Origin: Blautia parvula
GTDB taxonomy: Bacteria > Bacillota > Clostridia > Lachnospirales > Lachnospiraceae
Reading direction: 5' to 3'
DNA: 64,000 nt
Assembly (NCBI RefSeq): GCF_020215665.1
Contig: NZ_CP084061.1
Span: 2,574,001 to 2,638,000, forward strand
The position numbers and the translations under genes are program-made. Below are positions 1 to 64,000 of this stretch, piece after piece; positions within the stretch are counted from its first letter, which is position 1, and each line of letters starts with the position of its first letter. The notes below the pieces were generated by a model that saw nothing but the letters and a program-made list of their open reading frames with translations, ran no database searches and was not told the DNA's origin.

Positions 1-1
1 G

Positions 2-448
2 ATCCTGGTATCATTTTTCGGTGCCCCAAATGGTGTTCCCAACCTGACCGCTTATATTATCCTCATGTCTCTGATGATGGCCGGAACCTATACCTGGATG
101 CCCTACATGGTAGTCCTTTACCTGGATGCAGGTGAATATTTCCTGTATAAAACGGGAAAAGATACCCGTGCGATCGCTGCCGGCCTGGCTTCCCCGCCGA
201 TGAAGATCGGTATGACCGTGGGCAATACCCTTGGCCTGGCTCTGTTGTCTGCCATCGGTTTTGTTTCCGGAGGCGCCTTTGAGATCAACACTGCATGGAT
301 CTCCAATTTCATGCGTGTTACGTTCATGCTCCCCGGGTTAATCTATCTGGCATCCGCCATTATCCTGCTGGTGTTTTACAAGATCAGCGACAAGGATGCT
401 GCCAAGTACGCCCAGGCAAATGCTGAGAAAATGCTGCAGAGCAAGTAA
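2..448 (+). CDS. GPH-family (glycoside-pentoside-hexuronide) cation symporter, C-terminal part
   Basis: The last 148 codons of a gene that starts before the window; the frame is open from base 2. Hydrophobic segments alternate with short polar loops, and a KTGKDTRAIAAG loop followed by a KIGMTVGNT helix resembles the second half of MFS_2/GPH symporters, which import sugars or sugar-like compounds with Na+ or H+. It ends in a short charged cytoplasmic tail. It lies 40 bp before the methyltransferase-like gene on the same strand, so the two are probably co-transcribed and may handle one substrate. The substrate cannot be read from this fragment. Confidence 0.75.
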   Translation: MLVSFFGAPNGVPNLTAYIILMSLMMAGTYTWMPYMVVLYLDAGEYFLYKTGKDTRAIAAGLASPPMKIGMTVGNTLGLALLSAIGFVSGGAFEINTAWISNFMRVTFMLPGLIYLASAIILLVFYKISDKDAAKYAQANAEKMLQSK

Positions 449-488
449 CAGAAAATAAAATATTTCAGAAAGAACAGGAGAGAAAATT

Positions 489-1565
489 ATGTCAAAAATA
501 CCCTTTGATGAAAAAGAAATGACCATCGCTTATACCGTTCCTAATATGCTTGATCCTACCATCCCGGAAAGTCCCGCCTGGACTTATCCCCAGTCCGAAA
601 AAGAGGCAATAAAAGAGCTGTATGCCGGAACACCCACCTGGTGTCCCTCCGGTCTGGAGTCTGGTCTTTTTGCCCCTTCCGTAATCCCGGATAACATTGC
701 ACGCGGCTTTGTCATTGAAGGAGTCCCCTTCGATATGGCAAACTACGGCGGTCCTGATATGTTCGGCATCGAATGGGAATACGTTCCTGTAGCAGGCGGT
801 TCCATGGTCCGTCCCGGCACCCCTCTTCTTGAAGATGCCAATGACTGGAACCAAATCCTGAAGTTCCCTGACATCGACGCATGGGACTGGGATGCCAGCG
901 GCAGACAAAACTACGACTTTCTCCACAACGGCAAAGCAAACATGCTCTGGTTCTTAAATGGCTGCTGGTATGAGAGACTGGTTTCCTTCATGGATTTTGA
1001 AGGTGCGGTTGTAGCTCTGATCGATGACGAGCAGAAGGATGCCTTAAAAGAACTGTTTGCTAAGACAACAGAACTGTACTGCAGACTTGTTGACCGCTGC
1101 GCAGAGACTTACGGAGACGGTATCTCCGGATTTACCGTACACGATGACTGGGGTTCCCAGAGAGCGCCGTTCTTCTCCCCTGCAGTGGGCGAAGAGATGA
1201 TCGTTCCCTACATGAGAGAGCTGACAGACCACATCAAGTCCAAAGGACTGATTGCTGACCTGCACAGCTGCGGCAGCCTGGAAATGCAGCTTCCCAACTT
1301 TATCAAAGCCGGCTGGCAGTCCTGGTGCCCCATGCCAATGAACCCGACCCAGAAAATGTACGAAGAATACGGCGATAAGATCCTTCTCCACGTAGAACCG
1401 GATCTGCCCGAAGGCGCTTCCGAAGCAGAACAGGAAAAAGCCGGCGAAGAATTCGTCAAAAAATACTTCAAGCCCGGCAAATACTGCTTCCCCAATTATA
1501 TGTATTTCCCACAGAAGATGACGCCTGCGTTCCGCAAAGGTATGTACCGTGCATCCAGGCAGTAA
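489..1565 (+). CDS. Uroporphyrinogen decarboxylase (URO-D)-domain methyltransferase-like protein
   Basis: A 358-residue protein with an AGGAG site 9 bp before its ATG. It has the URO-D/MtaA-type barrel pattern, with an LHSCGSLE segment in the second half that matches the His-x-Cys zinc motif of cobalamin-dependent methyltransferases. Proteins of this group in anaerobic Firmicutes usually move methyl groups to or from corrinoid proteins rather than making haem. No haem gene is nearby, which supports a methyltransferase role, possibly demethylation of a compound brought in by the adjacent GPH transporter. No corrinoid protein gene is in the window. Family assignment is firm; the substrate is inference. 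Confidence 0.75.
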   Translation: MSKIPFDEKEMTIAYTVPNMLDPTIPESPAWTYPQSEKEAIKELYAGTPTWCPSGLESGLFAPSVIPDNIARGFVIEGVPFDMANYGGPDMFGIEWEYVPVAGGSMVRPGTPLLEDANDWNQILKFPDIDAWDWDASGRQNYDFLHNGKANMLWFLNGCWYERLVSFMDFEGAVVALIDDEQKDALKELFAKTTELYCRLVDRCAETYGDGISGFTVHDDWGSQRAPFFSPAVGEEMIVPYMRELTDHIKSKGLIADLHSCGSLEMQLPNFIKAGWQSWCPMPMNPTQKMYEEYGDKILLHVEPDLPEGASEAEQEKAGEEFVKKYFKPGKYCFPNYMYFPQKMTPAFRKGMYRASRQ

Positions 1566-1599
1566 ACGGTAATTTATTATCATTTTGCTTTTTATTCAC

Positions 1600-1631
1600 A
1601 GCGCCCGGAGGAGAACGGTCTTCCGGGCGCT
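1600..1631 (+). terminator. Hairpin after the URO-D gene
   Basis: AGCGCCCGGA at 1600-1609 pairs with TCCGGGCGCT at 1622-1631, a perfect 10-bp GC-rich stem. There is no clear T run after it, so it may be a weak terminator or an RNA-stabilising 3' hairpin between this unit and the MATE gene. Confidence 0.45.
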
Positions 1632-1684
1632 GCTGCTTAGCAGCATACTGTTTCCAATATGTTTTATGAAAGAGAGGAACGCGA

Positions 1685-3109
1685 ATGTCTGATAAAAATC
1701 TGGCTCCCGCGGCAGTCCCGCCGGAAGAAAATAACATCATGGGTATTGCTCCCATACCAAAACTCCTTGCGAAATTTGCCATACCTTCCGTCATCTCCAT
1801 GCTGGTAAACTCCATCTACAATCTGGTGGATCAGATTTTCATCGGCCAGGGTGTCGGTTATCTCGGTAATGCTGCCACCAACGTGGTATTTCCTTTTGTC
1901 ACCATCGCCATGGCGATCTCACTGATGATCTCCGTGGGTACCGCCGCCAATGTCGGACTGAATCTGGGCGGAAAAGACCAGGACTGTGCCAATCTGACTC
2001 TCGGCAACGGCTTTACCCTTGCCCTGTCAAGCGGAATCATCCTCTGTGTCATCGGTGAAATCTTCATGGTTCCCCTGCTGCGCCTCTTCGGTGCCACTGA
2101 CACAGTGCTGCCCTATGCCATTGATTACGGCCGCATTTATCTTCTTGGCACCATGTTTACCAGCGTGGGCATTATGATCAATGATGAGATCCGTGCCGAC
2201 GGCAACCCCGGCTATTCCATGAGATCCATGCTGATCGGCGCTGTGCTCAACTGTGTGCTGGACCCGCTGTTTATCTTCGTCTTCCACTGGGGCGTGAAAG
2301 GCGCTGCCTTTGCCACCATCATCGGACAGTTCGGCACGCTTGTCTTCAGTCTTCTTTATCTGAAAAAGTTCCGCACACTGACAATGAAAAAGGAAAATAT
2401 GAGGCTGCGTCTCTCCATTGTAAAGAGTATCCTGGTGCTGGGCCTCTCCTCCTTCCTCACACAATGTGCCGCACTGGTCATGCAGATCATTATGAATCAG
2501 CAGACAATCAAATACGGCGCGCTGTCTCAGTACGGTGCTGACATTCCTCTGACCGTGTTTGGGATTGTCAATAAGGTAAATGGTTTGATGATGTCTCTGA
2601 TTATGGGAATCTCCGTTGGCTCGCAGCCGCTGTTCAGCTATAATTACGGCGCCAAACTCTTTACACGCGTAAAAAAACTGGCGCAGACCTGTCTGATCGT
2701 CTGTGTTACCATCGGCTTTCTCGGTATGCTGTGTCTGCAGATCTTCCCGCAGCAAATCATTTCCATATTTGGTCAGGAAAACGATCTGTATAATGAATTC
2801 GCTGTGATGTGCCTGAAAAATATGACCATTTTCATCTTTGTCATGGGTGTTCAGATGGTGGCCAGCGTATACTTCCAGGCAATCGGAAAGGCAATGGGCG
2901 CTACAGTGCTTTCCCTGTCACGCCAGGTATTGTTCATGATTCCCTGTATGCTGATCCTGCCTTACTTCTTCGGGATCATCGGCCTGATGTGGTCCTTCCC
3001 GGTGTCGGATGTGTTCTCGGTGGCTATGGCGGCGATCATGCTTTCGATGGAGATGAGGAAGCTGAATCGGTTGATTCGGGTTCCGGCTGCGCAGGCGCAG
3101 GCGGAATGA
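1685..3109 (+). CDS. MATE family efflux transporter
   Basis: A 474-residue integral membrane protein, normal MATE length, with about twelve hydrophobic helices in two related halves. The N-terminal half has the typical VSMLVNSIYNLVDQIFIGQ segment of MATE pumps, and a similar segment with GISVGSQPLFSYNYGA opens the second half. These pumps export cationic drugs or metabolites in exchange for Na+ or H+. A GAGAGG site precedes the ATG. It is 120 bp from the upstream gene behind a hairpin and ends in a strong terminator, so it may be its own unit. The substrate is unknown. Confidence 0.88.
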   Translation: MSDKNLAPAAVPPEENNIMGIAPIPKLLAKFAIPSVISMLVNSIYNLVDQIFIGQGVGYLGNAATNVVFPFVTIAMAISLMISVGTAANVGLNLGGKDQDCANLTLGNGFTLALSSGIILCVIGEIFMVPLLRLFGATDTVLPYAIDYGRIYLLGTMFTSVGIMINDEIRADGNPGYSMRSMLIGAVLNCVLDPLFIFVFHWGVKGAAFATIIGQFGTLVFSLLYLKKFRTLTMKKENMRLRLSIVKSILVLGLSSFLTQCAALVMQIIMNQQTIKYGALSQYGADIPLTVFGIVNKVNGLMMSLIMGISVGSQPLFSYNYGAKLFTRVKKLAQTCLIVCVTIGFLGMLCLQIFPQQIISIFGQENDLYNEFAVMCLKNMTIFIFVMGVQMVASVYFQAIGKAMGATVLSLSRQVLFMIPCMLILPYFFGIIGLMWSFPVSDVFSVAMAAIMLSMEMRKLNRLIRVPAAQAQAE

Positions 3110-3145
3110 TTTATGTGGACATAGATATCTGACAACTACAGTTAT

Positions 3146-3186
3146 AAAATATAACAGCGGATGGGGGGAATCCGCTGTTATATTTT
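3146..3186 (+). terminator. Strong terminator after the MATE gene
   Basis: A perfect 16-bp stem: 3146-3161 (AAAATATAACAGCGGA) pairs with 3171-3186, ending in a TATATTTT tail. The A run on the other side lets it work in both directions. Confidence 0.85.
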
Positions 3187-3192
3187 ATGCTT

Positions 3193-3246
3193 ACCCTCAT
3201 TTTTGAACTATCCAGCGTTATTCCCGTCTCCTATCTGCGGAAGCTT
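3193..3246. repeat. Interspersed intergenic repeat, copy A
   Basis: About 54 bp from ACCCTCATTTTTGAAC to TCTGCGGAAGCTT closely matches 14618-14672, allowing a few substitutions and one indel. Both copies are intergenic and neither is coding. The function is unknown. Confidence 0.6.
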
Positions 3247-3272
3247 GATAATAATAGTTTTCCACAGTCTAA

Positions 3273-3296
3273 ACCGCCGGAATCTCTCCCGGCGGT
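3273..3296. terminator. Hairpin downstream of the GH51 gene
   Basis: ACCGCCGG at 3273-3280 pairs with CCGGCGGT at 3289-3296. It lies just beyond the stop codon of the minus-strand GH51 gene. The T-rich side is on +, so it may block + strand read-through as well as end the arabinoxylan operon. Confidence 0.6.
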
Positions 3297-3300
3297 CTTC

Positions 3301-4803
3301 TTATTTCACCACAAGATGCGCCACACTGCATGGCGGCAGTGTAAACTTAAAAGCACCATTATCTAAAATAATATTATGAATTGGTACCGGCTGCACATTT
3401 GTCGGCTCCTCAAAAGTATTCTTTGCATGAATATCTCCAGCCAATAACTCACCCTTCACCTCTTTTACTTCTCTCTCCATGATTTCAGCCTCAATCTCAC
3501 TGGCCTCATCAGCCGATAAATTAGTAATAGTTATATGCACCTGTCCTATGTCATCAACCGATACTGAATGCGTAAGATTCGGAACCATAAATGCCTCCTC
3601 CAGACCAATCCTGGAAGTCTCCAGGGTGCTTTCCACAAGAGAAGCTCCCTGATGGCACTTATACATTTGAAACACATGGTATGTAGGCGTTTTTATCATC
3701 CGTTCCCCTTCTGTCAGCAGTACAGCCTGAAGCACATTTACCATTTGGGCAAGATTAGCCATTTTCACTCTGTCACAGTGTTTATTAAATAAATTAAGGT
3801 TAATTCCCGCAACAAGGGCATCGCGCATGGTGTTCTGCTGATACAGAAATCCCGGATTTGTACCCGGTTCACAGTCATACCAGGTTCCCCACTCATCTAT
3901 GATCAGTCCAATCTTCTTATCCGGGTCATACTCATCCATAATCTGACCATGCCGCTCAATCAGTTCTTCCATATACAAAGTCTTGCTCAATGTTCTGTAC
4001 CAGTCCTTTTCATTGAAAAAGACAGCACTTCCCTTTTCCTTCCCATCCCCGGGAACGGTATAATAATGAAGCGATAAACCATCCATAAACCCGTGATGTT
4101 CCGGCGCAGAGCTGCGGAAACAGGTGTCCAGAACCGTTCTGGTCCATGTATAATCGTCTGCATTTGGACCGCAGCAGATTTTTTTAATGCCTCCGTCATT
4201 TCTATAGTCCCGGATATAGGTCTGATAACGTCTGTATTCATTTGCATAATATTCCGGGTTCATATTGCCGCCGCATCCCCAGTTTTCATTACCCACACCC
4301 CAAAACTTTACATCCCAGGCTTCCTCGGAACCATTCGCCTCACGAAGCTGTGCCATAGGTGACAATCCCTTGAATGTAATATACTCTACCCACTCCGACA
4401 TTTCCCTTACAGTACCGCTTCCCAGGTTTCCGTTGACATATGCACTGCACCCAAGCTGGCGGCAAAGTTCAAAATACTCGTGTGTTCCAAAGCTGTTGTC
4501 TTCCACCACACCGCCCCAGTGTGTATTGATCATCTTCTTTCGTTTCTCTTTCGGGCCGATGCCGTCCATCCAATAATATTCATCCGCGAAGCATCCGCCC
4601 GGCCATCTTAATACAGGTACATTTATTTTTTTCAAAGCATTGATTACATCTGTTCTCATTCCGTTTACATTTTCAATGGTTGAATCCTCACCCACATAAA
4701 TCCCGCCGTAAATACAGCGCCCCAGATGTTCCGAAAAATGCCCGTAAATTTCTCTGTTAATCTTTCCTGCTATCTTATTTGGATGAATCCGTAATTTATT
4801 CAT
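3301..4803 (-). CDS. abfA: Alpha-L-arabinofuranosidase, GH51
   Basis: A 500-residue enzyme of typical GH51 length and without a signal peptide, so probably cytoplasmic. The catalytic acid/base is Glu173 in GNENWG and the nucleophile is Glu304 in IIDEWGTW; the N-terminal [14 protein letters not shown] and [15 protein letters not shown] blocks are family signatures. It removes alpha-L-arabinofuranosyl groups from imported arabinoxylo-oligosaccharides. It is the last gene of the operon, 42 bp after GH43, with which it would act together. Gene name by family. Confidence 0.93.
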
Positions 4804-4845
4804 TCTACCATCCCTCTGCTTCTGAAACTGCAGTATCTCTGTTTT

Positions 4846-6378
4846 TCAATAATCCAGCACCTTCACATGAAAATTTTCAAATGCGGCACAGCCATTTTCC
4901 GCAAACATACCAATGTAAGTGCCTGTAAATGTCATATTTCTCGTACTTTCTGTGCAGAGGCCTACCGTCAGCCCGCTTCCCAGTTCCACAAATGTTTCAC
5001 CGACCAGACTATAAGAAAATCTGTAATATGTTTTATCTGATACGATCCGCAGCTTAACATTTTCTGCTGCAGGAATTTCCGCACTTGCTGTAACTGTAAA
5101 AATGTCATGAATATGTTTCGCCAAACAAACTTTCCATCTGTCCATTTCTCTGCTCAGATAAATCTCATAGTGATAGGAATCATTATAATAAGCAGTAAGA
5201 CCTGCACGCATTCCCTGTACTGCATCCAGCAATGAAACATCTGCCACGGATACCGTCTCAAACCCTTTCTGCCGCACACCGATCCAGGTTGGGCTTGCCA
5301 TTTCATTGATGGTTGTACTGGTTCCTCTAAGAATCAGCTTTCTCTTTGCAGTATCCCTCACATAATTCTCCATAGATGGATTCCTCAGGAAATTATAATG
5401 CAGGCTGAACCTATCCTGTGAAAAATCGTCTGCAAAATCACGATTGACCGGTGCCGGCCTTTCTCCGGGAAGGGGACCTTCCATCTCCGGTGAGATCAAA
5501 CCGTTTTCCCCTACAATAGGCCATCCGTCTTCTGTCCACACAACCGGCGTCAAAAAAGTCTCACGCCCCAGATTGTGAAGCAGTACCCTGTCTTTTTTCT
5601 CCTGACATGGACGGATTGCCAGACAGACCAGCCACCAGTTACCATTGTGGTCCTCTATCATATCTGCATGGCCGGTACAGTAAATCTCCTCCCTCATGTC
5701 ATCTCTGTGAGTGAGTATCGGATTATGGGGGCACGCCTCAAATGGTCCGTAAGGGCTGTCTGACCGCAGTATGGTTTCCATATGTCCGTATTCCGTGCCG
5801 CCTTCAGCCAGCATGAGATAATATTTTCCAAACCATTTATAAAGATGCGGGCCTTCCGCATACCTGCCGCCGCATCCTCTGCTGATCACCACACTTTCCG
5901 TGAGCCGCTCCCCTGTAAAAGGATTTACCTGGCAGAGGAAGATCCCGGTTTTTCCTTCACTGTCCATACTGGTGGACGCAAAATACACCGTTCCGTCATC
6001 ATCAAAAAGCAGGGACGGGTCAATTCCCCCCTGATCTACCCAGGCAGGCTTGGACCATCCTTTTTTCATATCCGTGGTATGTACAATAAAATTTCCTTTA
6101 CCTGATGTATTCGTTGTCGTCATAAAAAAAGTTCCCTGATGATAACGGATTGTAGGTGCATAGATTCCTCCCGAAGGCCTGCACCCATGTAAATCAAGCT
6201 GAGATTCTTCTGTAAGGCAATACCCTTCAAGCTCCCAGTTCACAAGGTTTCTGCTGTGATAAACGGGAACTCCCGGATAAAATTCAAAAGATGAATTAAC
6301 AATATAGTAATCCTCTCCTACCCGGCAGATTGACGGGTCAGGATTGTATCCGGAAATAATCGGGTTTCTGTATTTCAT
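4846..6378 (-). CDS. GH43 beta-xylosidase / arabinofuranosidase
   Basis: A 510-residue protein with the GH43 five-bladed propeller in the first ~310 residues. The catalytic triad is Asp14 (YNPDPS), Asp120 (GGIDPS) and Glu175 (YAEGPH). The C-terminal ~190 residues form a beta-sandwich of the kind found in XynB-type xylosidases, which shapes the active site. There is no signal peptide. A GGAGG site is 9 bp before the ATG. Between the permeases and GH51, it most likely hydrolyses xylo-oligosaccharides after uptake. Xylosidase versus arabinofuranosidase activity cannot be decided by reading. Confidence 0.9.
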   Translation of the reverse strand: MKYRNPIISGYNPDPSICRVGEDYYIVNSSFEFYPGVPVYHSRNLVNWELEGYCLTEESQLDLHGCRPSGGIYAPTIRYHQGTFFMTTTNTSGKGNFIVHTTDMKKGWSKPAWVDQGGIDPSLLFDDDGTVYFASTSMDSEGKTGIFLCQVNPFTGERLTESVVISRGCGGRYAEGPHLYKWFGKYYLMLAEGGTEYGHMETILRSDSPYGPFEACPHNPILTHRDDMREEIYCTGHADMIEDHNGNWWLVCLAIRPCQEKKDRVLLHNLGRETFLTPVVWTEDGWPIVGENGLISPEMEGPLPGERPAPVNRDFADDFSQDRFSLHYNFLRNPSMENYVRDTAKRKLILRGTSTTINEMASPTWIGVRQKGFETVSVADVSLLDAVQGMRAGLTAYYNDSYHYEIYLSREMDRWKVCLAKHIHDIFTVTASAEIPAAENVKLRIVSDKTYYRFSYSLVGETFVELGSGLTVGLCTESTRNMTFTGTYIGMFAENGCAAFENFHVKVLDY

Positions 6379-6430
6379 TTAAGTTGTCCTCCATTTTGTC
6401 TTGTTATAGTTGTGATTGTCAGGAAATGTC

Positions 6431-7282
6431 TCAGCCTTTCAGACCGGACATTTTTATTCCCTGGATAAAATATTTCTGGCAGGTGGCAAATATCACCAGC
6501 ACAGGCAGCAGAGAAATCAGTGCCATGGACATCATCTGCCCAACCTGGACATTTCCCTGAGAGCCTTTGAAAAACTGCAGTCCGATGGCAATTGTAAACT
6601 TATCATTGGAGTTAAGATAGATTAACGGATTGAAAAAATCATTCCAGTTAAACACCAAAGCCATCACCAGAACAGCCAGCATAACAGGTTTTACTGCCGG
6701 AAGCAGAATCCTTGTGAAAACCTGCAGGGAATTTGCACCATCAATTTTTGCCGCCTCATCCAGTTCCTTTGGCAGAGTCCTGAAGAACTGGATAAATAAA
6801 AAGATATTGAACGCGCCTCCCCCAAGCCAGCTTGGGATAATAAGCGGCCATATGGTATCCACCATTCCCAGTTTGTAATAAAGCAGATACTGTGGAATCA
6901 GTGTGACCTGCGTCGGCAGCATCATGGTACCCAAGAGCACCATAAACAGAATCTTTGATAATCTGGACTGGAACCGTGCAAACCCATAGGCGACTACAGA
7001 GGATGACAGTACGGTCCCTACTGTGGCAAGAAAGGTAATCACCGCAGTGTTTTTAAAATAAAGCTGAAAATTGGCCCCTTTCCATCCTTCCACAAAATTC
7101 TCGATTGTACCATTCTTGGGAATAAGAGTGGGAGGCATACTATAGATATCCGACATTGGCTTAAAGGATGTGGAAACCATCCATATAAATGGGAAAAGGC
7201 AGATAACAGCAGCAATGACCAGCACAAAATATGTCAGTATCCTTGCCATTTGCTTTGTCTTTTTTTGTGATCTTGTACGCAT
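6431..7282 (-). CDS. Carbohydrate ABC transporter permease (MalG type)
   Basis: A 283-residue inner-membrane permease with six hydrophobic segments and the EAA loop around ELDEAAKIDGANSLQVFTRILLP, which docks the ATPase. A GGAGAAGGAGAG site precedes the ATG. It is the second permease of a CUT1 importer and lies 19 bp after the first. The locus has no ATPase gene, so a shared MsmX-type ATPase elsewhere probably energises the transporter, which is usual in Firmicutes. Confidence 0.92.
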   Translation of the reverse strand: MRTRSQKKTKQMARILTYFVLVIAAVICLFPFIWMVSTSFKPMSDIYSMPPTLIPKNGTIENFVEGWKGANFQLYFKNTAVITFLATVGTVLSSSVVAYGFARFQSRLSKILFMVLLGTMMLPTQVTLIPQYLLYYKLGMVDTIWPLIIPSWLGGGAFNIFLFIQFFRTLPKELDEAAKIDGANSLQVFTRILLPAVKPVMLAVLVMALVFNWNDFFNPLIYLNSNDKFTIAIGLQFFKGSQGNVQVGQMMSMALISLLPVLVIFATCQKYFIQGIKMSGLKG

Positions 7283-7301
7283 ATTTTATCTCTCCTTCTC
7301 C

Positions 7302-8246
7302 TTAATCATCATAAAACACCCAGAATTTAGATGTGGATACAACTACAATTGTGATCAGCATGATCACCGCAAACATACTCCAGGCCATCATGGAAGCATA
7401 TCCCATCTTCCCATATAAAAATCCGTTGTTATACAAGTGCATAGCCGCCGTATAGGTACTGTTCAGCGGACCGCCGTTGGTGAGAATCAGCGGCTGCTGG
7501 AATACCTGAAACGCTGCGATCACTGTAACAATAAGATTAAAATATATGGTGGGCGTACACAAAGGCAGCGTAATATAAAACGTCTGCCGCAGGGAGCCGG
7601 CCCCGTCAATCTGTGCGCTTTCATAATAAGACTGCGGAATATCCTGTATACCTGCCAGCATAATGATAATGTTATTTCCTATGGTCCACAGCGACAGGAT
7701 CACTATGGAAATCATGGCTACATTTTTATCCCCCAGCCAGTTTGGCCCCTTAATCCCCACAAGGGATAGTATGTAATTGATAATTCCGAAATCCTTCTGG
7801 AAAATCCATCCCCAAAGGATTGTCACCGCAACCCCTGAGGTAATGTATGGGATATAAAATGCAGTACGGAAAAATCCCAGACCTTTTACTTTCTTGCTCA
7901 GAAGCAGTGCAACAAAAAAGGCAAGTATAATGCTGCACGGAACGAACATAAATACATATTTCAGGGTATTCAAAAAAGCTCTCCTGAATAAAGTGTCATC
8001 CGTAAATGCATATTTCCAGTTATCCAGCCCCACAAATTCCCCGATTCCCGTAAGATTCATATTTGTAAACATCAAATAAAAAGAATACAAGATCGGATAC
8101 AATGTAAGTACAAGGAATCCGATCAGCCAGGGAGCTGTATAAATATAAAAATTCCTGGCTTCTCTTTTTTTCATGGTTGTATATTTTTTTTGTTTTCCCG
8201 GTTTCCTCAAAATTCCCATGCCTCCAATCGACCATAGAAAGTACAC
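7302..8246 (-). CDS. Carbohydrate ABC transporter permease (MalF type)
   Basis: The first permease of the CUT1 importer, with six membrane segments and an EAA loop around SYYESAQIDGAGSLRQTFYITLP. The longest frame begins with GTG at 8246. A GGAGG site at about 8221-8225 sits one base before an internal ATG and 10 bp before a TTG, so the true start may be about 10-15 codons further in. It is separated from the binding-protein gene by a stable hairpin. Confidence 0.9.
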   Translation of the reverse strand: MYFLWSIGGMGILRKPGKQKKYTTMKKREARNFYIYTAPWLIGFLVLTLYPILYSFYLMFTNMNLTGIGEFVGLDNWKYAFTDDTLFRRAFLNTLKYVFMFVPCSIILAFFVALLLSKKVKGLGFFRTAFYIPYITSGVAVTILWGWIFQKDFGIINYILSLVGIKGPNWLGDKNVAMISIVILSLWTIGNNIIIMLAGIQDIPQSYYESAQIDGAGSLRQTFYITLPLCTPTIYFNLIVTVIAAFQVFQQPLILTNGGPLNSTYTAAMHLYNNGFLYGKMGYASMMAWSMFAVIMLITIVVVSTSKFWVFYDD

Positions 8247-8275
8247 ACTGTGAACCCGCTATTGTCATGAATTGT

Positions 8276-8320
8276 CAGAGGTTACCCCCCGGTTCAAAAT
8301 AACCCGGCGGATAACCTCTG
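8276..8320 (-). promoter_or_regulatory. Intercistronic hairpin between binding protein and permeases
   Basis: CAGAGGTTA at 8276-8284 pairs with TAACCTCTG at 8312-8320, with a second CCGG-rich stem inside. There is no T run after it on the minus strand. Such hairpins after a solute-binding-protein gene usually protect its mRNA, so more binding protein than permease is made. That role is inference. Confidence 0.6.
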
Positions 8321-8340
8321 CTTCTGTGTCATCCTGACTG

Positions 8341-9642
8341 TCAGTTGCCGTTTGCCTCGTTAAATGCCTTTTCCAGAGCCGGATAGTATTCTTCCATAGC
8401 TTCCTCTGCAGTCTTGCCGTCTATGGTTACTGACTGCCAAATCTGTGTATACACATCGCCGGCTGCTGAAAATGCACCGCCCCATATATTCAGTTTCGCA
8501 CCGGACAGACCGTCAAGAAAAGCGCTGTTTTTGATCGGTCCATACTCTAAATCTTTGTAATAGGTCTCTGCAATATTTTTGCAGGATGTAAGACCGATCT
8601 TACTGGTTTCTTTCGCCATATCTTCATTTGCATACGCTGCTTCTTTCAGGAAAGTCCAGGCTGCATCTTTGTTCTTTGAAGTTTTCAGCATGGCATAGCC
8701 TGTGGCGTACATGAGATTGTTCTTTCCATTTTCCACTTTAGGCATAGAGACAGCATCCCATGAAAAATTATCTCCCACTTCCTCTGCGATCAGCTTTGTC
8801 TCAAATCCGCCCAGCGTATACATGGCCGCGTGTCCAGATACAAATAACTGTTCCTTCGGGAGGCTCTTTGCTGCTGTGTCATCCGGCATTGCCTTGCTCT
8901 GAACCAAATCTCCGAATAAATTCAGTCCGTCTTTTACTTCCTGGCTGTTAACTTCACATGTCTTTAAGTCATCTGAGTATGCACTTCCGCCTTTACAGAT
9001 CACAGACAATCCTGCATCAATCCAATGGTTTACTATTCCGTAGGTAGCATCCGCTCCTTCTCCTCCGGCAAACTTTTTAGCGTTCTCTGCCAGGTCGTCC
9101 CATGTCCAGTCATTGGTAGGATACTCTACACCAAACTTGTCAAACATATCTTTGTTATAAGCCAGGACAAAAACATTCTCCAATAAAGGCATAGCCTCAA
9201 GTTTACCATCCGGGCGGTAATACGGTTCGATCATTCCCTCTGTTATTACAGATTTGAGGTCAACGCCTTCTTTTTCCACATAAGGATTCAGGTCTTCATA
9301 ATATTCCGTATATAACCCATAATAATCCGGGGACATCTGGATAACATCCGGGCCGGTACCTGCCGACAATGCTGCTGTCATCTTCTGATCCCATACATGG
9401 TCAGCGGTAGGAATCACAGAATGTTCCACCTCTATTTCCGGATGTGCCTTCTGAAATGCCTCCACCATTGTCTCTCTTGATTTCTTCTCCTCATCTGCTC
9501 CCCAAGACCAGATTACCAGTTTTTTCCTTTCCTTGCCGTCTGCTGTTTTTGCGTTTGCCTTTTCTGAATTGCCGCCGCAGGCTGTCAAACCTGCAAGCAT
9601 GACTCCAACCAGTCCCACAGCTGCCAATTTTTTTAATTTCAT
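8341..9642 (-). CDS. Sugar ABC transporter substrate-binding lipoprotein
   Basis: A family-1 extracellular solute-binding protein of about 433 residues. The N-terminus has a basic start, a hydrophobic core and the lipobox LTAC, so it is lipidated and anchored outside the membrane. GGAGG lies 7 bp before the ATG at 9642 and 4 bp before an adjacent ATG at 9645; either may be used. Two aligned lobes with TADHVWDQKMTAALSAGTGPDV near the first cleft fit the family. It would deliver arabinoxylo-oligosaccharides to the two permeases; the ligand is inferred from the glycosidases. Confidence 0.92.
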   Translation of the reverse strand: MKLKKLAAVGLVGVMLAGLTACGGNSEKANAKTADGKERKKLVIWSWGADEEKKSRETMVEAFQKAHPEIEVEHSVIPTADHVWDQKMTAALSAGTGPDVIQMSPDYYGLYTEYYEDLNPYVEKEGVDLKSVITEGMIEPYYRPDGKLEAMPLLENVFVLAYNKDMFDKFGVEYPTNDWTWDDLAENAKKFAGGEGADATYGIVNHWIDAGLSVICKGGSAYSDDLKTCEVNSQEVKDGLNLFGDLVQSKAMPDDTAAKSLPKEQLFVSGHAAMYTLGGFETKLIAEEVGDNFSWDAVSMPKVENGKNNLMYATGYAMLKTSKNKDAAWTFLKEAAYANEDMAKETSKIGLTSCKNIAETYYKDLEYGPIKNSAFLDGLSGAKLNIWGGAFSAAGDVYTQIWQSVTIDGKTAEEAMEEYYPALEKAFNEANGN

Positions 9643-9681
9643 CATTCTTCCTCCATCCATTTTCAATAAATTTATATATAC

Positions 9682-9707
9682 ATCAAAGCTGCGCGCTGTA
9701 CTTTGAT
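9682..9707. promoter_or_regulatory. Candidate operator before the binding-protein gene
   Basis: ATCAAAG at 9682-9688 and CTTTGAT at 9701-9707 are inverted around a GCGCGC centre. The position, between the LacI-type gene and the importer gene, and the CG-centred symmetry are what a LacI-family operator would show. It could also act as a hairpin in the leader. Confidence 0.5.
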
Positions 9708-9734
9708 ATATGTTCCTGATTATGTAAAAACCTG

Positions 9735-10817
9735 CTAAACAGATTCTATATTTTTTACGGTCTCTCCCTCCAGAATTTCAAACGGAGAGTAATTCATGTA
9801 TTTATATTTGTTTCCTTCTAATACATTTATTAAAACATCTACGCATTCAGCACCCTGGCGTTCCGGGTAGATGGCTATTGTTGTCAGCTTCGGCTCATAT
9901 CTTTCTCTTGTAAAAAGCCCGTCAATTCCTATAACAGAAACATCTTCCGGCACACTGTATCCCAAAGACTTTAACTCTTCCATCATTCCAAATGCCATAT
10001 CATCATTAAAACAAATGATGGCCGTGGGCTTATGTGCAGATGCCTTATACATCCTCGCTGCCCTTCTGCCTATGAAAAACAAATCCAGGTATACAAACCC
10101 TTCCGCTTCGCAGCTGAAGTCCTTCTGGCTGCTGTTCTTTGGTTTTTCTGTTTTATTCAAATCTCCCTGTACATCCAGGATATATTTCCTGTAATCTTTC
10201 CCTATTTCCTGCATCATCCGCTCTTTCCAGTAGCGGTAGCGGAGATTTGCGTAGCCCTCGTTAAAAGGAAGCGCCATACCAATTTTTCGATGGCCCTTTT
10301 TCCGGAGATAGTCAATCGCCGTATTGATAACTTTTCTATTATCAATAATAACTGCCGGCATAGGTTTGGCAAAAACAACTGATGGATCAAAACTCGCCGT
10401 AACTGTCGGCAGATAATAGTTTTTTCCGATACTTTCCGCATATGCCTGTGCCACTGTCTCTGTAGGAAAAAGCGCACCGTCTGCCAATGTCTTTTTCACC
10501 ATCTCGAAATCCCGTTCATTCATGATAGCCATAACATGGTATCCCTTTTTTTCAGCTTCCCTGGCCATGCCATGATACATCTGGTTATAGTATGTTCCTG
10601 TAAGGTCTCCGCAGAAAAATAACAGCTGGTATGTCTTCCTCTGCTGCAATGCCATTGCAACAGGATTTGGCATATACCCTACGCGGTTCGCAATCTCCAG
10701 AATTCGTCTCTTTTTTTCATTGTCAACGTATCCGCTGTTGTTAAGTGCTCTCGAGACCACAGACACCGAAACACCGGCCTCTTTCGCTATATCTTTTCTG
10801 GTAACATTTTTTTCCAT
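9735..10817 (-). CDS. LacI family transcriptional regulator
   Basis: A 360-residue protein. The N-terminal helix-turn-helix reads VTRKDIAKEAGVSVSVVSRAL, followed by a hinge helix NPVAMALQQRKT and a periplasmic-binding-like ligand domain. Such proteins repress or activate sugar genes in response to a sugar. It stands directly upstream of the importer in the same direction and probably controls it through the inverted repeat at 9682-9707. The effector is presumably arabinose, xylose or an oligosaccharide, by context only. Confidence 0.92.
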   Translation of the reverse strand: MEKNVTRKDIAKEAGVSVSVVSRALNNSGYVDNEKKRRILEIANRVGYMPNPVAMALQQRKTYQLLFFCGDLTGTYYNQMYHGMAREAEKKGYHVMAIMNERDFEMVKKTLADGALFPTETVAQAYAESIGKNYYLPTVTASFDPSVVFAKPMPAVIIDNRKVINTAIDYLRKKGHRKIGMALPFNEGYANLRYRYWKERMMQEIGKDYRKYILDVQGDLNKTEKPKNSSQKDFSCEAEGFVYLDLFFIGRRAARMYKASAHKPTAIICFNDDMAFGMMEELKSLGYSVPEDVSVIGIDGLFTRERYEPKLTTIAIYPERQGAECVDVLINVLEGNKYKYMNYSPFEILEGETVKNIESV

Positions 10818-11012
10818 GATTTACTTAATTTTTCCTTTTGTGTAATATGCACTATTTGTATAGTCACAATACTATATGATATGGCCGAAATCTTCAATAT
10901 ACAGAAACATGGTCACGCGTCCACTTAGGCAAGTTGGTTACTTACACTCTGTTCTTAACAGCACCTTATGCATTTTGCAAAATACTGCCAATCCGAAAGA
11001 CTATGATTCTCG

Positions 11013-11294
11013 CTACCCGTAAGCCCATGTGGCAGACTGCAAAGGTATTTGCATACCTAAAAGGCCGTCCAGAATCTGCCCCAAATAAAACAGCACGTCC
11101 CGATACATCTCCATGTCATTTCCCATATACACAGACAGCATCTCCAAACCGTTTAGCATGGCCGCCCTCTTCACCTGGATATGGGTTACTTTCACCCCGA
11201 CCTCCGTGTTAATCCTCCCGGGCCTGTAATACCTTCCGGTGTTCTCCTGCACCGCCTGCCGGAATGCCTTGCTCATCGGATACAAAAACGACAC
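11013..11294 (-). pseudogene. Fragment of a phage tail protein
   Basis: A short frame preceded by GGAGG. With the TTG 8 bp after that site as start, the product begins MYPMSKAFRQAVQENTGRYY, which resembles the first residues of tail proteins of Clostridia phages (usually several hundred residues). After about 35 residues the likeness is lost and the frame ends at about 90. It appears to be a fossil of an older prophage. It is not near any other phage gene on this side of pcrA. Confidence 0.5.
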
Positions 11295-11311
11295 CTCCTT
11301 TTATGACACAC

Positions 11312-11343
11312 AAAAAGCACCAATCATTCATGACTGATGCTTT
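11312..11343 (-). terminator. Terminator of the 71-residue ORF
   Basis: AAAGCA at 11314-11319 pairs with TGCTTT at 11338-11343, with TCAT/ATGA pairing inside. On the minus strand the stem is followed by TTTTTGTGTG. Confidence 0.65.
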
Positions 11344-11390
11344 AAAATAATCTTATTTTGTTGAAAAGTAATTCACTGCAAACTATTTTT

Positions 11391-11606
11391 CTATTTTCTT
11401 TCTATCTCATCCTCAATAAGATGACTGGCAATTTCAAAAGCCTTTACACGCCTCTTAGCCAATGTAATCTGAGATTTATACCGGGAAGCATTTTCTTTTG
11501 CTTCAAACGTTTTTATCGTTTCTCTCAGCTTGTGCAGAGTTGAATCAATCTGTCTTTTCGCTTCCATTAATTCATCCATCGAATAATCCATACTCGTATT
11601 CCCCAT
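11391..11606 (-). CDS. Small helical protein of unknown function
   Basis: 71 residues, highly charged, mostly helix-forming, with heptad-like spacing of Leu and Ile between residues 12 and 65. No membrane segment or Cys motif. It has a terminator directly downstream. I do not recognise the family. It could be a small structural or regulatory protein. Confidence 0.5.
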   Translation of the reverse strand: MGNTSMDYSMDELMEAKRQIDSTLHKLRETIKTFEAKENASRYKSQITLAKRRVKAFEIASHLIEDEIERK

Positions 11607-11742
11607 TATCTCTATTCTTCCGAACTGACAATCTAATATTTATAAAAAACACAAAATATAAACTTGCAACTACTGAAAAATTTCAACTTGAAATCATGAT
11701 CTCTAAAACACTGCTTACCGCATATATGCCAGTACCGCCAGA

Positions 11743-12162
11743 TTACTTTGTTGTTTTTACATCTGTATACTTTATGACTTTAATATTTTTTTGTTTGGCA
11801 AGTGAAATTGTTTTTTCCTTACTCCCCTTAGAATTTCCGCTTCCCGATGTCAGAATAAGTTCAATTTCTTTTCCTTCAGGGAGCAGTTCCAGAATATTAT
11901 TAAAAGGTGTGGAGGGAAAGCCTGCCCAAATCGGAACCGCTACAATCACTTTTTCATACTCAGATAAATCAAACGTAACTTCTTTAATTTCTGTTTTCTT
12001 CTGCCTTCTGGCGGCAAGAGACCCACAGACATAAGCATTGAAAGTGGAACGATTCCTTTTTTCCTTTACCTCAATCAAATCGGCATCTATATCCCGTGCC
12101 GTTTTTTCAGCCAGTTCCCTCGTTTTTCCTGTATAAGAATAATAAATAATTACAGATTTCAT
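11743..12162 (-). CDS. Flavodoxin-like protein
   Basis: 139 residues from the ATG at 12162, which has an AGGGAGA site before it; the frame is open further upstream but without a plausible start. The N-terminal IIYYSYTGKTRELAEK is the FMN phosphate-binding loop of flavodoxins, and VPIWAGFPSTPFNNIL and LTSGSGNSKGS match the two loops that hold the flavin ring. It would be a one-domain electron carrier or flavin reductase. No redox partner is adjacent. Confidence 0.85.
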   Translation of the reverse strand: MKSVIIYYSYTGKTRELAEKTARDIDADLIEVKEKRNRSTFNAYVCGSLAARRQKKTEIKEVTFDLSEYEKVIVAVPIWAGFPSTPFNNILELLPEGKEIELILTSGSGNSKGSKEKTISLAKQKNIKVIKYTDVKTTK

Positions 12163-12277
12163 CCCTATCTCTCCCTTGCGCGAATATTTTTTCTGCCCCC
12201 CCCTCAAATGACCGGAGGGCTTTCCCACGACAGTGGCATATTTTTTTGAATTTACATTCTGATTTCCCGATTCTTTT

Positions 12278-12658
12278 TCATCGTTCCGATTCCTTTTGCA
12301 CAGGCGGGAACGGATTCTCCGCTGATGTATATGCATCAGGGATTGCTTCCCCTTTAAACAGAGCATCCCCATTGCGCACTAAAATATCTTTTCCTGACTC
12401 TGTCCCCCAAACGCTGTGCCCGGAGCCGGGTGCAATTACAAATCTGACATCGTCAAAATATTCCCTGTACTGGTAATGCATCTGCCATGGCACAACACCG
12501 TATTCCGGCTGCACAACCAAAACCGGAGGTGTATTCTTTTCCTTTAAGGCAGCTGTGAAATCAGGGGATTTTTCAAGTGATTCTGTATTCAGTGCATTGG
12601 AAAGATAATTCATATGTCTCATCGGTCTTCCATCTTCTGTAATTCTGCAATCCCTACT
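12278..12658 (-). pseudogene. Truncated alpha/beta hydrolase (C-terminal part)
   Basis: The frame encodes only the end of an alpha/beta-hydrolase fold: the PPVLVVQPEYGVVPW strand and turn, and the late histidine region VIAPGSGHSVWG that would hold the catalytic His. The nucleophile elbow and first half are absent. Reading upstream, the frame stays open to a TAA inside the rlmD-end copy (12657-12702), so hydrolase-like sequence begins almost exactly at that repeat. This suggests that recombination at the repeat removed the front of the gene. Confidence 0.65.
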
Positions 12659-12702
12659 AAAATCAAGATTTCCTTATGAGAAGCACGACGGTTTCAACGT
12701 GC
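12657..12702 (-). repeat. Second copy of the rlmD 3' end
   Basis: On the minus strand this stretch encodes HVETVVLLIRKS and a stop, then GATTTTAG. The genuine rlmD end (14734-14779) encodes HVETAVLLVRKP and a stop, then GATTTTAG. About 39 of 46 bases agree. The two copies enclose the helicase/nuclease gene and look like the attL/attR of an element that inserts at the end of rlmD. Confidence 0.75.
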
Positions 12703-12757
12703 GGTGAAAGTTGTCTTTTATACTACATGGCAAAAGAATTTATTATAAAAGTGCGGT

Positions 12758-12793
12758 GGGTAAGTTTAGTCTGTCCATTCACCCCACTTACCC
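12758..12793. terminator. Hairpin beside the island
   Basis: GGGTAAGT at 12758-12765 pairs with ACTTACCC at 12786-12793, followed on + by CCTTTTTAATT. It would stop + strand transcription entering the helicase/nuclease gene from the left. No + strand gene is visible here. Confidence 0.4.
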
Positions 12794-12889
12794 CTTTTTA
12801 ATTAAAATCACCCCTTTATGAAGTAATTTCCCCCTTTAATTTATCACATAAATTTTGTGATATTTAAATATGATACTATTTTTCATAGG

Positions 12890-14464
12890 TTATTTACTTA
12901 CCGACATCAATATTTGTTCAACTTTATCTAAAAGGTAATCCGATGGTTCCTCACCATTTTCCTTCATATATATCATTTTTATTAAATCATTATCATCCGA
13001 GCTAATAATTAATTTTCCACTTTCTTTTAAACACCCTAAAGATGCTTTCTGGGCATTTGAATCAAAACCTTTTCGTGAAATAATAAAAGCCACATTCCTT
13101 AGCGCGACAGGAAACAAGTATTTTTCTGTAATATATATTAAGTTTTGCGAAATGTAATCCGAATAATTTTTATATTCAAAAACAACAAATTTTGTATGAT
13201 AAAATGTTATAAGAAATTTCCAAAACTCCGTTGTCCCTTTTAACGAGCACAACAGATCCATACGGAACATCTCATCATCTGTTTTATGCTGTTCTGAAAT
13301 TTTAAAAAACTCTGTGTCAAATAGATATTTTATTATTTCTGTGCAAATTATTTCATACTTCTTATCTGCATTATCCAACCTACCCAATCTACACTTTTCC
13401 AGCTTCTCTTGAAAAACTTCTACATAAGATATTGTCTCTTCATCTATTGTAATATCATTTGTTTCTACTTTTATATTTATTGGTTTTTTTGCTTCTACTT
13501 CCAAAGTGGAGTATGGAATGCAACTTGTCAATAATTGCAATAGCTCCTTATTTTCCTCACATAAATATATCAGATTACGTATATCCCATATTTCTACATC
13601 AAATCTATCAAAAATTTCTCTTTGTGAATCTTCATCGATTTCGCATGGCATGACAATAACAAAAGAGATTTTTTCAGCTAGATTATTAGAAAGCATAATC
13701 TGTTTATATTGTAAAATTTGCTTTAAAGCATTATTAAGAATAATCTTTGAATTATATAAATTTCTGTAAGACTTCACTTCTAAAACTATTTTTTTATCTT
13801 TTTCCGCAACTATATCTGCTCGCATACTACTTTTAGGCTCGTTGGATATACTAACTTCTCTTAATATATTTTTATATCCTTGATAATCTAATAATTTTAT
13901 TAAAAAGCGCTCTATAAATTCTCTTTCAGTTATATACCCACTATAACCATCTTTTACTGCATCTTTGGTCGTATATGTATATAAACATTCTGCATCATAA
14001 AACCAATCTTCAGATGATTCTAAATTTTGCAGCACACCCAAAGCCTTTATATGTTCTATATTCAACAGTTTAAGGCAACTTTCTTTTTTTAAAAATTGAG
14101 CCTCATCACAAATCATAAAATCAAATCGACTAAAGTTCAATCTGTTTTTAATAACATCTTGATATGTCGTAATTAGAATTTTTTGTTCTTTTAGTTCACG
14201 TACATGTGTTGCTATATTCACATATTCAATCATTTGAAATACTGCAGCTTTTATCTGCTTACACAGCATAGACCTCGATGAAAGAATTAGTATAGATGCA
14301 TTATTATTTTTTAATATTGTTTGTATTGCAACCGCAATAATTAACGTTTTACCAAGCCCTGTTGATATATACATTTTGGCTTTACATTTATCAGATTTGA
14401 AAAATTCATATATATTTTCAACCGCCTCTTTTTGATAATATCGAAGATTTTCCAAATATGTCAC
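12890..14464 (-). CDS. Orphan SF2 helicase-domain protein with two PD-(D/E)XK-like nuclease domains
   Basis: 524 residues. Residues 7-145 form one helicase RecA-like domain: Walker A TGLGKT (35-40), motif Ia ILSSRSMLCKQ, TTYQD (99-103) and DEAQ (120-123). The second helicase lobe is missing. Residues ~205-300 look like a PD-(D/E)XK nuclease core (Asp217, then LEVK with Glu229 and Lys231). Residues ~365-505 look like a second one (Asp403, then FEYKN with Glu430 and Lys432). The gene is visibly AT-rich compared with its neighbours and lies alone between two rlmD-end copies, suggesting a transferred defence or restriction-type island. Function is inference; the domain reading is from motifs only. 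Confidence 0.7.
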   Translation of the reverse strand: MTYLENLRYYQKEAVENIYEFFKSDKCKAKMYISTGLGKTLIIAVAIQTILKNNNASILILSSRSMLCKQIKAAVFQMIEYVNIATHVRELKEQKILITTYQDVIKNRLNFSRFDFMICDEAQFLKKESCLKLLNIEHIKALGVLQNLESSEDWFYDAECLYTYTTKDAVKDGYSGYITEREFIERFLIKLLDYQGYKNILREVSISNEPKSSMRADIVAEKDKKIVLEVKSYRNLYNSKIILNNALKQILQYKQIMLSNNLAEKISFVIVMPCEIDEDSQREIFDRFDVEIWDIRNLIYLCEENKELLQLLTSCIPYSTLEVEAKKPINIKVETNDITIDEETISYVEVFQEKLEKCRLGRLDNADKKYEIICTEIIKYLFDTEFFKISEQHKTDDEMFRMDLLCSLKGTTEFWKFLITFYHTKFVVFEYKNYSDYISQNLIYITEKYLFPVALRNVAFIISRKGFDSNAQKASLGCLKESGKLIISSDDNDLIKMIYMKENGEEPSDYLLDKVEQILMSVSK

Positions 14465-14617
14465 TTCCCTTCTACTGCCATCCTCATGTATCTTTACCTT
14501 ACTAATTATTATCCCTTACTGTCCCTATCTAATTGCTTTAATAAGGCGATATGCCAAGATATTCACGTTTTGCTAAAGGGTATGGGTTTTGCCGGATTGT
14601 ATCTTTTGCCCAACGAA

Positions 14618-14672
14618 ACCCTCATTTTCAAACTATCCGGCGTTAACCCCGTCTCCTTATCTGCGGAAACTT
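14618..14672. repeat. Interspersed intergenic repeat, copy B
   Basis: Runs from ACCCTCATTTTCAAAC to TCTGCGGAAACTT and matches 3193-3246 in the same orientation. It lies inside the island, between the helicase/nuclease gene and the rlmD stop. Confidence 0.6.
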
Positions 14673-14733
14673 ATCCATCTCACCTTCCGCAAAAACACAA
14701 CTCCATTTTCTCCAAACAATCCCACACCCCCGC

Positions 14734-14779
14734 CTAAAATCAAGGTTTCCGCACGAGAAGCACGGCGGTTTCCACATGA
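14734..14779 (-). repeat. rlmD 3' end, original copy of the duplicated segment
   Basis: Encodes the last residues of RlmD (HVETAVLLVRKP, stop) and the following GATTTTAG. It pairs with the copy at 12657-12702. HVET carries a conserved active-site Glu of RumA-type enzymes, so an element inserting here must supply a working gene end. Confidence 0.75.
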
Positions 14780-16131
14780 ACCGTCTGACAAAACTGATCC
14801 ACACAACACACCCTCTCCACCCGATACCCATCCCTCAAAAACACTTCCAAATCCCTACTCAAACTACTGGGCTTACAAGATATATAAACCATCTTCTCCA
14901 CCCCATACTCCACAATCTTCGGCAGCGCCTTAGGATGAATCCCATCTCTCGGCGGGTCCAGCACGATGAAGTCGGGCTTCTCCTCGATCTCATCGATCAC
15001 CTTCAGCACATCCCCAGCAAAGAACCGGCAGTTGTCAATCCCATTCAGCTCTGCATTCTCCTTCGCCGCCTGCACAGCCTCCTCCACGATTTCAACCCCG
15101 ATCACCTTTTTCGCCACCGGCGAAAGTATCTGTGAAATGGTCCCTGTTCCGCTGTACAGATCAAACACGGTCATATCTTTCGTATCCCCGATATACTCCC
15201 TTGCCGTATTATACAGCACCTCTGCCCCATAAGAATTCGGCTGGAAGAAAGAAAACGGCGTCACTTTAAATTTAAGCCCCAGGATCTCCTCATAAAAATA
15301 ATCCTTCCCATACAGTATCCTGGTCTCATCGCTCTGCACCATATCAGAGAGCGCGTCATTGATAATATGAAGAAATCCCACTATCTCCCCCTCCAAAGGC
15401 AGCGCCAGCAGTTCTTCCTTCAGCGGTTCCAGATCATGTTCCTCCTGGCTTGTAGTTACCAGATTCACCAGAATCTCCCCGGTTGTATTGGCCCTTCTCA
15501 AAAGCAGGTGGCGCAGATATCCCACATGCTGCATCTTCTTATAATAACTCACATTCCTGCTCCGGAAATACTCGCCCACACACTGCAGAATCTTCGTCAT
15601 ATCCTCGTGCACCAGCTTACAGTCATAAGCATTCAGCACATCATAGGTACTTCCCTTCTTATGCAGTCCCAGCGCCAGAGGGCCGTCCTTGTATTCATCA
15701 CCGAAGGAAAACTCCATTTTATTTCTGTAAGCAAACTCCATGGGACTTCCCTTAATCCCTTCAAACACATAATCCGGGCTGCCGTCCTCATCCACCTGAC
15801 CGGCATTTACAATCACCTTGTCCAGCAGATTTTTAACCTGCTCTGCCTTCATATTAAGCTGGTCTTCATACTCCATGGTCTGATACATACAGCCGCCGCA
15901 GGCCGGGAAAATGCTGCAGACAGGTTCGCGTTTCTCCAGCGGGGATTTTTCCAGCACCTCCAGAAGACGTCCTTCCAGACGGTCTCCCCTCTTTTTATTA
16001 ATCAAAAACCGCACCTTCTGGCCCGGAATGCCATTCTTTACGGTAACGGTCCTGCCGTCTATGATGATACGTCCCTTGTTGGGGAAGTCTACTTTTTCAA
16101 TGATTCCTTCGTAAATTTCTCCTTTTTTCAA
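14740..16131 (-). CDS. rlmD: 23S rRNA (uracil-C5)-methyltransferase, RlmD/RumA family
   Basis: 463 residues from a TTG at 16131 with GGAGG 7 bp upstream. Domains in order: TRAM RNA-binding domain (1-60); Fe-S cluster cysteines in CSIFPACGGC (about 72-81); SAM-binding VFDLYSGTGT; DPPRDG; and the catalytic Cys in YISCKPSSLSRDL, with HVET at the very end. It methylates a uracil in 23S rRNA using SAM. Firmicute members may modify one or two sites, so the exact position is not assigned. The 3' end is duplicated at 12657-12702. Confidence 0.92.
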   Translation of the reverse strand: MKKGEIYEGIIEKVDFPNKGRIIIDGRTVTVKNGIPGQKVRFLINKKRGDRLEGRLLEVLEKSPLEKREPVCSIFPACGGCMYQTMEYEDQLNMKAEQVKNLLDKVIVNAGQVDEDGSPDYVFEGIKGSPMEFAYRNKMEFSFGDEYKDGPLALGLHKKGSTYDVLNAYDCKLVHEDMTKILQCVGEYFRSRNVSYYKKMQHVGYLRHLLLRRANTTGEILVNLVTTSQEEHDLEPLKEELLALPLEGEIVGFLHIINDALSDMVQSDETRILYGKDYFYEEILGLKFKVTPFSFFQPNSYGAEVLYNTAREYIGDTKDMTVFDLYSGTGTISQILSPVAKKVIGVEIVEEAVQAAKENAELNGIDNCRFFAGDVLKVIDEIEEKPDFIVLDPPRDGIHPKALPKIVEYGVEKMVYISCKPSSLSRDLEVFLRDGYRVERVCCVDQFCQTVHVETAVLLVRKP

Positions 16132-16160
16132 AACTGTTCCTCCTGATATTGTTTAACAGA

Positions 16161-16186
16161 AAAAGAAGCTCCGGTTTCCCGAAGCT
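16161..16186 (-). terminator. Terminator of the small acidic membrane protein gene
   Basis: On the minus strand, AGCTTCGG and CCGGAGCT (16186-16167) form an 8-bp stem with a GAAA tetraloop and one U-G pair, followed by TTCTTTTTCTG. Confidence 0.75.
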
Positions 16187-16200
16187 CCCTATTACTCTTT

Positions 16201-16443
16201 TTATTTGTCTTCATCCTCGTCATCGTCTTCAAAATAATCATCGAAGTCATCGTCGAAGTCCTCTTCAAAATCTTCCAGATAATCCGGAGTGAAGAAACGG
16301 TATACTGCATATGCTATTCCGGCAACAGCAGCTACTGCTCCGATGATAGCCAGAATCCATAAGACGGTATTCTTATTTTTTTCTTCTTCTTTCTTCTGTA
16401 ATGCTGTGATTAAATCCTCAATACGATTCATAGCCTGCACCAT
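16201..16443 (-). CDS. Small membrane protein with acidic tail
   Basis: 80 residues: a short basic N-terminal helix with EEEKNKN, one membrane segment (about 27-50, LWILAIIGAVAAVAGIAYAV), then a C-terminus of almost only Asp, Glu, Phe and Tyr (FEEDFDDDFDDYFEDDDEDEDK). Several starts are possible (16443 or the ATG at 16431). Similar one-helix acidic proteins are common and unnamed in Lachnospiraceae. Its position beside rlmD gives no function. Confidence 0.65.
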   Translation of the reverse strand: MVQAMNRIEDLITALQKKEEEKNKNTVLWILAIIGAVAAVAGIAYAVYRFFTPDYLEDFEEDFDDDFDDYFEDDDEDEDK

Positions 16444-16862
16444 CCTCTCTTACTTATGACATCCTGCACTGCTGCCCCGACTCTCCGGAGTTGCTGCCGG
16501 CTGTCTGTCAGTCTTTGCCGAATGTACTGCAAATTCCTTTATTATAGTTTCCTGTAAAAAAACTTTCATTCGGCTTGTTTTTAATATTATATCACGATAG
16601 GCAAAATTTTACTATCCTTTATTCAATATTTTCATATTGATTTATCCCGAGTTATTATTCACACACCACTGTCCCGCAAGGTGTTTTCAGGCTGAAGGCA
16701 TGAAAATCCCGAGACAGCCCGCGCGATATGGAGCAGAATGCTCCATATCTGTGCATTGCGAAGCGTGTTGCTGGGCACGCAGTGAACAGTAATTATCCCG
16801 GTACCGGTCACAGAGTGAGCAGTAACTTTATTTCTATTCAGCTTCTGCAGATTTCTCAAATC
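16444..16862. other. Structured intergenic region, no gene
   Basis: 419 bp without a convincing gene. It holds an AT-rich stretch, then about 190 bp of GC-rich sequence before the pcrA stop. The latter includes a hairpin at 16726-16748 (ATATGGAGCA / TGCTCCATAT) and two related phrases, TTACTGCTCACTCTGTGACC and TTACTGTTCACTGCGTGCCC (minus strand). This looks like a genomic interspersed repeat or a structured 3' region of pcrA. A 66-residue open frame here has no protein character. Confidence 0.5.
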
Positions 16863-19076
16863 TTATTCCACTTTTTTCAGTTTTGCAAATGACGCAAACA
16901 TTTTCTTAGTCCCTGACTTGTCGAAATCCACGGTCACTTCATAGTCACGGCCGCCTTCCACGATATTTTTCACAACACCCACACCAAATTTGATATGCTT
17001 CACCGTGTCACCCACATTGTAAGACAGTCCCGCTGATTTTTTCACCTCAAACTGCTTTGGTATGAATGCAGGCTGCTTAAACGCCTGTTTCATCTGCTTC
17101 ATCGTATTGGGAAGCGGAATCTCCTTGATCTTCTGCTCTTTAAAGTCTCTTCCCAGGTCCACCAGTTCCCTTGGTATCTCCCGGATAAAACGGGAGGGCT
17201 TATTGTACTGTGTCTCACCGCGTATCATTCTCTGCTGCGCACAGGTCAGCGTCAGATCCTTCATGGCCCTTGTGATACCCACATAACAAAGCCTGCGCTC
17301 CTCCTCCAGCTCTGCCGGGTCATCTGCCGTGATGGTCATATAACTCGGGAAAATACCATCCTCCATACCGGCCAGATATACATAAGGAAATTCCAGACCC
17401 TTCGCACTGTGCAGCGTCATAAGAAGCACCTGGTTTCCATCCCCGTCCACTGTGTCAATATCGGCGATCAGGGCAACCTCTTCCAAGAATCCGCTGAGTG
17501 TGGGATCTTCATTTTCCTCCTCATAGGAAACAATTTTTGTGATCAACTCGTCGATATTTTCAATCCTTGCGTCTGCTTCCTCTGTGCCCTCAGCCTTTAA
17601 CTCCATCACATATCCTGTCTCCTCAATAATATCATTGAGCAGCTCTGACGGCGAAAAATACTCCGTCTTACTTCTGAGGCTCTGGACAAATGTGACAAAG
17701 GGTTCGATTTTGGCTGCTGCCCTTCCAAGGGTAGGAATATTCTCTGCTTCTTTCAAAGCATCGTAAAAGCTCATGTCGTGCTCAGAGGCGTAATCCTGCA
17801 CCTTTGCAAGTGTGGTTGCCCCGATTCCGCGTTTCGGCACATTGATGATACGGCGCACAGCCAGATCATCTCTGGCGTTGTCCACAGTCTTCAGGTAAGC
17901 CAGCAGGTCCTTGATCTCCTTTCTGGCATAGAAGTTGACGCCTCCCACCAGTTTGTACGGAATATTTGCCATAAGGAATTTTTCCTCGAAAAGACGTGAC
18001 TGGGCATTGGTCCTGTACAAAATGGCACAGTCTTTATACTGGCAGTCTGCTTCCCGCACTTTCCTGCTGATATCTCCCGCAATGAATTCGGCCTCCTCAT
18101 ATGCATTCATAAACTGCCTGTAATGCACCAGGGAACCTTCCTCATTGTCTGTCCACAGGGATTTCTCTTTTCTTCCTATATTATTATGTATCACCTCATT
18201 GGCAGAATTGAGGATATTCTGGGTAGAACGGTAATTCTGTTCCAGTTTGATCACCTTAGCGTCAGAAAATACCTTCTCAAATCCAAGGATATTTCCGATA
18301 TTTGCCCCCCTGAATTTATAGATAGACTGGTCATCATCGCCCACCACGCACAGATTCTTATATTTACTTGCCAGAAGGCTTACAAATTTAAACTGTGCCG
18401 TATTGGTATCCTGATACTCATCCACCATAATATAACGGAAACGCTCCTGGTAATAGTCCAGCACATCCGGACATGCCTGGAACAGCTCCACTGTCTTCAC
18501 GATCAGATCGTCAAAATCAAGTGCGTTGTTTTTTCTCAGCTCTTTCTGGTATTCCTTGTATGCCTGGGCAATCTTTTTCTTGCTGAAATCAGACATATTG
18601 TTCAGCTCATATTCCTCCGGCGTCACCAGTTCATCCTTTGCCGAAGAAATGGCGGAAAGTATGGCCCTCTCCTTATGTACCTTCGTATCGATCTGCAGAC
18701 GTTTGCAGATATCCTTCATCAGACTTTTCTGGTCATCTGTATCATAAATGGTAAAATTGTGGTCAAATCCCAGCCTGTCTATATATCTTCGCAAAATACG
18801 CACACAGCTTGAATGGAAGGTGGAGACCCAGATACTCTCAGAGCCGAATCCCACGATTTTATCCACACGCTCGCGCATCTCACCTGCCGCCTTATTGGTA
18901 AATGTGATAGCCATGATATTCCACGGATTCACACCCTTTTCCTCAATCAGATAGGCGATCCTGTGGGTCAGCACTCTGGTCTTTCCTGAGCCCGCTCCGG
19001 CCAGGATCAGCACCGGCCCCTCTGTGTGAAGGACTGCTTCCTTCTGCTGCGGATTCAAAGTGTCATATATACTCAT
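16863..19076 (-). CDS. pcrA: ATP-dependent DNA helicase PcrA/UvrD
   Basis: 737 residues from the ATG at 19076, chosen because GGAGG lies 7 bp upstream and the protein then starts MSIYDTLNPQQKEAV, the usual PcrA opening. It has the full SF1A motif set: AGAGSGKTRVL (Walker A), TFTNKAAGEM, VDEYQDTN (motif II), VGDDDQSIYKFRGA (III), EQNYRST (IV), LMTLHSAKGLEF (V) and LCYVGITRA (VI), and a C-terminal Tudor-like part with VGDTVKHIKFGVG. It unwinds DNA in repair and removes RecA. The prophage is inserted 147 bp upstream. Confidence 0.96.
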   Translation of the reverse strand: MSIYDTLNPQQKEAVLHTEGPVLILAGAGSGKTRVLTHRIAYLIEEKGVNPWNIMAITFTNKAAGEMRERVDKIVGFGSESIWVSTFHSSCVRILRRYIDRLGFDHNFTIYDTDDQKSLMKDICKRLQIDTKVHKERAILSAISSAKDELVTPEEYELNNMSDFSKKKIAQAYKEYQKELRKNNALDFDDLIVKTVELFQACPDVLDYYQERFRYIMVDEYQDTNTAQFKFVSLLASKYKNLCVVGDDDQSIYKFRGANIGNILGFEKVFSDAKVIKLEQNYRSTQNILNSANEVIHNNIGRKEKSLWTDNEEGSLVHYRQFMNAYEEAEFIAGDISRKVREADCQYKDCAILYRTNAQSRLFEEKFLMANIPYKLVGGVNFYARKEIKDLLAYLKTVDNARDDLAVRRIINVPKRGIGATTLAKVQDYASEHDMSFYDALKEAENIPTLGRAAAKIEPFVTFVQSLRSKTEYFSPSELLNDIIEETGYVMELKAEGTEEADARIENIDELITKIVSYEEENEDPTLSGFLEEVALIADIDTVDGDGNQVLLMTLHSAKGLEFPYVYLAGMEDGIFPSYMTITADDPAELEEERRLCYVGITRAMKDLTLTCAQQRMIRGETQYNKPSRFIREIPRELVDLGRDFKEQKIKEIPLPNTMKQMKQAFKQPAFIPKQFEVKKSAGLSYNVGDTVKHIKFGVGVVKNIVEGGRDYEVTVDFDKSGTKKMFASFAKLKKVE

Positions 19077-19222
19077 AAATGTACCTCCATAAATCAACAA
19101 TAGAAAGCACATTTTGTACTTTCTATCTCCATGTATCAAAACACCTGTTCCTACAATATAACACAGCTCCCCGGGGCAGGCAAGCGTTTGCCGGGGATTT
19201 CTGCTGTTTTCGGAAAAATCCA

Positions 19223-19248
19223 TTTACAAATAGTTTTAAAAACTATAT
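19223..19248. repeat. attL core
   Basis: 26 bp identical to 57586-57611. It begins TTTACAAATAG and contains the 15-bp odd-centred palindrome TAGTTTTAAAAACTA. Here the sequence after the core gives TATATT instead of TATAAT, so a weaker promoter pointing into the prophage may remain. Confidence 0.9.
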
Positions 19249-19310
19249 TTTTTAGTCAAAACCCACCAACCATGCGGGTTTCAAGCGTTACAAAATGTCC
19301 GAAAGCCGAA

Positions 19311-19330
19311 AAAGGGGACAAAAAGGGGAT
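19311..19330 (+). repeat. Candidate integrase arm-type sites, left arm
   Basis: AAAGGGGACAAAAAGGGGAT holds two GGGGA units. The same motif is repeated next to attR (57444-57481). In the circular phage these would flank the core, as arm sites of tyrosine integrases do. Confidence 0.5.
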
Positions 19331-19491
19331 TATTTGAAAAAAATAATACTTTTTTCACTGGTCAAAACAGCTCAAAAGTATAGTACGCCCTCTACCTATA
19401 TTATAAGATGCATCCAGATGAGCGACCCAGGGGATACCGATATGGGCCGCACGCATCCGCATAACTTCCATTATTTACCAGTAGCATTATT

Positions 19492-19527
19492 ATCACCTCC
19501 GATATTAAACTTATTTTCGGAGGTGAT
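19492..19527 (+). promoter_or_regulatory. Hairpin that hides the RBS of the first cargo gene
   Basis: ATCACCTCCGA at 19492-19502 is perfectly complementary to TCGGAGGTGAT at 19517-19527, which contains the GGAGG site of the gene starting at 19532. In RNA the 11-bp stem with a 14-base loop would block ribosome binding. Confidence 0.6.
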
Positions 19528-19531
19528 GAAA

Positions 19532-19759
19532 ATGTCAAACAGAAAGAAAACATATGACCCAGATTTTGAGGCTAATCCAGAATTTGAACAGGACCCAGGA
19601 TTTCTTGAATGGATATGCCAGCGTGTCAGGAATGAGGCTGCAGGAAATCCAAAAGAAATAGATACTGAACCGGATCTGGAAAATTTTGAGCCGTCAGAGG
19701 AATTGTACGAACGTATGGTAAAAGAAGCACACGAACGTGGGCTGCTAAAAGAGGATTAA
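19532..19759 (+). CDS. Small acidic prophage cargo protein
   Basis: 75 residues from the ATG at 19532 (GGAGG 8 bp upstream); an in-frame ATG at 19526 is too close to the RBS. The protein is acidic, with DPDFEANPEFEQDPGF repeats and a C-terminal EELYERMVKEAHERGL helix. No known domain. It is the first gene inside attL, on + unlike the late genes, and its RBS is in a hairpin, so it is likely a lysogenic-conversion gene under translational control. Confidence 0.55.
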   Translation: MSNRKKTYDPDFEANPEFEQDPGFLEWICQRVRNEAAGNPKEIDTEPDLENFEPSEELYERMVKEAHERGLLKED

Positions 19760-19856
19760 TGTCGAAAACTGTCCACGATTATCTATTGCTCTAATTCCAA
19801 TTATGTTGTAATATTTATTTGCAACCAAAAGTATCAATAAGTTTCTTAGTCGCGGA

Positions 19857-19890
19857 ATGGCCGGCATTATAATGGTACCGGTCATTTTGC
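19857..19890 (+). terminator. Repeated terminator-like hairpin T1
   Basis: TGGCCGG pairs with CCGGTCA around ATTATAATGGTA, followed by TTTTGC. One of three related hairpins at the left end of the prophage (others at 20011 and 20706). Confidence 0.55.
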
Positions 19891-20010
19891 GTATCAGCTT
19901 GCTTCCTGCTCCGCATTAAATTTCTTATCATTTATTGACCTTATCGGTATTTTATAGCAGGCTTATCTCATATTATAAATAGAACTTAATGGTTCGCTCT
20001 TCTCTTTTTT

Positions 20011-20040
20011 ATGGCCGGCATTATAATGGTGTCGGCTGCT
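20011..20040 (+). terminator. Repeated terminator-like hairpin T2
   Basis: ATGGCCGGCATTATAATGGT followed by GTCGGCTGCT; the 5' half is nearly identical to T1. It lies ~90 bp before the YmaF-like gene. Confidence 0.5.
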
Positions 20041-20129
20041 TAATATTTAAAAATTGGGGGTACGTTTTTCTTCATTAAGCATAATATAACATTGTAACAT
20101 CTACAATTATCAATCATGAGGGAAAAATT

Positions 20130-20471
20130 ATGAATGAAGATATGAAAAGGCCTTGTCCTCCAAAACAACACGTTCACGAAGTGACCGGAAGCGTTAAGAT
20201 TTCCGGGTGCTGTGAATATGCTCATAACCATCGGTTTGCTACAGTGTCCAGCGAAGCAATTCCCTGTGATGGTAGCCACGTGCATGAAGTAAAATTTCAA
20301 ACCGATTCTTGTAATGGCCATACCCATGAATTTTGCGGCACATCCTCACCGGCAATTGATGTCGGTTGTGGAAAACACGTACATCTTATTAAAGGATGTA
20401 CCTCTATGGACGCAGGACACAAACATGACTTTATCGTTGCGACTTTAATTGAAAACCCTGTTTGTGATTAA
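20130..20471 (+). CDS. YmaF-family His/Cys-rich protein
   Basis: 113 residues with repeated HVHEV, HNHRF, HVHEVKF, HTHEF, HVHLI and HKHDF units, each about 20 residues apart and joined by Cys-containing turns. This is the pattern of the YmaF family, small Firmicute proteins of unknown function that probably bind metal or form a compact repeat fold. It lies between copies of the repeated hairpin in the cargo end of the prophage and has no visible tie to phage growth. Confidence 0.75.
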   Translation: MNEDMKRPCPPKQHVHEVTGSVKISGCCEYAHNHRFATVSSEAIPCDGSHVHEVKFQTDSCNGHTHEFCGTSSPAIDVGCGKHVHLIKGCTSMDAGHKHDFIVATLIENPVCD

Positions 20472-20524
20472 ATACTTTCCCCGGCTTAGTCCGGGGAAAT
20501 CCCTTATAAAAACTTTTCGACCAG

Positions 20525-20635
20525 TTATTTAGCAATTAAGACCATAAAGGTATCGTGCCCTGCAATACCATCCACGGTAAGCCTGTGGTCACGCTGGTAC
20601 TGCAGCACAACTGCCTCCAGCCAATTGCAAACGTG
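20525..20635 (-). pseudogene. Remnant of an endolysin peptidoglycan-binding domain
   Basis: About 36 codons on the minus strand read NWLEAVVLQYQRDHRLTVDG then IAGHDTF, the core of a PG_binding_1 domain, and end at a TAA. There is a stop just upstream and no start or RBS. A relic of an older lysis gene, left of the current one. Confidence 0.5.
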
Positions 20636-20705
20636 TCATTAACGAAAACGATCAGGATTAAATGTCGATGTAACCAGAGGTATGGATAACCTCCGATTCG
20701 ACTTG

Positions 20706-20737
20706 TTGGCCGGTGCTGTAATGGTGCCGGCCTTTTT
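20706..20737 (+). terminator. Repeated terminator-like hairpin T3
   Basis: GGCCGG pairs with CCGGCC around TGCTGTAATGGTG, followed by TTTTTG: a proper intrinsic terminator and the best of the repeated set. Confidence 0.7.
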
Positions 20738-20819
20738 GTGCTTCTTGACAACTGTTGACGGCCCATTTACAATATAGGGCAGAGGTAATGACAATGAATA
20801 GTAGGAGGTATCAAACGTC

Positions 20820-21227
20820 ATGCCGGCACGCGTCGACTATACTAAATATGCGGATTCAGACTTATCCATTTTAACAATTCGGGAACGTGAAACTTTGATA
20901 TTGAAAATGCAAGGTCTTTCAACTGTTGAAATATCACAACAGTTGAATTGTTGCAGACAAAATATAAATGCTCTGCTTTTGAAAGCCCGTAAAAAGCTTG
21001 ATACCCCACAGCCAAATCTCTATATACATCGTAGGCAAAATATTGACTATACCAAATATACAGATTGCGACTTATCTGTATTGAGTAGGCTTGAGCGTAT
21101 CTTTTTGTCAGAAAAAATTTCTGGCAAATCATATAAGGAAATTGCAGAACAACATCATTCCACGATAACCTCTGTCGGAACTTTGTTGTATCGAGCGCAC
21201 AAAAAACTAGATAATCTGTATGATTAA
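20820..21227 (+). CDS. Protein of two tandem sigma-70 region-4-like HTH units
   Basis: 135 residues made of two related halves: DYTKYADSDLSILTIRERE...GLSTVEISQQL...INALLLKARKKLD (5-62) and DYTKYTDCDLSVLSRLERI...GKSYKEIAEQH...VGTLLYRAHKKLD (74-132). Each half has the helix-turn-helix pattern of sigma region 4 / LuxR-type domains. There is no region 2, so it is not a full sigma factor. It may be a phage transcription activator or anti-host regulator. GGAGG lies 11 bp before the ATG. Confidence 0.65.
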   Translation: MPARVDYTKYADSDLSILTIRERETLILKMQGLSTVEISQQLNCCRQNINALLLKARKKLDTPQPNLYIHRRQNIDYTKYTDCDLSVLSRLERIFLSEKISGKSYKEIAEQHHSTITSVGTLLYRAHKKLDNLYD

Positions 21228-21321
21228 AGACCCTGGAGGGATCCTTTTGGGTTGATGTGTGTAATTATATTGACAAAACCATTTAAAGTCGGCCATTCGG
21301 GTACAGTCTGTCATTTTATAC

Positions 21322-21420
21322 TTGACATCAGAGACTCCACGCGTTATCATTAAAAACTGGTAATATATCCACCATTTCCTTCTTTATCTAGAGGCTATAC
21401 TTTATGTATAGTCTCTTCAT
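21322..21420 (+). ncRNA. Candidate small RNA with own promoter and terminator
   Basis: TTGACA (21322-21327), 17 bp, TATCAT (21345-21350) on +, then about 65 nt to a hairpin at 21390-21416 (AGAGGCTATAC / GTATAGTCTCT) and a short T-rich tail. No ORF lies between. It could also simply be a promoter and the terminator of the upstream gene. Confidence 0.4.
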
Positions 21421-21430
21421 TTATGGCACT

Positions 21431-21463
21431 TAAAAGGCCCCGGTGGAGAAACCGAGACCTTAC
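21431..21463 (-). terminator. Terminator of the late/Rha transcript
   Basis: On the minus strand, AAGGTCTCGGT and ACCGGGGCCTT form a stem with an internal mismatch, followed by TTTAAG. It is 64 bp past the Rha stop codon. Confidence 0.6.
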
Positions 21464-21526
21464 AGCGTTTTACAGTAGTGCTCCTGTTTTATCAGTATAG
21501 CACATCTTACCAGACTTGTCCACGTA

Positions 21527-22174
21527 TCAGGCTGCCAGCATTTTTAGATTCTGGTTCATCACGAACTCCTTGATCTGTTCATATCCCCACCCGTAGTTCA
21601 CCAAACCACTCACGATCATTTCAACTGATTGTACAGCCTTCCGTTCTTCCTCGCTAAAACATTCCCGAAGATTCTCCTTTTTGGATATGCCATATTCTTC
21701 GCGGAGACGTTTTGCGTCTTTTCCGAATACCGCCTTATATACGATATTCGTATATGTGGAATAAGCATGGCCATGCATTCTTTCATTTTCTTCTGACTGC
21801 TGCAAAGCGTTGGTAAGAGCCTGACGGACAGCAATGCCTTTTTCGCGCTCCTTCATTTTACCAATGAGAACTTTTTCCATAGCATTAAACTGACGGATAT
21901 AGGCCTCTTTAAACTTCATAGCTTTTTCCCCAGTGTAGCCCATAACTAACATGGTAAACCCATCGCATGTCATATAATACATGGGCTGCCTTTTGTTTTG
22001 TGAATTGAGATAAGAGGACAGCTCAAAATTTAGCCGTCCAAATTCCTCACTGCAATCCATTTCCCGTATATCTTTCAAGACATTCTTATGTTCTTTTCCA
22101 AATGTCTCCGCTACATCCAAGCTTGTACATACTGTCACTTCATCTTTATTCATTTTCTTGATCTCTACTAACAT
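21527..22174 (-). CDS. Rha-family phage regulatory protein
   Basis: 215 residues. The N-terminal ~100 residues (TSLDVAETFGKEHKNVLKDI, LNSQNKRQPMYYMTCDGFTML, GEKAMKFKEAYIRQFNAME) are the Rha domain, named from a lambdoid phage protein that interferes with growth in some hosts and is thought to act on gene expression. The second half is a charged helical region with VKAVFGKDAKRLREEYGI-type segments. It sits downstream of the endolysin at the end of the late transcript. Confidence 0.85.
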   Translation of the reverse strand: MLVEIKKMNKDEVTVCTSLDVAETFGKEHKNVLKDIREMDCSEEFGRLNFELSSYLNSQNKRQPMYYMTCDGFTMLVMGYTGEKAMKFKEAYIRQFNAMEKVLIGKMKEREKGIAVRQALTNALQQSEENERMHGHAYSTYTNIVYKAVFGKDAKRLREEYGISKKENLRECFSEEERKAVQSVEMIVSGLVNYGWGYEQIKEFVMNQNLKMLAA

Positions 22175-22227
22175 AAAATCATCCTTTCGTTTTATTTTGT
22201 AGTGATAAGATATCTATGTTCTGTTTT

Positions 22228-23790
22228 TTATCTGAGCGCTCCCGTTTTGTCCGTGTAGCACATCTTTCCGGACTTGTCTACATAGTAGACTTTGCCCCCG
22301 GTCCTTACCAGCTCATCTGCCGCCATTGCTCCATTGGCTTTCAGGTAGTACCAGTTCTTTTTCCATTCGATCCAGCCGGTTTTCATCCAACCGCTACCGT
22401 CAAAGAAGAACCATACCCCGCCAATCTTTTCCCAATCATTTTTCACATATCCGCCGTCTGCATGACGGTACCACCAGCGGCCATCCCTTACCTGTATCCA
22501 GTTGTTCTTTTTGAGATATGCAGATACTGCAGATTTTGTCTTCTCTCCAACACATCCATCCGGATTAACACCCACAAGGCGCTGCACCCGGATAGTCTGT
22601 GCCTCTGTGTCTGGCCCGAAATCTCCATCAACATTTACACCGCTGCCGAATGTGTTCAAAATTTTCTGCCATGCTGTTACCGCTGTCCCTGTATCGCCCC
22701 TGGACAGCCAATCTTTAGTATCGCCGGATGGAGTATTGCCGGACATCGCACTTCCTGTAATACCGGAAACAATAGCATTCGCCATCCTCTCTGCTGTATA
22801 CTTTGCGGCATCATTCGTATTATCACAAAAACAGCACTCAATCAACAGGGCTGGGCTGACCGTATGCCGCAGCACATAAAGACTGGGATTTGTTTTTACT
22901 CCTCCTCCCCTTTTTGTGTATCCCAGTTCCCCGATCCGGTCTGCGATCCTCTGAGCATAGGATTCGGCGGCAGAGCCCCAGTTATAGATAAATACCTCTG
23001 TTCCATGTGCCTGTCCATTGTAGCAGTTGAAATGGATGGACACATCCAGATCCACAGCATGCGCATTACAGTTCGCCACGATCGCGGCAAGATTGCCGTT
23101 CACAGTTCCGGAGCTTTCATCCGTACAGTCATAGACTGTATGGCCTGCCGCCTGCAGTTTACGGATCACCAGGTCTTTCACCTTTCGGTCCTCTGATGTT
23201 TCGGAAAATATACCGGACGCTCCCGGAACCTTAAAGTTATGTCCTGCATGTACATTGATCTTCATTCCTTTTTCCTCACTTTCTATATTTAAGATTTCCT
23301 GATGTATCTTCAGTATCTTCTCCCCGTATCCTTTGCCTGCCGCCCATCCTGTATGGTTTGGGTTCTCCTGTATCCCCAGCCACTCCACATATTCAGCCAT
23401 CCCGCGTTTTACGAAGTGGAAGCGTGGGTCTACGCATCCCTGTTTTAATGGCTGGTCACAGGCATAGGCTTTTAGGTGCTGGACCTGCGCACGGATCCCC
23501 AGCCGTGGACTGGGGAAATTGTTCCCTTTCATTCCGGTGGCGGTCACTCCCATCCCACAGAAATTGTTCTGTTTTAGGCTGACTGCAGACCCGGCGAAGG
23601 TAAAATCCCCAGTCTCCAGACAGGATTGTGCAAAGGCGATATCACCTTTTACTCCCTCCGATTCTCCTTCTTCCAGATACAGCGGTATCATATCCAGTAC
23701 GGACGGCTCCACACTGGGGTTTCTGCTCTTGATATATCTGCGCATCTGCTCTGCCGTGGCAGATGCTCTTCCCATGATCAATACACCCAT
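22228..23790 (-). CDS. Four-part endolysin: glucosaminidase, amidase, PG-binding and choline-binding-type repeats
   Basis: 520 residues. Residues ~25-170 resemble a glucosaminidase domain (QSCLETGDFTF, QNNFCGMGVT, GYGEKILKIHQ). Residues ~175-355 are an Amidase_3 zinc amidase (INVHAGHNF, VDLDVSIHFNCYNG, PALLIECCF). Residues ~365-430 are a PG_binding_1 domain (DGDFGPDTEAQT). The last ~90 hold three or four aromatic choline-binding-type repeats (GWMKTGWIEWKKNWYYLK). No signal peptide, so a holin is needed for release. Two different catalytic domains in one lysin is uncommon. Confidence 0.88.
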   Translation of the reverse strand: MGVLIMGRASATAEQMRRYIKSRNPSVEPSVLDMIPLYLEEGESEGVKGDIAFAQSCLETGDFTFAGSAVSLKQNNFCGMGVTATGMKGNNFPSPRLGIRAQVQHLKAYACDQPLKQGCVDPRFHFVKRGMAEYVEWLGIQENPNHTGWAAGKGYGEKILKIHQEILNIESEEKGMKINVHAGHNFKVPGASGIFSETSEDRKVKDLVIRKLQAAGHTVYDCTDESSGTVNGNLAAIVANCNAHAVDLDVSIHFNCYNGQAHGTEVFIYNWGSAAESYAQRIADRIGELGYTKRGGGVKTNPSLYVLRHTVSPALLIECCFCDNTNDAAKYTAERMANAIVSGITGSAMSGNTPSGDTKDWLSRGDTGTAVTAWQKILNTFGSGVNVDGDFGPDTEAQTIRVQRLVGVNPDGCVGEKTKSAVSAYLKKNNWIQVRDGRWWYRHADGGYVKNDWEKIGGVWFFFDGSGWMKTGWIEWKKNWYYLKANGAMAADELVRTGGKVYYVDKSGKMCYTDKTGALR

Positions 23791-23820
23791 TTCTTTTCCT
23801 TTCTACTCAGAAGAGGACGA

Positions 23821-24120
23821 TCACTCGCCCTCTGGTCCTTCTTCCGTTTCTTTCTTCCCGTCTTTTTTCAACAAGTTCCGCAGCATCTCATAAAAGCCTG
23901 TGCTGGCCAGACCGGAGATCATACCGCCCAGAATTACCTCTGCATTAATGCCGCTGCTCATGTTTATGAGGATTGCAATAATAGTCCCCATCGTAAGAGC
24001 GGCAAGTGGGATATACCTGTTTTTGATCGCCGGTATCGCGGTCTTGATCACATAGCCCACCAGCAGGCAGATACCTAAGATCACAGGGTTGATATGATCC
24101 ATTAAAAAATTTAAATCCAT
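23821..24120 (-). CDS. Phage holin
   Basis: 99 residues with hydrophobic segments at about 10-25, 36-54 and 60-80 and a charged tail KKDGKKETEEGPEGE. The pattern PVILGICLLVGYVIK and the position next to the endolysin match the phage_holin_5-type family. It makes the membrane lesion that lets the endolysin reach the wall. It lies 30 bp before the endolysin gene. Confidence 0.82.
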   Translation of the reverse strand: MDLNFLMDHINPVILGICLLVGYVIKTAIPAIKNRYIPLAALTMGTIIAILINMSSGINAEVILGGMISGLASTGFYEMLRNLLKKDGKKETEEGPEGE

Positions 24121-24121
24121 T

Positions 24122-24379
24122 TTATTTCTCCTTCTCTTCTAAGATCGTTATCCTCATCTCATGGTCGTTCAGTTTCCCATCCTGTTCCTCCATATGGTCC
24201 CACATCCTTCCATGGGATTTTTGATTTTTTTCCGTCAGCTCATCTACCCCTTCATCCAGACGGTTCAGACGGTCGATGAGCCGCACGATCGATGTATTGA
24301 GCTTGATGATCGGCGTCACGATCGACACCCCGAACGCTGCCAGGGCGGTGATCACGCCGAAGACTCCCCATTCCGTCAT
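24122..24379 (-). CDS. Small membrane-anchored coiled-coil lysis protein
   Basis: 85 residues from the ATG at 24379, which has GGAGG upstream. One N-terminal membrane helix (FGVITALAAFGVSIVTPII) is followed by a long charged helix with heptads (VRLIDRLNRLDEGVDELTEK). This architecture resembles haemolysin XhlA-like or antiholin-like proteins found before holins. Its stop is 2 bp from the holin start, so they are translationally coupled. Confidence 0.6.
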   Translation of the reverse strand: MTEWGVFGVITALAAFGVSIVTPIIKLNTSIVRLIDRLNRLDEGVDELTEKNQKSHGRMWDHMEEQDGKLNDHEMRITILEEKEK

Positions 24380-24395
24380 CTGCCCGGCCCTCCTT

Positions 24396-24989
24396 TTACG
24401 CGGTCCGTTTCCACATATAACAGGTGATGTACGGCGGCAGTGCGTTCGTGGATCCGGTATCTCCGTGTCCATGGCTTCCGCCGCTTCCTGTGTTCCCGAT
24501 AGTAAGGGATTTTTCCCCAGTCACCTCTGTGCTCAGCGCCGGGCTCAGCCTCCAGTAATCCGGTCCGTTGATACCGGAATAAGCCACGGCACAGTCCAGC
24601 TTTGTCCCACTGAACACGATATCATGTTTATGGGACGGCATTTCTGCCGTGGTCAGCTTATGGCCCGCAGTCGTATGCTTATGGTCCTTGGCTCCCCCGG
24701 TCTTTTCTGCCGTCTTGAAATCCTCATCAGATGCACTGATCCCCACCGGCACTCTCCCTGCCCCCCAGGCGGTCCAGGTCCCCCCAAAGATACTCCCCGG
24801 GTTCGTTGCCGCAGTGGACAGATAGATGCTCCCGATGGGATGGAGGGCCAGGAACAAGGCCCCGATCTTCGTCCTTCCGGTCTTGGGGTCCCCAGTCTCC
24901 GGGTCCGTCTCTATGATGATGTCATCCGAAAGCTGGATGCTTTTCTGTTCTTCCAGCTCTTTGATCTTCTTTCCTTTTACTTCTGCCAT
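24396..24989 (-). CDS. Phage tail fibre/collar-domain protein
   Basis: 197 residues from the ATG at 24989 (GGAGG 8 bp upstream). After a short helical start, it has HPIGSIYLSTAATNPGSIFG, GRVPVGISA, and the His-rich HKHTTAGHKLTTAEMPSHKH segment, ending PPYITCYMWKRTA. This is the tail-collar (receptor-binding tip) pattern of phage fibres, whose histidines bind metal in known structures. It would form part of the adhesion device. Confidence 0.8.
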   Translation of the reverse strand: MAEVKGKKIKELEEQKSIQLSDDIIIETDPETGDPKTGRTKIGALFLALHPIGSIYLSTAATNPGSIFGGTWTAWGAGRVPVGISASDEDFKTAEKTGGAKDHKHTTAGHKLTTAEMPSHKHDIVFSGTKLDCAVAYSGINGPDYWRLSPALSTEVTGEKSLTIGNTGSGGSHGHGDTGSTNALPPYITCYMWKRTA

Positions 24990-25015
24990 TTCTTTTCCTC
25001 CTGACTTCCTGCGCC

Positions 25016-25210
25016 TCAATGCGGCACATATTCTATGGCGTTCCCCGCTGCGTCCTGCAGCATGTCCCCTGCTGCTTCTTCCACCGGGAACAAGATATCC
25101 TCTGCTGTCACCGATATCTGGAAGGTACCGGAAACGGTCACGGTCTGCGGGGTCAGCTTTACGTCTGTGATCTTGATGTTCAGCAAGATTTTACCTTCAC
25201 CTCCACGCAT
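25016..25210 (-). CDS. Small tail-associated protein
   Basis: 64 residues from ATG 25210, but a TTG at 25186 has a better AGGTGAAGG site, giving 56 residues. Beta-rich (NIKITDVKLTPQTVTVSGTFQISV), like a small Ig-type or fibre accessory domain. It overlaps the end of the previous gene and has no named family that I recognise. Confidence 0.55.
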   Translation of the reverse strand: MRGGEGKILLNIKITDVKLTPQTVTVSGTFQISVTAEDILFPVEEAAGDMLQDAAGNAIEYVPH

Positions 25211-25461
25211 TCGACAAATGTCTCCATGCCGATCTGGTAGATATACTTTAACAGATACATCCCCGGTCCCGGCGGCTTCACCATGGCCCGCAGCACATGC
25301 TTCTCGATGTCTGCTTCCCCGCTCTCCAGAATCTCTCCCGTATACTTCTCAGACAGCTCATATCTCGCTGCCAGGATCCGGAACGGATGGTGGTGGATAC
25401 TGTGTATCACAATCTGCACCATCCTGGTCTCGCCGGTATCCATCTCATATCTCATGGCCAT
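25180..25461 (-). CDS. Tail-associated hypothetical protein
   Basis: 93 residues, predicted mixed alpha/beta, with a VQIVIHSIHHHPFRILAARY segment and a C-terminal YLLKYIYQIGMETFVECV strand pair. It lies in the fibre region, 3 bp after the preceding ORF, and overlaps the next one. Similar unnamed proteins accompany tail fibre genes in Clostridia prophages. Confidence 0.65.
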   Translation of the reverse strand: MAMRYEMDTGETRMVQIVIHSIHHHPFRILAARYELSEKYTGEILESGEADIEKHVLRAMVKPPGPGMYLLKYIYQIGMETFVECVEVKVKSC

Positions 25462-25464
25462 TTT

Positions 25465-25749
25465 TTACCTCCTTCCGCATGCTGGCTGTAACAATTCCGC
25501 GTAAAAGAGCGGCGGCACCACCTCTGCCTGATAAGGGCAAGGGATCAGGTGCGCGCAGAGGCTGGACGGATCAAACATGAGCAGCCACTTGAGGACGAAG
25601 CAGTAGTTTCCCGCATCATCCCATGCCGTGAGCTCCACGATATAGGTCCCATCCAGGTCAGCGGGGACGATGGCTTCCCACACGTCCCCATGTTTCCTCA
25701 CAAACGCTACATCCCTGCCGTCGACCTTTCCCTCGAGGCGCGCGACCAT
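25465..25749 (-). CDS. Tail fibre region protein with Ig-like fold pattern
   Basis: 94 residues. The first 55 residues (VARLEGKVDGRDVAFVRK, WEAIVPADLDGTYIVELTAWDDAGN) follow the bacterial Ig-like domain pattern, as in the neighbouring 302-residue protein. The rest is hydrophobic with several Cys and Pro. It may extend the adhesion device. One base separates it from the upstream gene. Confidence 0.65.
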   Translation of the reverse strand: MVARLEGKVDGRDVAFVRKHGDVWEAIVPADLDGTYIVELTAWDDAGNYCFVLKWLLMFDPSSLCAHLIPCPYQAEVVPPLFYAELLQPACGRR

Positions 25750-25750
25750 A

Positions 25751-26659
25751 TCAGTCCGTTACGGTGACGCTGATGATGAAGGTCTTTCCAGCATCTACCG
25801 GGTTCGGCGTGAGCACCACATCCGTGATCCTCGGTGCAGTAGTATCCAGGATGACAGTCCTTGTGACAGTCGCCTGTTTTCCGGCCTTATCCGTAGCCAC
25901 GACCGTTATCGTATTGGTTCCTGCGGCCAAGGTCAATGCCTTGCTGAAGGTACCGTCCTCGTTCACGGTCACCGCTTCTGCGCTGCCGCTGTTGAGCTTG
26001 ATGGTCACGGTGCACGGGCTGGATGTGGCATCATTGGTCTTACCGGCCACGGTGCAGGCTGCCTGATTGGTCTTCAAGCCTTCGGCCGGGCTTGTGATGC
26101 TCAGGGTCGGCGGAATGGTATCGATCTTGAATGTCACACTCTTCTGTGCGGCTGCGTTGCCGTCATGATCCATCGCATCCACCTTGATGGTGTGGCTGCC
26201 GTCAGGCAAGGCGGTTGTCGGCTTGAAGGTACATTCATATCCGCCTGTGACCTGTGTCTTTATGATGCCGGCTGTAACAGGCGTGCCGCTGTCGATGGTC
26301 ACCTTGATGGTATCCGGATTGACGCCGGAATCGTCATCCGTCACCTTGAATGAGATCGTCGGCGTATTGTTGGACAGGTATGCCCCTGCGGTCGGTGCCG
26401 TGATGGTGATGATGGGCGCTACCTTTTCTTTTACGGTGAGCCTCAGTTTGCTCCCCAGGGTCGTGTCGGACGCATCTACGGTCGTCACGTTTCCCGCATC
26501 ATCCGTTGCTTTTACAGTGACCGGGTAATAATGCCCGGACTGGTTATAACTGGACCTGTTGGGAGCGGTGATGGTCGCTTCCCATTTTCCAGATTCACTG
26601 TTCTTTGTCAGCGTCACGGTCTGGCCATTTATGATGGCCTGCATTGTTTTTACTGCCAT
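25751..26659 (-). CDS. Multi-domain Ig-like tail protein
   Basis: 302 residues made of three to four Ig-like beta-sandwich units of ~80-90 residues, each with an APxITITxPTxG or PPTLSITSPAEG start and a VxVxATDxAGN end. Such repeats on phage tails bind weakly to cell-surface sugars and help adsorption. No catalytic motif. Thr, Val and Ala-rich, no Trp-rich core. Confidence 0.8.
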   Translation of the reverse strand: MAVKTMQAIINGQTVTLTKNSESGKWEATITAPNRSSYNQSGHYYPVTVKATDDAGNVTTVDASDTTLGSKLRLTVKEKVAPIITITAPTAGAYLSNNTPTISFKVTDDDSGVNPDTIKVTIDSGTPVTAGIIKTQVTGGYECTFKPTTALPDGSHTIKVDAMDHDGNAAAQKSVTFKIDTIPPTLSITSPAEGLKTNQAACTVAGKTNDATSSPCTVTIKLNSGSAEAVTVNEDGTFSKALTLAAGTNTITVVATDKAGKQATVTRTVILDTTAPRITDVVLTPNPVDAGKTFIISVTVTD

Positions 26660-26661
26660 AT

Positions 26662-27387
26662 CTATTCCTCCACTATGATCGTATTTCCCAGTGCTGCCTT
26701 GATCTCCTGGATCTCGTTATCCACAGCCTCCGCACTGAAGTCTTTTAACTTTTCGTAGACTGCTTCTGCTCTTTTTGCTGCAGTCTCTGCATTTCCTGCT
26801 GCCGTACCCGCTCCTTCAGATGCCGTATCGGCTCTTTCCGCTGCCGTATTGGCCTCTTCGGATGCTGTGTCAGCCTTTTCTGCCGCTGTCTGGGCATTTC
26901 CGGCTGCCGTGTCGGCTCTCTCTGCAGAGGTCTCAGCCTTTTCCGCTGCGGTCTGGGCAGCCTCCCCGGCCTTCTCTGCTCTCTGGATGACTGCTTCTGC
27001 CTCTTGGATCAGTCTTTCCAGGACGGTGAGCTCATCCTTGCTCTCCACCGAACTGTCCACCAGGGACTTCTGCACCTCCAGGCGGAACAAAAAGCTCGTG
27101 ACCCTTTCCTGTTCCCGGTACAGCTGGACCTGTCCCAGGCAGGTCCCGGTCTCCGCCAGCATCTGCGGCGTGATCTCGGCGTACACTTCATTCCCATGTA
27201 TCTCGGCCTCCCTCCAGCAGGACAGGCCGCTGGGCTTCTCGATATAGATCTTCGCGCCCAGCCCCTCCGCAAGGATCATATCCCGCACCTGGAAGCAGGC
27301 TTCCCGTCCGCGGTCATCCTGCACCATACAAAGCCTTGCCTGTATCCCCTCCCGGAGGAAGTACACCGGCATCACATGTTCTACCAT
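26662..27387 (-). CDS. Baseplate upper protein-like (BppU) with Ala-rich coiled coil
   Basis: 241 residues from the ATG at 27387 (AAGGAG 7 bp upstream). The first ~125 residues resemble the BppU N-terminal domain (PVYFLREGIQARLCMVQDDRG, FQVRDMILAEGLGAKIYIEKPSG). Residues ~140-215 are a long coiled coil built of near-repeats AAEKAETSAERADTAAGNAQT. It would connect the baseplate to the receptor-binding parts as a trimer. Confidence 0.78.
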   Translation of the reverse strand: MVEHVMPVYFLREGIQARLCMVQDDRGREACFQVRDMILAEGLGAKIYIEKPSGLSCWREAEIHGNEVYAEITPQMLAETGTCLGQVQLYREQERVTSFLFRLEVQKSLVDSSVESKDELTVLERLIQEAEAVIQRAEKAGEAAQTAAEKAETSAERADTAAGNAQTAAEKADTASEEANTAAERADTASEGAGTAAGNAETAAKRAEAVYEKLKDFSAEAVDNEIQEIKAALGNTIIVEE

Positions 27388-27391
27388 CTCC

Positions 27392-28441
27392 TCACTCCTT
27401 TCTTCCCGGGATCCACCGGACCAGATATACCCCTGTGGGAGGCGGCGGATCCGGCGGCTTCGGTGGTGCCCCGCCCTGTAAATACCGGCGCACCTCCACA
27501 AGCTTTCCGCTGTGGGTATAAGCACTGGCTGTCTTTACCCTGGGGCCGATCCCGGAGCCGTGGCCCACGAACTGATCATCCCCCAGGTACATCTCCACAT
27601 GGGACGAACTTCCCGGGTCATCGTTCGGCCCCCAGAACACCAGGTCCCCGCGTTTTGCACCGGACTCTTTCTGCATCTCCAGAGAGAACACATCTTCATA
27701 GGCCGGGTTATGCCATACCAGCTCCCCATGACCCATCTGGTCCCCGGTCCAGGTGCCGATCTGGATACCGGCCCCCCGCTCGAACGCCTTCCACATCAGG
27801 GAAGAGCAGTCCGAGTATCCATTCGGTTCGTCGAAGACGCGCTGCCGCAGGCCGCCGTCCTGGGAATAGGTGTTCTTCCCTACACGGCTGAGCACTAACT
27901 GCACCACATCTTCCAGCCGGCTCCCGCCGTATTGCAGGTTTTCAAACCAGTACCTGGCATTCTGTTTTCTCTTTTCCAGCTCCGGGATCCCGGGTCTCTC
28001 ATAGTTCTTCATAAAAGCTTCTGCCAGATATTCCGGAGCTTCCCCGGACTGGGTAAAAGCGGTAAATGAAAAAGGAAAGGCTGACGTGGCGATCCACTGC
28101 TGGTCATACCGGACTTCCCACAAGATCCGTTCCAGCTGGCCGTTCACGTAAACGGTCGGACTGCTGGTGTCTCCACCCCAGGGGTAGCCGTTCCGGTCAG
28201 CCCAGGAGGTATATTCCGTTGCCGGCGTCCACTGCACCAGACCGTACCCTCCAGACATGTTCTCATATTTGAGGTCCTGCCACAGTCCTGGATTCATGGT
28301 GGATTCCTGCTCCATGTTCCCCAGGATCCCCGCCACCGCATTCTGGGTCCAGCCATTTCCGATCAGATAGTCCGCGATGTACTGGGCATTGTCCGTCATC
28401 TGCGACCGCTCCAGGTATATATTACTTATAATAAGTGTCAT
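27392..28441 (-). CDS. Tail-tip lysin: phage tail lysozyme plus NlpC/P60
   Basis: 349 residues from the ATG at 28441 (GGAGG 8 bp upstream). N-terminal ~150 residues match the phage tail lysozyme domain (GWTQNAVAGILGNMEQES, GYGLVQWTP). C-terminal ~150 form an NlpC/P60 domain with the Cys in SDCSSLMWKAF and the His in SSHVEMYLG. Muramidase and endopeptidase in one tail protein would open the thick wall locally for DNA injection. Confidence 0.87.
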   Translation of the reverse strand: MTLIISNIYLERSQMTDNAQYIADYLIGNGWTQNAVAGILGNMEQESTMNPGLWQDLKYENMSGGYGLVQWTPATEYTSWADRNGYPWGGDTSSPTVYVNGQLERILWEVRYDQQWIATSAFPFSFTAFTQSGEAPEYLAEAFMKNYERPGIPELEKRKQNARYWFENLQYGGSRLEDVVQLVLSRVGKNTYSQDGGLRQRVFDEPNGYSDCSSLMWKAFERGAGIQIGTWTGDQMGHGELVWHNPAYEDVFSLEMQKESGAKRGDLVFWGPNDDPGSSSHVEMYLGDDQFVGHGSGIGPRVKTASAYTHSGKLVEVRRYLQGGAPPKPPDPPPPTGVYLVRWIPGRKE

Positions 28442-28452
28442 CTTTTGTCCTC

Positions 28453-30294
28453 CTAAAAGCTCCCACTTTTGGTGTTGCCGCCTATACAGTATCCGTTCGC
28501 AAATTCCAAGTAGGTCCCATCCGAAAATTCTGCACGCCCACTCTTGGTCCCCTGGATGTAGGTCCCACTGTCTTTCGCTCCTGTCTTCCCGAACTTCCAC
28601 GCGTTCAGAATGCTGTCTGAAAACTGGATCACGAAAGAGCCGCTCTTCGGCCCCAGAGTCAGCGAGGGGCTTATCCCCCTCAGGTCTCCGGTCGCCTCGT
28701 CTAGTACGGCTCCTCCGCTCAGCCGGAATACGCTCACCGTTTTCCCGTTATAATCGGATAAGAGGTTTACTTCCCCCGGCGTGATGCTCACGTACAGTCC
28801 GTATTCCGCACGTTTGGATTCAATCTCTCCCTTCAGCCGCGCATTGTTCATGGAGATCTCCCCGGTATCCAGGTTGATATAGAACCCTTCCCCAGTCTCC
28901 TCGTTGTAGTTCCTGGATGCCAAAAGGCCGGCCACGATACAGTCCGCGATGAACCCATAGCCTGTCCCAAATGTCCTCCAGTCCCAGTCCTTTCCATCTG
29001 CGGTACGCTCCGACGCGATCATGAACCCTTTCGTCCCGATGCACATAGCCCCATAGTTCTTACTCTTCGGGTCCGTGTCTTCACAGAGCATGGCCACCAC
29101 GTCCAGCTTTTTCGCCTGGGTACGCTGCGCCCGCAGCTGGGTGACGGCTGCGTTCATGATCCCTATGATCTTTTCTCCTTTGAGGCCTCCCTCTTTGGTG
29201 ATTGCATCCGCCGCTGCCTGCATAACCAGGGACATGTCGTCAAAATAGCTGCTCTCGATGTCCCCCACATGCAGGGCGGATACCTTCTCCCGAATGCAGT
29301 CATAGGTCAGGCTGGTCGCCCTCCCTTTCGTGATGATGTCAAGCCCTTTGTTCTCGCACTCCACACTGTCTCCCAGGCCGATCTGCACCAGGTCTTTCAG
29401 GTCCTCATATTCCACCGTGTCCTCTAGAGGGAAGAACTCGATATCATAGGAGACCTCCGGCTTGTCGATACCCACCTCGAAGTCCTGCATCGCCCGTTCC
29501 TTTAACGCTTTCCGCAGGCTCTCCAGATCCGGATATCCGGTCTCATCCTCTCCGGTACAGTCCTCCTGCAGCTTGATCTCACTGTACTGGACCACTTTGG
29601 TATAGACAATGGGGTATTTCTTTATGTTCGGGCTGTCCACCCATGGCCTCTCCCCTTCCAGCATATAGCCATTGTAGGCTTCCGGGATGATGCGGGTCAC
29701 CACGTCATCAAAACGGACACGCTCTGTGATCCCCTGCAGGTTATAGCCGAAGGCTGCTCTGGCTCCATGATCCCCGCCCGCACGGCTGTTGATCGTCACG
29801 TGGTAGTTGTCATAGATGGGTTCGCCTCCCCATCGGTTGATGAAACTGTTCTCATCCTCCCCGCACAGGGCCTCCATCAGGTTCACTTTCTGGTAATAGG
29901 CCGTGCGTGCGCTCCGGATGTCAGACTCGGCTGTGTACGGCGTCCCCTGGGTCAGAATCTGCAGCGCCTCATCCCCGGTCTTGTTGGTGGGGCGTTTGTC
30001 CAGGATGGCTGTATTTTTCCCCGCATCAAAGAAGATCGGGTAGGCCGAGGCGTTCACGCCATTCTCTGATCTTTCGTGTTTATATATACGGAACAGCTGC
30101 CCTTTCCCAATGTTGGTATCTGCCTTGATGACAGCTCCGGATCTGATCAGGCCCGCGTTCTCATCATAAGGGTTCTGCAGGGACATCTCCCAGGTCCCCT
30201 TCAGGACTTCTGACACCGTACATGATAAAGGGTGCAGGACAGCGTCTCCATTCTTTTCATAGGCCTGGTTTGCGGCCTCATAGATCTGTATCAT
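28453..30294 (-). CDS. Tail-associated protein (Tal), prophage endopeptidase tail family
   Basis: 613 residues from the ATG at 30294 (GGAG upstream). N-terminus MIQIYEAANQAYEKNGDAVL and the following WEMSLQNPYDENAG pattern are those of the prophage-tail/Tal family, whose first ~370 residues form the gp27-like tail tip. The C-terminal part is beta-rich with FSDGTYLEFANGYCIGG. It lies directly after the distal tail gene, the standard order tape measure - Dit - Tal. Confidence 0.85.
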   Translation of the reverse strand: MIQIYEAANQAYEKNGDAVLHPLSCTVSEVLKGTWEMSLQNPYDENAGLIRSGAVIKADTNIGKGQLFRIYKHERSENGVNASAYPIFFDAGKNTAILDKRPTNKTGDEALQILTQGTPYTAESDIRSARTAYYQKVNLMEALCGEDENSFINRWGGEPIYDNYHVTINSRAGGDHGARAAFGYNLQGITERVRFDDVVTRIIPEAYNGYMLEGERPWVDSPNIKKYPIVYTKVVQYSEIKLQEDCTGEDETGYPDLESLRKALKERAMQDFEVGIDKPEVSYDIEFFPLEDTVEYEDLKDLVQIGLGDSVECENKGLDIITKGRATSLTYDCIREKVSALHVGDIESSYFDDMSLVMQAAADAITKEGGLKGEKIIGIMNAAVTQLRAQRTQAKKLDVVAMLCEDTDPKSKNYGAMCIGTKGFMIASERTADGKDWDWRTFGTGYGFIADCIVAGLLASRNYNEETGEGFYINLDTGEISMNNARLKGEIESKRAEYGLYVSITPGEVNLLSDYNGKTVSVFRLSGGAVLDEATGDLRGISPSLTLGPKSGSFVIQFSDSILNAWKFGKTGAKDSGTYIQGTKSGRAEFSDGTYLEFANGYCIGGNTKSGSF

Positions 30295-31079
30295 ACTTCT
30301 CTCCACCTCGGTGTGATGTATATCGTAAAATCTCCGCTGGTCGTCAGTTCATTGTGTCCCGGCAGGAAGCGCATGGCACGGTAATCCCCCGACACCTTCC
30401 GGCCGGCCAGCTCTCCTTTTGGTGTGTAGGCAGCTTCCCGCTCGGTATCGATAAAGATCTCCCCGTCGACCGCCGCCTCCATCCAGTTCCCGTTCACGGA
30501 AAAACTGCAGGTCCCCTCCCCGGTGATCCGGAAGAGCGGGCAGCATCCGTCAAAGGGGTTCTGCAGTACCGCCATCCGACAGGTCGTCAGGATCTGCTCG
30601 CCGCCCGTTTCGAGGATCGGACTTCCGTCCGCAGCCAGAAGGTCAGCATCCGCCAGATCCTGCTCCTGTTCCATCTCTCCTGTTTTCAGATACTGGTACG
30701 GATCACAGGAAAAGACCGCACTGAACGTTCCCAGCTCCCGCGCAGTCCTGGCATTGGTCTCCAGGCGTACCGCATACACGTGATAAAAATAGTCCGCGTC
30801 ATCCGACAGGCACAATCGTGCATTCCGGGCGGACAGCCACCGCTTGACATGCCTCCATTTTTCTGCCCAGGCTTCCGGCTTTTCCAGGTAATTGAACTCG
30901 ATCGTGATCTCTATGGGATGATACCTATGGTTATCCTTATGGAGCACGCCGTCCCTTCCAGGGATGACGATGGCCTCCATATCATACTCCGGGGCCGGTA
31001 TATCCGGCCTCCGCACCACATAGATCCCCAGGCTCTCCGCCCGGACCCCGGCATATTCTAAGTCATATCCATATCTCAT
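30291..31079 (-). CDS. Phage distal tail protein (Dit)
   Basis: 262 residues. N-terminus YAGVRAESLGIYVVRRPDIPAPEYDMEAIVIPGRDG is typical of Dit/siphovirus tail component proteins, which form the hexameric hub between tail tube and tip. It overlaps both the tape measure stop and the Tal start by 4 bp, so the three are translationally coupled. Confidence 0.86.
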   Translation of the reverse strand: MRYGYDLEYAGVRAESLGIYVVRRPDIPAPEYDMEAIVIPGRDGVLHKDNHRYHPIEITIEFNYLEKPEAWAEKWRHVKRWLSARNARLCLSDDADYFYHVYAVRLETNARTARELGTFSAVFSCDPYQYLKTGEMEQEQDLADADLLAADGSPILETGGEQILTTCRMAVLQNPFDGCCPLFRITGEGTCSFSVNGNWMEAAVDGEIFIDTEREAAYTPKGELAGRKVSGDYRAMRFLPGHNELTTSGDFTIYITPRWREV

Positions 31080-33541
31080 CTTCCTCTCACCACCATCCTG
31101 CTCCTCTGTTTGTTTCCAATATACTGCTCTGTCTTCCGGTAGATGGGTTCTCCGTCCAGATCTACGGTGTTATAGATGTATACCGGCTGGCTGACCTGTG
31201 CGCTGTAGGTCATGGTGTTCTTTCCCAGGTCCATAGTACCCTGCATGTCACTGGCCAATTCCCGGACAGCACGCATCAGCTCCGGACGGCTGTCCTTTAA
31301 TCCTTTCGTCATGAGGCCGATCATATCCGGCATCCACTCAGGCGCGCTGGTGAGCGGTCCCTCATCCGGCACGGAAAAATGCAGATGGGATGCGATCGTA
31401 CCGGCCACATCCTTTACGGCGTTCTTTAATTTTGATATCATTCCTTTTATGCCATCTACGATACCCTGTATGAAGTCCTTCCCCCATTCCTTGGCCCGGC
31501 CTGGTAAAGACTTGATGTAATCCACTGCTTTCTCAAATCCATCTACCACGGCATCCTTGATGTTCCCGCCCATTTCTTTCGCACTGTCCGCAAGGTTCCC
31601 AAAAAATCTCTTTACGCTCTCCACCATATTGGATACTTTTTCCTTCAACTCCTCCATGAGCGCCGTTGCATTGTTCCTGAAATCCTCATTCGTATTCCAG
31701 AGATGGACCACAGCTGTTACCAACATAAGGATCAGCGTGATCACAAATCCAATCGGGTTTGCCGAGATTGCCTTGTTCAATGCTGTGACTCCGCCTGTGA
31801 GCCCCGGCAGTACCGTCGACAACGTAGTCGTCCCATTGAGGACACCGATAAGTCCCGATGCAAGCGAGGTCAGTTTCCAGGCTGCGAACCCTACACCGAT
31901 GGTCTCCAGGGCCCCAGCCACAGAATCCTTGTTATCGATCAGAAAGCCAACAAACTCCACCACTAAGGGGATGATATCCTCCACGAGAAAATCAAATGCG
32001 CCGTCTATGACCTCTCCCAGCTCTTCAAAGTCTGCGCCCTCTGTCAACTCCAAGACCTTCTGCAGGATCTGATTGATCCCCTCCTGTACCGATACTGTCA
32101 CCGGTGATAAACGCTCTGCCATCTGGGCCATACCCTGGTCAAAATCCGCAGCCGCCTGGTTCGCAGCCACCAAATCTTTGTTCTGTTCCTGCCATGCCTT
32201 GCCTGCCTGCATCAGCCCCTGATCGGCCAGCTCCTGCATGATGAGGTTTGTCCTCTCAGATTCGGAACCGCAGGCTGCCAGGCGCTCATTGAACGCGTCT
32301 TCGCTGGTCCCCGCCCAGTTCAGTACGTCTGCAAAGGTACCAGTCACGGTCCCCACTTTTGCCGTCTCGTTGATTGCTTCCGCCAGGCCGTCGATGGGGA
32401 TGGAATCCCCATAATTCGCCCACGCGCCGACCGTACCGTTGATGAGCTGAGTCAGCTTATCCTGACTCAGGCCCAGGGCCTGCAGGTTCGCTGTGGTGGT
32501 CGCTGCGGTCTGGTCATCCCCCAGTACCCCGTAAAGTGTCTTATAGCTCTCCGTGGTCTCTTTCGTGCTGTACCCGGCTTTCTTACTGGACACCTCCAGA
32601 CTGGACATGATCTTCCGGTATTCCTTTGTTTCTTCCATAAGGCCGGAGATAGCGGAATAGATGCCCTTCACCCCTTCCACGATCCCATTTCCCAGGATGC
32701 TCGCTTTTAAGCTGTCTCCAAAGGAACTGCTCTCCTTTTCGGCATCTTCTGCCGCATCCGCTACATCCCGCAGCCCCGTCTCCACATCCCGCAGCCCCTG
32801 TTCCATCTCATCCAGGGCGGTATTGTTTTGCTTCAGCTCATTTTCCAGCTTATTGAGTTCAGTCTCGGAACGGTTCACTGCCTGCTGCATCTTCATGGCC
32901 TGCGTGGACCCTTCCCCGAATTCCCGGGAAGCATCCGCCAGGGCCTTCTTGCAGGCCTCCAGCTTCCGCTTCTGAGTCTCGATAGAAGTGTTCAAGACTT
33001 TGTTCTTTGCGAGGAGTGCTTCCTGGCCATTCGCATTTTCCGCGTACCTGGATGTGACTTTCTGCATCTCCGTCCCCAGGGTCTGCAATGCCGTGTCGAT
33101 CTCACTCAATTGACGCTCATACTCTGCTCCAGCCTTGACCTCCATACCGGTCTCCACATCCCGCAGCCCCTGTTCCATCTCCTCCAGGGCGGTACTGTTC
33201 TGCTTCAGCTCATTTTCCAGCTTATTGAGTTCAGTCTCGGAACGGTTCACCACCTGCTGCCACTTTAAGGTCTCCGTGGCATTTTCTCCGTATTTTTCCG
33301 CAGCCTCTGCCAAGGCTTTCTTGGATGCCTCAAGCTGTTCCCTCTGTTTCTCGATACTGCTCGTGAGCACCTGGTTCTTTGCGATGAGTGCCTCCTGGCC
33401 ATTCGCATTCTCTGCAAATTCCGATACGACTTTCTGCATCTCCGTCCCCAGGGTCCTAAGGGACGTATTGATATTATTCAGCTGTTTCCGAAATTCCGCT
33501 TCCCCATCGATCCCGATCCGGGGGCCTATGTCATATGCCAT
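31076..33541 (-). CDS. Tail tape measure protein
   Basis: 821 residues, the longest phage gene here, which sets tail length. The first ~250 residues are coiled coil and contain a tandem duplication of ~120 residues (LRTLGTEMQKVVSEFAENAN and LQTLGTEMQKVTSRYAENAN open the two units). The middle has KAGYSTKETTES-type TP901 signatures and hydrophobic helices (~560-615). The C-terminus (~690-760) has an amphipathic region before VDLDGEPIYRKTEQYI. The duplication may have lengthened the tail. Confidence 0.92.
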   Translation of the reverse strand: MAYDIGPRIGIDGEAEFRKQLNNINTSLRTLGTEMQKVVSEFAENANGQEALIAKNQVLTSSIEKQREQLEASKKALAEAAEKYGENATETLKWQQVVNRSETELNKLENELKQNSTALEEMEQGLRDVETGMEVKAGAEYERQLSEIDTALQTLGTEMQKVTSRYAENANGQEALLAKNKVLNTSIETQKRKLEACKKALADASREFGEGSTQAMKMQQAVNRSETELNKLENELKQNNTALDEMEQGLRDVETGLRDVADAAEDAEKESSSFGDSLKASILGNGIVEGVKGIYSAISGLMEETKEYRKIMSSLEVSSKKAGYSTKETTESYKTLYGVLGDDQTAATTTANLQALGLSQDKLTQLINGTVGAWANYGDSIPIDGLAEAINETAKVGTVTGTFADVLNWAGTSEDAFNERLAACGSESERTNLIMQELADQGLMQAGKAWQEQNKDLVAANQAAADFDQGMAQMAERLSPVTVSVQEGINQILQKVLELTEGADFEELGEVIDGAFDFLVEDIIPLVVEFVGFLIDNKDSVAGALETIGVGFAAWKLTSLASGLIGVLNGTTTLSTVLPGLTGGVTALNKAISANPIGFVITLILMLVTAVVHLWNTNEDFRNNATALMEELKEKVSNMVESVKRFFGNLADSAKEMGGNIKDAVVDGFEKAVDYIKSLPGRAKEWGKDFIQGIVDGIKGMISKLKNAVKDVAGTIASHLHFSVPDEGPLTSAPEWMPDMIGLMTKGLKDSRPELMRAVRELASDMQGTMDLGKNTMTYSAQVSQPVYIYNTVDLDGEPIYRKTEQYIGNKQRSRMVVRGR
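32778..32878 (-). repeat. Internal repeat of the tape measure gene, copy 2
   Basis: 101 bp nearly identical to 33150-33250; encodes the ETELNKLENELKQNNTALDE segment. The 372-bp distance equals one ~124-codon repeat unit. Confidence 0.85.
33150..33250 (-). repeat. Internal repeat of the tape measure gene, copy 1
   Basis: 101 bp nearly identical to 32778-32878; encodes ETELNKLENELKQNSTALEE. High DNA identity points to a recent duplication. Confidence 0.85.
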
Positions 33542-33545
33542 CTTC

Positions 33546-33737
33546 TCACCTCAAATCCGGGATGTATCCCGTGTTCTTTTCTGCTTCCCGTGCGGCTCCG
33601 TTCCGGATCTGGCATACAGCGATCAAGTCCAGGAACTCTCCCACAGGCATGCAGGAATATTCCAGGACCGGCGCTCCTAGTTCTCTTCCCCAGAAGTCAT
33701 ACCACGCAAAGCTCAGCGGCCCTGCGTGGTCTCTGCG
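33546..33737 (-). CDS. Tail assembly chaperone, -1 frameshift extension (gpT-like)
   Basis: 63 codons in the -1 frame after the slippery site. The segment GPLSFAWYDFWGRELGAPVL and the rest has clear protein character but no start or RBS of its own. Fused through the shift it gives a 197-residue G-T-type protein. Such fusions recruit tail-tube protein onto the tape measure in siphophages. It ends 5 bp before the tape measure start. Confidence 0.82.
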   Translation of the reverse strand, partial: RRDHAGPLSFAWYDFWGRELGAPVLEYSCMPVGEFLDLIAVCQIRNGAAREAEKNTGYIPDLR

Positions 33738-34138
33738 TTTTTTACGGTGCCCTCCACAGGCTCTGCCTCGACTTCCTGTTTCTTGGAGATCCCGATGCAC
33801 TGCAGGATGCTCTTTACCAGGACCGCCAGGCCTCCCAGTTCCGTGATCCCCACCTCGATGGCCTCCGCCGGAAGTGGGATCCATTTTCCATCCGCATCCA
33901 CCGGCGCGTCCTTCGGTGCCGGGATATCTTTTTCAAAATAATTTTTATATGCACATCCCTGCGCGATCAGCAGTTCCGTCATCCAGATGAGCATGTCCAT
34001 ATCCTGCTCATCCAGTCCTCTGCTCCTCAGATCTCCCAGACATTCCATACCGCCGTACCTGGCCACGATGGCCTTCTGCGCTCCCAGGGAAAAAGACATG
34101 GGATATCTCTTCCCGGCGATCTCCAGATAACTGATCAT
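33713..34138 (-). CDS. Tail assembly chaperone (gpG-like)
   Basis: 141 residues from the ATG at 34138 (GGGAGG 8 bp upstream). N-terminal YLEIAGKRYPMSFSLGAQKAI is the usual beta-hairpin start of these chaperones, followed by a helical body. Close to the end, codons GTA AAA AAC carry the slippery heptamer A AAA AAC. Position between major tail protein and tape measure is canonical. Confidence 0.85.
   Translation of the reverse strand: MISYLEIAGKRYPMSFSLGAQKAIVARYGGMECLGDLRSRGLDEQDMDMLIWMTELLIAQGCAYKNYFEKDIPAPKDAPVDADGKWIPLPAEAIEVGITELGGLAVLVKSILQCIGISKKQEVEAEPVEGTVKNAETTQGR
33737..33743 (-). promoter_or_regulatory. -1 ribosomal frameshift site (A AAA AAC)
   Basis: Minus-strand heptamer in the correct X XXY YYZ phase relative to the chaperone frame. 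The zero frame stops 8 codons later at 33713, while the -1 frame runs open to 33546. Confidence 0.85.
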
Positions 34139-34758
34139 AGACCGCCCTCCCATTTCTTCCCGCATTTCCACATCAGGTACTCCACGGCCTCCGACTCCTT
34201 CGTGAACCAGGCGTCCTGCATCCAGGGATGCTTGTTCTCCTCATCCACGGCGTCGGACCGGAGGATCTTAGCTGTGACGCTCTTCGTCTGCCACTCCACG
34301 CTCTCCCCGCGGGTGGTCGCTGCCTCCTCCGGCAGATTGAAGCATACCTTCGGCAGGAAAACTGCCCGGTACTGGTCCACATCATCGATCTGATGCTCCT
34401 CGATGATCCCAAACCCCAGGTACGGTGCTTTCATATCATCGTCATAGGTCAGTTCTTTTACCTGGATCTTTTCCCCTTCCGGCCCGAACTCTGTCTCTTT
34501 TACTTTCAGCCCCAGGATCTTCATAGAGAGTTCCTGCGGCAGGTCTGCCGTGCCCAGGGTCAGCTCTCCGCTCTTAAAGGTCCCTCTGGCATTCTCGATG
34601 GTCTTGTTGTCCCCGTACAAGGGCGCATCGTCCCCCATCTCCCAGGACACGCCGTATTCTACAGCATGGTCCGCCACAAACGGCTCTTCATAGGACACCC
34701 TGTCCTCTTCTTTTTTATAGGTCCCACACACCGGGATCGATAATCCTTTGATCGCCAT
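34135..34758 (-). CDS. Major tail tube protein
   Basis: 207 residues, beta-rich, with DHAVEYGVSWEMGDDAPLYGDN and GTADLPQELSMKILG, which match the phi13-type phage major tail protein family. It polymerises into the tail tube. The 4-bp overlap with the chaperone suggests coupled translation. Confidence 0.88.
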   Translation of the reverse strand: MAIKGLSIPVCGTYKKEEDRVSYEEPFVADHAVEYGVSWEMGDDAPLYGDNKTIENARGTFKSGELTLGTADLPQELSMKILGLKVKETEFGPEGEKIQVKELTYDDDMKAPYLGFGIIEEHQIDDVDQYRAVFLPKVCFNLPEEAATTRGESVEWQTKSVTAKILRSDAVDEENKHPWMQDAWFTKESEAVEYLMWKCGKKWEGGL

Positions 34759-34759
34759 G

Positions 34760-35260
34760 TCATATCTCCTTTCTGATCTCTTCTTCTGCCCGTCTGCCCA
34801 TGGCCTCTACGGCCTGCTGTTTCGCCTTCCGGGCGCTCTTACGCACCACCAGGGTTTTCCTGCGAAAGGAAGTCCCGCCTTCCACGGCGCGCATCAGCAT
34901 CTGGTTTGGCACACCGTTTGGATATCTCTTTGTCTTCACTCGGCCGTATCCGGCCCATCCCAGCTTTGTGCTGATATACCCCGGCTTTGACTCCTTGATG
35001 GGCGCCAGGCCCATACCGTCTATAAGGTCTCCCTTCTGCTGCCTGGATACCCCTGATATCGGACGTTCCGGTGTTCCAAAAGGCGGGAGTCCGTTCCCGC
35101 CTTCCTCCACGGGTAATGTCTTGAGTGCTGCCTTTACCGCATCTGCGATCACACCAGCCCCTACATATACACTCGTTTTGATGACCTTTTCCTCGTTCTT
35201 TGCCAGGTCCTTGATCTTTTTTGTATATTCCTCCATACCCTTGATCTGCATGACGGCCAT
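34760..35260 (-). CDS. HK97 gp10-type neck protein
   Basis: 166 residues from the ATG at 35260 (GAGGAGG upstream). MEEYTKKIKDLAKNEEKVIKTSVYVGAGVIADAVKAAL and the basic C-terminus (RRKTLVVRKSARKAKQQAV) match the HK97-gp10 / tail-component family between head connectors and tail tube. Confidence 0.8.
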   Translation of the reverse strand: MAVMQIKGMEEYTKKIKDLAKNEEKVIKTSVYVGAGVIADAVKAALKTLPVEEGGNGLPPFGTPERPISGVSRQQKGDLIDGMGLAPIKESKPGYISTKLGWAGYGRVKTKRYPNGVPNQMLMRAVEGGTSFRRKTLVVRKSARKAKQQAVEAMGRRAEEEIRKEI

Positions 35261-35273
35261 ACTGTCTCCTCCT

Positions 35274-35600
35274 CTAACTGGTCTCAAAGATCCATTGGTA
35301 GTGGAGATACCCGGTCTCCTGCTCATAAGAGATCTCTGACAGCCGGAAAGCGATGCGCTTTCTCTTGAGTGCCCTCTGTATCCCCTCCACCCATGGATCT
35401 CTGTCCTTTTTGGTATACAGGTCTATGGTCCCCTCTATGCTCTGGAGCAGCTTTTGGTTGTCCCCATGCACACCTGCGCCTTCGCCGTCCTCTGCATATA
35501 CAATGTAGTGGCAGCCTTTCTGACTGGCCTCATAGTGGGATACCTCTTCCGTGACCTCCAGAAGTGCCTCCTTTACCTTGTCCACTGCCTGTCCGATCAT
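35274..35600 (-). CDS. Tail terminator-like protein
   Basis: 108 residues, with a C-terminal beta pattern (KRIAFRLSEISYEQETGYLHYQWIFE) like tail completion/terminator proteins. Its position between head closure protein and gp10-type protein supports this. The N-terminal helix VDKVKEALLEVTEEV fits the fold. Confidence 0.7.
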   Translation of the reverse strand: MIGQAVDKVKEALLEVTEEVSHYEASQKGCHYIVYAEDGEGAGVHGDNQKLLQSIEGTIDLYTKKDRDPWVEGIQRALKRKRIAFRLSEISYEQETGYLHYQWIFETS

Positions 35601-35920
35601 CTTTCTCCCAGCCTTTCCAGGGACAGCCGCGTGATCTTGAGCCCGTTCTCATCCAGGACATGCTGGACCATGGCGCACCGGAAGGATGCGCCCTCGATCC
35701 GGCAGACATCGTCCGTATGGATCGTGCGGTCCCTCCAGATGTGCACGACCTCCTCGATCTTCTCCTTTGCCTGCAGGGCAGTATAATAGCGGCTGATCCC
35801 CACGGTCTCATAACCGAAGGCATGGGAGCTCTGGTACCGCAGTTCCATCCTGGGCTTTTCCCCAGGATCTGCCGCATTGACCGTCCGATAGATCTCCAGC
35901 TTTCCGTCATCAAATGTCAT
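35597..35920 (-). CDS. Head closure / head-tail joining protein
   Basis: 107 residues, beta-barrel pattern with ELRYQSSHAFGYETVGISRYYTA and HTDDVCRIEGASFRC, as in SPP1 gp16 / HK97 gp7-type head-tail joining proteins. It closes the portal channel after packaging. Overlaps both neighbours by a few bases. Confidence 0.75.
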   Translation of the reverse strand: MTFDDGKLEIYRTVNAADPGEKPRMELRYQSSHAFGYETVGISRYYTALQAKEKIEEVVHIWRDRTIHTDDVCRIEGASFRCAMVQHVLDENGLKITRLSLERLGER

Positions 35921-36203
35921 TTTTCTTCCCTCCCATGACCTGGCTCATGAGCCTTTTGTTGAGTTCGTAGCGCAGGAAGCGCGGCATCCCCGTCTCGTTC
36001 ACGTTCGCAGCACGCTTTCGGAAGAGCCAGGCCGCATAGTGCACCTGCACCATGCCGCTCTCCACGCTGTCATCCAGCTTGATCCCTTCCCGCCGGATCT
36101 CCCCTTCCGAAAGCTCCAGCAGCTTCCTGAGGTATTCGTCCTGTATATCCGTCATCAGCTGCAGATCCATCTTCAGGATGTCCAGCTGTTCTTCCCTTTT
36201 CAT
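35910..36203 (-). CDS. Head-tail connector (gp6-like)
   Basis: 97 residues, all-helical, with DIQDEYLRKLLELSEGEIRREGI and VHYAAWLFRKRA, the pattern of the HK97 gp6-like adaptor that docks under the portal ring. Confidence 0.78.
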   Translation of the reverse strand: MKREEQLDILKMDLQLMTDIQDEYLRKLLELSEGEIRREGIKLDDSVESGMVQVHYAAWLFRKRAANVNETGMPRFLRYELNKRLMSQVMGGKKNDI

Positions 36204-36234
36204 AGCTGCCCTTCCTCTCTATCTCATTCGGACT

Positions 36235-37674
36235 TCATTTTGTCTCTTCGGATGTATTCGCTTTGTCTTCCGGGAAAGTGGCGGCGGTCGTTGGTGCTTT
36301 TCCCGCTATGTTCAGGATCGCGAAGGCCTCCGCGATGACCGGCTTTCCGTCATACCTGGCCGTGCCCTTGAACACGGTCTGGTCTTCTAAGAACTTCACA
36401 TGTTCGGACTGGCCCAGAGTGATCCCTTTTCTCTCGACCAGCTTATAGCTGCCCAGGTAGCCGAAGGCGATATCACCGTCCTCCATGAACTCCAGTTCCT
36501 CTAAAGCGCCCCCGATCACCGGCATGGTATCGGACATCCCGGACACGATGGCTGCTGCCATGTTGCTGCCCATGGCCTCCACTACCAGGTCCACGTGGGT
36601 GGACTTGTTCATGATCCACACCAGGCCTTCCTTGCTGTAATCATTGGCGATGGCTTTGGTAGCCTTTACGATCTCCTTAAAGAGGTCCACGCCTTTTTTT
36701 CCGGTCACAGTGATGAGGTTGCTGGTATGCAGGTCCTCCCATTCCCTCTCGGTCTCGGAATAACTATCCGGCTTCGTCTCCTGGGCCAGGCGGGTCACAA
36801 AGCCCAGAGGCATTTTCGCACCTTTTCCGTATACGATCGCCTTATCACAGGCTTTAGCGATAGCCGTGCCCAGAGCGTTCATGAGGCGCCCGGTCAGATC
36901 GGCGTCATTATCCTCTAAGATATAATTGCACACCTTGAAAAATCCGCCTACTTTAAAGCCGTCCATTTCCACATCCGTGAACCCTAAAGTCAGCTCGTTC
37001 AGTGTCCCGCACTGCTCCGTCCACACACCCTCCGGGTCTTCCCCAGCGATCACCATCCTGGCCGTTCCCGGCAGCACATCATGGCTTGTATACTTTAACA
37101 ATTTCGATGTCCCGTATACGATCTGGTTCAGCATAGGCAGCATGATCTCCGGGATGATCAGCTCCGTGTTCCCCACTGCACGACGGTTCGAGATGACCTC
37201 CCTGGCTCTTGTGACAAATTCTTTTACTTCCGAACGGCTGAACATGCTCTCTCTCTCCTGGATGCTCATGTCCTCAAATCTCTTTCCTCTCATGGTCATG
37301 GTCCTTTCTCCCTTTCTTTCTGTCTGCGGCGCACCGGCTGCAGGTCCTGCGGGTGCTGCGGGTGCTACCGGCTGTGGCGGTACCGCGCTGCGCGCCTCTT
37401 CTTCCTTGATCTCGCCCTCGATCCGCTCGATCTCCCGCTCCAGCTCTCCCGTCTTCTGTTCATGTTCTTCTTTTTCCTTCTGGAAGGCTTCTGTCTGGTC
37501 CTCGACTTCCTTCCGCTCCTCTTCTGTGGTCTCCTCCGTCATCTCCTGGATCGCAGCCTCCAGTTCCGCTTCCCTCTTAGCGAAGTCCGCGTCCTGTCCC
37601 CGCAGCTCCTCCAGCTCTTTTTTCTTCTTGTCCAGTCTGCTCCTTAACAGCAATGCCCGTAATGCCATCTTCAT
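36235..37674 (-). CDS. Major capsid protein with N-terminal scaffold domain (HK97 fold)
   Basis: 479 residues. Residues 1-~125 are a highly charged coiled coil, the delta scaffold removed by the protease, ending in a Pro/Ala-rich linker. The shell domain starts near RFEDMSIQERESMFSRSEV. KYTSHDVLPGTARMVIAGEDP and AFGYLGSYKLVERKGITLGQSEHVKF are typical HK97-fold segments. Gene order protease-capsid is canonical. Confidence 0.9.
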   Translation of the reverse strand: MKMALRALLLRSRLDKKKKELEELRGQDADFAKREAELEAAIQEMTEETTEEERKEVEDQTEAFQKEKEEHEQKTGELEREIERIEGEIKEEEARSAVPPQPVAPAAPAGPAAGAPQTERKGERTMTMRGKRFEDMSIQERESMFSRSEVKEFVTRAREVISNRRAVGNTELIIPEIMLPMLNQIVYGTSKLLKYTSHDVLPGTARMVIAGEDPEGVWTEQCGTLNELTLGFTDVEMDGFKVGGFFKVCNYILEDNDADLTGRLMNALGTAIAKACDKAIVYGKGAKMPLGFVTRLAQETKPDSYSETEREWEDLHTSNLITVTGKKGVDLFKEIVKATKAIANDYSKEGLVWIMNKSTHVDLVVEAMGSNMAAAIVSGMSDTMPVIGGALEELEFMEDGDIAFGYLGSYKLVERKGITLGQSEHVKFLEDQTVFKGTARYDGKPVIAEAFAILNIAGKAPTTAATFPEDKANTSEETK

Positions 37675-38252
37675 TCTCCTTTCAGTCTTCCTAACATCCG
37701 TTCCCGCCAGGCTTCCAGGCTGCGCCTGCGCAGCGTCTCGATCTGGCTCTTCCTGGCACTCACGGAAGTCTCCGTGTATGCAGGGAAGGTCACAATGGAT
37801 ACTTCATACAGTTTCACTTTTTTGATGGTCCAGTGTACCTCGTTCCCACGGTCCTCGAACTCCTCATCCAGGATATCGAACCCAAAGCTACACTGATCCA
37901 CGTCCCCGCGCTTCACCCTCTCATAAAGGTTCATGGCGTCCATATCGTTCCGGTTGATCCGAACCTCGCCCCACAGCCCCCGGCTGTCTGTCTTGAGCGT
38001 CAGGGTGCCGGCCCGGGTCCTTCCCAGCACCAGGCGTGTCTCATGGTCCGCTAAGCACCGGATGTCATCCGAGAGCGCTCCGTCAAAGGCTGTGTCCGCC
38101 ACGCTCTCCGTGGCCCCTGGCCAAAGCTCATAGTCTGAGCCGAAGACGGCAAAATATCCGGAGATATAGAGGTCTTCGGAATCCTCCCGTGTCTCGAACT
38201 TCGATATCTTTCCTTTCATCTGCCGCATCTCATTTCCGCGTTCCTCACGCAT
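37671..38252 (-). CDS. HK97-type prohead protease
   Basis: 193 residues from the ATG at 38252 (GGAGG 8 bp upstream). ISGYFAVFGSDYELWPGATES, the catalytic His in CLADHETRLVLGRT and the Ser in DVDQCSFGFDI are the S78 protease signatures. It cleaves the capsid scaffold during maturation. Overlaps the portal gene end and the capsid gene start. Confidence 0.88.
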   Translation of the reverse strand: MREERGNEMRQMKGKISKFETREDSEDLYISGYFAVFGSDYELWPGATESVADTAFDGALSDDIRCLADHETRLVLGRTRAGTLTLKTDSRGLWGEVRINRNDMDAMNLYERVKRGDVDQCSFGFDILDEEFEDRGNEVHWTIKKVKLYEVSIVTFPAYTETSVSARKSQIETLRRRSLEAWRERMLGRLKGE

Positions 38253-39423
38253 CTTCCTCACCTCCCTGTATCAGTTTTTTCTGGTCCCCGATCATCCCCT
38301 GGGGGATATAGTTCTCTAAGATAATCAGCTCATCCAGGCCTTTTTTCGGTGACAGCCCGATCCAGTCCCGGACTTCGTTCCCGGCCATGATCCCTCTGGT
38401 GTAAAGGTTGCTCCCCACGTTCGACAGGGTGTTGATGTCATACGCGTACAGGGATCGCAGGTTGAACTTGAAATACCAGTCCGGACTCAGCAGGAGCTTC
38501 CGGGTGAGTTCCTGCTCCAGTGCGGCGCACAGCGTACGGATACGGGTATTGATGAAGTTGTTCCATTCCTTTTCATCGAACTGTCCTTCCCCCACCAGAA
38601 AAGACGGGATATCCAGGATGGCCGCCACGGTCCGTTTATCCAGCCGCACGGAATCCGGCAGGGCAATGTCATTTAAGGACAGCGGCCGGATCTCCTTGAT
38701 ATCGAACTGTTCCGCCGGGATCATCCATGGCTCTCCTGCCTCGGATGTCTCCAGGTAGCTCTCCAGCAGTTCCTTCCTGCCTTTCCGGTCGGCGAACTCC
38801 TCCGTTAGAGCATCCACCTTCACTACCATGGATGGCTTCCACTTGCTCTCCATAAAGCCTTTCTTTGTCTTGACCGCCTGTTTCAGGCTGTCCGCCACGG
38901 TCTTTAAGGCGGTCCGGTGCCCGGTCCCCTTCCATGGATAAGAGGGATCCGGATTGATGACGAAATGGAGTACCCCGTCCGGATCATATTCTTGTCCTTC
39001 ATATAAGATCCGGTACCCGTATCCGTCCGGCAGAAAAGATACGCTCCCCGGTCTTGCCGGCACCAGGTCTTCCAGGTACCCGTCCTTTGTCACCGGGAAC
39101 ACCATGCTGTTCCCCTCTCCCTCCAAGAGGAGCGTGCGCACGACGGCGGAGATAAAGGTCTTCCGGGTCATGTACCGGTTCGGATGGATATCGATCTTCT
39201 TCGCCAGTTCATTCCGGATCCGCACGTCCCCGTTCTCTGTGTTCCCCATCAGATAAATGGTCATGCTGGAGATCAGGTCGCAGATCTTACCCACCCCTGC
39301 CATGATCTCCGGATTGTCGGCCAGGCTGGTATAGCCGCTGCAGCATAAGGTCTCATACGCCTCCATGCTGCACAGATAAGATACCGGCTCTGCACGGGTC
39401 TGTTTCTTTTTCTTCTTTGCCAT
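38245..39423 (-). CDS. Phage portal protein (HK97 family)
   Basis: 392 residues. LADNPEIMAGVGKICDLISSMT, the wing and stem region, and FDEKEWNNFINTRIRTLCAALEQELTRKLL are portal family features. It forms the dodecameric ring for DNA entry. An N-terminal run KKKKKQTR is basic. Ten bp after the terminase. Confidence 0.9.
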   Translation of the reverse strand: MAKKKKKQTRAEPVSYLCSMEAYETLCCSGYTSLADNPEIMAGVGKICDLISSMTIYLMGNTENGDVRIRNELAKKIDIHPNRYMTRKTFISAVVRTLLLEGEGNSMVFPVTKDGYLEDLVPARPGSVSFLPDGYGYRILYEGQEYDPDGVLHFVINPDPSYPWKGTGHRTALKTVADSLKQAVKTKKGFMESKWKPSMVVKVDALTEEFADRKGRKELLESYLETSEAGEPWMIPAEQFDIKEIRPLSLNDIALPDSVRLDKRTVAAILDIPSFLVGEGQFDEKEWNNFINTRIRTLCAALEQELTRKLLLSPDWYFKFNLRSLYAYDINTLSNVGSNLYTRGIMAGNEVRDWIGLSPKKGLDELIILENYIPQGMIGDQKKLIQGGEEDA

Positions 39424-39432
39424 GTCTCCTCC

Positions 39433-41160
39433 TTATGAAAACCATTCGCTCGCCTTCTGCTTCTTTTCGATATCGATCAGCATCTGCTTTGCCGCGATGA
39501 CGTCCGCATCGAACAAGTCGATGCGCAGGTGCTTCTCCACTTTCTCGAACCGTACAAAGTCATCGCTGTCCTCAATAGCCTTCACGTTCTGGATGCAGTA
39601 TTCATAGGCGCGGTTATGGCAGTAATAAAACCTCTGTTCCTTATACTTGTTCTCGATCTCGCGGAAGGCCTCCGTCTTCTCCACGTACCGCTGGGACTGA
39701 TCCCGTACCCGGAATCCGGCTTTTTTCATCTTCAGGACGAACTCCCGGCTGTACCGTCTGTCATAACCAACCCACTTGATCTTAAAGCCCATTTTTTTCA
39801 TTTTCAAAAACCACATCACCGGCTCCTCATAGTCGATGACGGTGCCGTTGCACAGGGTCAGCCATCCCTTTTCCTCCCACCAGAAGAATGGGATGCTGTC
39901 CTCATCGGCTTTCTGGGCTGCCAGCGCAGCTGGCATGAAGGCGTGGGTGATCGCGATATCGATATCCTTGTACCGGCCGTGAAGGGCCGTTCCTGTCAGG
40001 TCATGCATCAGGGAGAGGTCCGCCCCGCCGTACCAGGTCACCGGCAGCGCTGCCAGTTCCTCCAGGCTCCAGTCATACTTCTCATCCGATGCCTGCACGA
40101 CTGCCATGTCAAAGTAAGTATCCACAGAGCTTGTGAAGACGTTCAGGGATTTTGCAAAGAAGTCCTTCCTCTGCTGCGGGTCGTTCTGGGCCTGCATCGC
40201 GTCGTTCATCATCTCTTCCGGACGGATAGACGCCCCATAAGCCGGGTTGGCCATCTCATGGACTGTAGGATCCAGGTAGTCGATGTATTCGCTCCCGTCC
40301 TCCCCCTTTTGGGGATCCGCTTCACAGATGAAGATGAAATACTGTTCATCCTCCACCTGTCCATCCAGGACGCGCTTGCAATACTTCACCCGGTTCGCTA
40401 AAAATCCATTGGGGTCATCTCCCGCCGTGGAGATGCCGATCATCAGCTTATTGGAATATGCCTTCATGGCCTCCTTGAACAGGTTGTACTGCTTCGGCCT
40501 CTTGAACGCGTGGATCTCATCCGCGATCGCTACGTTACAGTTGAAAGAGTCCTGGGCATCCGGGTTCGCAGCCAGGGCCTGCAGGCTGAAGAGGCCTCCT
40601 CCGATCTCGGCGCTGATGGAATGCTCGTTGTTGTTGTCGATGATCCGGAAAGTCTCCTCTTCTCCCATGCGGGTGATGTTGTATTTCAAGAACCCAAAGG
40701 TCTCCATGGTCTGCTTTTGCGCAGCGGCCACCACGTAGATCTTGGAACCGGACATCCGGTACAAAAGGCCCAGGGCATACGCCAGCCCTGCTGCAAAACT
40801 GGTCTTGACGTTCTTTCTAGGGATAAAGATGAGTGCTTCATGGAACCGGTTGACCTTTGTCCCTTTTATCTTGAACCCCAGCAGGTTATAAACGATGAAC
40901 TTGTGGAAGTCCATCAAAAGGAACGGGGTCCCGCGCAGAGGCGTAGCGTCCCGCTTTTCTCCCTGCTGGTGACAGAGAGTGCTCTCGATGATGCGGATGC
41001 AGAACTCCGCGTCATTGGGGTCAAAGTCATAGGCCGGGTTCTTTAAGTCCTTTAGGAACCTTGCACAGCCCAGGATCCGGTATTTGTTCGCCCGGATCTT
41101 CCCCGACACCACACCCTTTGCATACCCCATGACGGCATCCCAGTTTTTATACTTCTCCAT
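39433..41160 (-). CDS. Terminase large subunit
   Basis: 575 residues. ATPase: adenine/Walker A region FIPRKNVKTSFAAGLAYALG and Walker B VAIADEIHAFK. Nuclease: GGADLSLMHDLTG and later WVGYDRRYSREF with acidic residues. Family Terminase_1 (phage HK97-like). It drives packaging and cuts the concatemer; with an HNH gene just upstream, cos cutting is likely. Confidence 0.92.
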   Translation of the reverse strand: MEKYKNWDAVMGYAKGVVSGKIRANKYRILGCARFLKDLKNPAYDFDPNDAEFCIRIIESTLCHQQGEKRDATPLRGTPFLLMDFHKFIVYNLLGFKIKGTKVNRFHEALIFIPRKNVKTSFAAGLAYALGLLYRMSGSKIYVVAAAQKQTMETFGFLKYNITRMGEEETFRIIDNNNEHSISAEIGGGLFSLQALAANPDAQDSFNCNVAIADEIHAFKRPKQYNLFKEAMKAYSNKLMIGISTAGDDPNGFLANRVKYCKRVLDGQVEDEQYFIFICEADPQKGEDGSEYIDYLDPTVHEMANPAYGASIRPEEMMNDAMQAQNDPQQRKDFFAKSLNVFTSSVDTYFDMAVVQASDEKYDWSLEELAALPVTWYGGADLSLMHDLTGTALHGRYKDIDIAITHAFMPAALAAQKADEDSIPFFWWEEKGWLTLCNGTVIDYEEPVMWFLKMKKMGFKIKWVGYDRRYSREFVLKMKKAGFRVRDQSQRYVEKTEAFREIENKYKEQRFYYCHNRAYEYCIQNVKAIEDSDDFVRFEKVEKHLRIDLFDADVIAAKQMLIDIEKKQKASEWFS

Positions 41161-41536
41161 CTGCCTTCCGGAGCGCTTCTGCCAGTGCGCCGCCTTTCTT
41201 CTTTTCCAGTCCCTTTGTCTTTAAGAGCTTCAGCCCCTTCGGGGTCAGCCCCAGAACATTCTCCATCTCCGTCAGCTCCCTGCGCATGGTCTCCAGGGCA
41301 AGATAGAGTGCCGTCTTCCTCTGGTTCTTTGCCCCCGCCTTGTTCGTGTATACCTCTGTGATCTGGCAGTCGTTTTCATACCATTTTTCGTTCAATATGT
41401 CGTACTGCAGGCGCAGTTCCACGTACCTTTTGATAGGCGCCTCGAACTCACTTTTATATGTCCCAAGCGCCTCCATGCCGGCTTTTGTCTCCCGGTACAG
41501 CGCATTCCGCTTCCGGCTCATAGTCTGTTTTTTCAC
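41147..41536 (-). CDS. Terminase small subunit (P27 family)
   Basis: 129 residues from a GTG at 41536 with GGGGGG 6 bp upstream. It has RNALYRETKAGMEALGTYKSEFEAPIKRYVELRLQYD and LGLTPKGLKLLKT, as in P27-type small terminases, which recognise the packaging site. It overlaps the large subunit start by 14 bp. Confidence 0.8.
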   Translation of the reverse strand: MKKQTMSRKRNALYRETKAGMEALGTYKSEFEAPIKRYVELRLQYDILNEKWYENDCQITEVYTNKAGAKNQRKTALYLALETMRRELTEMENVLGLTPKGLKLLKTKGLEKKKGGALAEALRKADGEV

Positions 41537-41603
41537 GGGTTTCCCCCCTTTTTCTTTTTTCCATCGGAGATGGAAGAACAGGTACTCCCCCAGTAGAGGA
41601 GCC

Positions 41604-41849
41604 TCAGGCCTCTTTTTCGGGACCAGGGGGGCTCTCCCGATAGATATGCACCTGCATCTCCTGGATATGGATGCTGCATCCATATGGCAGCATCGCTTCA
41701 CAGCTCTCCTCCAGTACTCTCACCGGCATCGTGTCCGCCTGCTGCTGCAGGGTTTTGATCTGTCTGCCCAGTTCATTGACCAGATCGATCTGCCTGGTAT
41801 CCCCGGACTTGACCGTGCCCTCCCGTAATGCCTTTAATAATTCATCCAT
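41604..41849 (-). CDS. Small phage protein before the terminase
   Basis: 81 residues with a helical N-terminal half (DELLKALREGTVKSGDTRQIDLVNELGRQIKTLQQQ) and a beta-like C-terminal half. No named domain. It overlaps the HNH gene end by 8 bp, so it belongs to the packaging cluster. Confidence 0.55.
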   Translation of the reverse strand: MDELLKALREGTVKSGDTRQIDLVNELGRQIKTLQQQADTMPVRVLEESCEAMLPYGCSIHIQEMQVHIYRESPPGPEKEA

Positions 41850-42138
41850 GTCCTTTCCTCCAATCTTCCATCGGACGGATGAGACGCTGCAGCATCCGTC
41901 CTTCCTTTGTCAATTCTCCGGTCTTCCGGTTCTCTAACCGGTTGTGCGTGGCGCGGCTCACAGAGATCAGGTTCCAGTCCATCCATTCATACTCCGGGTA
42001 TTCCTCTGCCGGATAGATATGGTGCACTGTGTCCGCGTCCCCGCTCCTGCCGTACATGGCTGCCACCCGGTCCCGGTAGCCGTCCAGCCGCAGGATGTGT
42101 GCCCGCTTCTTCTTCCATTTCCCTGACTGGTAATCCAT
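41842..42138 (-). CDS. HNH endonuclease of the packaging module
   Basis: 98 residues from the ATG at 42138, 6 bp after GGAGG; a longer frame upstream lacks an RBS. HNH core: DADTVHHIYPAEEYPEYEW, NLISVSRATHNRLE. In HK97-like phages this enzyme works with terminase and portal in cos cleavage. First gene of the late morphogenesis cluster. Confidence 0.88.
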   Translation of the reverse strand: MDYQSGKWKKKRAHILRLDGYRDRVAAMYGRSGDADTVHHIYPAEEYPEYEWMDWNLISVSRATHNRLENRKTGELTKEGRMLQRLIRPMEDWRKGHG

Positions 42139-42360
42139 CTTCCGCCTCCTGCCCATAGAAAGAGCGCCCAGCACTTCTGCTGGACGCTCTGATGTTCTAT
42201 CTTCTTTTTTTCTGATTAAAAACCAGCCGCCAGGCTGTGACACCTGACGGCTGGAAAACAAAGGGGACTACATAAATGTAAGGGGATTATGAGCCGTTTG
42301 GTTCCGCCCAGTGGCTCTATTGTTAGTATAAAACGAATCCAACGAATAAAACGAACTATT

Positions 42361-42389
42361 TTCACTTTATCTTATATTTTTTCTATAAT
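42361..42389 (+). promoter_or_regulatory. Sigma-70-type promoter ahead of the structured RNA
   Basis: TTCACT (42361-42366), 17-bp spacer, TATAAT (42384-42389). Predicted start near 42396, about 50 bp before the structured RNA. Confidence 0.55.
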
Positions 42390-42399
42390 ACACTAAAAA

Positions 42400-42425
42400 G
42401 GCACCTTCACTGAAAGGAAGGCGCC
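42400..42425 (-). terminator. Terminator upstream of the HNH gene
   Basis: GGCACCTTC (42400-42408) pairs with GAAGGCGCC (42417-42425) with one mismatch; the A run at 42395-42399 gives a U tail on the minus strand. It would stop read-through from hicAB. Confidence 0.7.
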
Positions 42426-42445
42426 CTTATAAGTCAAAGGAATCA

Positions 42446-42562
42446 CTTGAAAAAGGTATACCACAGTGTTATAATTCAATTGTCGAGAAAGAATTATAAA
42501 CCAGCTGAACTGTGGTAACACTTTCAGCAAGTAACCAAGTACCTTGAGTGCTTGGTTTTTTA
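42446..42562 (+). ncRNA. Candidate structured small RNA
   Basis: Three nested stems: CTTG/CAAG plus AAAG/CTTT (42446-42455 with 42521-42531); TACCACAGT (42459-42467) with ACTGTGGTA (42509-42517); TTATAATTC (42469-42477) with GAATTATAA (42491-42499), 13-base loop. Then an intrinsic terminator AACCAAG/CTTGGTT (42533-42557) with a T run. No ORF fits. A promoter lies at 42361. The strand is opposite to the neighbouring phage genes. Not matched to a known family. Confidence 0.65.
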
Positions 42563-42686
42563 TGTATAAGATTTCTCCTAAACATCATGAATTACATTAT
42601 ACTAATCGTTGCCGCCTGAGTTTGATACACCAACAAAATTACAACACCCAGTAGCCAAATTACAAAAAGGAGGATAGTCAACCTCC

Positions 42687-42806
42687 AAATGAGCCATTTG
42701 GTGTCGCCTACGGTATCTATTGTTAATATAACACAAACTACTTACACTTTATCTCATATTTTCCCGACGTCAAAAGGGCACGTTCCCGGAAAGGAATGCG
42801 CCCTTG
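42687..42806. repeat. Imperfect intergenic repeat, unit 2
   Basis: TGAGCCATTTGGT ... TCTATTGTTAATATAA ... CTTTATCTCATATTTT ... terminator; diverged copy of 42292-42432, lacking the -10 box. Confidence 0.6.
42772..42804 (-). terminator. Terminator of hicAB
   Basis: GGGCACGTTCC (42776-42786) pairs with GGAATGCGCCC (42793-42803); minus-strand TTTTG follows. 46 bp past the hicB stop. Confidence 0.75.
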
Positions 42807-42849
42807 TCTGCTCTAAACTGCTATCCTATCTATCACTTTCTTCTGTTAC

Positions 42850-43245
42850 TCATCCTGCATTTATCTTCTCCAGCAGTGCCTCCCGGAGCACCTGAGAAAA
42901 ATTGATATCCCTTGCCGTTGCCTCTTCATCCAGCCATTCCGGAATGCTTAATGTCTTCTTGACTGCCCTGCTGCTGTGCTTTCTTCTATATGCTTCCTGA
43001 TCGAATTCTACGATGACCAGCACCCCGTCTTCTGTATCTACCTGATCCGCTTCCCTTGCAGCCGGTACCTCTTCTTTCCGCTTTATCCTATCTGTGAGTT
43101 CCAGGCCCAGCGCATCAACTGCCATCTCATACGCTTCCGCCATATCATCCCCCTCCGTCAGGCATTCCGGAAAGTCAGGGAATGATACCCAGTATCCTCC
43201 CTCTTCTGCCTTATGAAAAACAGCCGGATAAAATGTTTTTTTCAT
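42850..43245 (-). CDS. hicB: HicB family antitoxin
   Basis: 131 residues from the ATG at 43245 (GGAGG 8 bp upstream). N-terminal RNase-H-like HicB fold (YPAVFHKAEEGGYWVSFPDFPECLTEGDDMAEAYEMA). C-terminal DNA-binding part, LSIPEWLDEEATARDINFSQVLREAL, a ribbon-helix-helix type. It binds HicA and represses the operon, likely at the repeats around 43511-43555. Stabilises the prophage or blocks other phages. Confidence 0.9.
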   Translation of the reverse strand: MKKTFYPAVFHKAEEGGYWVSFPDFPECLTEGDDMAEAYEMAVDALGLELTDRIKRKEEVPAAREADQVDTEDGVLVIVEFDQEAYRRKHSSRAVKKTLSIPEWLDEEATARDINFSQVLREALLEKINAG

Positions 43246-43281
43246 GCTTCCTACCTCCATACTCCTGCCGAAGGCAGGGCA

Positions 43282-43470
43282 CTATCTCAGCCCTGCCTGT
43301 TTCAATATAGCCTGTTCCAGCCCCTTTTTCAAAGATCTGGAATGATAAGGTACGATCACTTGCTTTCCAGTCGCCTGGTTTCTCATTTTTACATGGGAAC
43401 CATTTTGACTCACCTCTGCAAAGCCGTTGTCTTTCAGATGTTTTATCATCTCCTTTGAAGTCATTGGCAT
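43282..43470 (-). CDS. hicA: HicA family toxin (mRNA interferase)
   Basis: 62 residues, the usual length. The dsRBD-like fold KEMIKHLKDNGFAEVSQNGSHVKMRN has the catalytic His in GSHVKM. HicA cleaves mRNA and stops translation when free of HicB. Toxin precedes antitoxin, 36 bp apart, under the strong promoter at 43503-43531. Confidence 0.9.
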   Translation of the reverse strand: MPMTSKEMIKHLKDNGFAEVSQNGSHVKMRNQATGKQVIVPYHSRSLKKGLEQAILKQAGLR

Positions 43471-43502
43471 TTCCTCGTATCTCCTTTCCTTATCATATTT
43501 TT

Positions 43503-43555
43503 ATTATATCACGTATTATTACGTATGTCAATCTTTTTTATACGTATTATCACGT
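43503..43555 (-). promoter_or_regulatory. hicAB promoter with two operator palindromes
   Basis: Minus strand: TTGACA (43531-43526), 17 bp, TATAAT (43508-43503), a near-ideal promoter. The spacer is the palindromic ACGTATTATTACGTA (43511-43525). A second related site, ACGTATTATCACGT, is at 43542-43555. These are likely HicB or HicAB operators. Confidence 0.75.
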
Positions 43556-43583
43556 GCACAAATAAGTGGCTGATGTATAGAAT

Positions 43584-43985
43584 CTATTTTATCCCACACT
43601 TTTTTAAATATTTATCCCGTATCATCAAACGGGGATAGTCCGGACTGCTTTGATATCCTGTTTTGGCCGCGATCCGCTCCCAGGTCATTCCCTCCATGTA
43701 GAACATTCGGAACACGCACCGGGTCTGTCCGTCCTCTATCGATTCGATCCACATCTCTACCGCCCTGGCTCTCTTCCTCTTCTGCTCCAGGATCTTTTTT
43801 CTCTTCTCGAAGAGTTTCCAGTCCATGCCGACCACAGATTGTGCCCGTGGAAATCCTCTCTGATAATCAAACACGGTGCTGCTTATCAGGCCGCCTTCCC
43901 CTGTCTGCATCTCCTGAATCTCCATCTTCAGGACCGGGATCTCTCTTTTTATCTTTATGTAATCATCTAACATCTTCCTGGTCAT
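43584..43985 (-). CDS. ArpU/RinA-like late-transcription regulator (DUF1492 type)
   Basis: 133 residues from the ATG at 43985 (GGAG 6 bp upstream). C-terminal sigma region-4-like HTH: QTRCVFRMFYMEGMTWERIAAKTGYQSSPDYPRLMIRDKYL. N-terminal helical domain with KIKREIPVLKMEIQEMQ. Such proteins switch on phage late genes in Gram-positive hosts. It is at the end of the early operon, before the late cluster. Confidence 0.8.
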   Translation of the reverse strand: MTRKMLDDYIKIKREIPVLKMEIQEMQTGEGGLISSTVFDYQRGFPRAQSVVGMDWKLFEKRKKILEQKRKRARAVEMWIESIEDGQTRCVFRMFYMEGMTWERIAAKTGYQSSPDYPRLMIRDKYLKKCGIK

Positions 43986-44016
43986 CTTACTCTCCAACGG
44001 CCTCACCTCCTGCTGT

Positions 44017-44181
44017 CTATCCGAAAAATCCTCCCCACCATAAAATCCCCAAAGTGAGCAGACATCTGATACATGTTTGACCGAAACTCACTTTTCCGGC
44101 TCTGATCCGCCCGTTATTAGCAAAACTGTCCGCTATGCTGAACCCTAATAAAACTGCATATATGATCTGTGGTGCTCCCAT
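44017..44181 (-). CDS. 54-residue phage membrane protein
   Basis: A small gene with AAGGAG upstream of the ATG at 44181. It reads MGAPQIIYAVLLGFSIADSF, a basic middle, then LLTLGILWWGGFF. Two hydrophobic segments separated by a basic loop suggest a membrane hairpin. Unnamed; it fills the gap between the regulator and the zinc-ribbon gene exactly. Confidence 0.7.
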   Translation of the reverse strand: MGAPQIIYAVLLGFSIADSFANNGRIRAGKVSFGQTCIRCLLTLGILWWGGFFG

Positions 44182-44202
44182 CACACTTCTTCTCCTTCCT
44201 CT

Positions 44203-44733
44203 TTATCTGATCGTCTCATAAATCTCTTTCTTTTCGTTATAGTTCACAGCTACGGGACCTCCGCAGTCTATACAATTGATATCGAACATCTTTTCCTCTT
44301 TGTTGGTCATATATTCAAATTTTCTCCCGCACTGGCAATTCACCTGCAGCTGTTTCAATTCTTCTGTAAATGGGTGATATGCTCCGCATAGTTCACAATG
44401 ATATCCTCCTATCTCTTTCTTTGTACAAAATCCTCTTGTATGCCCGCAGGAAGGGCACTTTAAATACAAGAATCCTTTGTATGTATACGCACCTCCCAGC
44501 TTCTTAGATGGTTCTTCTGAATCTTCTGGCTTTTCTTTCACTCTTGCTCTCGGTTGGATCTGCACCGGTATTCCTGGCAGCTGCTCCTTCACCAGTGTTT
44601 CCGACTGCTGCCCCTGGTCCATTCCATCTGCCTGCAGTAACTGCAGCACGATCGCTTTGAATACCTTTTCTCCCAGCTTCTTCTCTAAGTCTATCGCTAC
44701 ACTCTTACCTTCTGTCGTCACTCTTATCTTCAT
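44203..44733 (-). CDS. Zinc-ribbon phage protein
   Basis: 176 residues from the ATG at 44733 (AGGAG upstream). N-terminal helical part, a Pro/Lys/Glu linker, then CPSCGHTRGFC, CELCG, CQCG and CIDCGG: two or more zinc ribbons. Probably nucleic-acid binding. Its ATG overlaps the Lar gene stop. Confidence 0.7.
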   Translation of the reverse strand: MKIRVTTEGKSVAIDLEKKLGEKVFKAIVLQLLQADGMDQGQQSETLVKEQLPGIPVQIQPRARVKEKPEDSEEPSKKLGGAYTYKGFLYLKCPSCGHTRGFCTKKEIGGYHCELCGAYHPFTEELKQLQVNCQCGRKFEYMTNKEEKMFDINCIDCGGPVAVNYNEKKEIYETIR

Positions 44734-44930
44734 CCTATTTTCTCCTGTTCTATATGATATCGACGTTCCCAGGCTGCTATTGCCTCTTCTTCCGTTTTCT
44801 TTCTCCCTGTCTTTGCCCCGCAGTGGCAGCATATAATCTGATATACCTTTCCTCTTTTTGTGGGTATCTCTGCTGAGAACTTTTCTTTACAACCACAAAA
44901 TGGGCATGGCTTTAACTTCGCATTACTCAT
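44730..44930 (-). CDS. Lar-family restriction-alleviation-like protein
   Basis: 66 residues from the ATG at 44930 (GGAGG upstream). LKPCPFCGCKEKF ... IICCHCGAKTGRKKTEEEAIAAWERR is the Lar domain, first known from Rac prophage Lar, which lowers type I restriction. The anti-restriction role here is by homology only; many phages carry such small zinc ribbons. Confidence 0.82.
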   Translation of the reverse strand: MSNAKLKPCPFCGCKEKFSAEIPTKRGKVYQIICCHCGAKTGRKKTEEEAIAAWERRYHIEQEKIG

Positions 44931-45474
44931 GGCTCTCCTCCAATCTATCCTCAAATTCTTGATAGCACGCCGTACAGCCCAGAGTATCCACCAGACTACA
45001 TGCTATGTACCCATCCTGATACACTGCCACATTGCACTTTAGACACTCCTTTACCTGGCAGCCTTTATATTTTGTAAACCCTGGGCAGTAATGGACCGGA
45101 TAAAATATCCCGCCTCTACACCAGTGCGCCTGCTCTCCCGGCTTATCCCAGTTGCTCCAGGCAGTCCGTGGCGGCTTATCTGGATGAGCCTTGTCGTATG
45201 GCTCCACCTTTGCCCGGTAATCATCATAGCACTCACCGTATAGGCAACGACTTGACCACCAGTACAGGCAGCTCCGGCAGACACATTGGCCGCAATGTCG
45301 TATAGGTGTATTGTCTCTGGCCTGCATGTATTCTGATATTGATATTTGACCTGATCTCTTCATCCAAACATCATGTAATTCCTCGCATTCACCCTTTTTA
45401 CTCAAATAAGGCTTTCTGCTCTGATATACCTCTTCTAATTGTCTCTCTGTTCTTTCACACAGTATTTCATACAC
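44923..45474 (-). CDS. Cys-rich phage early protein
   Basis: 183 residues with about 17 Cys in CGQCVCRSCLYW, CLYGECYDDY, CPGFTKYKGCQVKECLKC and LGCTACYQEF. Probably binds several metal ions. Known as an unnamed early protein in related prophages. It overlaps the Lar gene by 8 bp. Confidence 0.65.
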   Translation of the reverse strand: MYEILCERTERQLEEVYQSRKPYLSKKGECEELHDVWMKRSGQISISEYMQARDNTPIRHCGQCVCRSCLYWWSSRCLYGECYDDYRAKVEPYDKAHPDKPPRTAWSNWDKPGEQAHWCRGGIFYPVHYCPGFTKYKGCQVKECLKCNVAVYQDGYIACSLVDTLGCTACYQEFEDRLEESHE

Positions 45475-45697
45475 CCCTATCTTTAAAACTTTCTCCCTTT
45501 AACCACTCGGTCAGACACTGCCGGCACCATTCATCCGGTACTGACCCTCCGCCTTGGATATTTACCAGTTTCTCACATTCCGGCTTATTTTCACTGTGGC
45601 AGAAATCAATCCCATCATCTATACCATGTTCCATAAAAAAATCAGCTATGCCCTCATCCGTCGCGAGCATACGCCTGATGTTATCACCTTTTGTCAT
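45467..45697 (-). CDS. Small early phage protein
   Basis: 76 residues. MTKGDNIRRMLATDEGIADFF and a CRQCLTEWLKGE motif suggest a small zinc-stabilised fold, similar in layout to Cys-containing early proteins next to it. Overlaps both neighbours. Confidence 0.65.
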   Translation of the reverse strand: MTKGDNIRRMLATDEGIADFFMEHGIDDGIDFCHSENKPECEKLVNIQGGGSVPDEWCRQCLTEWLKGESFKDRGV

Positions 45698-46044
45698 GTT
45701 CTTTCCCTTCCCGACAGATATTCCGGATAATCAAAGATACTCATCTGTACCCCTTCCTGCTGCTCTGAGATCTGTCCCGTCTCTTCCCGTTCCGGTTCTC
45801 CCTGTCTCTGTTCCGCTTTTCCCCGATTCTGTTCCGTTTTTCCTCGATTCTGTTCCGGGAGGTACGGAAGGTTGAAATACCTGCAGGCAATCCACTGTGG
45901 CTGCCACTGCCTCGTTCCTCCAGCTTCTTGGTACAGCCTGCAGCAGAATCTTCTGTTCTCTCGGAAGAAGTTATCACACTCCGCGCATAGGTTCCGATAG
46001 TCGGTACCTCCGGAACGCTTATACATCTCACTGATCGCTCTCAT
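45694..46044 (-). CDS. Early phage protein with Cys motif and Gln/Arg-rich repeat
   Basis: 116 residues from the ATG at 46044. N-terminal CAECDNFFRENRRFCCRLYQEAG is Cys-rich. The middle is a low-complexity stretch with EQNRGKTEQNRGKAEQRQGE, encoded by a short DNA repeat, then a QMSIFDYPEYL end. Overlaps the next gene by 17 bp. Confidence 0.65.
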   Translation of the reverse strand: MRAISEMYKRSGGTDYRNLCAECDNFFRENRRFCCRLYQEAGGTRQWQPQWIACRYFNLPYLPEQNRGKTEQNRGKAEQRQGEPEREETGQISEQQEGVQMSIFDYPEYLSGRERT

Positions 46045-46315
46045 GGCTATCACCTACGATTTTTACCGGGTGTCCGAGGGCCTGCTCTATCTCCGCAAAG
46101 GTCATTTCTTTCGGTTCTTCCCGTTCTTTCGGTGCTTCCCGGTCCCAGCACTCTGTGCAATGCCTTTTCTTGTCTTCGTCCGTTTCATCATCTAATGCTA
46201 TACAATCGCTTTCTATCTCATATCCATATGTATCCGGGCAACCATTGCATCCTCCCCACCATTTTTCATTTACAAACGTGGGGAGTTCCTGTTGCAATTT
46301 TTCTCTAAATGTCAT
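46028..46315 (-). CDS. Early phage protein
   Basis: 95 residues; GGCNGCPDTYGYE and HCTECWDRE pairs of Cys, then an acidic helix MTFAEIEQALGHPVKIV. Function unknown. Starts 4 bp inside the upstream gene. Confidence 0.65.
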   Translation of the reverse strand: MTFREKLQQELPTFVNEKWWGGCNGCPDTYGYEIESDCIALDDETDEDKKRHCTECWDREAPKEREEPKEMTFAEIEQALGHPVKIVGDSHESDQ

Positions 46316-46572
46316 GTTCTTTCCCCCTTTTCAAATGCGATCTGATCCGGCTCCACATGTCTCCAGTCCTTTACCTCATCCAGCCGGTATTGGTAACTTT
46401 CCCGCCCGTTTACCTTTATGGCGATATATCCTCCGGTCTCTACAGATCCGTAATCCTTGCCATTTACATATAAATGGATCTCCTGCCCAGTCTTTTCTGC
46501 TATCTTCTCCAGGTTGTCCCTGATATTCCTGAGATACACCATGATATCCCCGTCTGTTTTTAACTTATCCAT
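46312..46572 (-). CDS. Early phage protein
   Basis: 86 residues with an amphipathic N-terminal helix (VYLRNIRDNLEKIAEKTG) and a beta-rich C-terminus (YIAIKVNGRESYQYRLDEV). No named domain. In a run of overlapping early genes. Confidence 0.6.
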   Translation of the reverse strand: MDKLKTDGDIMVYLRNIRDNLEKIAEKTGQEIHLYVNGKDYGSVETGGYIAIKVNGRESYQYRLDEVKDWRHVEPDQIAFEKGERT

Positions 46573-46927
46573 GTATTCCTCCTATCTTATGCTTCTGCAG
46601 ATGCTCATGCACCTGCTCCCATAGTTCCCAGCATTTTACCGGTTTCCCATCATACTTTTTACCGCCGGATGCCGCCCAGTGGTCCAGCCAGCCATTCTTT
46701 ACCGCCGATCCTATATGTGCCGGGGCGGACAGTTCCAGCTCTACCGGCTCCCGCAGGGCCTGAAGGCCTGCCAGCAGGGCTTTTATCTCCACTGCCGCCC
46801 GGGTGTCCCCAGGCCCCTTCTCCACCTGCTTCACAGATCTATGCGTTTTCCCGCTCTTATCCACATAGAGCAGGTTCGCTGTGGCTGTCTTTCCACATAT
46901 CCGGATACTTATCTTCACTTTTTTCAT
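46565..46927 (-). CDS. RNase H-like fold protein, probably inactive
   Basis: 120 residues. AAVEIKALLAGLQALREPVELELSAPAHIGSAVKNGWLDHW then GKPVKCWELWEQVHEHLQKH follows the RNase HI strand-helix order, including the Trp and KxxELW positions. The Glu of helix A is kept, but the Asp of the usual TDS motif is Ala (LSAPAH) and the first-strand Asp is not evident, so cleavage is unlikely. It may bind RNA-DNA hybrids or proteins. Directly after ssb. Confidence 0.65.
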   Translation of the reverse strand: MKKVKISIRICGKTATANLLYVDKSGKTHRSVKQVEKGPGDTRAAVEIKALLAGLQALREPVELELSAPAHIGSAVKNGWLDHWAASGGKKYDGKPVKCWELWEQVHEHLQKHKIGGIHG

Positions 46928-46936
46928 GGCTGCCTC

Positions 46937-47347
46937 CTAAGAGAAAGGAAGGTCATCCATGGCCTCATCCGGGTAATGCATAAAACCATCCTCGTCCACC
47001 GGCACCGGCGTCACCGGTTCTTCTGCCTTCCTGCTCTCTGCAAATTCCTGGTCATCCACGATGACATCCGTGGTATATACCTTACGCCCCTCCCGATTCA
47101 CATAGCTCCCCGTCTGGATCCGGCCGCTTACGGCCACTTTCATCCCCCGGCGGAAATATTTTGCGGCAAAATCCCCCTGTCTGCGGAAGGCCACACAGCG
47201 GACGAAATCCGCTTCTGCCTCCCCTTCCTTCTTCCGGGCCCGGTCCACGGCCAGGGTATAGGTCGTGATCATAAAGGGTTCCTCCCCCTGTGTATACCTG
47301 CTGTCCGGTTCCCTGGTCAGTCTTCCGATCAATACGACTCTGTTCAT
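46937..47347 (-). CDS. ssb: Single-stranded DNA-binding protein
   Basis: 136 residues. OB fold MNRVVLIGRLTREPDSRYTQ, FVRCVAFRRQGDFAAKYFRRGMKVAVSGRIQTGSY, and the acidic tail ending MDDLPFS, which matches the DDLPF-type tip that recruits repair and replication proteins. Phage-encoded SSB for the replication fork. Confidence 0.95.
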   Translation of the reverse strand: MNRVVLIGRLTREPDSRYTQGEEPFMITTYTLAVDRARKKEGEAEADFVRCVAFRRQGDFAAKYFRRGMKVAVSGRIQTGSYVNREGRKVYTTDVIVDDQEFAESRKAEEPVTPVPVDEDGFMHYPDEAMDDLPFS

Positions 47348-47580
47348 ACGTTCTTCCCATACCTTTCATGTAATCTGTCCCATTCCGCGATCAGCTGCGG
47401 CGGGTATTTTCCCTGTTTTTTCCCTCCTTTGTCATCCAGGCCCCATTTCTTCATGTACTCCCTGACTGTCGTAGGAGACACGTCCATGCTCCTGGAGATC
47501 TGCAGCGCGTTCTTCCCTTCCAGAGCCAGCTGGTGCATCTCCTCCAGCTGTCCCAGGCTCATCCTCTGTCCCAGCTTCAT
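47344..47580 (-). CDS. HTH protein of the replication region
   Basis: 78 residues: LGQLEEMHQLALEGKNALQISRSMDVSPTTVREYMKKWG is a helix-turn-helix of the Trp-repressor/resolvase-like kind. Lys-rich C-terminus. May be a regulator of early genes. Overlaps the ssb start. Confidence 0.65.
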   Translation of the reverse strand: MKLGQRMSLGQLEEMHQLALEGKNALQISRSMDVSPTTVREYMKKWGLDDKGGKKQGKYPPQLIAEWDRLHERYGKNV

Positions 47581-47592
47581 CTTTTATCCTCC

Positions 47593-47949
47593 TCATCTGA
47601 AATCCTCATGGAAAAGTCCCAGGAAATCCTCATGGCTGTGATCCAGCTCATAGACCTGCTGGCACATTCGTTTCAGCATCCGGTCATAGTTCCGGTTCTG
47701 ATGCACGGCCTCCGCCCCGTCGATATGATGGCGCAGGCACAGGTTCACTTTGAATCCCTGCTCCTCACTGATCTGCCTGCGTCCGCTCCCATAAAAGACA
47801 TGATGGTCCTGCACCGGCTTTTCCCGGAAGTCCCCTTCCAGCAGCATACACAGGAAGCACTGTTTACAGGACTGGTCCTGTAGGATGCTCTTCCCATGCT
47901 TCTTTCTCTTTTTCTTCTTCCCCTGTTTGGGGTACATCAGCTCATTCAC
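47593..47949 (-). CDS. HNH-like phage protein
   Basis: 118 residues. CKQCFLCMLL ... DHHVFYGSGRRQISEEQGFKVNLCLRHHIDG is a zinc-bound HNH-type (Ref/YqaQ-like) motif with DHHVF and CLRHH. N-terminus strongly basic (KKKKRKKHGK). Might nick DNA or only bind it. Overlaps the rep gene end. Confidence 0.7.
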   Translation of the reverse strand: MNELMYPKQGKKKKRKKHGKSILQDQSCKQCFLCMLLEGDFREKPVQDHHVFYGSGRRQISEEQGFKVNLCLRHHIDGAEAVHQNRNYDRMLKRMCQQVYELDHSHEDFLGLFHEDFR

Positions 47950-48703
47950 GCTTTCCTCCTGTCTGGATCCGGAATAGGGTATAATGCCGGTAAGGAAATC
48001 CGGTCACCTTGTTCCTTCCCTCAAAATATGATTCTTTATCTATGTACCAGCCCCTGGGCGCCTCCGGCTCTTTTGGCCAACGGTCCAGCTTTTCTTTCTC
48101 CGGCTCCGGCAGGGGCATGTTCCTAGAAACGGAGTAGTTTGCTTCTACGACCTTATGGTCCAGCACGCCCTTCTCGACATATTTCTCCTGGCTCTTTGCA
48201 TCTTTCGTCAGATACTGGGCCAGTTTCTTGAAGTTCCCTTCCCGGTACAGCAGCTGCTTGTCCTTTACCCTGCCGTGCTTCCAGGCCGCCTCTATGATGA
48301 TGTCCGTATCCGGGATCCGGTTCAGGGCTACATGGATGTGCCAGTTCCCGGTCGGGGTGCACTCGATGTTCCGGATCCAGCGCAGCTCCATGCCCCTTTT
48401 CTTGTATTCCTTCCCGGCGGCCAGATAAAACTCCCGAAAATCCGCCTTTGCCTGTTTCATATCTTTCGGCCGTCTGTCCTTTGGATAGGTCAGGGTGATG
48501 AGATAATCGTTCACCTTGAAATACTTCCGCAGGCGGTGCCTGGCCTTCTTCTCTTTGTTCCACTGGTTCACCTGGGCCACCTGCTCCGGGGTCGCCTTCT
48601 TCTTCACGCTCCTTTTCTCTCCTGGGGCCCCATACCTCCCGTCAAGGTATTCTTCCCGCTCGATCACATCCGCGAACTCATATGTTACCCGCTTCGTCTT
48701 CAT
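47942..48703 (-). CDS. HUH-type replication initiator (Rep)
   Basis: 253 residues. Motif I: YFKVNDYLITLTYPK (61-75). Motif II, the HUH metal site: NWHIHVALN (His122 and His124). Motif III: candidate Tyr164 in AQYLTKD or Tyr175. HUH nucleases nick one strand and stay bound to the 5' end to begin rolling-circle replication. No helicase, primase or DnaC-like gene is in the prophage, so this is the best initiator candidate. Confidence 0.72.
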   Translation of the reverse strand: MKTKRVTYEFADVIEREEYLDGRYGAPGEKRSVKKKATPEQVAQVNQWNKEKKARHRLRKYFKVNDYLITLTYPKDRRPKDMKQAKADFREFYLAAGKEYKKRGMELRWIRNIECTPTGNWHIHVALNRIPDTDIIIEAAWKHGRVKDKQLLYREGNFKKLAQYLTKDAKSQEKYVEKGVLDHKVVEANYSVSRNMPLPEPEKEKLDRWPKEPEAPRGWYIDKESYFEGRNKVTGFPYRHYTLFRIQTGGKRE

Positions 48704-48751
48704 ATCTCATTCCCCTTGTGTTATCTCAAGTTTAATAGTCTTATCAAGTGA

Positions 48752-48772
48752 TAAAAAGGGGATCTTCTCCCC
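48752..48772 (-). terminator. Terminator before rep
   Basis: Minus strand: GGGGA, 5-base loop, TCCCC, then TTTTTT (48772 down to 48752). It would separate rep expression from the upstream early genes. Confidence 0.65.
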
Positions 48773-48843
48773 ATATATTGACATCTTTTTTTCATGATAG
48801 TAATATAGAATCGTACCCTGTAGCTCGGGGCGCCTTCTTTAGG

Positions 48844-48872
48844 AAAGGCAGGTTTCTTCGGTACCTGCCTTT
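48844..48872. terminator. Bidirectional hairpin terminator
   Basis: AAAGGCAGGT (48844-48853) pairs perfectly with ACCTGCCTTT (48863-48872). Confidence 0.65.
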
Positions 48873-48951
48873 CTTTGCACTGTATGATCCAGAAGAGCAC
48901 ACAGTTTCTGCCATTTTTTATTTTCTGATCCCTAATTTTTTTGAGGATATC

Positions 48952-49066
48952 TTGACATTTTTTAATGGCAGTGTTACTATACAGTCATGAGCTTCTTATC
49001 TTAATTTCTAAGCATCATAACCCTTGAGAAAAGGCGGCTGCTCCCTCGGTCTGCCTTTTCTTTTTT
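48952..49066 (+). ncRNA. Candidate small RNA with strong promoter
   Basis: TTGACA (48952-48957), 17 bp, TACTAT (48975-48980) on +, then ~80 nt to a terminator whose stem is GAAAAGGC (49028-49035) with GCCTTTTC (49053-49060) and a T6 tail. No ORF of note. It runs against the early operon and ends at the stop of the 73-residue ORF. Confidence 0.5.
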
Positions 49067-49286
49067 ATATCAACAGCCTGAACGACGTAGTGCTGTCCCT
49101 CCGATGTTTGAATTCCCGGCGGGCCAGAAACCCGTCTTTTCCTGCGCAGCTCCCGCTGTACTGATCCGAAAGCTGGAAAGATTCCAGCGACAATGTGGTC
49201 AAGCCGTGTTTCTCTTTTACCTGCTCGATCTCCCGGAAGATCGGCTCGATGTCTGCCTGCAGGGTGCTAAATTTCTTCTGGGTCAT
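49065..49286 (-). CDS. Small early phage protein
   Basis: 73 residues: helical N-terminus (FSTLQADIEPIFREIEQVKEKHGL), then a basic end (FLARREFKHRRDSTTSFRLLI). Overlaps the upstream gene by 20 bp. Unknown function. Confidence 0.6.
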   Translation of the reverse strand: MTQKKFSTLQADIEPIFREIEQVKEKHGLTTLSLESFQLSDQYSGSCAGKDGFLARREFKHRRDSTTSFRLLI

Positions 49287-49692
49287 ATACGTTCACCTCT
49301 CTTTGCTCTGGATCATAGACCAGATAAAGGCTGTCCCCATTTTTATCTACCACTTTTGCACTTCTCCCGTTCATATATATCTTTACGCTCCCAGTCCGGA
49401 AATTCCCGTCTACCCATCTCCGAATCATTGCTTCTGCTATCGTACTGTACACTTGCATTTTCTCCTTTCTCCTGTTATTATGTATTTGACTATTTTGGTC
49501 TTGGGTCCTGTTTCGCGCCCCCGCTGACAGGGCCCTTTTATTTTCTTCCGGCTTGTCCAGCCCCAGTGCCTCCAAGCACCAGACCAGTGCAACTGCCTTC
49601 ATGTTATTCTCCGGATCATTGCTCTTTGCAAGCTCTTCCGAAACGTGCCAGATCCCGGCCACTATTTCCTCTTCTACAAGCATGACTCTCAT
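49267..49692 (-). CDS. Early phage protein (one ORF or two nested starts)
   Basis: 141 residues as one frame. An internal ATG at 49458 is preceded by AAGGAG and begins MQVYSTIAEAMIRRWVDGNF, which reads like an independent 63-residue protein. The upstream part (MLVEEEIVAGIWHVSEELAK, VALVWCLEALGL) is helical, and the linker (SAGARNRTQDQNSQIHNNRR) looks non-structural. Two in-frame products from one ORF are possible. Confidence 0.55.
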   Translation of the reverse strand: MRVMLVEEEIVAGIWHVSEELAKSNDPENNMKAVALVWCLEALGLDKPEENKRALSAGARNRTQDQNSQIHNNRRKEKMQVYSTIAEAMIRRWVDGNFRTGSVKIYMNGRSAKVVDKNGDSLYLVYDPEQREVNVYDPEEI

Positions 49693-49693
49693 C

Positions 49694-49909
49694 TTATTCC
49701 TCTATCAATTCCTTAAATGTCCTTGCTGCTCCCCTGGAGACCGCAGTGCCTACCAGGAACACTACGATCGACCAGAGCGGAAGCTTATATACAAGGCACA
49801 CCAGTATAAAAGCTATCACTGCATGTATCATTTTGATCTTCCTTCCTGCTTGTCCCATGGTCCCGCCCTTAGGTGGTTTTATCTTCCTTGTATTTTTCAA
49901 TTTCCCCAA
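49694..49909 (-). CDS. Small membrane protein
   Basis: 71 residues; basic N-terminus (GKLKNTRKIKPPKGG) and one or two membrane segments (MIHAVIAFILVCLVYKLPLWSIVVFLV). Possibly superinfection-related or an early membrane protein; no named family. Confidence 0.6.
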   Translation of the reverse strand: MGKLKNTRKIKPPKGGTMGQAGRKIKMIHAVIAFILVCLVYKLPLWSIVVFLVGTAVSRGAARTFKELIEE

Positions 49910-49916
49910 GTCTTCC

Positions 49917-50024
49917 CTAAGCCTTTCTCTGGTAGTAAATGTCTACCAGAGCATCTGTTAATCTCTGTGCACAGCCTTCCGTATATTCGGCGGTGCACTT
50001 GATCTCTTTTTTCTGCTTTGCCAT
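49917..50024 (-). CDS. 35-residue phage protein
   Basis: A short gene with GGAGG 8 bp before the ATG at 50024. It reads MAKQKKEIKCTAEYTEGCAQ then a helix ending YYQRKA. It starts 83 bp past the SPFH gene stop and ends 8 bp before the membrane protein gene. Strong RBS supports it. Confidence 0.6.
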   Translation of the reverse strand: MAKQKKEIKCTAEYTEGCAQRLTDALVDIYYQRKA

Positions 50025-50076
50025 GCTAAACACCTCCTGTTAAAGATATGCGGTACTGGTTGTACTTGTTTCATGC

Positions 50077-50100
50077 GGGCCTGCCCCCAAAAGCAGGCCC
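50077..50100. terminator. Terminator after the SPFH gene
   Basis: GGGCCTGC (50077-50084) pairs with GCAGGCCC (50093-50100). A T-rich TCTTTATT follows on +; on minus it lies 7 bp past the SPFH stop. Confidence 0.7.
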
Positions 50101-50106
50101 TCTTTA

Positions 50107-50967
50107 TTACTCCTCTTTAACTACTGTGTCAGCACCCTGGACAGTCACCCATCCATGTTCCTTGCGGGCCTCCATCTCCATCATTTGAATCAGTTCTGGC
50201 GTAATGCTTTCAGATTTGAGTCTGTTTGCCTCCGCTTCTCCTCTGGCCTTTTCAATTTCAACCGCTGCGGCTGATTCTGCTTTTACTTTATCTGTCTCGG
50301 CCTGTGCTATCGCGGTCTGTTTATCCAGCTCTGCTTTCTCCGCATCCTGCTTTGCCTGTTCTTTTGCCTGCACCTTTTCTTTCAGTGCATCATCTAACTG
50401 CACATCAATGATAAGGGCTGACGCAACATTGATTCCATATTCCGGATCCAATTTCTCATTCAGGTATTCCGTGATCGCTTTGCTCACTTCCGACCTCTTT
50501 GTGCTGTAAATATCCATAACAGAAAACTGCGGCGTGACCTCTTTTATGTAGGCAATGATGGAGTTCTGTACCATACTGTCCACTATGGCGTCCCCGTCCA
50601 TGCCATTAAATTTTTCATATAATCCCGTCACCCTGTCGGGCAGGAAATTATAATTCATAGTTATATTAAGTTTGACCATCCCGCCATCTGCAGGGGCATC
50701 CACGTGCCAGTCAGCATGTTTTTTCTCTCCGTAATCTGACGGATTGTTACTAAGGACCAACTGCTGCTGTGATACCGGATAGTCTTTCACTTTATCGGTC
50801 GGCCCGACAAAATGGAAACCTGGTCCCAGTGTCTTGTCCTTTACTCCGCCCTTCATGGAGTAAACAACCCCCACTTCGCCCTGACCTACGTGGGTCATGG
50901 ACATGACCGTGTATCCTCCGCCGATCAGTGCCGCCGCGATAATAATTCCTACAATCACTTTTTTCAT
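50107..50967 (-). CDS. SPFH/Band 7 (prohibitin-like) membrane protein
   Basis: 286 residues. One N-terminal membrane helix (VIVGIIIAAALIGGGYTVM), an SPFH domain (VGQGEVGVVYSMKGGVKDKTLGPGFHFVGP ... MNYNFLPDRVTGLYEKF), then a long Ala/Glu/Lys coiled coil (ALKEKVQAKEQAKQDAEKAE) and a short tail. SPFH proteins form membrane rings and regulate proteases. Within an early phage operon it might protect or remodel the membrane or influence FtsH-type lysis/lysogeny control. Inference. Confidence 0.88.
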   Translation of the reverse strand: MKKVIVGIIIAAALIGGGYTVMSMTHVGQGEVGVVYSMKGGVKDKTLGPGFHFVGPTDKVKDYPVSQQQLVLSNNPSDYGEKKHADWHVDAPADGGMVKLNITMNYNFLPDRVTGLYEKFNGMDGDAIVDSMVQNSIIAYIKEVTPQFSVMDIYSTKRSEVSKAITEYLNEKLDPEYGINVASALIIDVQLDDALKEKVQAKEQAKQDAEKAELDKQTAIAQAETDKVKAESAAAVEIEKARGEAEANRLKSESITPELIQMMEMEARKEHGWVTVQGADTVVKEE

Positions 50968-51134
50968 TCTGTTTCCTCCTGGATCTCTTTTTTTATTTTT
51001 TCATAAGCCTCTTTCTCTACATCGAATACTTCCTTTTGCCGTTGCATCCGAATGTAAATTTTGTGGCCTATAAACAAGATTAATAATGCTACCAGCCCAA
51101 ATGCGGCTGCGGATAATAAAAATATAACCCACAT
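50964..51134 (-). CDS. 56-residue single-helix membrane protein
   Basis: MWVIFLLSAAAFGLVALLIL membrane start followed by a charged cytoplasmic helix (VFDVEKEAYEKIKKEIQEE). GGAG precedes the ATG at 51134. Its stop overlaps the SPFH start (ATGA), so the two are coupled and may form a complex. Confidence 0.7.
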   Translation of the reverse strand: MWVIFLLSAAAFGLVALLILFIGHKIYIRMQRQKEVFDVEKEAYEKIKKEIQEETE

Positions 51135-51166
51135 GATTCTCTCCTTACTCCGTCAGGTCTTCTGTG

Positions 51167-51226
51167 TTGATTTTCTTTTTGCTCCCACCTATAATGTACT
51201 TACAGGCCCCCGCCAGGGCCGAGTAC
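51167..51226 (+). repeat. Promoter-hairpin module, copy 1
   Basis: TTGATT (51167-51172), 17 bp, TATAAT (51190-51195), then GTACTTACAGGC and a short hairpin (GGCC/GGCC) closing with GAGTAC. Near-identical to copies at 51903-51960 and 52481-52516. It precedes the + strand ORF at 51245. Confidence 0.75.
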
Positions 51227-51244
51227 GAAAGAAAGAAGATTAGC

Positions 51245-51442
51245 ATGTCAAATAACACGCTTTTATCTTTCCCTGCTAATGAAATAGAAGCACTCGCAAT
51301 GCTTTATGTTCAACAGCAGGACATTTCAGGACTTTCTCCTGAAGAACTTCTTGACATTTACCAAAAGGCTTATGACAAAATAAAGACATATCACAGAGAA
51401 ACATGCCAAGAACGTCACCATCTTGGTTGGTCTATTGAATAA
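51245..51442 (+). CDS. Small + strand protein A
   Basis: 65 residues from the ATG at 51245. FPANEIEALAMLYVQQQDISG and SPEELLDIYQKAYDKIKTYH; helical, acidic. Similar in pattern to protein C (52520), notably the KAYxKI segment. The last 117 bp overlap the convergent minus-strand membrane protein gene. The RBS is weak. Follows module copy 1. Confidence 0.6.
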   Translation: MSNNTLLSFPANEIEALAMLYVQQQDISGLSPEELLDIYQKAYDKIKTYHRETCQERHHLGWSIE

Positions 51443-51577
51443 TTTATAGATTTCAACCATTGCAGTGGTTAATGGTGCCAAGCTACTCTCCACTGCCGTT
51501 TGTGACACCTCTGCTAACAGCTCCAACTGTTTGCGGAGGATTTCTTCATCCGTCATACCGTGAATCGGCTCTTCCAT
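51326..51577 (-). CDS. Early membrane protein
   Basis: 83 residues. MTDEEILRKQLELLAEVSQTAV helix, then a C-terminal membrane segment (MVTFLACFSVICLYFVISLLV) and a basic end. Typical small early phage membrane protein. Overlaps protein A tail to tail. Confidence 0.65.
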   Translation of the reverse strand: MEEPIHGMTDEEILRKQLELLAEVSQTAVESSLAPLTTAMVEIYKLFNRPTKMVTFLACFSVICLYFVISLLVNVKKFFRRKS

Positions 51578-51578
51578 T

Positions 51579-51884
51579 TCACATCACCTCCGTAGCATAA
51601 AAACCTAATGCCTTTGCTATCTCCTTGGGATCATACTCTGGCGCATGTTTCCTTGCGTTTTTATCGCCCAGCATCTTGCGATATTTCCAGTAGTCTGTAA
51701 ATGCCATGTAATTCACCCTTTTCAGGGGGCCTTCGCCCATTACAGCAAATTCTCCGTATCTTTCCCTGTTTGCTTCGATTTCTTTCATATATTTTCTTGC
51801 GGTACGGTCGCTGATATGGAACTGTTCACAGATTCCCTTTACATTCATTACTGGATTTCCATACATCTGTTTGATAATGGTCAT
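51579..51884 (-). CDS. HTH DNA-binding early protein
   Basis: 101 residues from the ATG at 51884. NVKGICEQFHISDRTARKYMKEIEANRERYG is a helix-turn-helix. C-terminus YKALGF-type: KEIAKALGFYATEV. Could be an excisionase or early regulator. It is the first of the uninterrupted early minus-strand genes below module 2. Confidence 0.68.
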   Translation of the reverse strand: MTIIKQMYGNPVMNVKGICEQFHISDRTARKYMKEIEANRERYGEFAVMGEGPLKRVNYMAFTDYWKYRKMLGDKNARKHAPEYDPKEIAKALGFYATEVM

Positions 51885-51902
51885 ACTGCTTCCCACCTCC
51901 TC

Positions 51903-51960
51903 TTGTTTTATTAGTTTCTCCTGTCTATAATGTACTTACAGGCGTTGCAGCGCCGAGTAC
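51903..51960 (+). repeat. Promoter-hairpin module, copy 2
   Basis: TTGTTT (51903-51908), 17 bp, TATAAT (51926-51931), then GTACTTACAGGCG, loop, CGCCGAGTAC. Compared with copy 1 the stem changes from GGCC/GGCC to GGCG/CGCC, a compensating change that supports a real hairpin. Confidence 0.75.
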
Positions 51961-51981
51961 AGAAGAAAGGAGGGTACATAA

Positions 51982-52137
51982 ATGCCTGATAAAATTTATC
52001 GAATAAGAGAAATACGGGACGATCAAAGCGGTGAGTCCCAAGTTAATGCTCTTCTCGAAAAAAGCTGGGTATTCATATCAGCTTGTCAAGTTGGTACTCC
52101 TGAGGCAATGGATATTGTCTATATCGTCGGGCCTTAG
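51982..52137 (+). CDS. Small + strand protein B
   Basis: 51 residues with AAAGGAGG 7 bp before the ATG at 51982. IREIRDDQSGESQVNALLEKSWV and EAMDIVYIVGP: the LLEKxW pattern and hydrophobic end resemble small one-domain phage proteins of about 50-60 residues. Follows module copy 2. No gene overlaps it on the minus strand. Confidence 0.6.
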   Translation: MPDKIYRIREIRDDQSGESQVNALLEKSWVFISACQVGTPEAMDIVYIVGP

Positions 52138-52193
52138 AAGAAGTGTATACAGCTACTTGCCAAGAGGAATCTGCATTATCACATTTTTTTGGG

Positions 52194-52442
52194 TCAAAAT
52201 TTCCAGGAATCTGATAATGCCTTGTATCGGAGTGCTTTGTCTGCTTGATAAAGCACTTCATTCATCTGTAAATAACTCATTTTGCTTTTTATTAGCAGTT
52301 CGCATATTTTCTCCGCTATATCTGATCCTTCAAGATCATAATCCACAGGTGTTTCGTTGGCCTTAACTATTTCATAAGGTTCTTGCATAATCTTCTCTTT
52401 TTCGTGATTTCTGTTCTGTAGTGCTGTTTGAATATTGTTCAT
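52194..52442 (-). CDS. Small early regulator-region protein
   Basis: 82 residues from the ATG at 52442 (GGAGG 8 bp upstream). YEIVKANETPVDYDLEGSDIAEKICELLIKSKMSYLQMNEVLYQADKALR; helical, perhaps a DNA-binding or accessory protein. Same type of short protein is frequent next to phage cro genes. Confidence 0.65.
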   Translation of the reverse strand: MNNIQTALQNRNHEKEKIMQEPYEIVKANETPVDYDLEGSDIAEKICELLIKSKMSYLQMNEVLYQADKALRYKALSDSWKF

Positions 52443-52480
52443 TTCTCTCACCTCCTTCTTTCCCCCATTGACACAATTCT

Positions 52481-52516
52481 TATATTGTTCTTACAGGCCC
52501 CCGCCAGGGCCGAGTA
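52481..52516 (+). repeat. Promoter-hairpin module, copy 3
   Basis: TATATTGTTCTTACAGGC and a hairpin closing with GCCGAGTA; the hairpin part is identical to copy 1. The 17-bp-spaced -35 box is not kept; a TTGACA lies nearer (52468-52473). Four bases after it starts protein C. Confidence 0.7.
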
Positions 52517-52519
52517 AAT

Positions 52520-52717
52520 ATGGAGGGAGAATTTTACTCGGATAAAAACAAATTGGTTTATGACTTATCTCTTATATGTGTCAATCAATGTCTGCAAGAT
52601 ATTCAGCCCGCTTCAATGGACGAAGCATGTAAAAATTCCATTGACGCCTTTGAAAAAGCTTATTCTAAAATAAGTGCTTTAATCGAACCAGTCGTTGAAA
52701 GACTCAACACAAAATAG
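52520..52717 (+). CDS. Small + strand protein C
   Basis: 65 residues. LVYDLSLICVNQCLQDIQ and DEACKNSIDAFEKAYSKISALIE; related in pattern to protein A. The ATG comes directly after module copy 3 with no clear RBS between, so translation may depend on the hairpin or be near-leaderless. The last 39 bp overlap a minus-strand gene. Confidence 0.55.
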   Translation: MEGEFYSDKNKLVYDLSLICVNQCLQDIQPASMDEACKNSIDAFEKAYSKISALIEPVVERLNTK

Positions 52718-52849
52718 TGTTATTTTTTCATTACTTGCAATTGCTTTGACAAGGTCACAAATATCATTTAAATCCTTTACAGTTATTCCTTGCGATGAAA
52801 GTTCTTTTACAATTTTCTTCGCGAGGAATACCTTGTCTCTACGTTCCAT
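52679..52849 (-). CDS. 56-residue early protein
   Basis: Begins MERRDKVFLAKKIVKELSSQ, then GITVKDLNDICDLVKAIASN and an end with CVESFNDWFD. GAGAGG 6 bp before the ATG at 52849. Helical; perhaps a small regulator. Overlaps protein C tail to tail. Confidence 0.6.
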   Translation of the reverse strand: MERRDKVFLAKKIVKELSSQGITVKDLNDICDLVKAIASNEKITLFCVESFNDWFD

Positions 52850-52910
52850 ACCTTACCTCTCTTCCTTTTTGCCGGCTCACAACAATTAACCTTATGGTAG
52901 GGGGTGCTTG

Positions 52911-53090
52911 TCATCCCCTATTCCTTAATTCATGGAGTATCTCATGCAGCAAAGCAGTCTGGTACTTGATTTCTTTTCCGATTAAAGAATCTGGGTTTAT
53001 ATATACCTGTTTCTTTTCCTTCTTCCTTGATTCTTCTACTTCTTTTAACTCATTTTTTTTGAACTCAGAAATTTCCCTTTCAATATCCAT
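52911..53090 (-). CDS. Small basic early protein
   Basis: 59 residues from the ATG at 53090 (AAGGA upstream). MDIEREISEFKKNELKEVEE and YINPDSLIGKEIKYQTALLHEIL. Charged helix then a helical end. Directly after the cro-like gene. Confidence 0.6.
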   Translation of the reverse strand: MDIEREISEFKKNELKEVEESRKKEKKQVYINPDSLIGKEIKYQTALLHEILHELRNRG

Positions 53091-53106
53091 TGTATTTTTC
53101 CTTTCA

Positions 53107-53331
53107 TTATGCCGTTTCCGTTTTCTTTTCAATTCCATATAATTCATTTGGTTCAACTTCTAAAGCGTTTGCAATTCTTATAACATCTAAATCTGTAATA
53201 ATTTTTCTGCCATTTAGCATATTGCTGAACACTTTTCCGTCATAATCTGCCTTCTTTGCTATAGCTCCCTGCTTTAGACACTTCTGCTCAATAATTTTCT
53301 TTGCATTTTCTGCAACAATTGACCTAACCAA
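53107..53331 (-). CDS. Cro-like XRE-family repressor
   Basis: 74 residues from a TTG at 53331, 7 bp after GGAGG. HTH: QGAIAKKADYDGKVFSNMLNGRKIITDLDVIRIANALEV. It faces the cI gene and starts the early minus-strand transcript, as Cro does. It would repress PcI to commit to lytic growth. Confidence 0.85.
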   Translation of the reverse strand: MVRSIVAENAKKIIEQKCLKQGAIAKKADYDGKVFSNMLNGRKIITDLDVIRIANALEVEPNELYGIEKKTETA

Positions 53332-53379
53332 ATAACCACCTCCCATATTTTTTGTATAAGATTCTTGTACTTCATTTGT

Positions 53380-53465
53380 ATTATATTATCCTTTTCTTGA
53401 ACTGTCAATATGCTTTCTCAATTTTCTTATACTTTTTATTGACAGTTCAAGAAACTGGGAGTATT
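53380..53465. promoter_or_regulatory. Divergent cro/cI promoters with two operators
   Basis: An 18-bp perfect inverted pair, 53393-53410 and 53437-53454, each containing the dyad TTGA-N4-TCAA. Each copy also holds a TTGACA -35 box. Minus: TTGACA (53408-53403), 17 bp, TATAAT (53385-53380) for cro. Plus: TTGACA (53439-53444), 17 bp, TATTCT (53462-53467) for cI. A repressor on either site blocks the overlapping promoter. Confidence 0.85.
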
Positions 53466-53490
53466 CTATGATTATAGAGGAGGTGTAATT

Positions 53491-54243
53491 GTGGGAATAG
53501 GAAAAAGAATCAAGGAGGCCCGTAACGCCCTTAATATGACACAAGAAGAACTTGCAAAACTTCTTGGCGTTACTAAAGGTGCTGTAGCTAACTATGAAAA
53601 TGAAACGAGCCATCCTAAAGAGCCAGTTATGTATAAAATGTTTGAAGCTTTACAGGTTGATGCAAATTATCTATTTCAAGATGTTGTCAATATACCAAAA
53701 AAAAATAATGACGTTACTATTTCAGAATATGAACATATAGAAAAGTATCGTTACCTAGATACAAATGGGCAGGAATTAATCGACCTTATACTTAACAGGG
53801 AATTTAATCGCACAAAAATATTAAAAGAAAAAGAAGAACAGCTTGCAGAACTTAATAAAGCAACATTGCCTAGATACGTTGTAACTTATTATCAGCGTAT
53901 GGCCTCTGCTGGAAAAGGAATGTTTTTATTTGATGATATACCAACGGACCTTATTGAAGTTCCCGACACGCCAGTAGCTCACATGGCTGATTTTGTTATC
54001 GAGGTAATCGGTGATAGTATGGAACCCACATATCATGATGGAGATAAAGTATTTGTGAAAAAACTTGATGAAATGCCTAACGGTAATATTGGCATTTTCA
54101 TAAAAGGCAATGATTGCTTTATCAAAGAATTGGGAGTTGACCGCTTAATATCTCATAATAAGGATTATCCAGATATACCAGCCAGTGAAGATATTCGGCT
54201 TGTTGGAAAAGTTTTAGGAAGGGTGGATGAATTTGACTTATAA
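53491..54243 (+). CDS. CI-type repressor (XRE HTH plus S24 LexA-like protease)
   Basis: 250 residues from a GTG, 7 bp after GGAGG. HTH at 4-60 (MTQEELAKLLGVTKGAVANYE). Linker helix ~100-125. C-terminal S24 domain: cleavage site Ala140-Gly141 in ASAGKG, catalytic Ser176 in GDSMEP, and Lys212 in FIKELG. RecA-stimulated self-cleavage on DNA damage would induce the prophage. Confidence 0.92.
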   Translation: MGIGKRIKEARNALNMTQEELAKLLGVTKGAVANYENETSHPKEPVMYKMFEALQVDANYLFQDVVNIPKKNNDVTISEYEHIEKYRYLDTNGQELIDLILNREFNRTKILKEKEEQLAELNKATLPRYVVTYYQRMASAGKGMFLFDDIPTDLIEVPDTPVAHMADFVIEVIGDSMEPTYHDGDKVFVKKLDEMPNGNIGIFIKGNDCFIKELGVDRLISHNKDYPDIPASEDIRLVGKVLGRVDEFDL

Positions 54244-54544
54244 AGAATTTTTAGAATATCTCGAAAACGATTTTGATGGTTATGAGATTTTTATGGAAAA
54301 GGCTACTGAATATCAACAAAATAAGAATCAAAAAAGGCCATCAAAAAGCCGTTGGAATCCCGGTAAAGTCGAAAAGGCCACAAATGAAATGTGGAAGAAA
54401 GCCATGCAACCTTTATATGATAATTTAAAGCGCGAGGTCAAATCTGCTATATCATATAAATGGATAGAATACATTGAACAACATGAAGTTCTGGAAGGGC
54501 TACGTGATGCAATGGCAGACCTCAATTTTGATGAAGCAAGTTGA
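54227..54544 (+). CDS. Lysogeny-module hypothetical protein
   Basis: 105 residues, helical and basic in the middle (KNQKRPSKSRWNPGK), with YKEFLEYLENDFDGYEIFMEKA at the start. Overlaps cI by 17 bp, so it is expressed in the lysogen. Unknown; candidate immunity accessory. Confidence 0.65.
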   Translation: MNLTYKEFLEYLENDFDGYEIFMEKATEYQQNKNQKRPSKSRWNPGKVEKATNEMWKKAMQPLYDNLKREVKSAISYKWIEYIEQHEVLEGLRDAMADLNFDEAS

Positions 54545-54567
54545 TTTCAAGTAAATAAAAGGAAAAG

Positions 54568-55455
54568 GTGATTACATTGGCAAAAGCAAAAAATATGGTA
54601 ATCGCAGGTGATTATATTAATAACCCTGTAATAATCACCACAGGGATACCACAAATAATAATTAACTTTAAAGGCAAATGTGTAAAATTAGACTACCATA
54701 ATGTTTCAGCATATGAACTCATTACAGATGAACACAGGAAAAGCGCTGCCTCTGGTGTTGCCAGGGGGATTGTTGGAGGAACTCTGCTCGGCCCCGTCGG
54801 TATGCTTGCCGGTGGTTTATCTGCAAAAAGCAAAGGTATATACCAAGTTGCTATAGAATTCAAAAATGGTAAAAAAAGCTTGCTGGAAATTAATGATGAT
54901 ATATACAAGGCTCTGGTAAAATCATGTTTTGCTCCTGCTCATGCAAATCATTCTCACTCCAAAAAGCCTTCAAAAAAGTCTAGCAAACTCCGTAAAATAT
55001 TCCTATTTTTCTCATGGACTTTAGTTGCACTTTTATTATTACTTTTATTTTTTGCATTTAGTTCATCCCCTTCCGAAAAAGATTCTGTTTCTGATGAGTA
55101 TATCGCAGAAATTGATTCCTATAATGCTGCTGTAAACGATACATGGGATAATGTTGTAAATACTTATAAAAGCTATGATTCAGGTGAAATCACTCTTGAT
55201 GATTTAATGAGTTCGATGGGACATTCAAACCAAACTTTTATTATGACCGCCAGCGAAATTGACAAGGCCGAAGAAACAACTTACAGCCGTATGGTTGGGG
55301 AAATTACTGATTTGTACTATGATACAACTATAAATATTATGAACTTTCTTCATGAAGGCGATACGAGTTCTCTAGAAGATTTGGAACATGTCCCTGGGCA
55401 AATCATAGAAAAAAAGTCTGATATTGATCAGGCCCGTGACAAGCTTATTAAATAG
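54568..55455 (+). CDS. Membrane-anchored lysogeny-module protein
   Basis: 295 residues; start GTG at 54568 or TTG 9 bp later. N-terminal ~120 residues: beta-rich domain with a Gly-rich SGVARGIVGGTLLGPVGMLAGG segment. A His/Lys/Ser linker, one membrane helix (~143-165), then an acidic helical external domain. Expressed with cI. Such one-helix lysogeny proteins often exclude other phages; this is inference. Confidence 0.65.
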   Translation: MITLAKAKNMVIAGDYINNPVIITTGIPQIIINFKGKCVKLDYHNVSAYELITDEHRKSAASGVARGIVGGTLLGPVGMLAGGLSAKSKGIYQVAIEFKNGKKSLLEINDDIYKALVKSCFAPAHANHSHSKKPSKKSSKLRKIFLFFSWTLVALLLLLLFFAFSSSPSEKDSVSDEYIAEIDSYNAAVNDTWDNVVNTYKSYDSGEITLDDLMSSMGHSNQTFIMTASEIDKAEETTYSRMVGEITDLYYDTTINIMNFLHEGDTSSLEDLEHVPGQIIEKKSDIDQARDKLIK

Positions 55456-55477
55456 CTAAAGGATCCGAACATACGAT

Positions 55478-55618
55478 GTGTTTTTTATACAAGGAAAATA
55501 TTGAAAAAACTACTAACACTTACGTGACTGAATACAACGACTGCTACATTATCATTAAAATGTACCCAATGCGGTGAGGAATATATTAACGGTGTAACGT
55601 TACAAAAAATCTGTTAAA
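55478..55618 (+). pseudogene. Decayed YgiT/MqsA-type zinc-finger
   Basis: Starts MCFLYKENIEKTTNTYVTEY, then a sequence with CYIIIK, and continues after a frame change as KCTQCGEEYINGV and a stop. The order matches YgiT-type antitoxin zinc fingers (two CxxC pairs). The first pair has lost one Cys (CFLY) and the C-terminal HTH is gone. Confidence 0.5.
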
Positions 55619-55627
55619 GAAAGAATC

Positions 55628-55828
55628 ATGGGAGCAGTTACAATCATGAGCGAAGAAGATGCTCTGAAAATTTTGGAACTGATTCAAGGAACATTCGTTC
55701 TTGCAAATGCTGAAGAGGCTATGCCTGATTCCTCTGAACAGCAGGCACTGGCAAAATTCAAATCCGGAGATTCTGATTATCAGCCTTCTATGACACAAGA
55801 CAATTTGAAGGAAGAGCTCGGTCTGTAA
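55628..55828 (+). CDS. Small acidic protein of the lysogeny region
   Basis: 66 residues from 55628, or 60 from the ATG at 55646. SEEDALKILELIQGTFVLANAEEAMPDSSEQQALAKFKSG. Looks like a small antitoxin-like or regulator-like protein, but no toxin partner is adjacent. Unknown. Confidence 0.5.
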   Translation: MGAVTIMSEEDALKILELIQGTFVLANAEEAMPDSSEQQALAKFKSGDSDYQPSMTQDNLKEELGL

Positions 55829-55890
55829 ATAATGTGCCGTTCTCCGCGAAAAAATAATATAACAGCAAACTATCGAAAGGAGTTCTATAA

Positions 55891-56082
55891 ATGGAAATCG
55901 ACAATAAAGAATTAGAAGAGATGTTAACTTTTTTGAACGCAGCTTGTGACGCCGTCAAGGATTGTCACAAAGCAAAATTCACCTGTCCTATATGCGGCTC
56001 TACTGCTCATGTCGTCAAGTCCCGCTACAACGGACATCGGCATGCAAGTTGTAGCGGCTGTGATGCAAACTTTATCGAATAA
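55891..56082 (+). CDS. Zinc-ribbon protein
   Basis: 63 residues with AAAGGAG before the ATG. CPICGSTAHVVKSRYNGHRHASCSGC is a single zinc ribbon. N-terminal acidic helix ELEEMLTFLNAACDAV. Possibly a partner of the integrase or a small regulator. AT-rich like its neighbours. Confidence 0.65.
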   Translation: MEIDNKELEEMLTFLNAACDAVKDCHKAKFTCPICGSTAHVVKSRYNGHRHASCSGCDANFIE

Positions 56083-56098
56083 CAGTTTCCAACAAAAT

Positions 56099-56138
56099 CA
56101 TGCTACCATTTCGATTAAATTGCCATAATGGTAGCATG
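56099..56138. terminator. 12-bp inverted repeat before the integrase
   Basis: CATGCTACCATT (56099-56110) and AATGGTAGCATG (56127-56138) are perfectly complementary. No T run follows; it may be a terminator or a protein-binding site controlling int. Confidence 0.55.
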
Positions 56139-56325
56139 CAATAATTAAAAGCCGCCCCAGTGTTACCAGCACCAGGACGGCTCATATCTCCGAAGAGATA
56201 CACATATTACATAAGCAATAATATTGTATCATCTCCGGAGCAGCCACGCAAGCGGAACAATTGTTCTTGTTGGCTGTTATTTTTGTGCCCTTTTTCGGCA
56301 ATTACAAAAAGAGAGGATGATATGA

Positions 56326-57438
56326 ATGTGGACAGAAAAACAAAAAAACGGAAAATTCAAGTATGTGGAACAGTACGAAGACTATTTAACCGGCAAACAA
56401 AAACGTGTCTCTGTTACCCTTAATAAGAACACGGCCTCTGCCAGGAAGACAGCTCTGGAGACCTTAACGCACATGATCGAGGAGCGGCAGACTGGACACC
56501 AGAAAGAATCTGACCTTACACTCGGTAATCTGATTGAGAAATACCTGGACTTCCAAAAGCTGTCTGTAAAGAAATCCTCTTACAACTCTACCTATTATCT
56601 GTGTAACTCCATCCTCAATATTTTCGATGGAGATATAATGGTGAGCCGGATAACAGCCAATTTTCTGAAAGAAACTCTGATCAGGACAGGCAAGCCAAAT
56701 AGTTATCTGAACAATATCCGGAGCAGAATAAATGCAATCTTCCGCTGGGGTTATGAGAATGATTACATAGCTGATATTTCTTTCCTGGGGAAATTTAAAC
56801 CCTTCAAGGATACCATGCGCCGCGAAAAGCTGGAGGATAAATTTCTGGAATCGGATGAACTGCAAAAACTCCTATCTGGTTTTAAGAGTAAGAAATGGGA
56901 ACTACTAACTAAGTTCCTGTCTCTATCCGGTCTGAGAATTGGAGAGGCTATTGCCCTAAATACACAAGACATTGACTTTGCCAAGCATGTTATCCACATT
57001 AATAAGAGAATTTTCCCCGCAAAGAAAAGTATAGATGCACCTAAGACGATCTCCTCTAACAGGGATGTGTATATGCAGCCAGAGCTCGAAAAGGCGTGCA
57101 GGGATATTCTACTTTTCACCAAACAAGAAAGTGTGTTCAAGGGTTACCGCACCAAATTGTTTGTCTGCAATACGCATGGTGACTATGTGTCTTACATCGT
57201 CTATAATAATGCCCTCAAACGGACTGCGGAGAGAGTTCTGGGCTTCGAGGTTACGCCTCATGTTCTCAGGCACACTCACGCCTCCCTATTGCTTGCCAAT
57301 GGAATGACCCTTGATGCTATCTCTCGGCGCCTTGGCCATGAGGATAGTGTTATAACAAAACAGATATATTTACATGTTACACAGAAACTAAAAGAGCAGG
57401 AAGAAGAACAAATTAAAAATATCCATATTGTCGGGTGA
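56326..57438 (+). CDS. int: Phage tyrosine integrase
   Basis: 370 residues. N-terminal arm-binding domain (KFKYVEQYEDYLTGKQKRVSV), core-binding domain (~62-165), catalytic domain with Arg204 (LSGLRIGEA), His312 and Arg315 (TPHVLRHTHAS), His338 (RRLGHED) and Tyr348 (KQIYLHV). It recombines attP with attB at the 26-bp core, which lies 148 bp after its stop. It is the last gene before attR. No excisionase is clearly recognised. Confidence 0.95.
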   Translation: MWTEKQKNGKFKYVEQYEDYLTGKQKRVSVTLNKNTASARKTALETLTHMIEERQTGHQKESDLTLGNLIEKYLDFQKLSVKKSSYNSTYYLCNSILNIFDGDIMVSRITANFLKETLIRTGKPNSYLNNIRSRINAIFRWGYENDYIADISFLGKFKPFKDTMRREKLEDKFLESDELQKLLSGFKSKKWELLTKFLSLSGLRIGEAIALNTQDIDFAKHVIHINKRIFPAKKSIDAPKTISSNRDVYMQPELEKACRDILLFTKQESVFKGYRTKLFVCNTHGDYVSYIVYNNALKRTAERVLGFEVTPHVLRHTHASLLLANGMTLDAISRRLGHEDSVITKQIYLHVTQKLKEQEEEQIKNIHIVG

Positions 57439-57443
57439 TTTTT

Positions 57444-57481
57444 AAGGGGACAAAAAGGGGACAAAAGGGGGAAAAAGGGGG
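57444..57481 (+). repeat. Candidate integrase arm-type sites, right arm
   Basis: Four GGGGA/GGGGG units separated by ACAAAA or AAAAA. The motif GGGGACAAAAAGGGGA also occurs at 19315-19329 next to attL. Confidence 0.5.
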
Positions 57482-57585
57482 ATTTTTTTGGTATTCTTCG
57501 TTCCGCGAAAAAGCAAGCGAAAACCCTCGAAACCCTTGATTTTACTGGGTTTTTCCGCCATATAGTCACCAAAAGAAATCTGGTC

Positions 57586-57611
57586 TTTACAAATAGTTTT
57601 AAAAACTATAT
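57586..57611. repeat. attR core
   Basis: 26 bp identical to 19223-19248. It contains the -35 box, spacer and first half of the -10 box of the DUF1836 promoter. Confidence 0.92.
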
Positions 57612-57614
57612 AAT
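57586..57614 (+). promoter_or_regulatory. DUF1836 promoter with palindromic operator
   Basis: TTTACA (57586-57591), 17 bp, TATAAT (57609-57614). The spacer contains TAGTTTTAAAAACTA (57594-57608), a 15-bp odd-centred palindrome ideally placed for a repressor. Confidence 0.8.
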
Positions 57615-57633
57615 AGAGCGTAGAGGTGATAAG

Positions 57634-58230
57634 ATGACAATTGATACCAAAGACATGCTGAACAGTATTCTGGCTAGTATTTCCCGTATTGACTATATAA
57701 AGCCTGAGGAAATTCCGGGAATTGATTTATATATGGATCAGGTAACCACTTTCATGGAGAATCACCTGTCCGCCTCCAAGCGCCACACGGACGACAAGAT
57801 TCTGACCAAAACCATGATAAACAACTATGCCAAGAACGACCTTCTCCCGCCGCCGGTGAAGAAGAAATATACAAAAGAGCATCTGCTGATGCTGACCTTT
57901 ATCTACTATTTTAAAAACATTCTGTCCATCAATGATATCCAGGTTCTGCTGGGACCACTCACAGAAAAGTATTTCAATAAGGACGGCGAGCTGAGCCTGA
58001 CTGACATTTACAATGAAATCATGCATCTGGAGATAAAGCAGATTGACCCCCTGACAAAAGACATTGTCCGAAAATACAAAATGGCCTGTGATTCCTACGA
58101 AAATGCAGAGGAAGAAAACCAGGATTTCCTGAAAAAATTTGCATTTATCTGTATGCTGAGCTTTGACGTATATGTAAAAAAACAGGTGATTGAAAAACTC
58201 ATTGATGACATGGCGGAACCGAAAAAATAA
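57634..58230 (+). CDS. DUF1836 family regulator
   Basis: 198 residues. DKILTKTMINNYAKNDLLPPPVKKKYTKEHLLMLTFIYYFKNILSINDIQVLL is the DUF1836 core, which resembles a MerR-type winged helix. AGAGGTGAT precedes the ATG. It probably binds the palindrome in its own promoter. The prophage separates it from pcrA but rebuilds its promoter. Regulon unknown. Confidence 0.85.
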   Translation: MTIDTKDMLNSILASISRIDYIKPEEIPGIDLYMDQVTTFMENHLSASKRHTDDKILTKTMINNYAKNDLLPPPVKKKYTKEHLLMLTFIYYFKNILSINDIQVLLGPLTEKYFNKDGELSLTDIYNEIMHLEIKQIDPLTKDIVRKYKMACDSYENAEEENQDFLKKFAFICMLSFDVYVKKQVIEKLIDDMAEPKK

Positions 58231-58245
58231 AAAAGTACAATTTAA

Positions 58246-58284
58246 ATGCTGCTTTTGGGTTTTCACTCCCGAAAGCAGCATGTT
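58246..58284 (+). terminator. Terminator of the DUF1836 gene
   Basis: ATGCTGCTTT (58246-58255) pairs with AAAGCAGCAT (58272-58281), with GGG/CCC inside, followed by GTTTTATT. Confidence 0.8.
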
Positions 58285-58291
58285 TTATTCT

Positions 58292-59023
58292 CTATTCACT
58301 CTTCATTTTATGTCTGAACACCAAAACAGCGATCACATCCACCGCTGCTGCATAGACCAGCACCCACCAAAGTTCCGGCATGATCTTTCCGTATTCCCCT
58401 GCAAGGGCATATCTCCCTGCATCCACTGCGTGCAGAAAAGGCAGGCTCTTTGCCAGTTTTCCAAATACACCGCCAACCATGGCCGGATCAAACCAGGTCC
58501 CGGACAGCCATGCGCTCAGGTTGGTGAGCAGCGCGCCGCAGGCGCCTCCCACCTGTTTATCATTGAACACACTGCCGCACAGCAGGCCAATCCCGATAAA
58601 CAGCAGTGCTGCCGGTATGGAGACAAGCACAGTCAGCAGAATATTCAGGCTGGCGGAAAGCCCAAGAAACAGGGCAGTGACAAAACAGATCAGAATCTGT
58701 GCCACTGCCATGGGAATCAGCGGAAGTGTATATCCGGCTATAAAATCACCTGACTCCATAGGTGAGGCAAAGAGCCGCATCATGAAGGAACTTGTTCTGT
58801 CCTTTGCAATGATCATTCCTGAAAAAAGTGAGAGAAAGGACATACCGAATACAGCGATCCCAGGTGTCAGCTTATCCACATCAAACAGATCCACCGGTGC
58901 ATTTGCCCCGATAAGAGACAAAAGCAGCAGCAGGATCACGGGAAATCCAATCCCAAATCCCAGGCTCGTCTTGTCCCTTAATATTTCCTTGGCGTTACGT
59001 GATGCAAATGCCATTATTTTCAT
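58292..59023 (-). CDS. ABC-2 type exporter permease
   Basis: 243 residues, six hydrophobic segments, with the ABC-2 pattern FGMSFLSLFSGMIIAKDRTSSFMMRLFASPM and a conserved GALLTNLSAWLSG loop. Works with the ATPase encoded directly upstream (4-bp overlap). Substrate could be a drug or peptide. Confidence 0.87.
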   Translation of the reverse strand: MKIMAFASRNAKEILRDKTSLGFGIGFPVILLLLLSLIGANAPVDLFDVDKLTPGIAVFGMSFLSLFSGMIIAKDRTSSFMMRLFASPMESGDFIAGYTLPLIPMAVAQILICFVTALFLGLSASLNILLTVLVSIPAALLFIGIGLLCGSVFNDKQVGGACGALLTNLSAWLSGTWFDPAMVGGVFGKLAKSLPFLHAVDAGRYALAGEYGKIMPELWWVLVYAAAVDVIAVLVFRHKMKSE

Positions 59024-59751
59024 GATAAACTGCCTCCTCTGCAGAGAACGACAAACGCCTCCTCAAATTTTTCCTTTCCGGCCTTTTTCATCAGCTCCTC
59101 TGCAGTTCCAACCGCAGAAAGTCTGCCCCCGGCCATAATGCCGATTCTGTCGGAAAGGCTCTCCGCCTCCTCCAGATAATGAGTGGTGAGCACCACTGTC
59201 ACTTTACCCTTTAATCCCTCGATCATTTCCCAAAGTTCTCTTCTTGCCAGCACATCCAGCCCCAGCGTGGGTTCATCCAGAAAGAGAATATCCGGTTCTG
59301 ATATCAGTGCCATGGCAATAGAGAGACGTCTCTGCCATCCTCCTGACAGTGTTCCGGCTTTTTTTCCGGCTATTTCGTCCAGGCTGCATCTCTTGATCAT
59401 ATCCTCAGTCTTACCGGCTGCCTCCTCTTTTGTGATTCCGTAAATCCCGCAGATAAACTCCAGGTTCTCCCGCACAGTCAGGTTGGGAGCCACCGCTGTT
59501 TCCTGGGGCGAGAGATTGATTTTTTCTTTCACCTTCATCGGTGCTGTCACCACACTGTCCCCCAGCAGCCTGGCATCTCCGGATGTGGGCGCGGTCAGAC
59601 AGGAAAGCATCTTGATCGTGGTTGTTTTTCCTGCTCCGTTCACACCCAGAAGCGCAAACAGTTCTCCCTGTTCCACAGACAGGCACAGGTCATCCACAGC
59701 AGTCACATCCTTATATTTCTTTGTCAGATTGTTCGTCTCGATTGCCCTCAT
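59020..59751 (-). CDS. ABC exporter ATP-binding protein
   Basis: 243 residues from the ATG at 59751 (GGGGG site upstream). Walker A GVNGAGKTTT, signature LSGGWQRRL, Walker B PDILFLDEPTLGLD, H-loop TTHYLEEAE: the CcmA/DrrA-type multidrug subfamily. In one operon with the permease and XRE-AbrB regulator. Confidence 0.93.
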   Translation of the reverse strand: MRAIETNNLTKKYKDVTAVDDLCLSVEQGELFALLGVNGAGKTTTIKMLSCLTAPTSGDARLLGDSVVTAPMKVKEKINLSPQETAVAPNLTVRENLEFICGIYGITKEEAAGKTEDMIKRCSLDEIAGKKAGTLSGGWQRRLSIAMALISEPDILFLDEPTLGLDVLARRELWEMIEGLKGKVTVVLTTHYLEEAESLSDRIGIMAGGRLSAVGTAEELMKKAGKEKFEEAFVVLCRGGSLS

Positions 59752-60175
59752 CAAATCTTCCCCCTTTTTCCAGAATTTTCTTGGCAAGCTCCATGAAAAT
59801 CTCTGTCTTCACCATGGCAAGGCCCTGCTCTTCATCCCCAAGGATCAGTAGACTGTCACCCGGTTTAATATTGAAAATATCCCTCGCCTTTTTCGGTATG
59901 ACAATCTGTCCCCTCTCACCCACATTCACAGATCCAAATACATGCTTTCCCTTCGGCGGAATCTGCAGTCCTTCCTTCTTTGCCTGATAATTCACCAGAT
60001 TATCTATGCTCACCCCATACAGTTCGGCAAGAGCAACGGTATTATCCAGATCCGGCACGGTCTCACCGTTCTCCCATTTTGCCACTGCCTGACGGGAAAC
60101 ACCGATTTTCTCAGCCACCTCTTCCTGGGAGTAGCCCATCTGTTTTCTCAGTGTATTCAAATTCACAGAAATCAT
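59711..60175 (-). CDS. XRE HTH fused to AbrB-like domain
   Basis: 154 residues from the ATG at 60175 (AAAGGAG upstream). XRE HTH (LRKQMGYSQEEVAEKIGVSRQAVAKWE, ~8-60), then an AbrB/SpoVT looped-hinge domain (VNVGERGQIVIPKKARDIFNIKPGDSLLILGDE). Two different DNA-binding folds in one protein. It overlaps the ABC gene by 41 bp and probably regulates it. Confidence 0.85.
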   Translation of the reverse strand: MISVNLNTLRKQMGYSQEEVAEKIGVSRQAVAKWENGETVPDLDNTVALAELYGVSIDNLVNYQAKKEGLQIPPKGKHVFGSVNVGERGQIVIPKKARDIFNIKPGDSLLILGDEEQGLAMVKTEIFMELAKKILEKGGRFDEGNRDEQSDKEI

Positions 60176-60280
60176 ATTTTTCACACTCCTTTCCATTAAG
60201 TATAACGCCCGAATGGGGATAGTTCTACCAATCTGTGTTAACAGAAACTGTTATTTTCAGTTGCGTAGCTGTAAATCAAA

Positions 60281-60330
60281 AAGAAAAAGCATGGCGTATA
60301 CCGCTTTATATATCAGCGGCCTACCCATGC
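60281..60330 (-). terminator. Terminator of the TetR gene
   Basis: GCATGG (60289-60294) with CCATGC (60325-60330), inner CCGC (60301-60304) with GCGG (60316-60319); on minus a TTTTTCTTTTT tail follows. Confidence 0.75.
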
Positions 60331-60349
60331 CTCTCCCCAATCAATTATC

Positions 60350-61021
60350 TCACCCATAAATCTCCGGATGCTCACTCAAAATCTTCTCCGCCAGCACCCG
60401 GCTCTCCACGCAGACTTCCTCCATGATCTTATCCACATCCGGGAATCTCCACAGACCCATATAGGACTTGAAGATCACATCAGGGATACTTCCCTCTATC
60501 ATCTCCAGACTGTCATCGTAGAGCACCAGCGTCCGTTCCATGCTGACAGAGATAAAGTTCCCGTACCAGCCCATTTTCTCTGCCTCCTCGTCGGACAGAT
60601 CCGGCCTGTAATTATCCCGGATACTCATGTAAGTCTCCACACCTGACTTTGCGATTACATCAAGCAGTATATCATTGCGCAGTATGTCCCGGTAGAATGC
60701 CTCATATTTCTCCGAGGAAAAGACCATGTAATTCAGATTGACAAGAAGTCCTGAGTACAGGATCGGCTTCTTGTGCCGGCTCACATACATTTTTGCAAAT
60801 GCGGCAAACCGGTGGTACATCCGCTGCACGATCTCCAGCGCAATGTCACGTTTTGTCTTGAAATGATAGGCCACCAGTCCCAGACTCACATCAGCGGCAG
60901 CCGCAATCTGCCGCATACTTGTCTTCTCATACCCTTGCTCTATAAAAAATTCCCGGGATACTTTCAGAATCTCTTCTTTCTTATTTTCCTGTTTTTTTCC
61001 TTCTCCCGCATTTGTTCCCAT
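60350..61021 (-). CDS. TetR/AcrR family regulator
   Basis: 223 residues. HTH: KKEEILKVSREFFIEQGYEKTSMRQIAAAADVSLGLVAYHFKTKRDI. C-terminal helical ligand domain with several aromatic residues (YRDILRNDILLDVIAK). GAGG lies before the ATG. It could control the adjacent ABC exporter or the PPOX-APC genes; no operator is obvious. Confidence 0.88.
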   Translation of the reverse strand: MGTNAGEGKKQENKKEEILKVSREFFIEQGYEKTSMRQIAAAADVSLGLVAYHFKTKRDIALEIVQRMYHRFAAFAKMYVSRHKKPILYSGLLVNLNYMVFSSEKYEAFYRDILRNDILLDVIAKSGVETYMSIRDNYRPDLSDEEAEKMGWYGNFISVSMERTLVLYDDSLEMIEGSIPDVIFKSYMGLWRFPDVDKIMEEVCVESRVLAEKILSEHPEIYG

Positions 61022-61192
61022 AAATACTTCCTCAACTTTTCATAAATATTCCGGCACTCCCATAATAGCAGTCTTATTTTTAGAAGTCAACGATTATTGT
61101 CCACTTTCTGGCTTGTTCCCCCTCTGCAGGTAATAGTTCAGTCAAGATGAACCATTGCCTCTGCAGACACCCTGCCATATGTGTTCCTGCAT

Positions 61193-61231
61193 AAAGAAAG
61201 AAAATCTCCCTGCCCATACAGAGAGATTTTC
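61193..61231 (-). terminator. Terminator of the PPOX-ferredoxin gene
   Basis: GAAAATCTC (61200-61208) pairs with GAGATTTTC (61223-61231); minus-strand TTTCTTT follows. Confidence 0.75.
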
Positions 61232-61245
61232 CTGTTTAGATTTCC

Positions 61246-61947
61246 TTACCTGCAGTTGCAGTCAATGGCGTCATTCGGACAATTCATGGCACAGCGTCCG
61301 CACTCCAGGCAGCCAAAATGTTTAATCTCATATTTGCCGTCAGCCGTGGGATGGATCACATCCTCCATGCAGACCTCCTCACAGGTGCCGCATCCCACAC
61401 AGCGCTCCGGATCGATCACATAAGCCCAGGGACGGACCTGTGCGCCGCCGAAGCAGAAGCGCAGGCGGCAGACAATGTCATCCTCAGGAAGATGGAAAAT
61501 CTCCCCCTCCCCGCTGTCCAGGATAAAGATACGGAACATATCCAGATCCTTTCTGTACAGTGCCTTGGTTCCCGGATTCAGTTCCCAGTATTTTGTATAG
61601 ATCTCCGGGTGCTCTTTTGGATCAACCTCCGTCACATGGGCATTCAGCCTGACACTGGCAGACAGGCGCTTCACCGTCTCCCGGATGATCGTTCCTACCA
61701 GGTACGGATTCTTCTGCAGTTCATAATAGACCGGCTTGCCCTTGGCAATTCCTATATAAAAATTGCCTTCTCCATCCAGATAGTGTACCTCCAGACCTCT
61801 GGCTGTAGGCATTTTCCCGTCTATGGCCGTTGTGCCGAACACCATATAGCCCACTTCATGGACAAACTGAAACGCCGCGTTTTTTATTTCTTCATTGGAA
61901 CTTTTCTCCGTCAGCCCCAGAGCCGGAGCCGGATTAAAATCTGACAT
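61246..61947 (-). CDS. PPOX-type flavoprotein fused to 2[4Fe-4S] ferredoxin
   Basis: 233 residues, GGAGG 7 bp before the ATG. First ~165 residues: pyridoxamine 5'-phosphate oxidase-like split barrel that binds FMN or F420-like cofactor (GYMVFGTTAIDGKMPTARGL, NFYIGIAKGKPVYYELQKNP). C-terminus: two clusters, CVGCGTCEEVC and CLECGRCAMNCP. It would pass electrons between iron-sulfur and flavin to reduce a small substrate. Paralogue of the gene at 63353, with the APC transporter between. Confidence 0.85.
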   Translation of the reverse strand: MSDFNPAPALGLTEKSSNEEIKNAAFQFVHEVGYMVFGTTAIDGKMPTARGLEVHYLDGEGNFYIGIAKGKPVYYELQKNPYLVGTIIRETVKRLSASVRLNAHVTEVDPKEHPEIYTKYWELNPGTKALYRKDLDMFRIFILDSGEGEIFHLPEDDIVCRLRFCFGGAQVRPWAYVIDPERCVGCGTCEEVCMEDVIHPTADGKYEIKHFGCLECGRCAMNCPNDAIDCNCR

Positions 61948-61986
61948 TACAATACCTCCCCAATCTGATTTTTTCTTCAGTGAACC

Positions 61987-63321
61987 TTATGCTTCCTCGT
62001 AGCTGACCTCGATCTCGACCTTGTGGAATTTCTGACGGATCAGCGGATAAATACATGCAACAGCCAGATAGACCAGAATTCCGATCACATAATTCATGTG
62101 GATCTCCAGACACTCATAGTAAACAAATGCCGCGCTGACAATGGCACCCATGACACATAAAAATGTATATAATTTGTCATTGATATGGAACTGGGAGCGT
62201 TTCCAGATCTCCGGTATTTTCTTAGGCATGGTGATGATCGCCAGACACAGAATGACCTGTACGCAGTTTGCCAGTGTATTTCCGATATTCGCAATATCTC
62301 CTACGTTCATGCCGCTTAATATGATAACTGAGCAGAGCACATAGATGGTCAGGATAATATAATGAGGCGTACCAAACTTGTCATTACGTTTTGCAAAGAT
62401 CTTCGGCCACCAGCCGTCCTCTGCTGCCTGGGCAATAGGAGCCTGCAGCCATCCCAGGTTGGCGTTCAGGGATGTGACCAGGGCCACCATAGCACCGCCC
62501 ACGATGAAGAAAATGTACAGCGGAGCGGGAAGGATCTCCCTTGCCACCTTGGACAGGTTCTGGCCTGCCACGTGCTCTACCGGGAACACACCGGCTGCCA
62601 CTACACCGACACCGATGTAAAGAATAGTAACAATCACGGTTCCCACAACGATACAGAACGGAATATCTTTTTTCGGATTCTTGGCTTCACGGCTCATATT
62701 GATGATAAAGGTAGCGCCGCTTGTAGCCATGGACAGCAGTGCCGCCGCAGACATAACTCCTGTAAAACCGCTTGTGAAGAACTGGTTCTCATCAAAATAC
62801 CCCGGTTCCAGATGGATAATTCCAAACCCGGTAAACAGAAGCAGCGCAATGACCAGAATAATAACCAGCGCATACTGTACTTTTGCTGCCACCTGGATTC
62901 CGCAGAGATTTAAAACCACGAATACGGTCAGAATTCCGAAAGCCACCAGCTTGCCGTTGATCTCCGGAAATGCGGAGAGCACATAATCCGCAAAAGAAGC
63001 GGAATACATAGTTGCGCCAAAGAAATAACTGACGAACACAACAGAATACAGCCCAGCAAACCACTTGCCGCCGAACATGGCAGCCTGTGTATAGAAACCG
63101 CCGTTCATACGGATAGTCCCTGATAAAAAGAACTGCGGCAGCGCAACGATCGTAACCATGACCGCGCAGATAATATAGGACAGGACAATGGAGCGCCCTG
63201 TAATTCCAATGGCAAGACCGGTCATTGTCATAACACCGCCGCCAATCACGTTACCGATTGCGATCGCAAGCAGATCGCCGCGACCTAAACTTTTTGAACC
63301 ATCAGCATTTGTTTTTGCCAT
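61987..63321 (-). CDS. APC family amino acid permease
   Basis: 444 residues, about twelve membrane segments. LLAIAIGNVIGGGVMTMTGLAIG is the G-rich first helix of APC transporters, with ATSGATFIINMSREAKNPKKDIPFCIV later. It imports an amino acid or exchanges it with its product. GAGGTG precedes the ATG. It lies 39 bp upstream of one PPOX-ferredoxin gene and 31 bp downstream of the other, an apparent operon. Confidence 0.9.
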   Translation of the reverse strand: MAKTNADGSKSLGRGDLLAIAIGNVIGGGVMTMTGLAIGITGRSIVLSYIICAVMVTIVALPQFFLSGTIRMNGGFYTQAAMFGGKWFAGLYSVVFVSYFFGATMYSASFADYVLSAFPEINGKLVAFGILTVFVVLNLCGIQVAAKVQYALVIILVIALLLFTGFGIIHLEPGYFDENQFFTSGFTGVMSAAALLSMATSGATFIINMSREAKNPKKDIPFCIVVGTVIVTILYIGVGVVAAGVFPVEHVAGQNLSKVAREILPAPLYIFFIVGGAMVALVTSLNANLGWLQAPIAQAAEDGWWPKIFAKRNDKFGTPHYIILTIYVLCSVIILSGMNVGDIANIGNTLANCVQVILCLAIITMPKKIPEIWKRSQFHINDKLYTFLCVMGAIVSAAFVYYECLEIHMNYVIGILVYLAVACIYPLIRQKFHKVEIEVSYEEA

Positions 63322-63352
63322 AAATTTTCACCTCTCACACTCAGCCCAAACC

Positions 63353-63991
63353 TCAAGTTTCCCCTTGTTCCTTCAAACGGCAGATCAGTGCCGTGTCTGC
63401 CTGCGGACATTTCGTATAGCAGATGCCGCAGTCATCACAATCCATCTCTTTTATGTAATATTTTCCGTCATCTTTCTGATGGATCGCTTTCTCCACACAG
63501 TTTTCCTGACAGATACCGCAGCCCACACATTCCTCTGTGATGCGGTAGGTCATTGGCCGTATCTCTTCCCCGCCGAAGGCAAAACGCAGCCTGCGTATCC
63601 TTTCATTGGCATACAGATGGAAGATTTCCCCTTCCCCTCTGTCAATCCGGTAAAGAGCTACTATGTCAAAATTTTTCCGGTACATCTCTTTTGTACCGGG
63701 ATTCAGTTTGAAAAATTCATCCCATACCGCCTGGTCTGTTGTCTCGCTGACCCATGCGCTCAGGCGCAGGGAATATCGCTCGTCAATCAGCGTATTCATC
63801 ACAAGCTGCGGGCGTTTGCAGAGCTGTTCATACGTGGGTTTACCCCTGGATGTCATGAAATACAGATTTCCGTTACTGAGCCGGTTAAAATCCAGAATCC
63901 TGTTCTCAGGCCGTCCCTCATTCACAGTGGCTGCCGGCATGAAGCGTATCTTTCCGATAAGAGCAAATGCCTTTTCCCGCACTTCTTCCAT
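63353..63991 (-). CDS. PPOX-type flavoprotein fused to 2[4Fe-4S] ferredoxin, second paralogue
   Basis: 212 residues from the ATG at 63991; only 9 bases upstream are visible and no RBS can be seen, so the start may be further out. Same architecture as the 61246 protein: barrel (FMPAATVNEGRPENRILDF, NLYFMTSRGKPTYEQLCKRP), clusters CVGCGICQENC and CDDCGICYTKCP. The two share LNPGTKxxYRKxxD and the GEGEIFHL segment. Likely both serve the same pathway, with the transporter. Confidence 0.85.
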   Translation of the reverse strand: MEEVREKAFALIGKIRFMPAATVNEGRPENRILDFNRLSNGNLYFMTSRGKPTYEQLCKRPQLVMNTLIDERYSLRLSAWVSETTDQAVWDEFFKLNPGTKEMYRKNFDIVALYRIDRGEGEIFHLYANERIRRLRFAFGGEEIRPMTYRITEECVGCGICQENCVEKAIHQKDDGKYYIKEMDCDDCGICYTKCPQADTALICRLKEQGET

Positions 63992-64000
63992 GGTATTGGA

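What the first reader, a model, noticed from the sequence alone, without database searches (positions are those of the whole stretch)
12890..14464. Orphan single-gene system: half helicase joined to two PD-(D/E)XK-like nuclease domains
The protein has Walker A (35-40) and DEAQ (120-123) but no second RecA lobe, and then two separate D...ExK patterns (Asp217/Glu229/Lys231 and Asp403/Glu430/Lys432). A helicase N-lobe with two nuclease cores in one chain is not an arrangement that I can assign to a known restriction or defence family. It is AT-rich, lone and inside an apparent integration site, all of which suit a compact phage-defence gene. Motifs are seen; the defence role is inference.
Basis: partly seen in the sequence, partly recalled or inferred. 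Interest (0 to 1): 0.82.

Follow-up and report, generated by a model that had tools for sequence, protein, structure and literature searches.

The report
Mobile single-gene cassette with double nuclease
A 2-kilobase, apparently mobile cassette sits at the end of a ribosomal-RNA methyltransferase gene and carries one protein, half a helicase joined to two probable DNA-cutting domains, that may defend gut bacteria against phages; some related genomes hold small units with the same kind of ends, several of them with known or suspected defence genes.

Summary
The 524-aa protein has an SF2 lobe with Walker A and DEAQ, no motif III and no second lobe, then two PD-(D/E)XK cores whose triads are almost invariant in 22 homologues. 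The two-nuclease part is an uncharacterised module (PADLOC candidate PDC-M36A). It stands alone in prophage-like contigs and rhizobial plasmids, or is fused to a decayed SF2 lobe, TIR, methyltransferase-like or HNH domain. The half helicase is thus one interchangeable N-terminus, probably a sensor or gate.

The integration site is the bigger find. The gene is the only cargo of a 2,077-bp unit (12702-14778) in the last 13 codons of rlmD. The unit rewrites the RlmD tail and strands the old one at its far end. It recurs with other neighbours in Blautia schinkii (protein 94% identical) and in an IMG/VR contig (DNA 94.5%). Thirteen distinct units with such ends were delimited, 1.2-4.1 kb, several with defence genes (e.g. 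both DRT3 genes); one lies in the window's genome at an RlmD paralogue. In five of ten loci no RlmD-family gene was found nearby. No recombinase is in the unit; B. schinkii has a candidate cluster. Defence and movement in trans are inferred.

The parts
12890..14464 (-). gene of the 524-aa protein: SF2 lobe 1 + Mrr-like PD-(D/E)XK + second PD-(D/E)XK
13940..14464 (-). residues 1-175: SF2 helicase lobe 1 only; Walker A and DEAQ kept, motif III lost, no lobe 2
   Evidence: Pfam ResIII E 1.3e-15; alignment with SF2 lobes
13559..13939 (-). residues 176-302: Mrr-like PD-(D/E)XK domain, D217/E229/K231
   Evidence: weak Mrr_cat/NERD, conservation in 22 homologues, model
12893..13432 (-). residues 345-524: second PD-(D/E)XK domain, D403/E430/K432; best PDB fold match FokI
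   Evidence: PADLOC PDC-M36A E 1.2e-10; model pLDDT 89.7; fold search
12702..14778 (-). the unit (cassette), core to core, 2,077 bp
   Evidence: homology edges against L040; direct repeat
14740..14778 (-). left end: last 13 codons of rlmD including stop, supplied by the unit (HVETAVLLVRKP*); core at 14776-14778
14465..14739 (-). leader between the rlmD stop and the gene; similar DNA (some matches short or weak) in 15 of 397 family genomes, the own genome included
12697..12728 (-). right-end motif ATGTAGTATAA-n-CACCGCAY, crossing the right core (12699-12701)
   Evidence: 1 match, 0 in 100 shuffles; 12 sites in 8 of 397 family genomes, reversed control 0
12663..12701 (-). stranded rlmD tail (HVETVVLLIRKS*), 2 kb from the gene
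14740..16131 (-). rlmD (23S rRNA uracil-5 methyltransferase), the target gene, still open
   Evidence: the name is recalled from family knowledge

Best explanation
It is a non-autonomous site-specific cassette whose single gene is a gated double nuclease for defence. Movement: a serine recombinase supplied from another element joins the cassette circle to the 3' end of rlmD. The cassette's left end encodes a new RlmD tail, so the gene stays whole, and the old tail is pushed to the far end. Because the new end resembles the old one, the site may stay usable, so units can stack. Action: the two PD-(D/E)XK domains cut incoming DNA; the SF2 lobe cannot be an ordinary motor (no motif III, no lobe 2) and more likely binds DNA and ATP to sense or gate, as other N-termini in the family may do. 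Shown here by sequence: the edges, the stranded tail, the domain content, the conserved triads, an overall dN/dS below 0.3. Inferred: the recombinase and movement in trans, re-use of the site, nuclease activity, sensing by the lobe, the anti-phage role.
For: Cassette: the unit matches L040 from window 14778 to 12700 at 94.5%, while the 100-bp stretches outside are at chance (0.56 left, 0.59 right; inside 0.82 and 0.93; chance mean 0.55, maximum 0.63). Neighbours differ in three contexts: both sides in L040, the far side only in B. schinkii, where rlmD is also the near neighbour. The stranded tail reads HVETVVLLIRKS*. A second single-gene unit lies in the same genome at an RlmD paralogue, again with a stranded tail, HVETVCLLSRKSS*. 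In B. schinkii a small and two large serine recombinase genes begin 0.2 kb after a left-end motif; matches of 65%, 51% and 40% to the second one lie near such units in G401 and near rlmD in G012 and G034. Defence: PDC-M36A; other units carry both DRT3 genes, PDC-S02, HNH, TIR-Mrr; 8 of the 11 distinct units given to PADLOC had a hit, against 2 of 10 other window genes. Relatives lie in prophage-like contigs and beside TIR, QueC-like and HhH-GPD genes. dN/dS 0.26 against B. schinkii, 0.11 in the last domain. Modular N-termini.
Against: No recombinase lies in the unit, and the own genome's best match to the second large B. schinkii recombinase, the only one searched genome-wide, is 41%. No empty site was found: the DNA right of the unit has no match in 19 other genus genomes but one of 36 bp. 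In 5 of 10 loci with closed units no RlmD-family gene was found in the fetched stretch, not even in 20 kb and 16 kb more DNA on the upstream side of two of them, so rlmD is not shown to be the only home. Serine-integrase logic does not by itself explain stacking. Not all cargo is defence: the ATPase unit, the 330-aa unit and the one ORF of L071 that was tested had no PADLOC hit, and some hits are to shared domains (the AlbA unit to a pAgo profile). The Mrr-like match of the window protein is below Pfam's cut-off. The full-length model is mediocre (pLDDT 67.8). In the B. schinkii-L040 pair the Mrr-like domain has 1 synonymous and 5 other changes, ratio 1.13. No experiment exists.
Confidence: 0.66

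Rival explanations
1. The units move by homologous recombination between shared rlmD ends and leaders, not by a site-specific recombinase; the 'cassette' is an exchange block.
For: No recombinase in the unit; left ends of different loci share up to about 190 bp; the own genome has no close copy of the one large recombinase searched for.
Against: Before the right core the unit shares nothing with rlmD (6 of 30 bases), yet the edges fall at the same CAY core; the right-end motif recurs, with a reversed control of zero; units sit at two paralogous targets; recombinase genes lie near several.
Confidence: 0.2
2. The gene is a decayed fragment of a type I or III restriction subunit or another helicase-nuclease, on its way to loss.
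For: Motif III and lobe 2 are missing; a homologue (P0003) has also lost the Walker lysine and DExx; two homologues carry internal stops.
Against: The frame is open in three copies; dN/dS is 0.26-0.29 in the three pairs; the triads are conserved; the same arrangement recurs at about 35% identity.
Confidence: 0.1
3. The protein serves its mobile element (for example a homing-type nuclease that favours its own insertion, or exclusion of competing elements) rather than anti-phage defence.
For: It travels as the only cargo of a unit, and relatives lie in prophage-like contigs.
Against: Other units with the same kind of ends carry unrelated cargo, so it is not needed for movement; relatives also lie on plasmids. 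Exclusion of other elements remains compatible.
Confidence: 0.15

Closest known systems
PADLOC candidate PDC-M36A (uncharacterised)
   Same: The last domain matches the profile (E 1.2e-10, residues 345-503); P0003 and P0006 match too.
   Different: The match covers positions 279-435 of 457; P0004 and P0005 gave no PDC-M36A hit; the SF2 lobe is outside the matched stretch. The name did not occur in the papers listed.
Mrr-type and FokI-like PD-(D/E)XK nucleases
   Same: Middle domain Mrr_cat-like; the last domain's best PDB fold match is FokI (probability 1.00, TMq 0.51), with Nt.BspD6I further down; MspJI appears with the full model.
   Different: Two cores in one chain, a single RecA-like lobe in front, no known recognition domain; the fold list also holds RPB5 and clamp-loader chains.
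Shedu (SduA) nucleases with varied sensor domains
   Same: A nuclease core behind interchangeable N-termini (recalled; only a search listing of papers that hold the phrase was seen).
   Different: No DUF4263-type match at E up to 1; two nuclease domains instead of one.
SCC / Enterococcus cassette chromosome elements at rlmH
   Same: Insertion in the 3' region of an RNA methyltransferase gene, att direct repeats, large serine recombinases, variable cargo (PMC6222049, passages read).
   Different: Target is rlmD or a paralogue, not rlmH; units are 1.2-4.1 kb; this unit has no recombinase. The ECC in the passage is 32 kb and carries ccrAB; tandem ECCs with several ccrAB were not observed directly there.
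Streptococcal ICEs/IMEs and C. difficile CTn5 in rumA (= rlmD)
   Same: Same target gene, serine integrases; the gene's 3' part is exchanged (PMC4701971, PMC5357655, PMC4320837, passages read).
   Different: Those elements carry their own integrase and conjugation or mobilisation genes; serine-integrase triplets there target mutT, traG and hsdM.
CIME (cis-mobilizable elements)
   Same: att-flanked unit without an integrase (definition recalled; search listing only).
   Different: Here small units with different single cargoes recur in several genomes.

Membership tests
PADLOC PDC-M36A | significant match over most of the profile | tested here: inconclusive
   E 1.2e-10 but only positions 279-435 of 457
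PD-(D/E)XK nuclease superfamily (second domain) | fold match and D...ExK triad | tested here: met
   FokI probability 1.00, TMq 0.51, E 2.3e-3 (moderate; no PDB match at E 0.001); D403, E430, K432
PD-(D/E)XK nuclease superfamily (middle domain) | Mrr_cat profile and D...ExK triad | tested here: met
   triad residues in 20-22 of 22; Mrr_cat above cut-off in P0004, P0005, P0006, but below it in the window protein
SF1/SF2 helicase | two RecA-like lobes with motifs I-VI | tested here: not met
   lobe 1 only; motif III absent
Type I / III restriction R subunit | complete motor plus nuclease, with partner genes | tested here: not met
   no lobe 2; no other gene in the unit
Shedu | DUF4263 nuclease domain | tested here: not met
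   no such Pfam hit at E up to 1
RecB/Cas4-like nuclease | QxxxY motif after ExK (recalled) | tested here: not met
   Q440 in 20 of 22 but Y444 in only 13 of 22
CIME | att sites at both ends, no integrase inside | tested here: met
CIME | mobilised by a partner element | not testable with these tools
   needs cells; candidate partners only in relatives
SCC / ECC | insertion at rlmH with ccr genes | tested here: not met
   target is rlmD; no recombinase in the unit
Integron cassette | attC sites and an IntI tyrosine integrase | not tested
   no integron tool or profile was run

The most novel reading that the evidence does not exclude
RlmD-family genes in Lachnospiraceae-type bacteria act as platforms of a serine-recombinase cassette system that works like an integron for immunity: one defence system per small unit, each unit bearing a mimic of the RlmD tail that keeps the host gene whole and restores the target, so that units can be stacked, swapped and shared, powered by recombinases in trans. 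Within it, a family of double nucleases has its front module exchanged (SF2 lobe, TIR, methyltransferase-like, HNH) to change what triggers it. (Probability lowered from 0.45 to 0.40 on checking, because in 5 of 10 loci no RlmD-family gene was found nearby.)
Probability: 0.4. Interest if true: 0.88.

Novelty: new variant of a known kind. Interest (0 to 1): 0.7.

Why it matters
Defence genes are known to be gained and lost fast, but how single systems move is often unclear. Here the unit can be cut out to the base: same ends, same core, often one system, in a gene whose tail the unit rewrites. That makes capture, order and exchange of defence systems directly testable, and gives a marker (right-end motif plus RlmD tail) to mine for uncharacterised defence genes. 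The protein also poses a clear question: what does a helicase lobe that cannot be an ordinary motor do in front of two seemingly intact nucleases?

Tried and rejected
No tRNA in the window, no Rfam match in 12400-15000, promoter scan at chance in 12600-14800 (16 against 12.6). Close homologues are rare: 1 of 20 in the genus, the window itself. In 397 family genomes 36 have any match: the window, one other full-length (L004), five in the nuclease part (L005-L009, two with stops), and, of the rest, nearly all are short matches in the helicase lobe. Class: 16 of 391 genomes, all but the window and L024 weak (E 2.8e-7 to 8.5e-4). PDB profile search with the nuclease module: nothing below E 0.18. 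Phage records: 9 hits, all in the helicase lobe. An alignment mixing helicase fragments with the whole protein misaligned them and was dropped; the structure job used 12 rows. QxxxY as a RecB-type signature was rejected. An empty site in the genus was sought and not found. The VIA library was unavailable. Paper searches for rlmD integration, serine-recombinase defence cassettes, PDC names and CIMEs listed no description of such units; titles and abstract starts were seen, and subscription papers are not held, so this is weak evidence of novelty.

Full report
What is there. The ORF 12890-14464 (-) encodes 524 residues from GTG. Pfam gives ResIII at residues 6-122 (E 1.3e-15) and weak NERD and Mrr_cat at 176-301; PADLOC gives PDC-M36A at 345-503 (E 1.2e-10). 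Aligned with SF2 lobes, the N-terminus runs to the end of lobe 1, keeps Walker A and DEAQ, lacks the TATP motif III and has no lobe 2. GC is 0.28-0.30 over the gene, 0.42-0.51 in 12000-12749 and 14500-16249, and 0.34-0.39 in 11250-12249.

The nuclease part is the family's core. Near copies are B. schinkii L002 (protein 94%) and IMG/VR contig L040 (93%); a metagenome bin contig, L003, holds only the last 33 codons with the same DNA after them as L040. One full-length homologue at about 35% (L004) keeps the arrangement, but its lobe has lost the Walker lysine and DExx. Others have the same two domains behind a TIR domain (L005, TIR_2 E 2.4e-4, below the cut-off; L006, E 2.1e-7), a C5-methyltransferase-like domain (L007, E 6.6e-20; where the catalytic PCQ is expected, a recalled motif, it reads ADLTNMPIF) or an HNH (L009, with a stop inside). 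The core stands alone at 337-372 residues in L024, rhizobial plasmids and prophage-like contigs. In an alignment of 22 proteins the triads are nearly invariant: D217 22, E229 20, K231 21, D403 22, E430 21, K432 22, each of 22. The 22 include near-identical groups (window/L002/L040; L134/L136) and several similar prophage proteins, so independent lines are fewer.

Structure. The full-length model (12 rows) has pLDDT 67.8 and pTM 0.45, the lobe mostly 60-69 at best and under 50 in 1-38 and 126-178. Its PDB matches are mostly SF2 proteins, with four at E 0.001 or better (Mtr4, RadD, XPB, Hel308), RadD aligning over about 146 columns in some rows, MspJI (E 1.4e-3), and XisH (2okf, TMt 0.66). The last domain alone gives pLDDT 89.7 and pTM 0.87. 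Its best PDB match is FokI (probability 1.00, TMq 0.51, E 2.3e-3); Nt.BspD6I follows at TMq 0.53; RPB5 and clamp-loader chains fill much of the list; none reaches E 0.001. The best match in the viral library is named 'Restriction endonuclease' (E 1.9e-4), RPB5 of a giant virus being second. The last domain is thus a PD-(D/E)XK fold, FokI-like at moderate similarity. The middle domain was not folded on its own.

Selection. Window against B. schinkii: dN/dS 0.26; lobe 0.46, Mrr-like 0.23, last domain 0.11. Window against L040 0.29; B. schinkii against L040 0.29, with 1.13 in the Mrr-like domain on 1 synonymous and 5 other changes. Counts are small (28.5 and 32.5 changes for the first pair).

The unit. 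rlmD ends at 14740. A repeat pairs 12641-12701 with 14718-14778 (77% over 61 bases). The region matches L040 from window 14778 to 12700 at 94.5%. Core to core it is 2,077 bp here, 2,082 in L040, 2,058 in L002. Against L040 the 100 bp outside are at chance (0.56 left, 0.59 right) and inside are 0.82 and 0.93; against L002 the left outside is rlmD itself (0.74) and the right outside is 0.59. The frame at the left core reads HVETAVLLVRKP*, the RlmD tail in place; at the right core it reads HVETVVLLIRKS*, a stranded RlmD tail. The unit's left 36 bases match the stranded tail at 29 of 36, while the 30 bases before the two cores match at 6 of 30. That is what exchange at a short core predicts.

Other units. 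A leader DNA search hit 15 of 397 family genomes, the own genome included and some matches weak; 13 stretches from 12 hit regions and neighbours were then read. Taking a left-end core motif at both edges as closure, 13 distinct units of 1.2-4.1 kb are closed: this one; an ATPase unit in the same genome; DUF4238 and RhuM-like units in B. schinkii; a 330-aa Mrr_cat unit (L066); an AlbA unit, a DRT3 unit and a methyltransferase + TIR-Mrr unit (L067); PDC-S02 (L068); HNH (L069); an unknown + DUF1016-like unit (L071); a YhcG_C unit (L074); T5orf172 + PDC-S02 (L075) (RhuM and DUF1016 names for the B. schinkii and L071 ORFs are by appearance). The ATGTAGTATAA right end, or one variant base of it, lies at the right edge of 11 of the 13; the RhuM-like unit and the 330-aa unit end otherwise. 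Of the 13, 11 had at least one protein given to PADLOC and 8 had a hit; the misses are the ATPase, the 330-aa unit and L071 (one of two ORFs given). Some hits are to shared domains: the AlbA protein hits a pAgo profile. As a yardstick, 10 other genes of the window gave 2 hits, one weak (LacI-like, E 3.6e-4) and one for rlmD itself (E 3.6e-25). Both DRT3 genes are in one unit: Drt3a E 2.3e-48, Drt3b E 5.8e-121. Gabija genes (GajA E 8.9e-103, GajB E 4.9e-92) lie in the same 20-kb stretch as rlmD in L073, some 13 kb from it, and Cas3-like ORFs (by appearance) follow a junction in L069; neither is in a counted unit.

The site. The right-end motif occurs once in the window (0 in 100 shuffles) and at 12 sites in 8 of 397 family genomes, with 0 for the reversed control. 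Two of the 12 are in the window's genome; the second follows an RlmD paralogue (36% to RlmD), with one 525-aa gene and a stranded tail HVETVCLLSRKSS*. The closed units lie in ten loci. An RlmD-family gene is next to them in five: the window, L002, and, with paralogues of about 36%, L234, L069 and L075. In the other five (L066/L040, L067, L068, L071, L074) none was found in the fetched stretch, nor in a further 20 kb before L067 and 16 kb before L068. These may be long arrays, moved blocks or other targets; the DRT3 unit is among them. In the genus, 19 of 20 genomes gave a close rlmD. Of these, 4 could not be used and one is the window; of the other 14, 13 share no more than 0.63 identity with the window in the 150 bases after the core (shuffles: mean 0.47, maximum 0.63) and one, G008, shares 0.92, against 0.73-0.89 in the 300 bases before it. 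The RlmD tail is thus a turnover point, though what replaced it in each genome was not worked out.

The recombinase. In B. schinkii a left-end motif at L002 13151 is followed within 0.2 kb by a small resolvase-type gene and two large serine recombinases with Resolvase, Recombinase and zinc-ribbon domains. A 65% match to the second lies about 8 kb from the L068 units in G401, a 51% match 1.4 kb after rlmD in G012 (L122), and a 40% match in L073, also an rlmD locus. In a search with that second recombinase alone, the window's genome has at best a 41% match, far away. The enzyme is therefore inferred.

Known relatives of the idea. rumA (= rlmD) is a known target of serine integrases of streptococcal ICEs and IMEs and of CTn5 in C. 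difficile (PMC4701971, PMC5357655, PMC4320837; passages read). SCC and ECC elements insert in the 3' region of rlmH by ccr serine recombinases (PMC6222049, passages read). The papers listed gave no description of small defence units at rlmD. I rate it a new variant of a known kind.

Host. The tools name no organism for the window. The near copy in B. schinkii suggests Lachnospiraceae (inference, taxonomy recalled).

Noticed in passing
L234 1572-3434 (G000:C1, about 5.317-5.319 Mb): Second single-gene unit in the window's own genome, at an RlmD paralogue: a 525-aa protein with a P-loop-like GEKGTGKT and no Pfam or PADLOC match.
   Followed up: partly
window 3193-3246: Remnant-like copy (80% over about 55 bases) of the leader, with no unit seen around it.
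   Followed up: no
window 12278-12622: A 114-aa ORF faintly resembling the end of an alpha/beta hydrolase (E 0.04-0.07) just beyond the stranded tail; perhaps a truncated gene.
   Followed up: no
L069 from 3797; L236 (reverse strand) from about 1 kb: CRISPR-Cas type I-like ORFs (Cas3-like and others, by appearance only) after the same junction motif in two genomes.
   Followed up: no
L066 5523, L070 1882, L074 17128, L076 18006, L240 7730 and 13682: Other right ends before the same core (for example ...CACTCAATA...CTTCAACA), hinting at a second recombinase specificity for the same target.
   Followed up: no
L117 (G008) after rlmD: Vsr and a C5 methyltransferase directly after rlmD behind a leader like the window's, then phage-like ORFs.
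   Followed up: partly
L041 2496-6846: Rhizobium plasmid: the stand-alone double nuclease follows TIR, HhH-GPD, QueC-like and TIR genes, an operon-like set that may be a defence system of its own.
   Followed up: no
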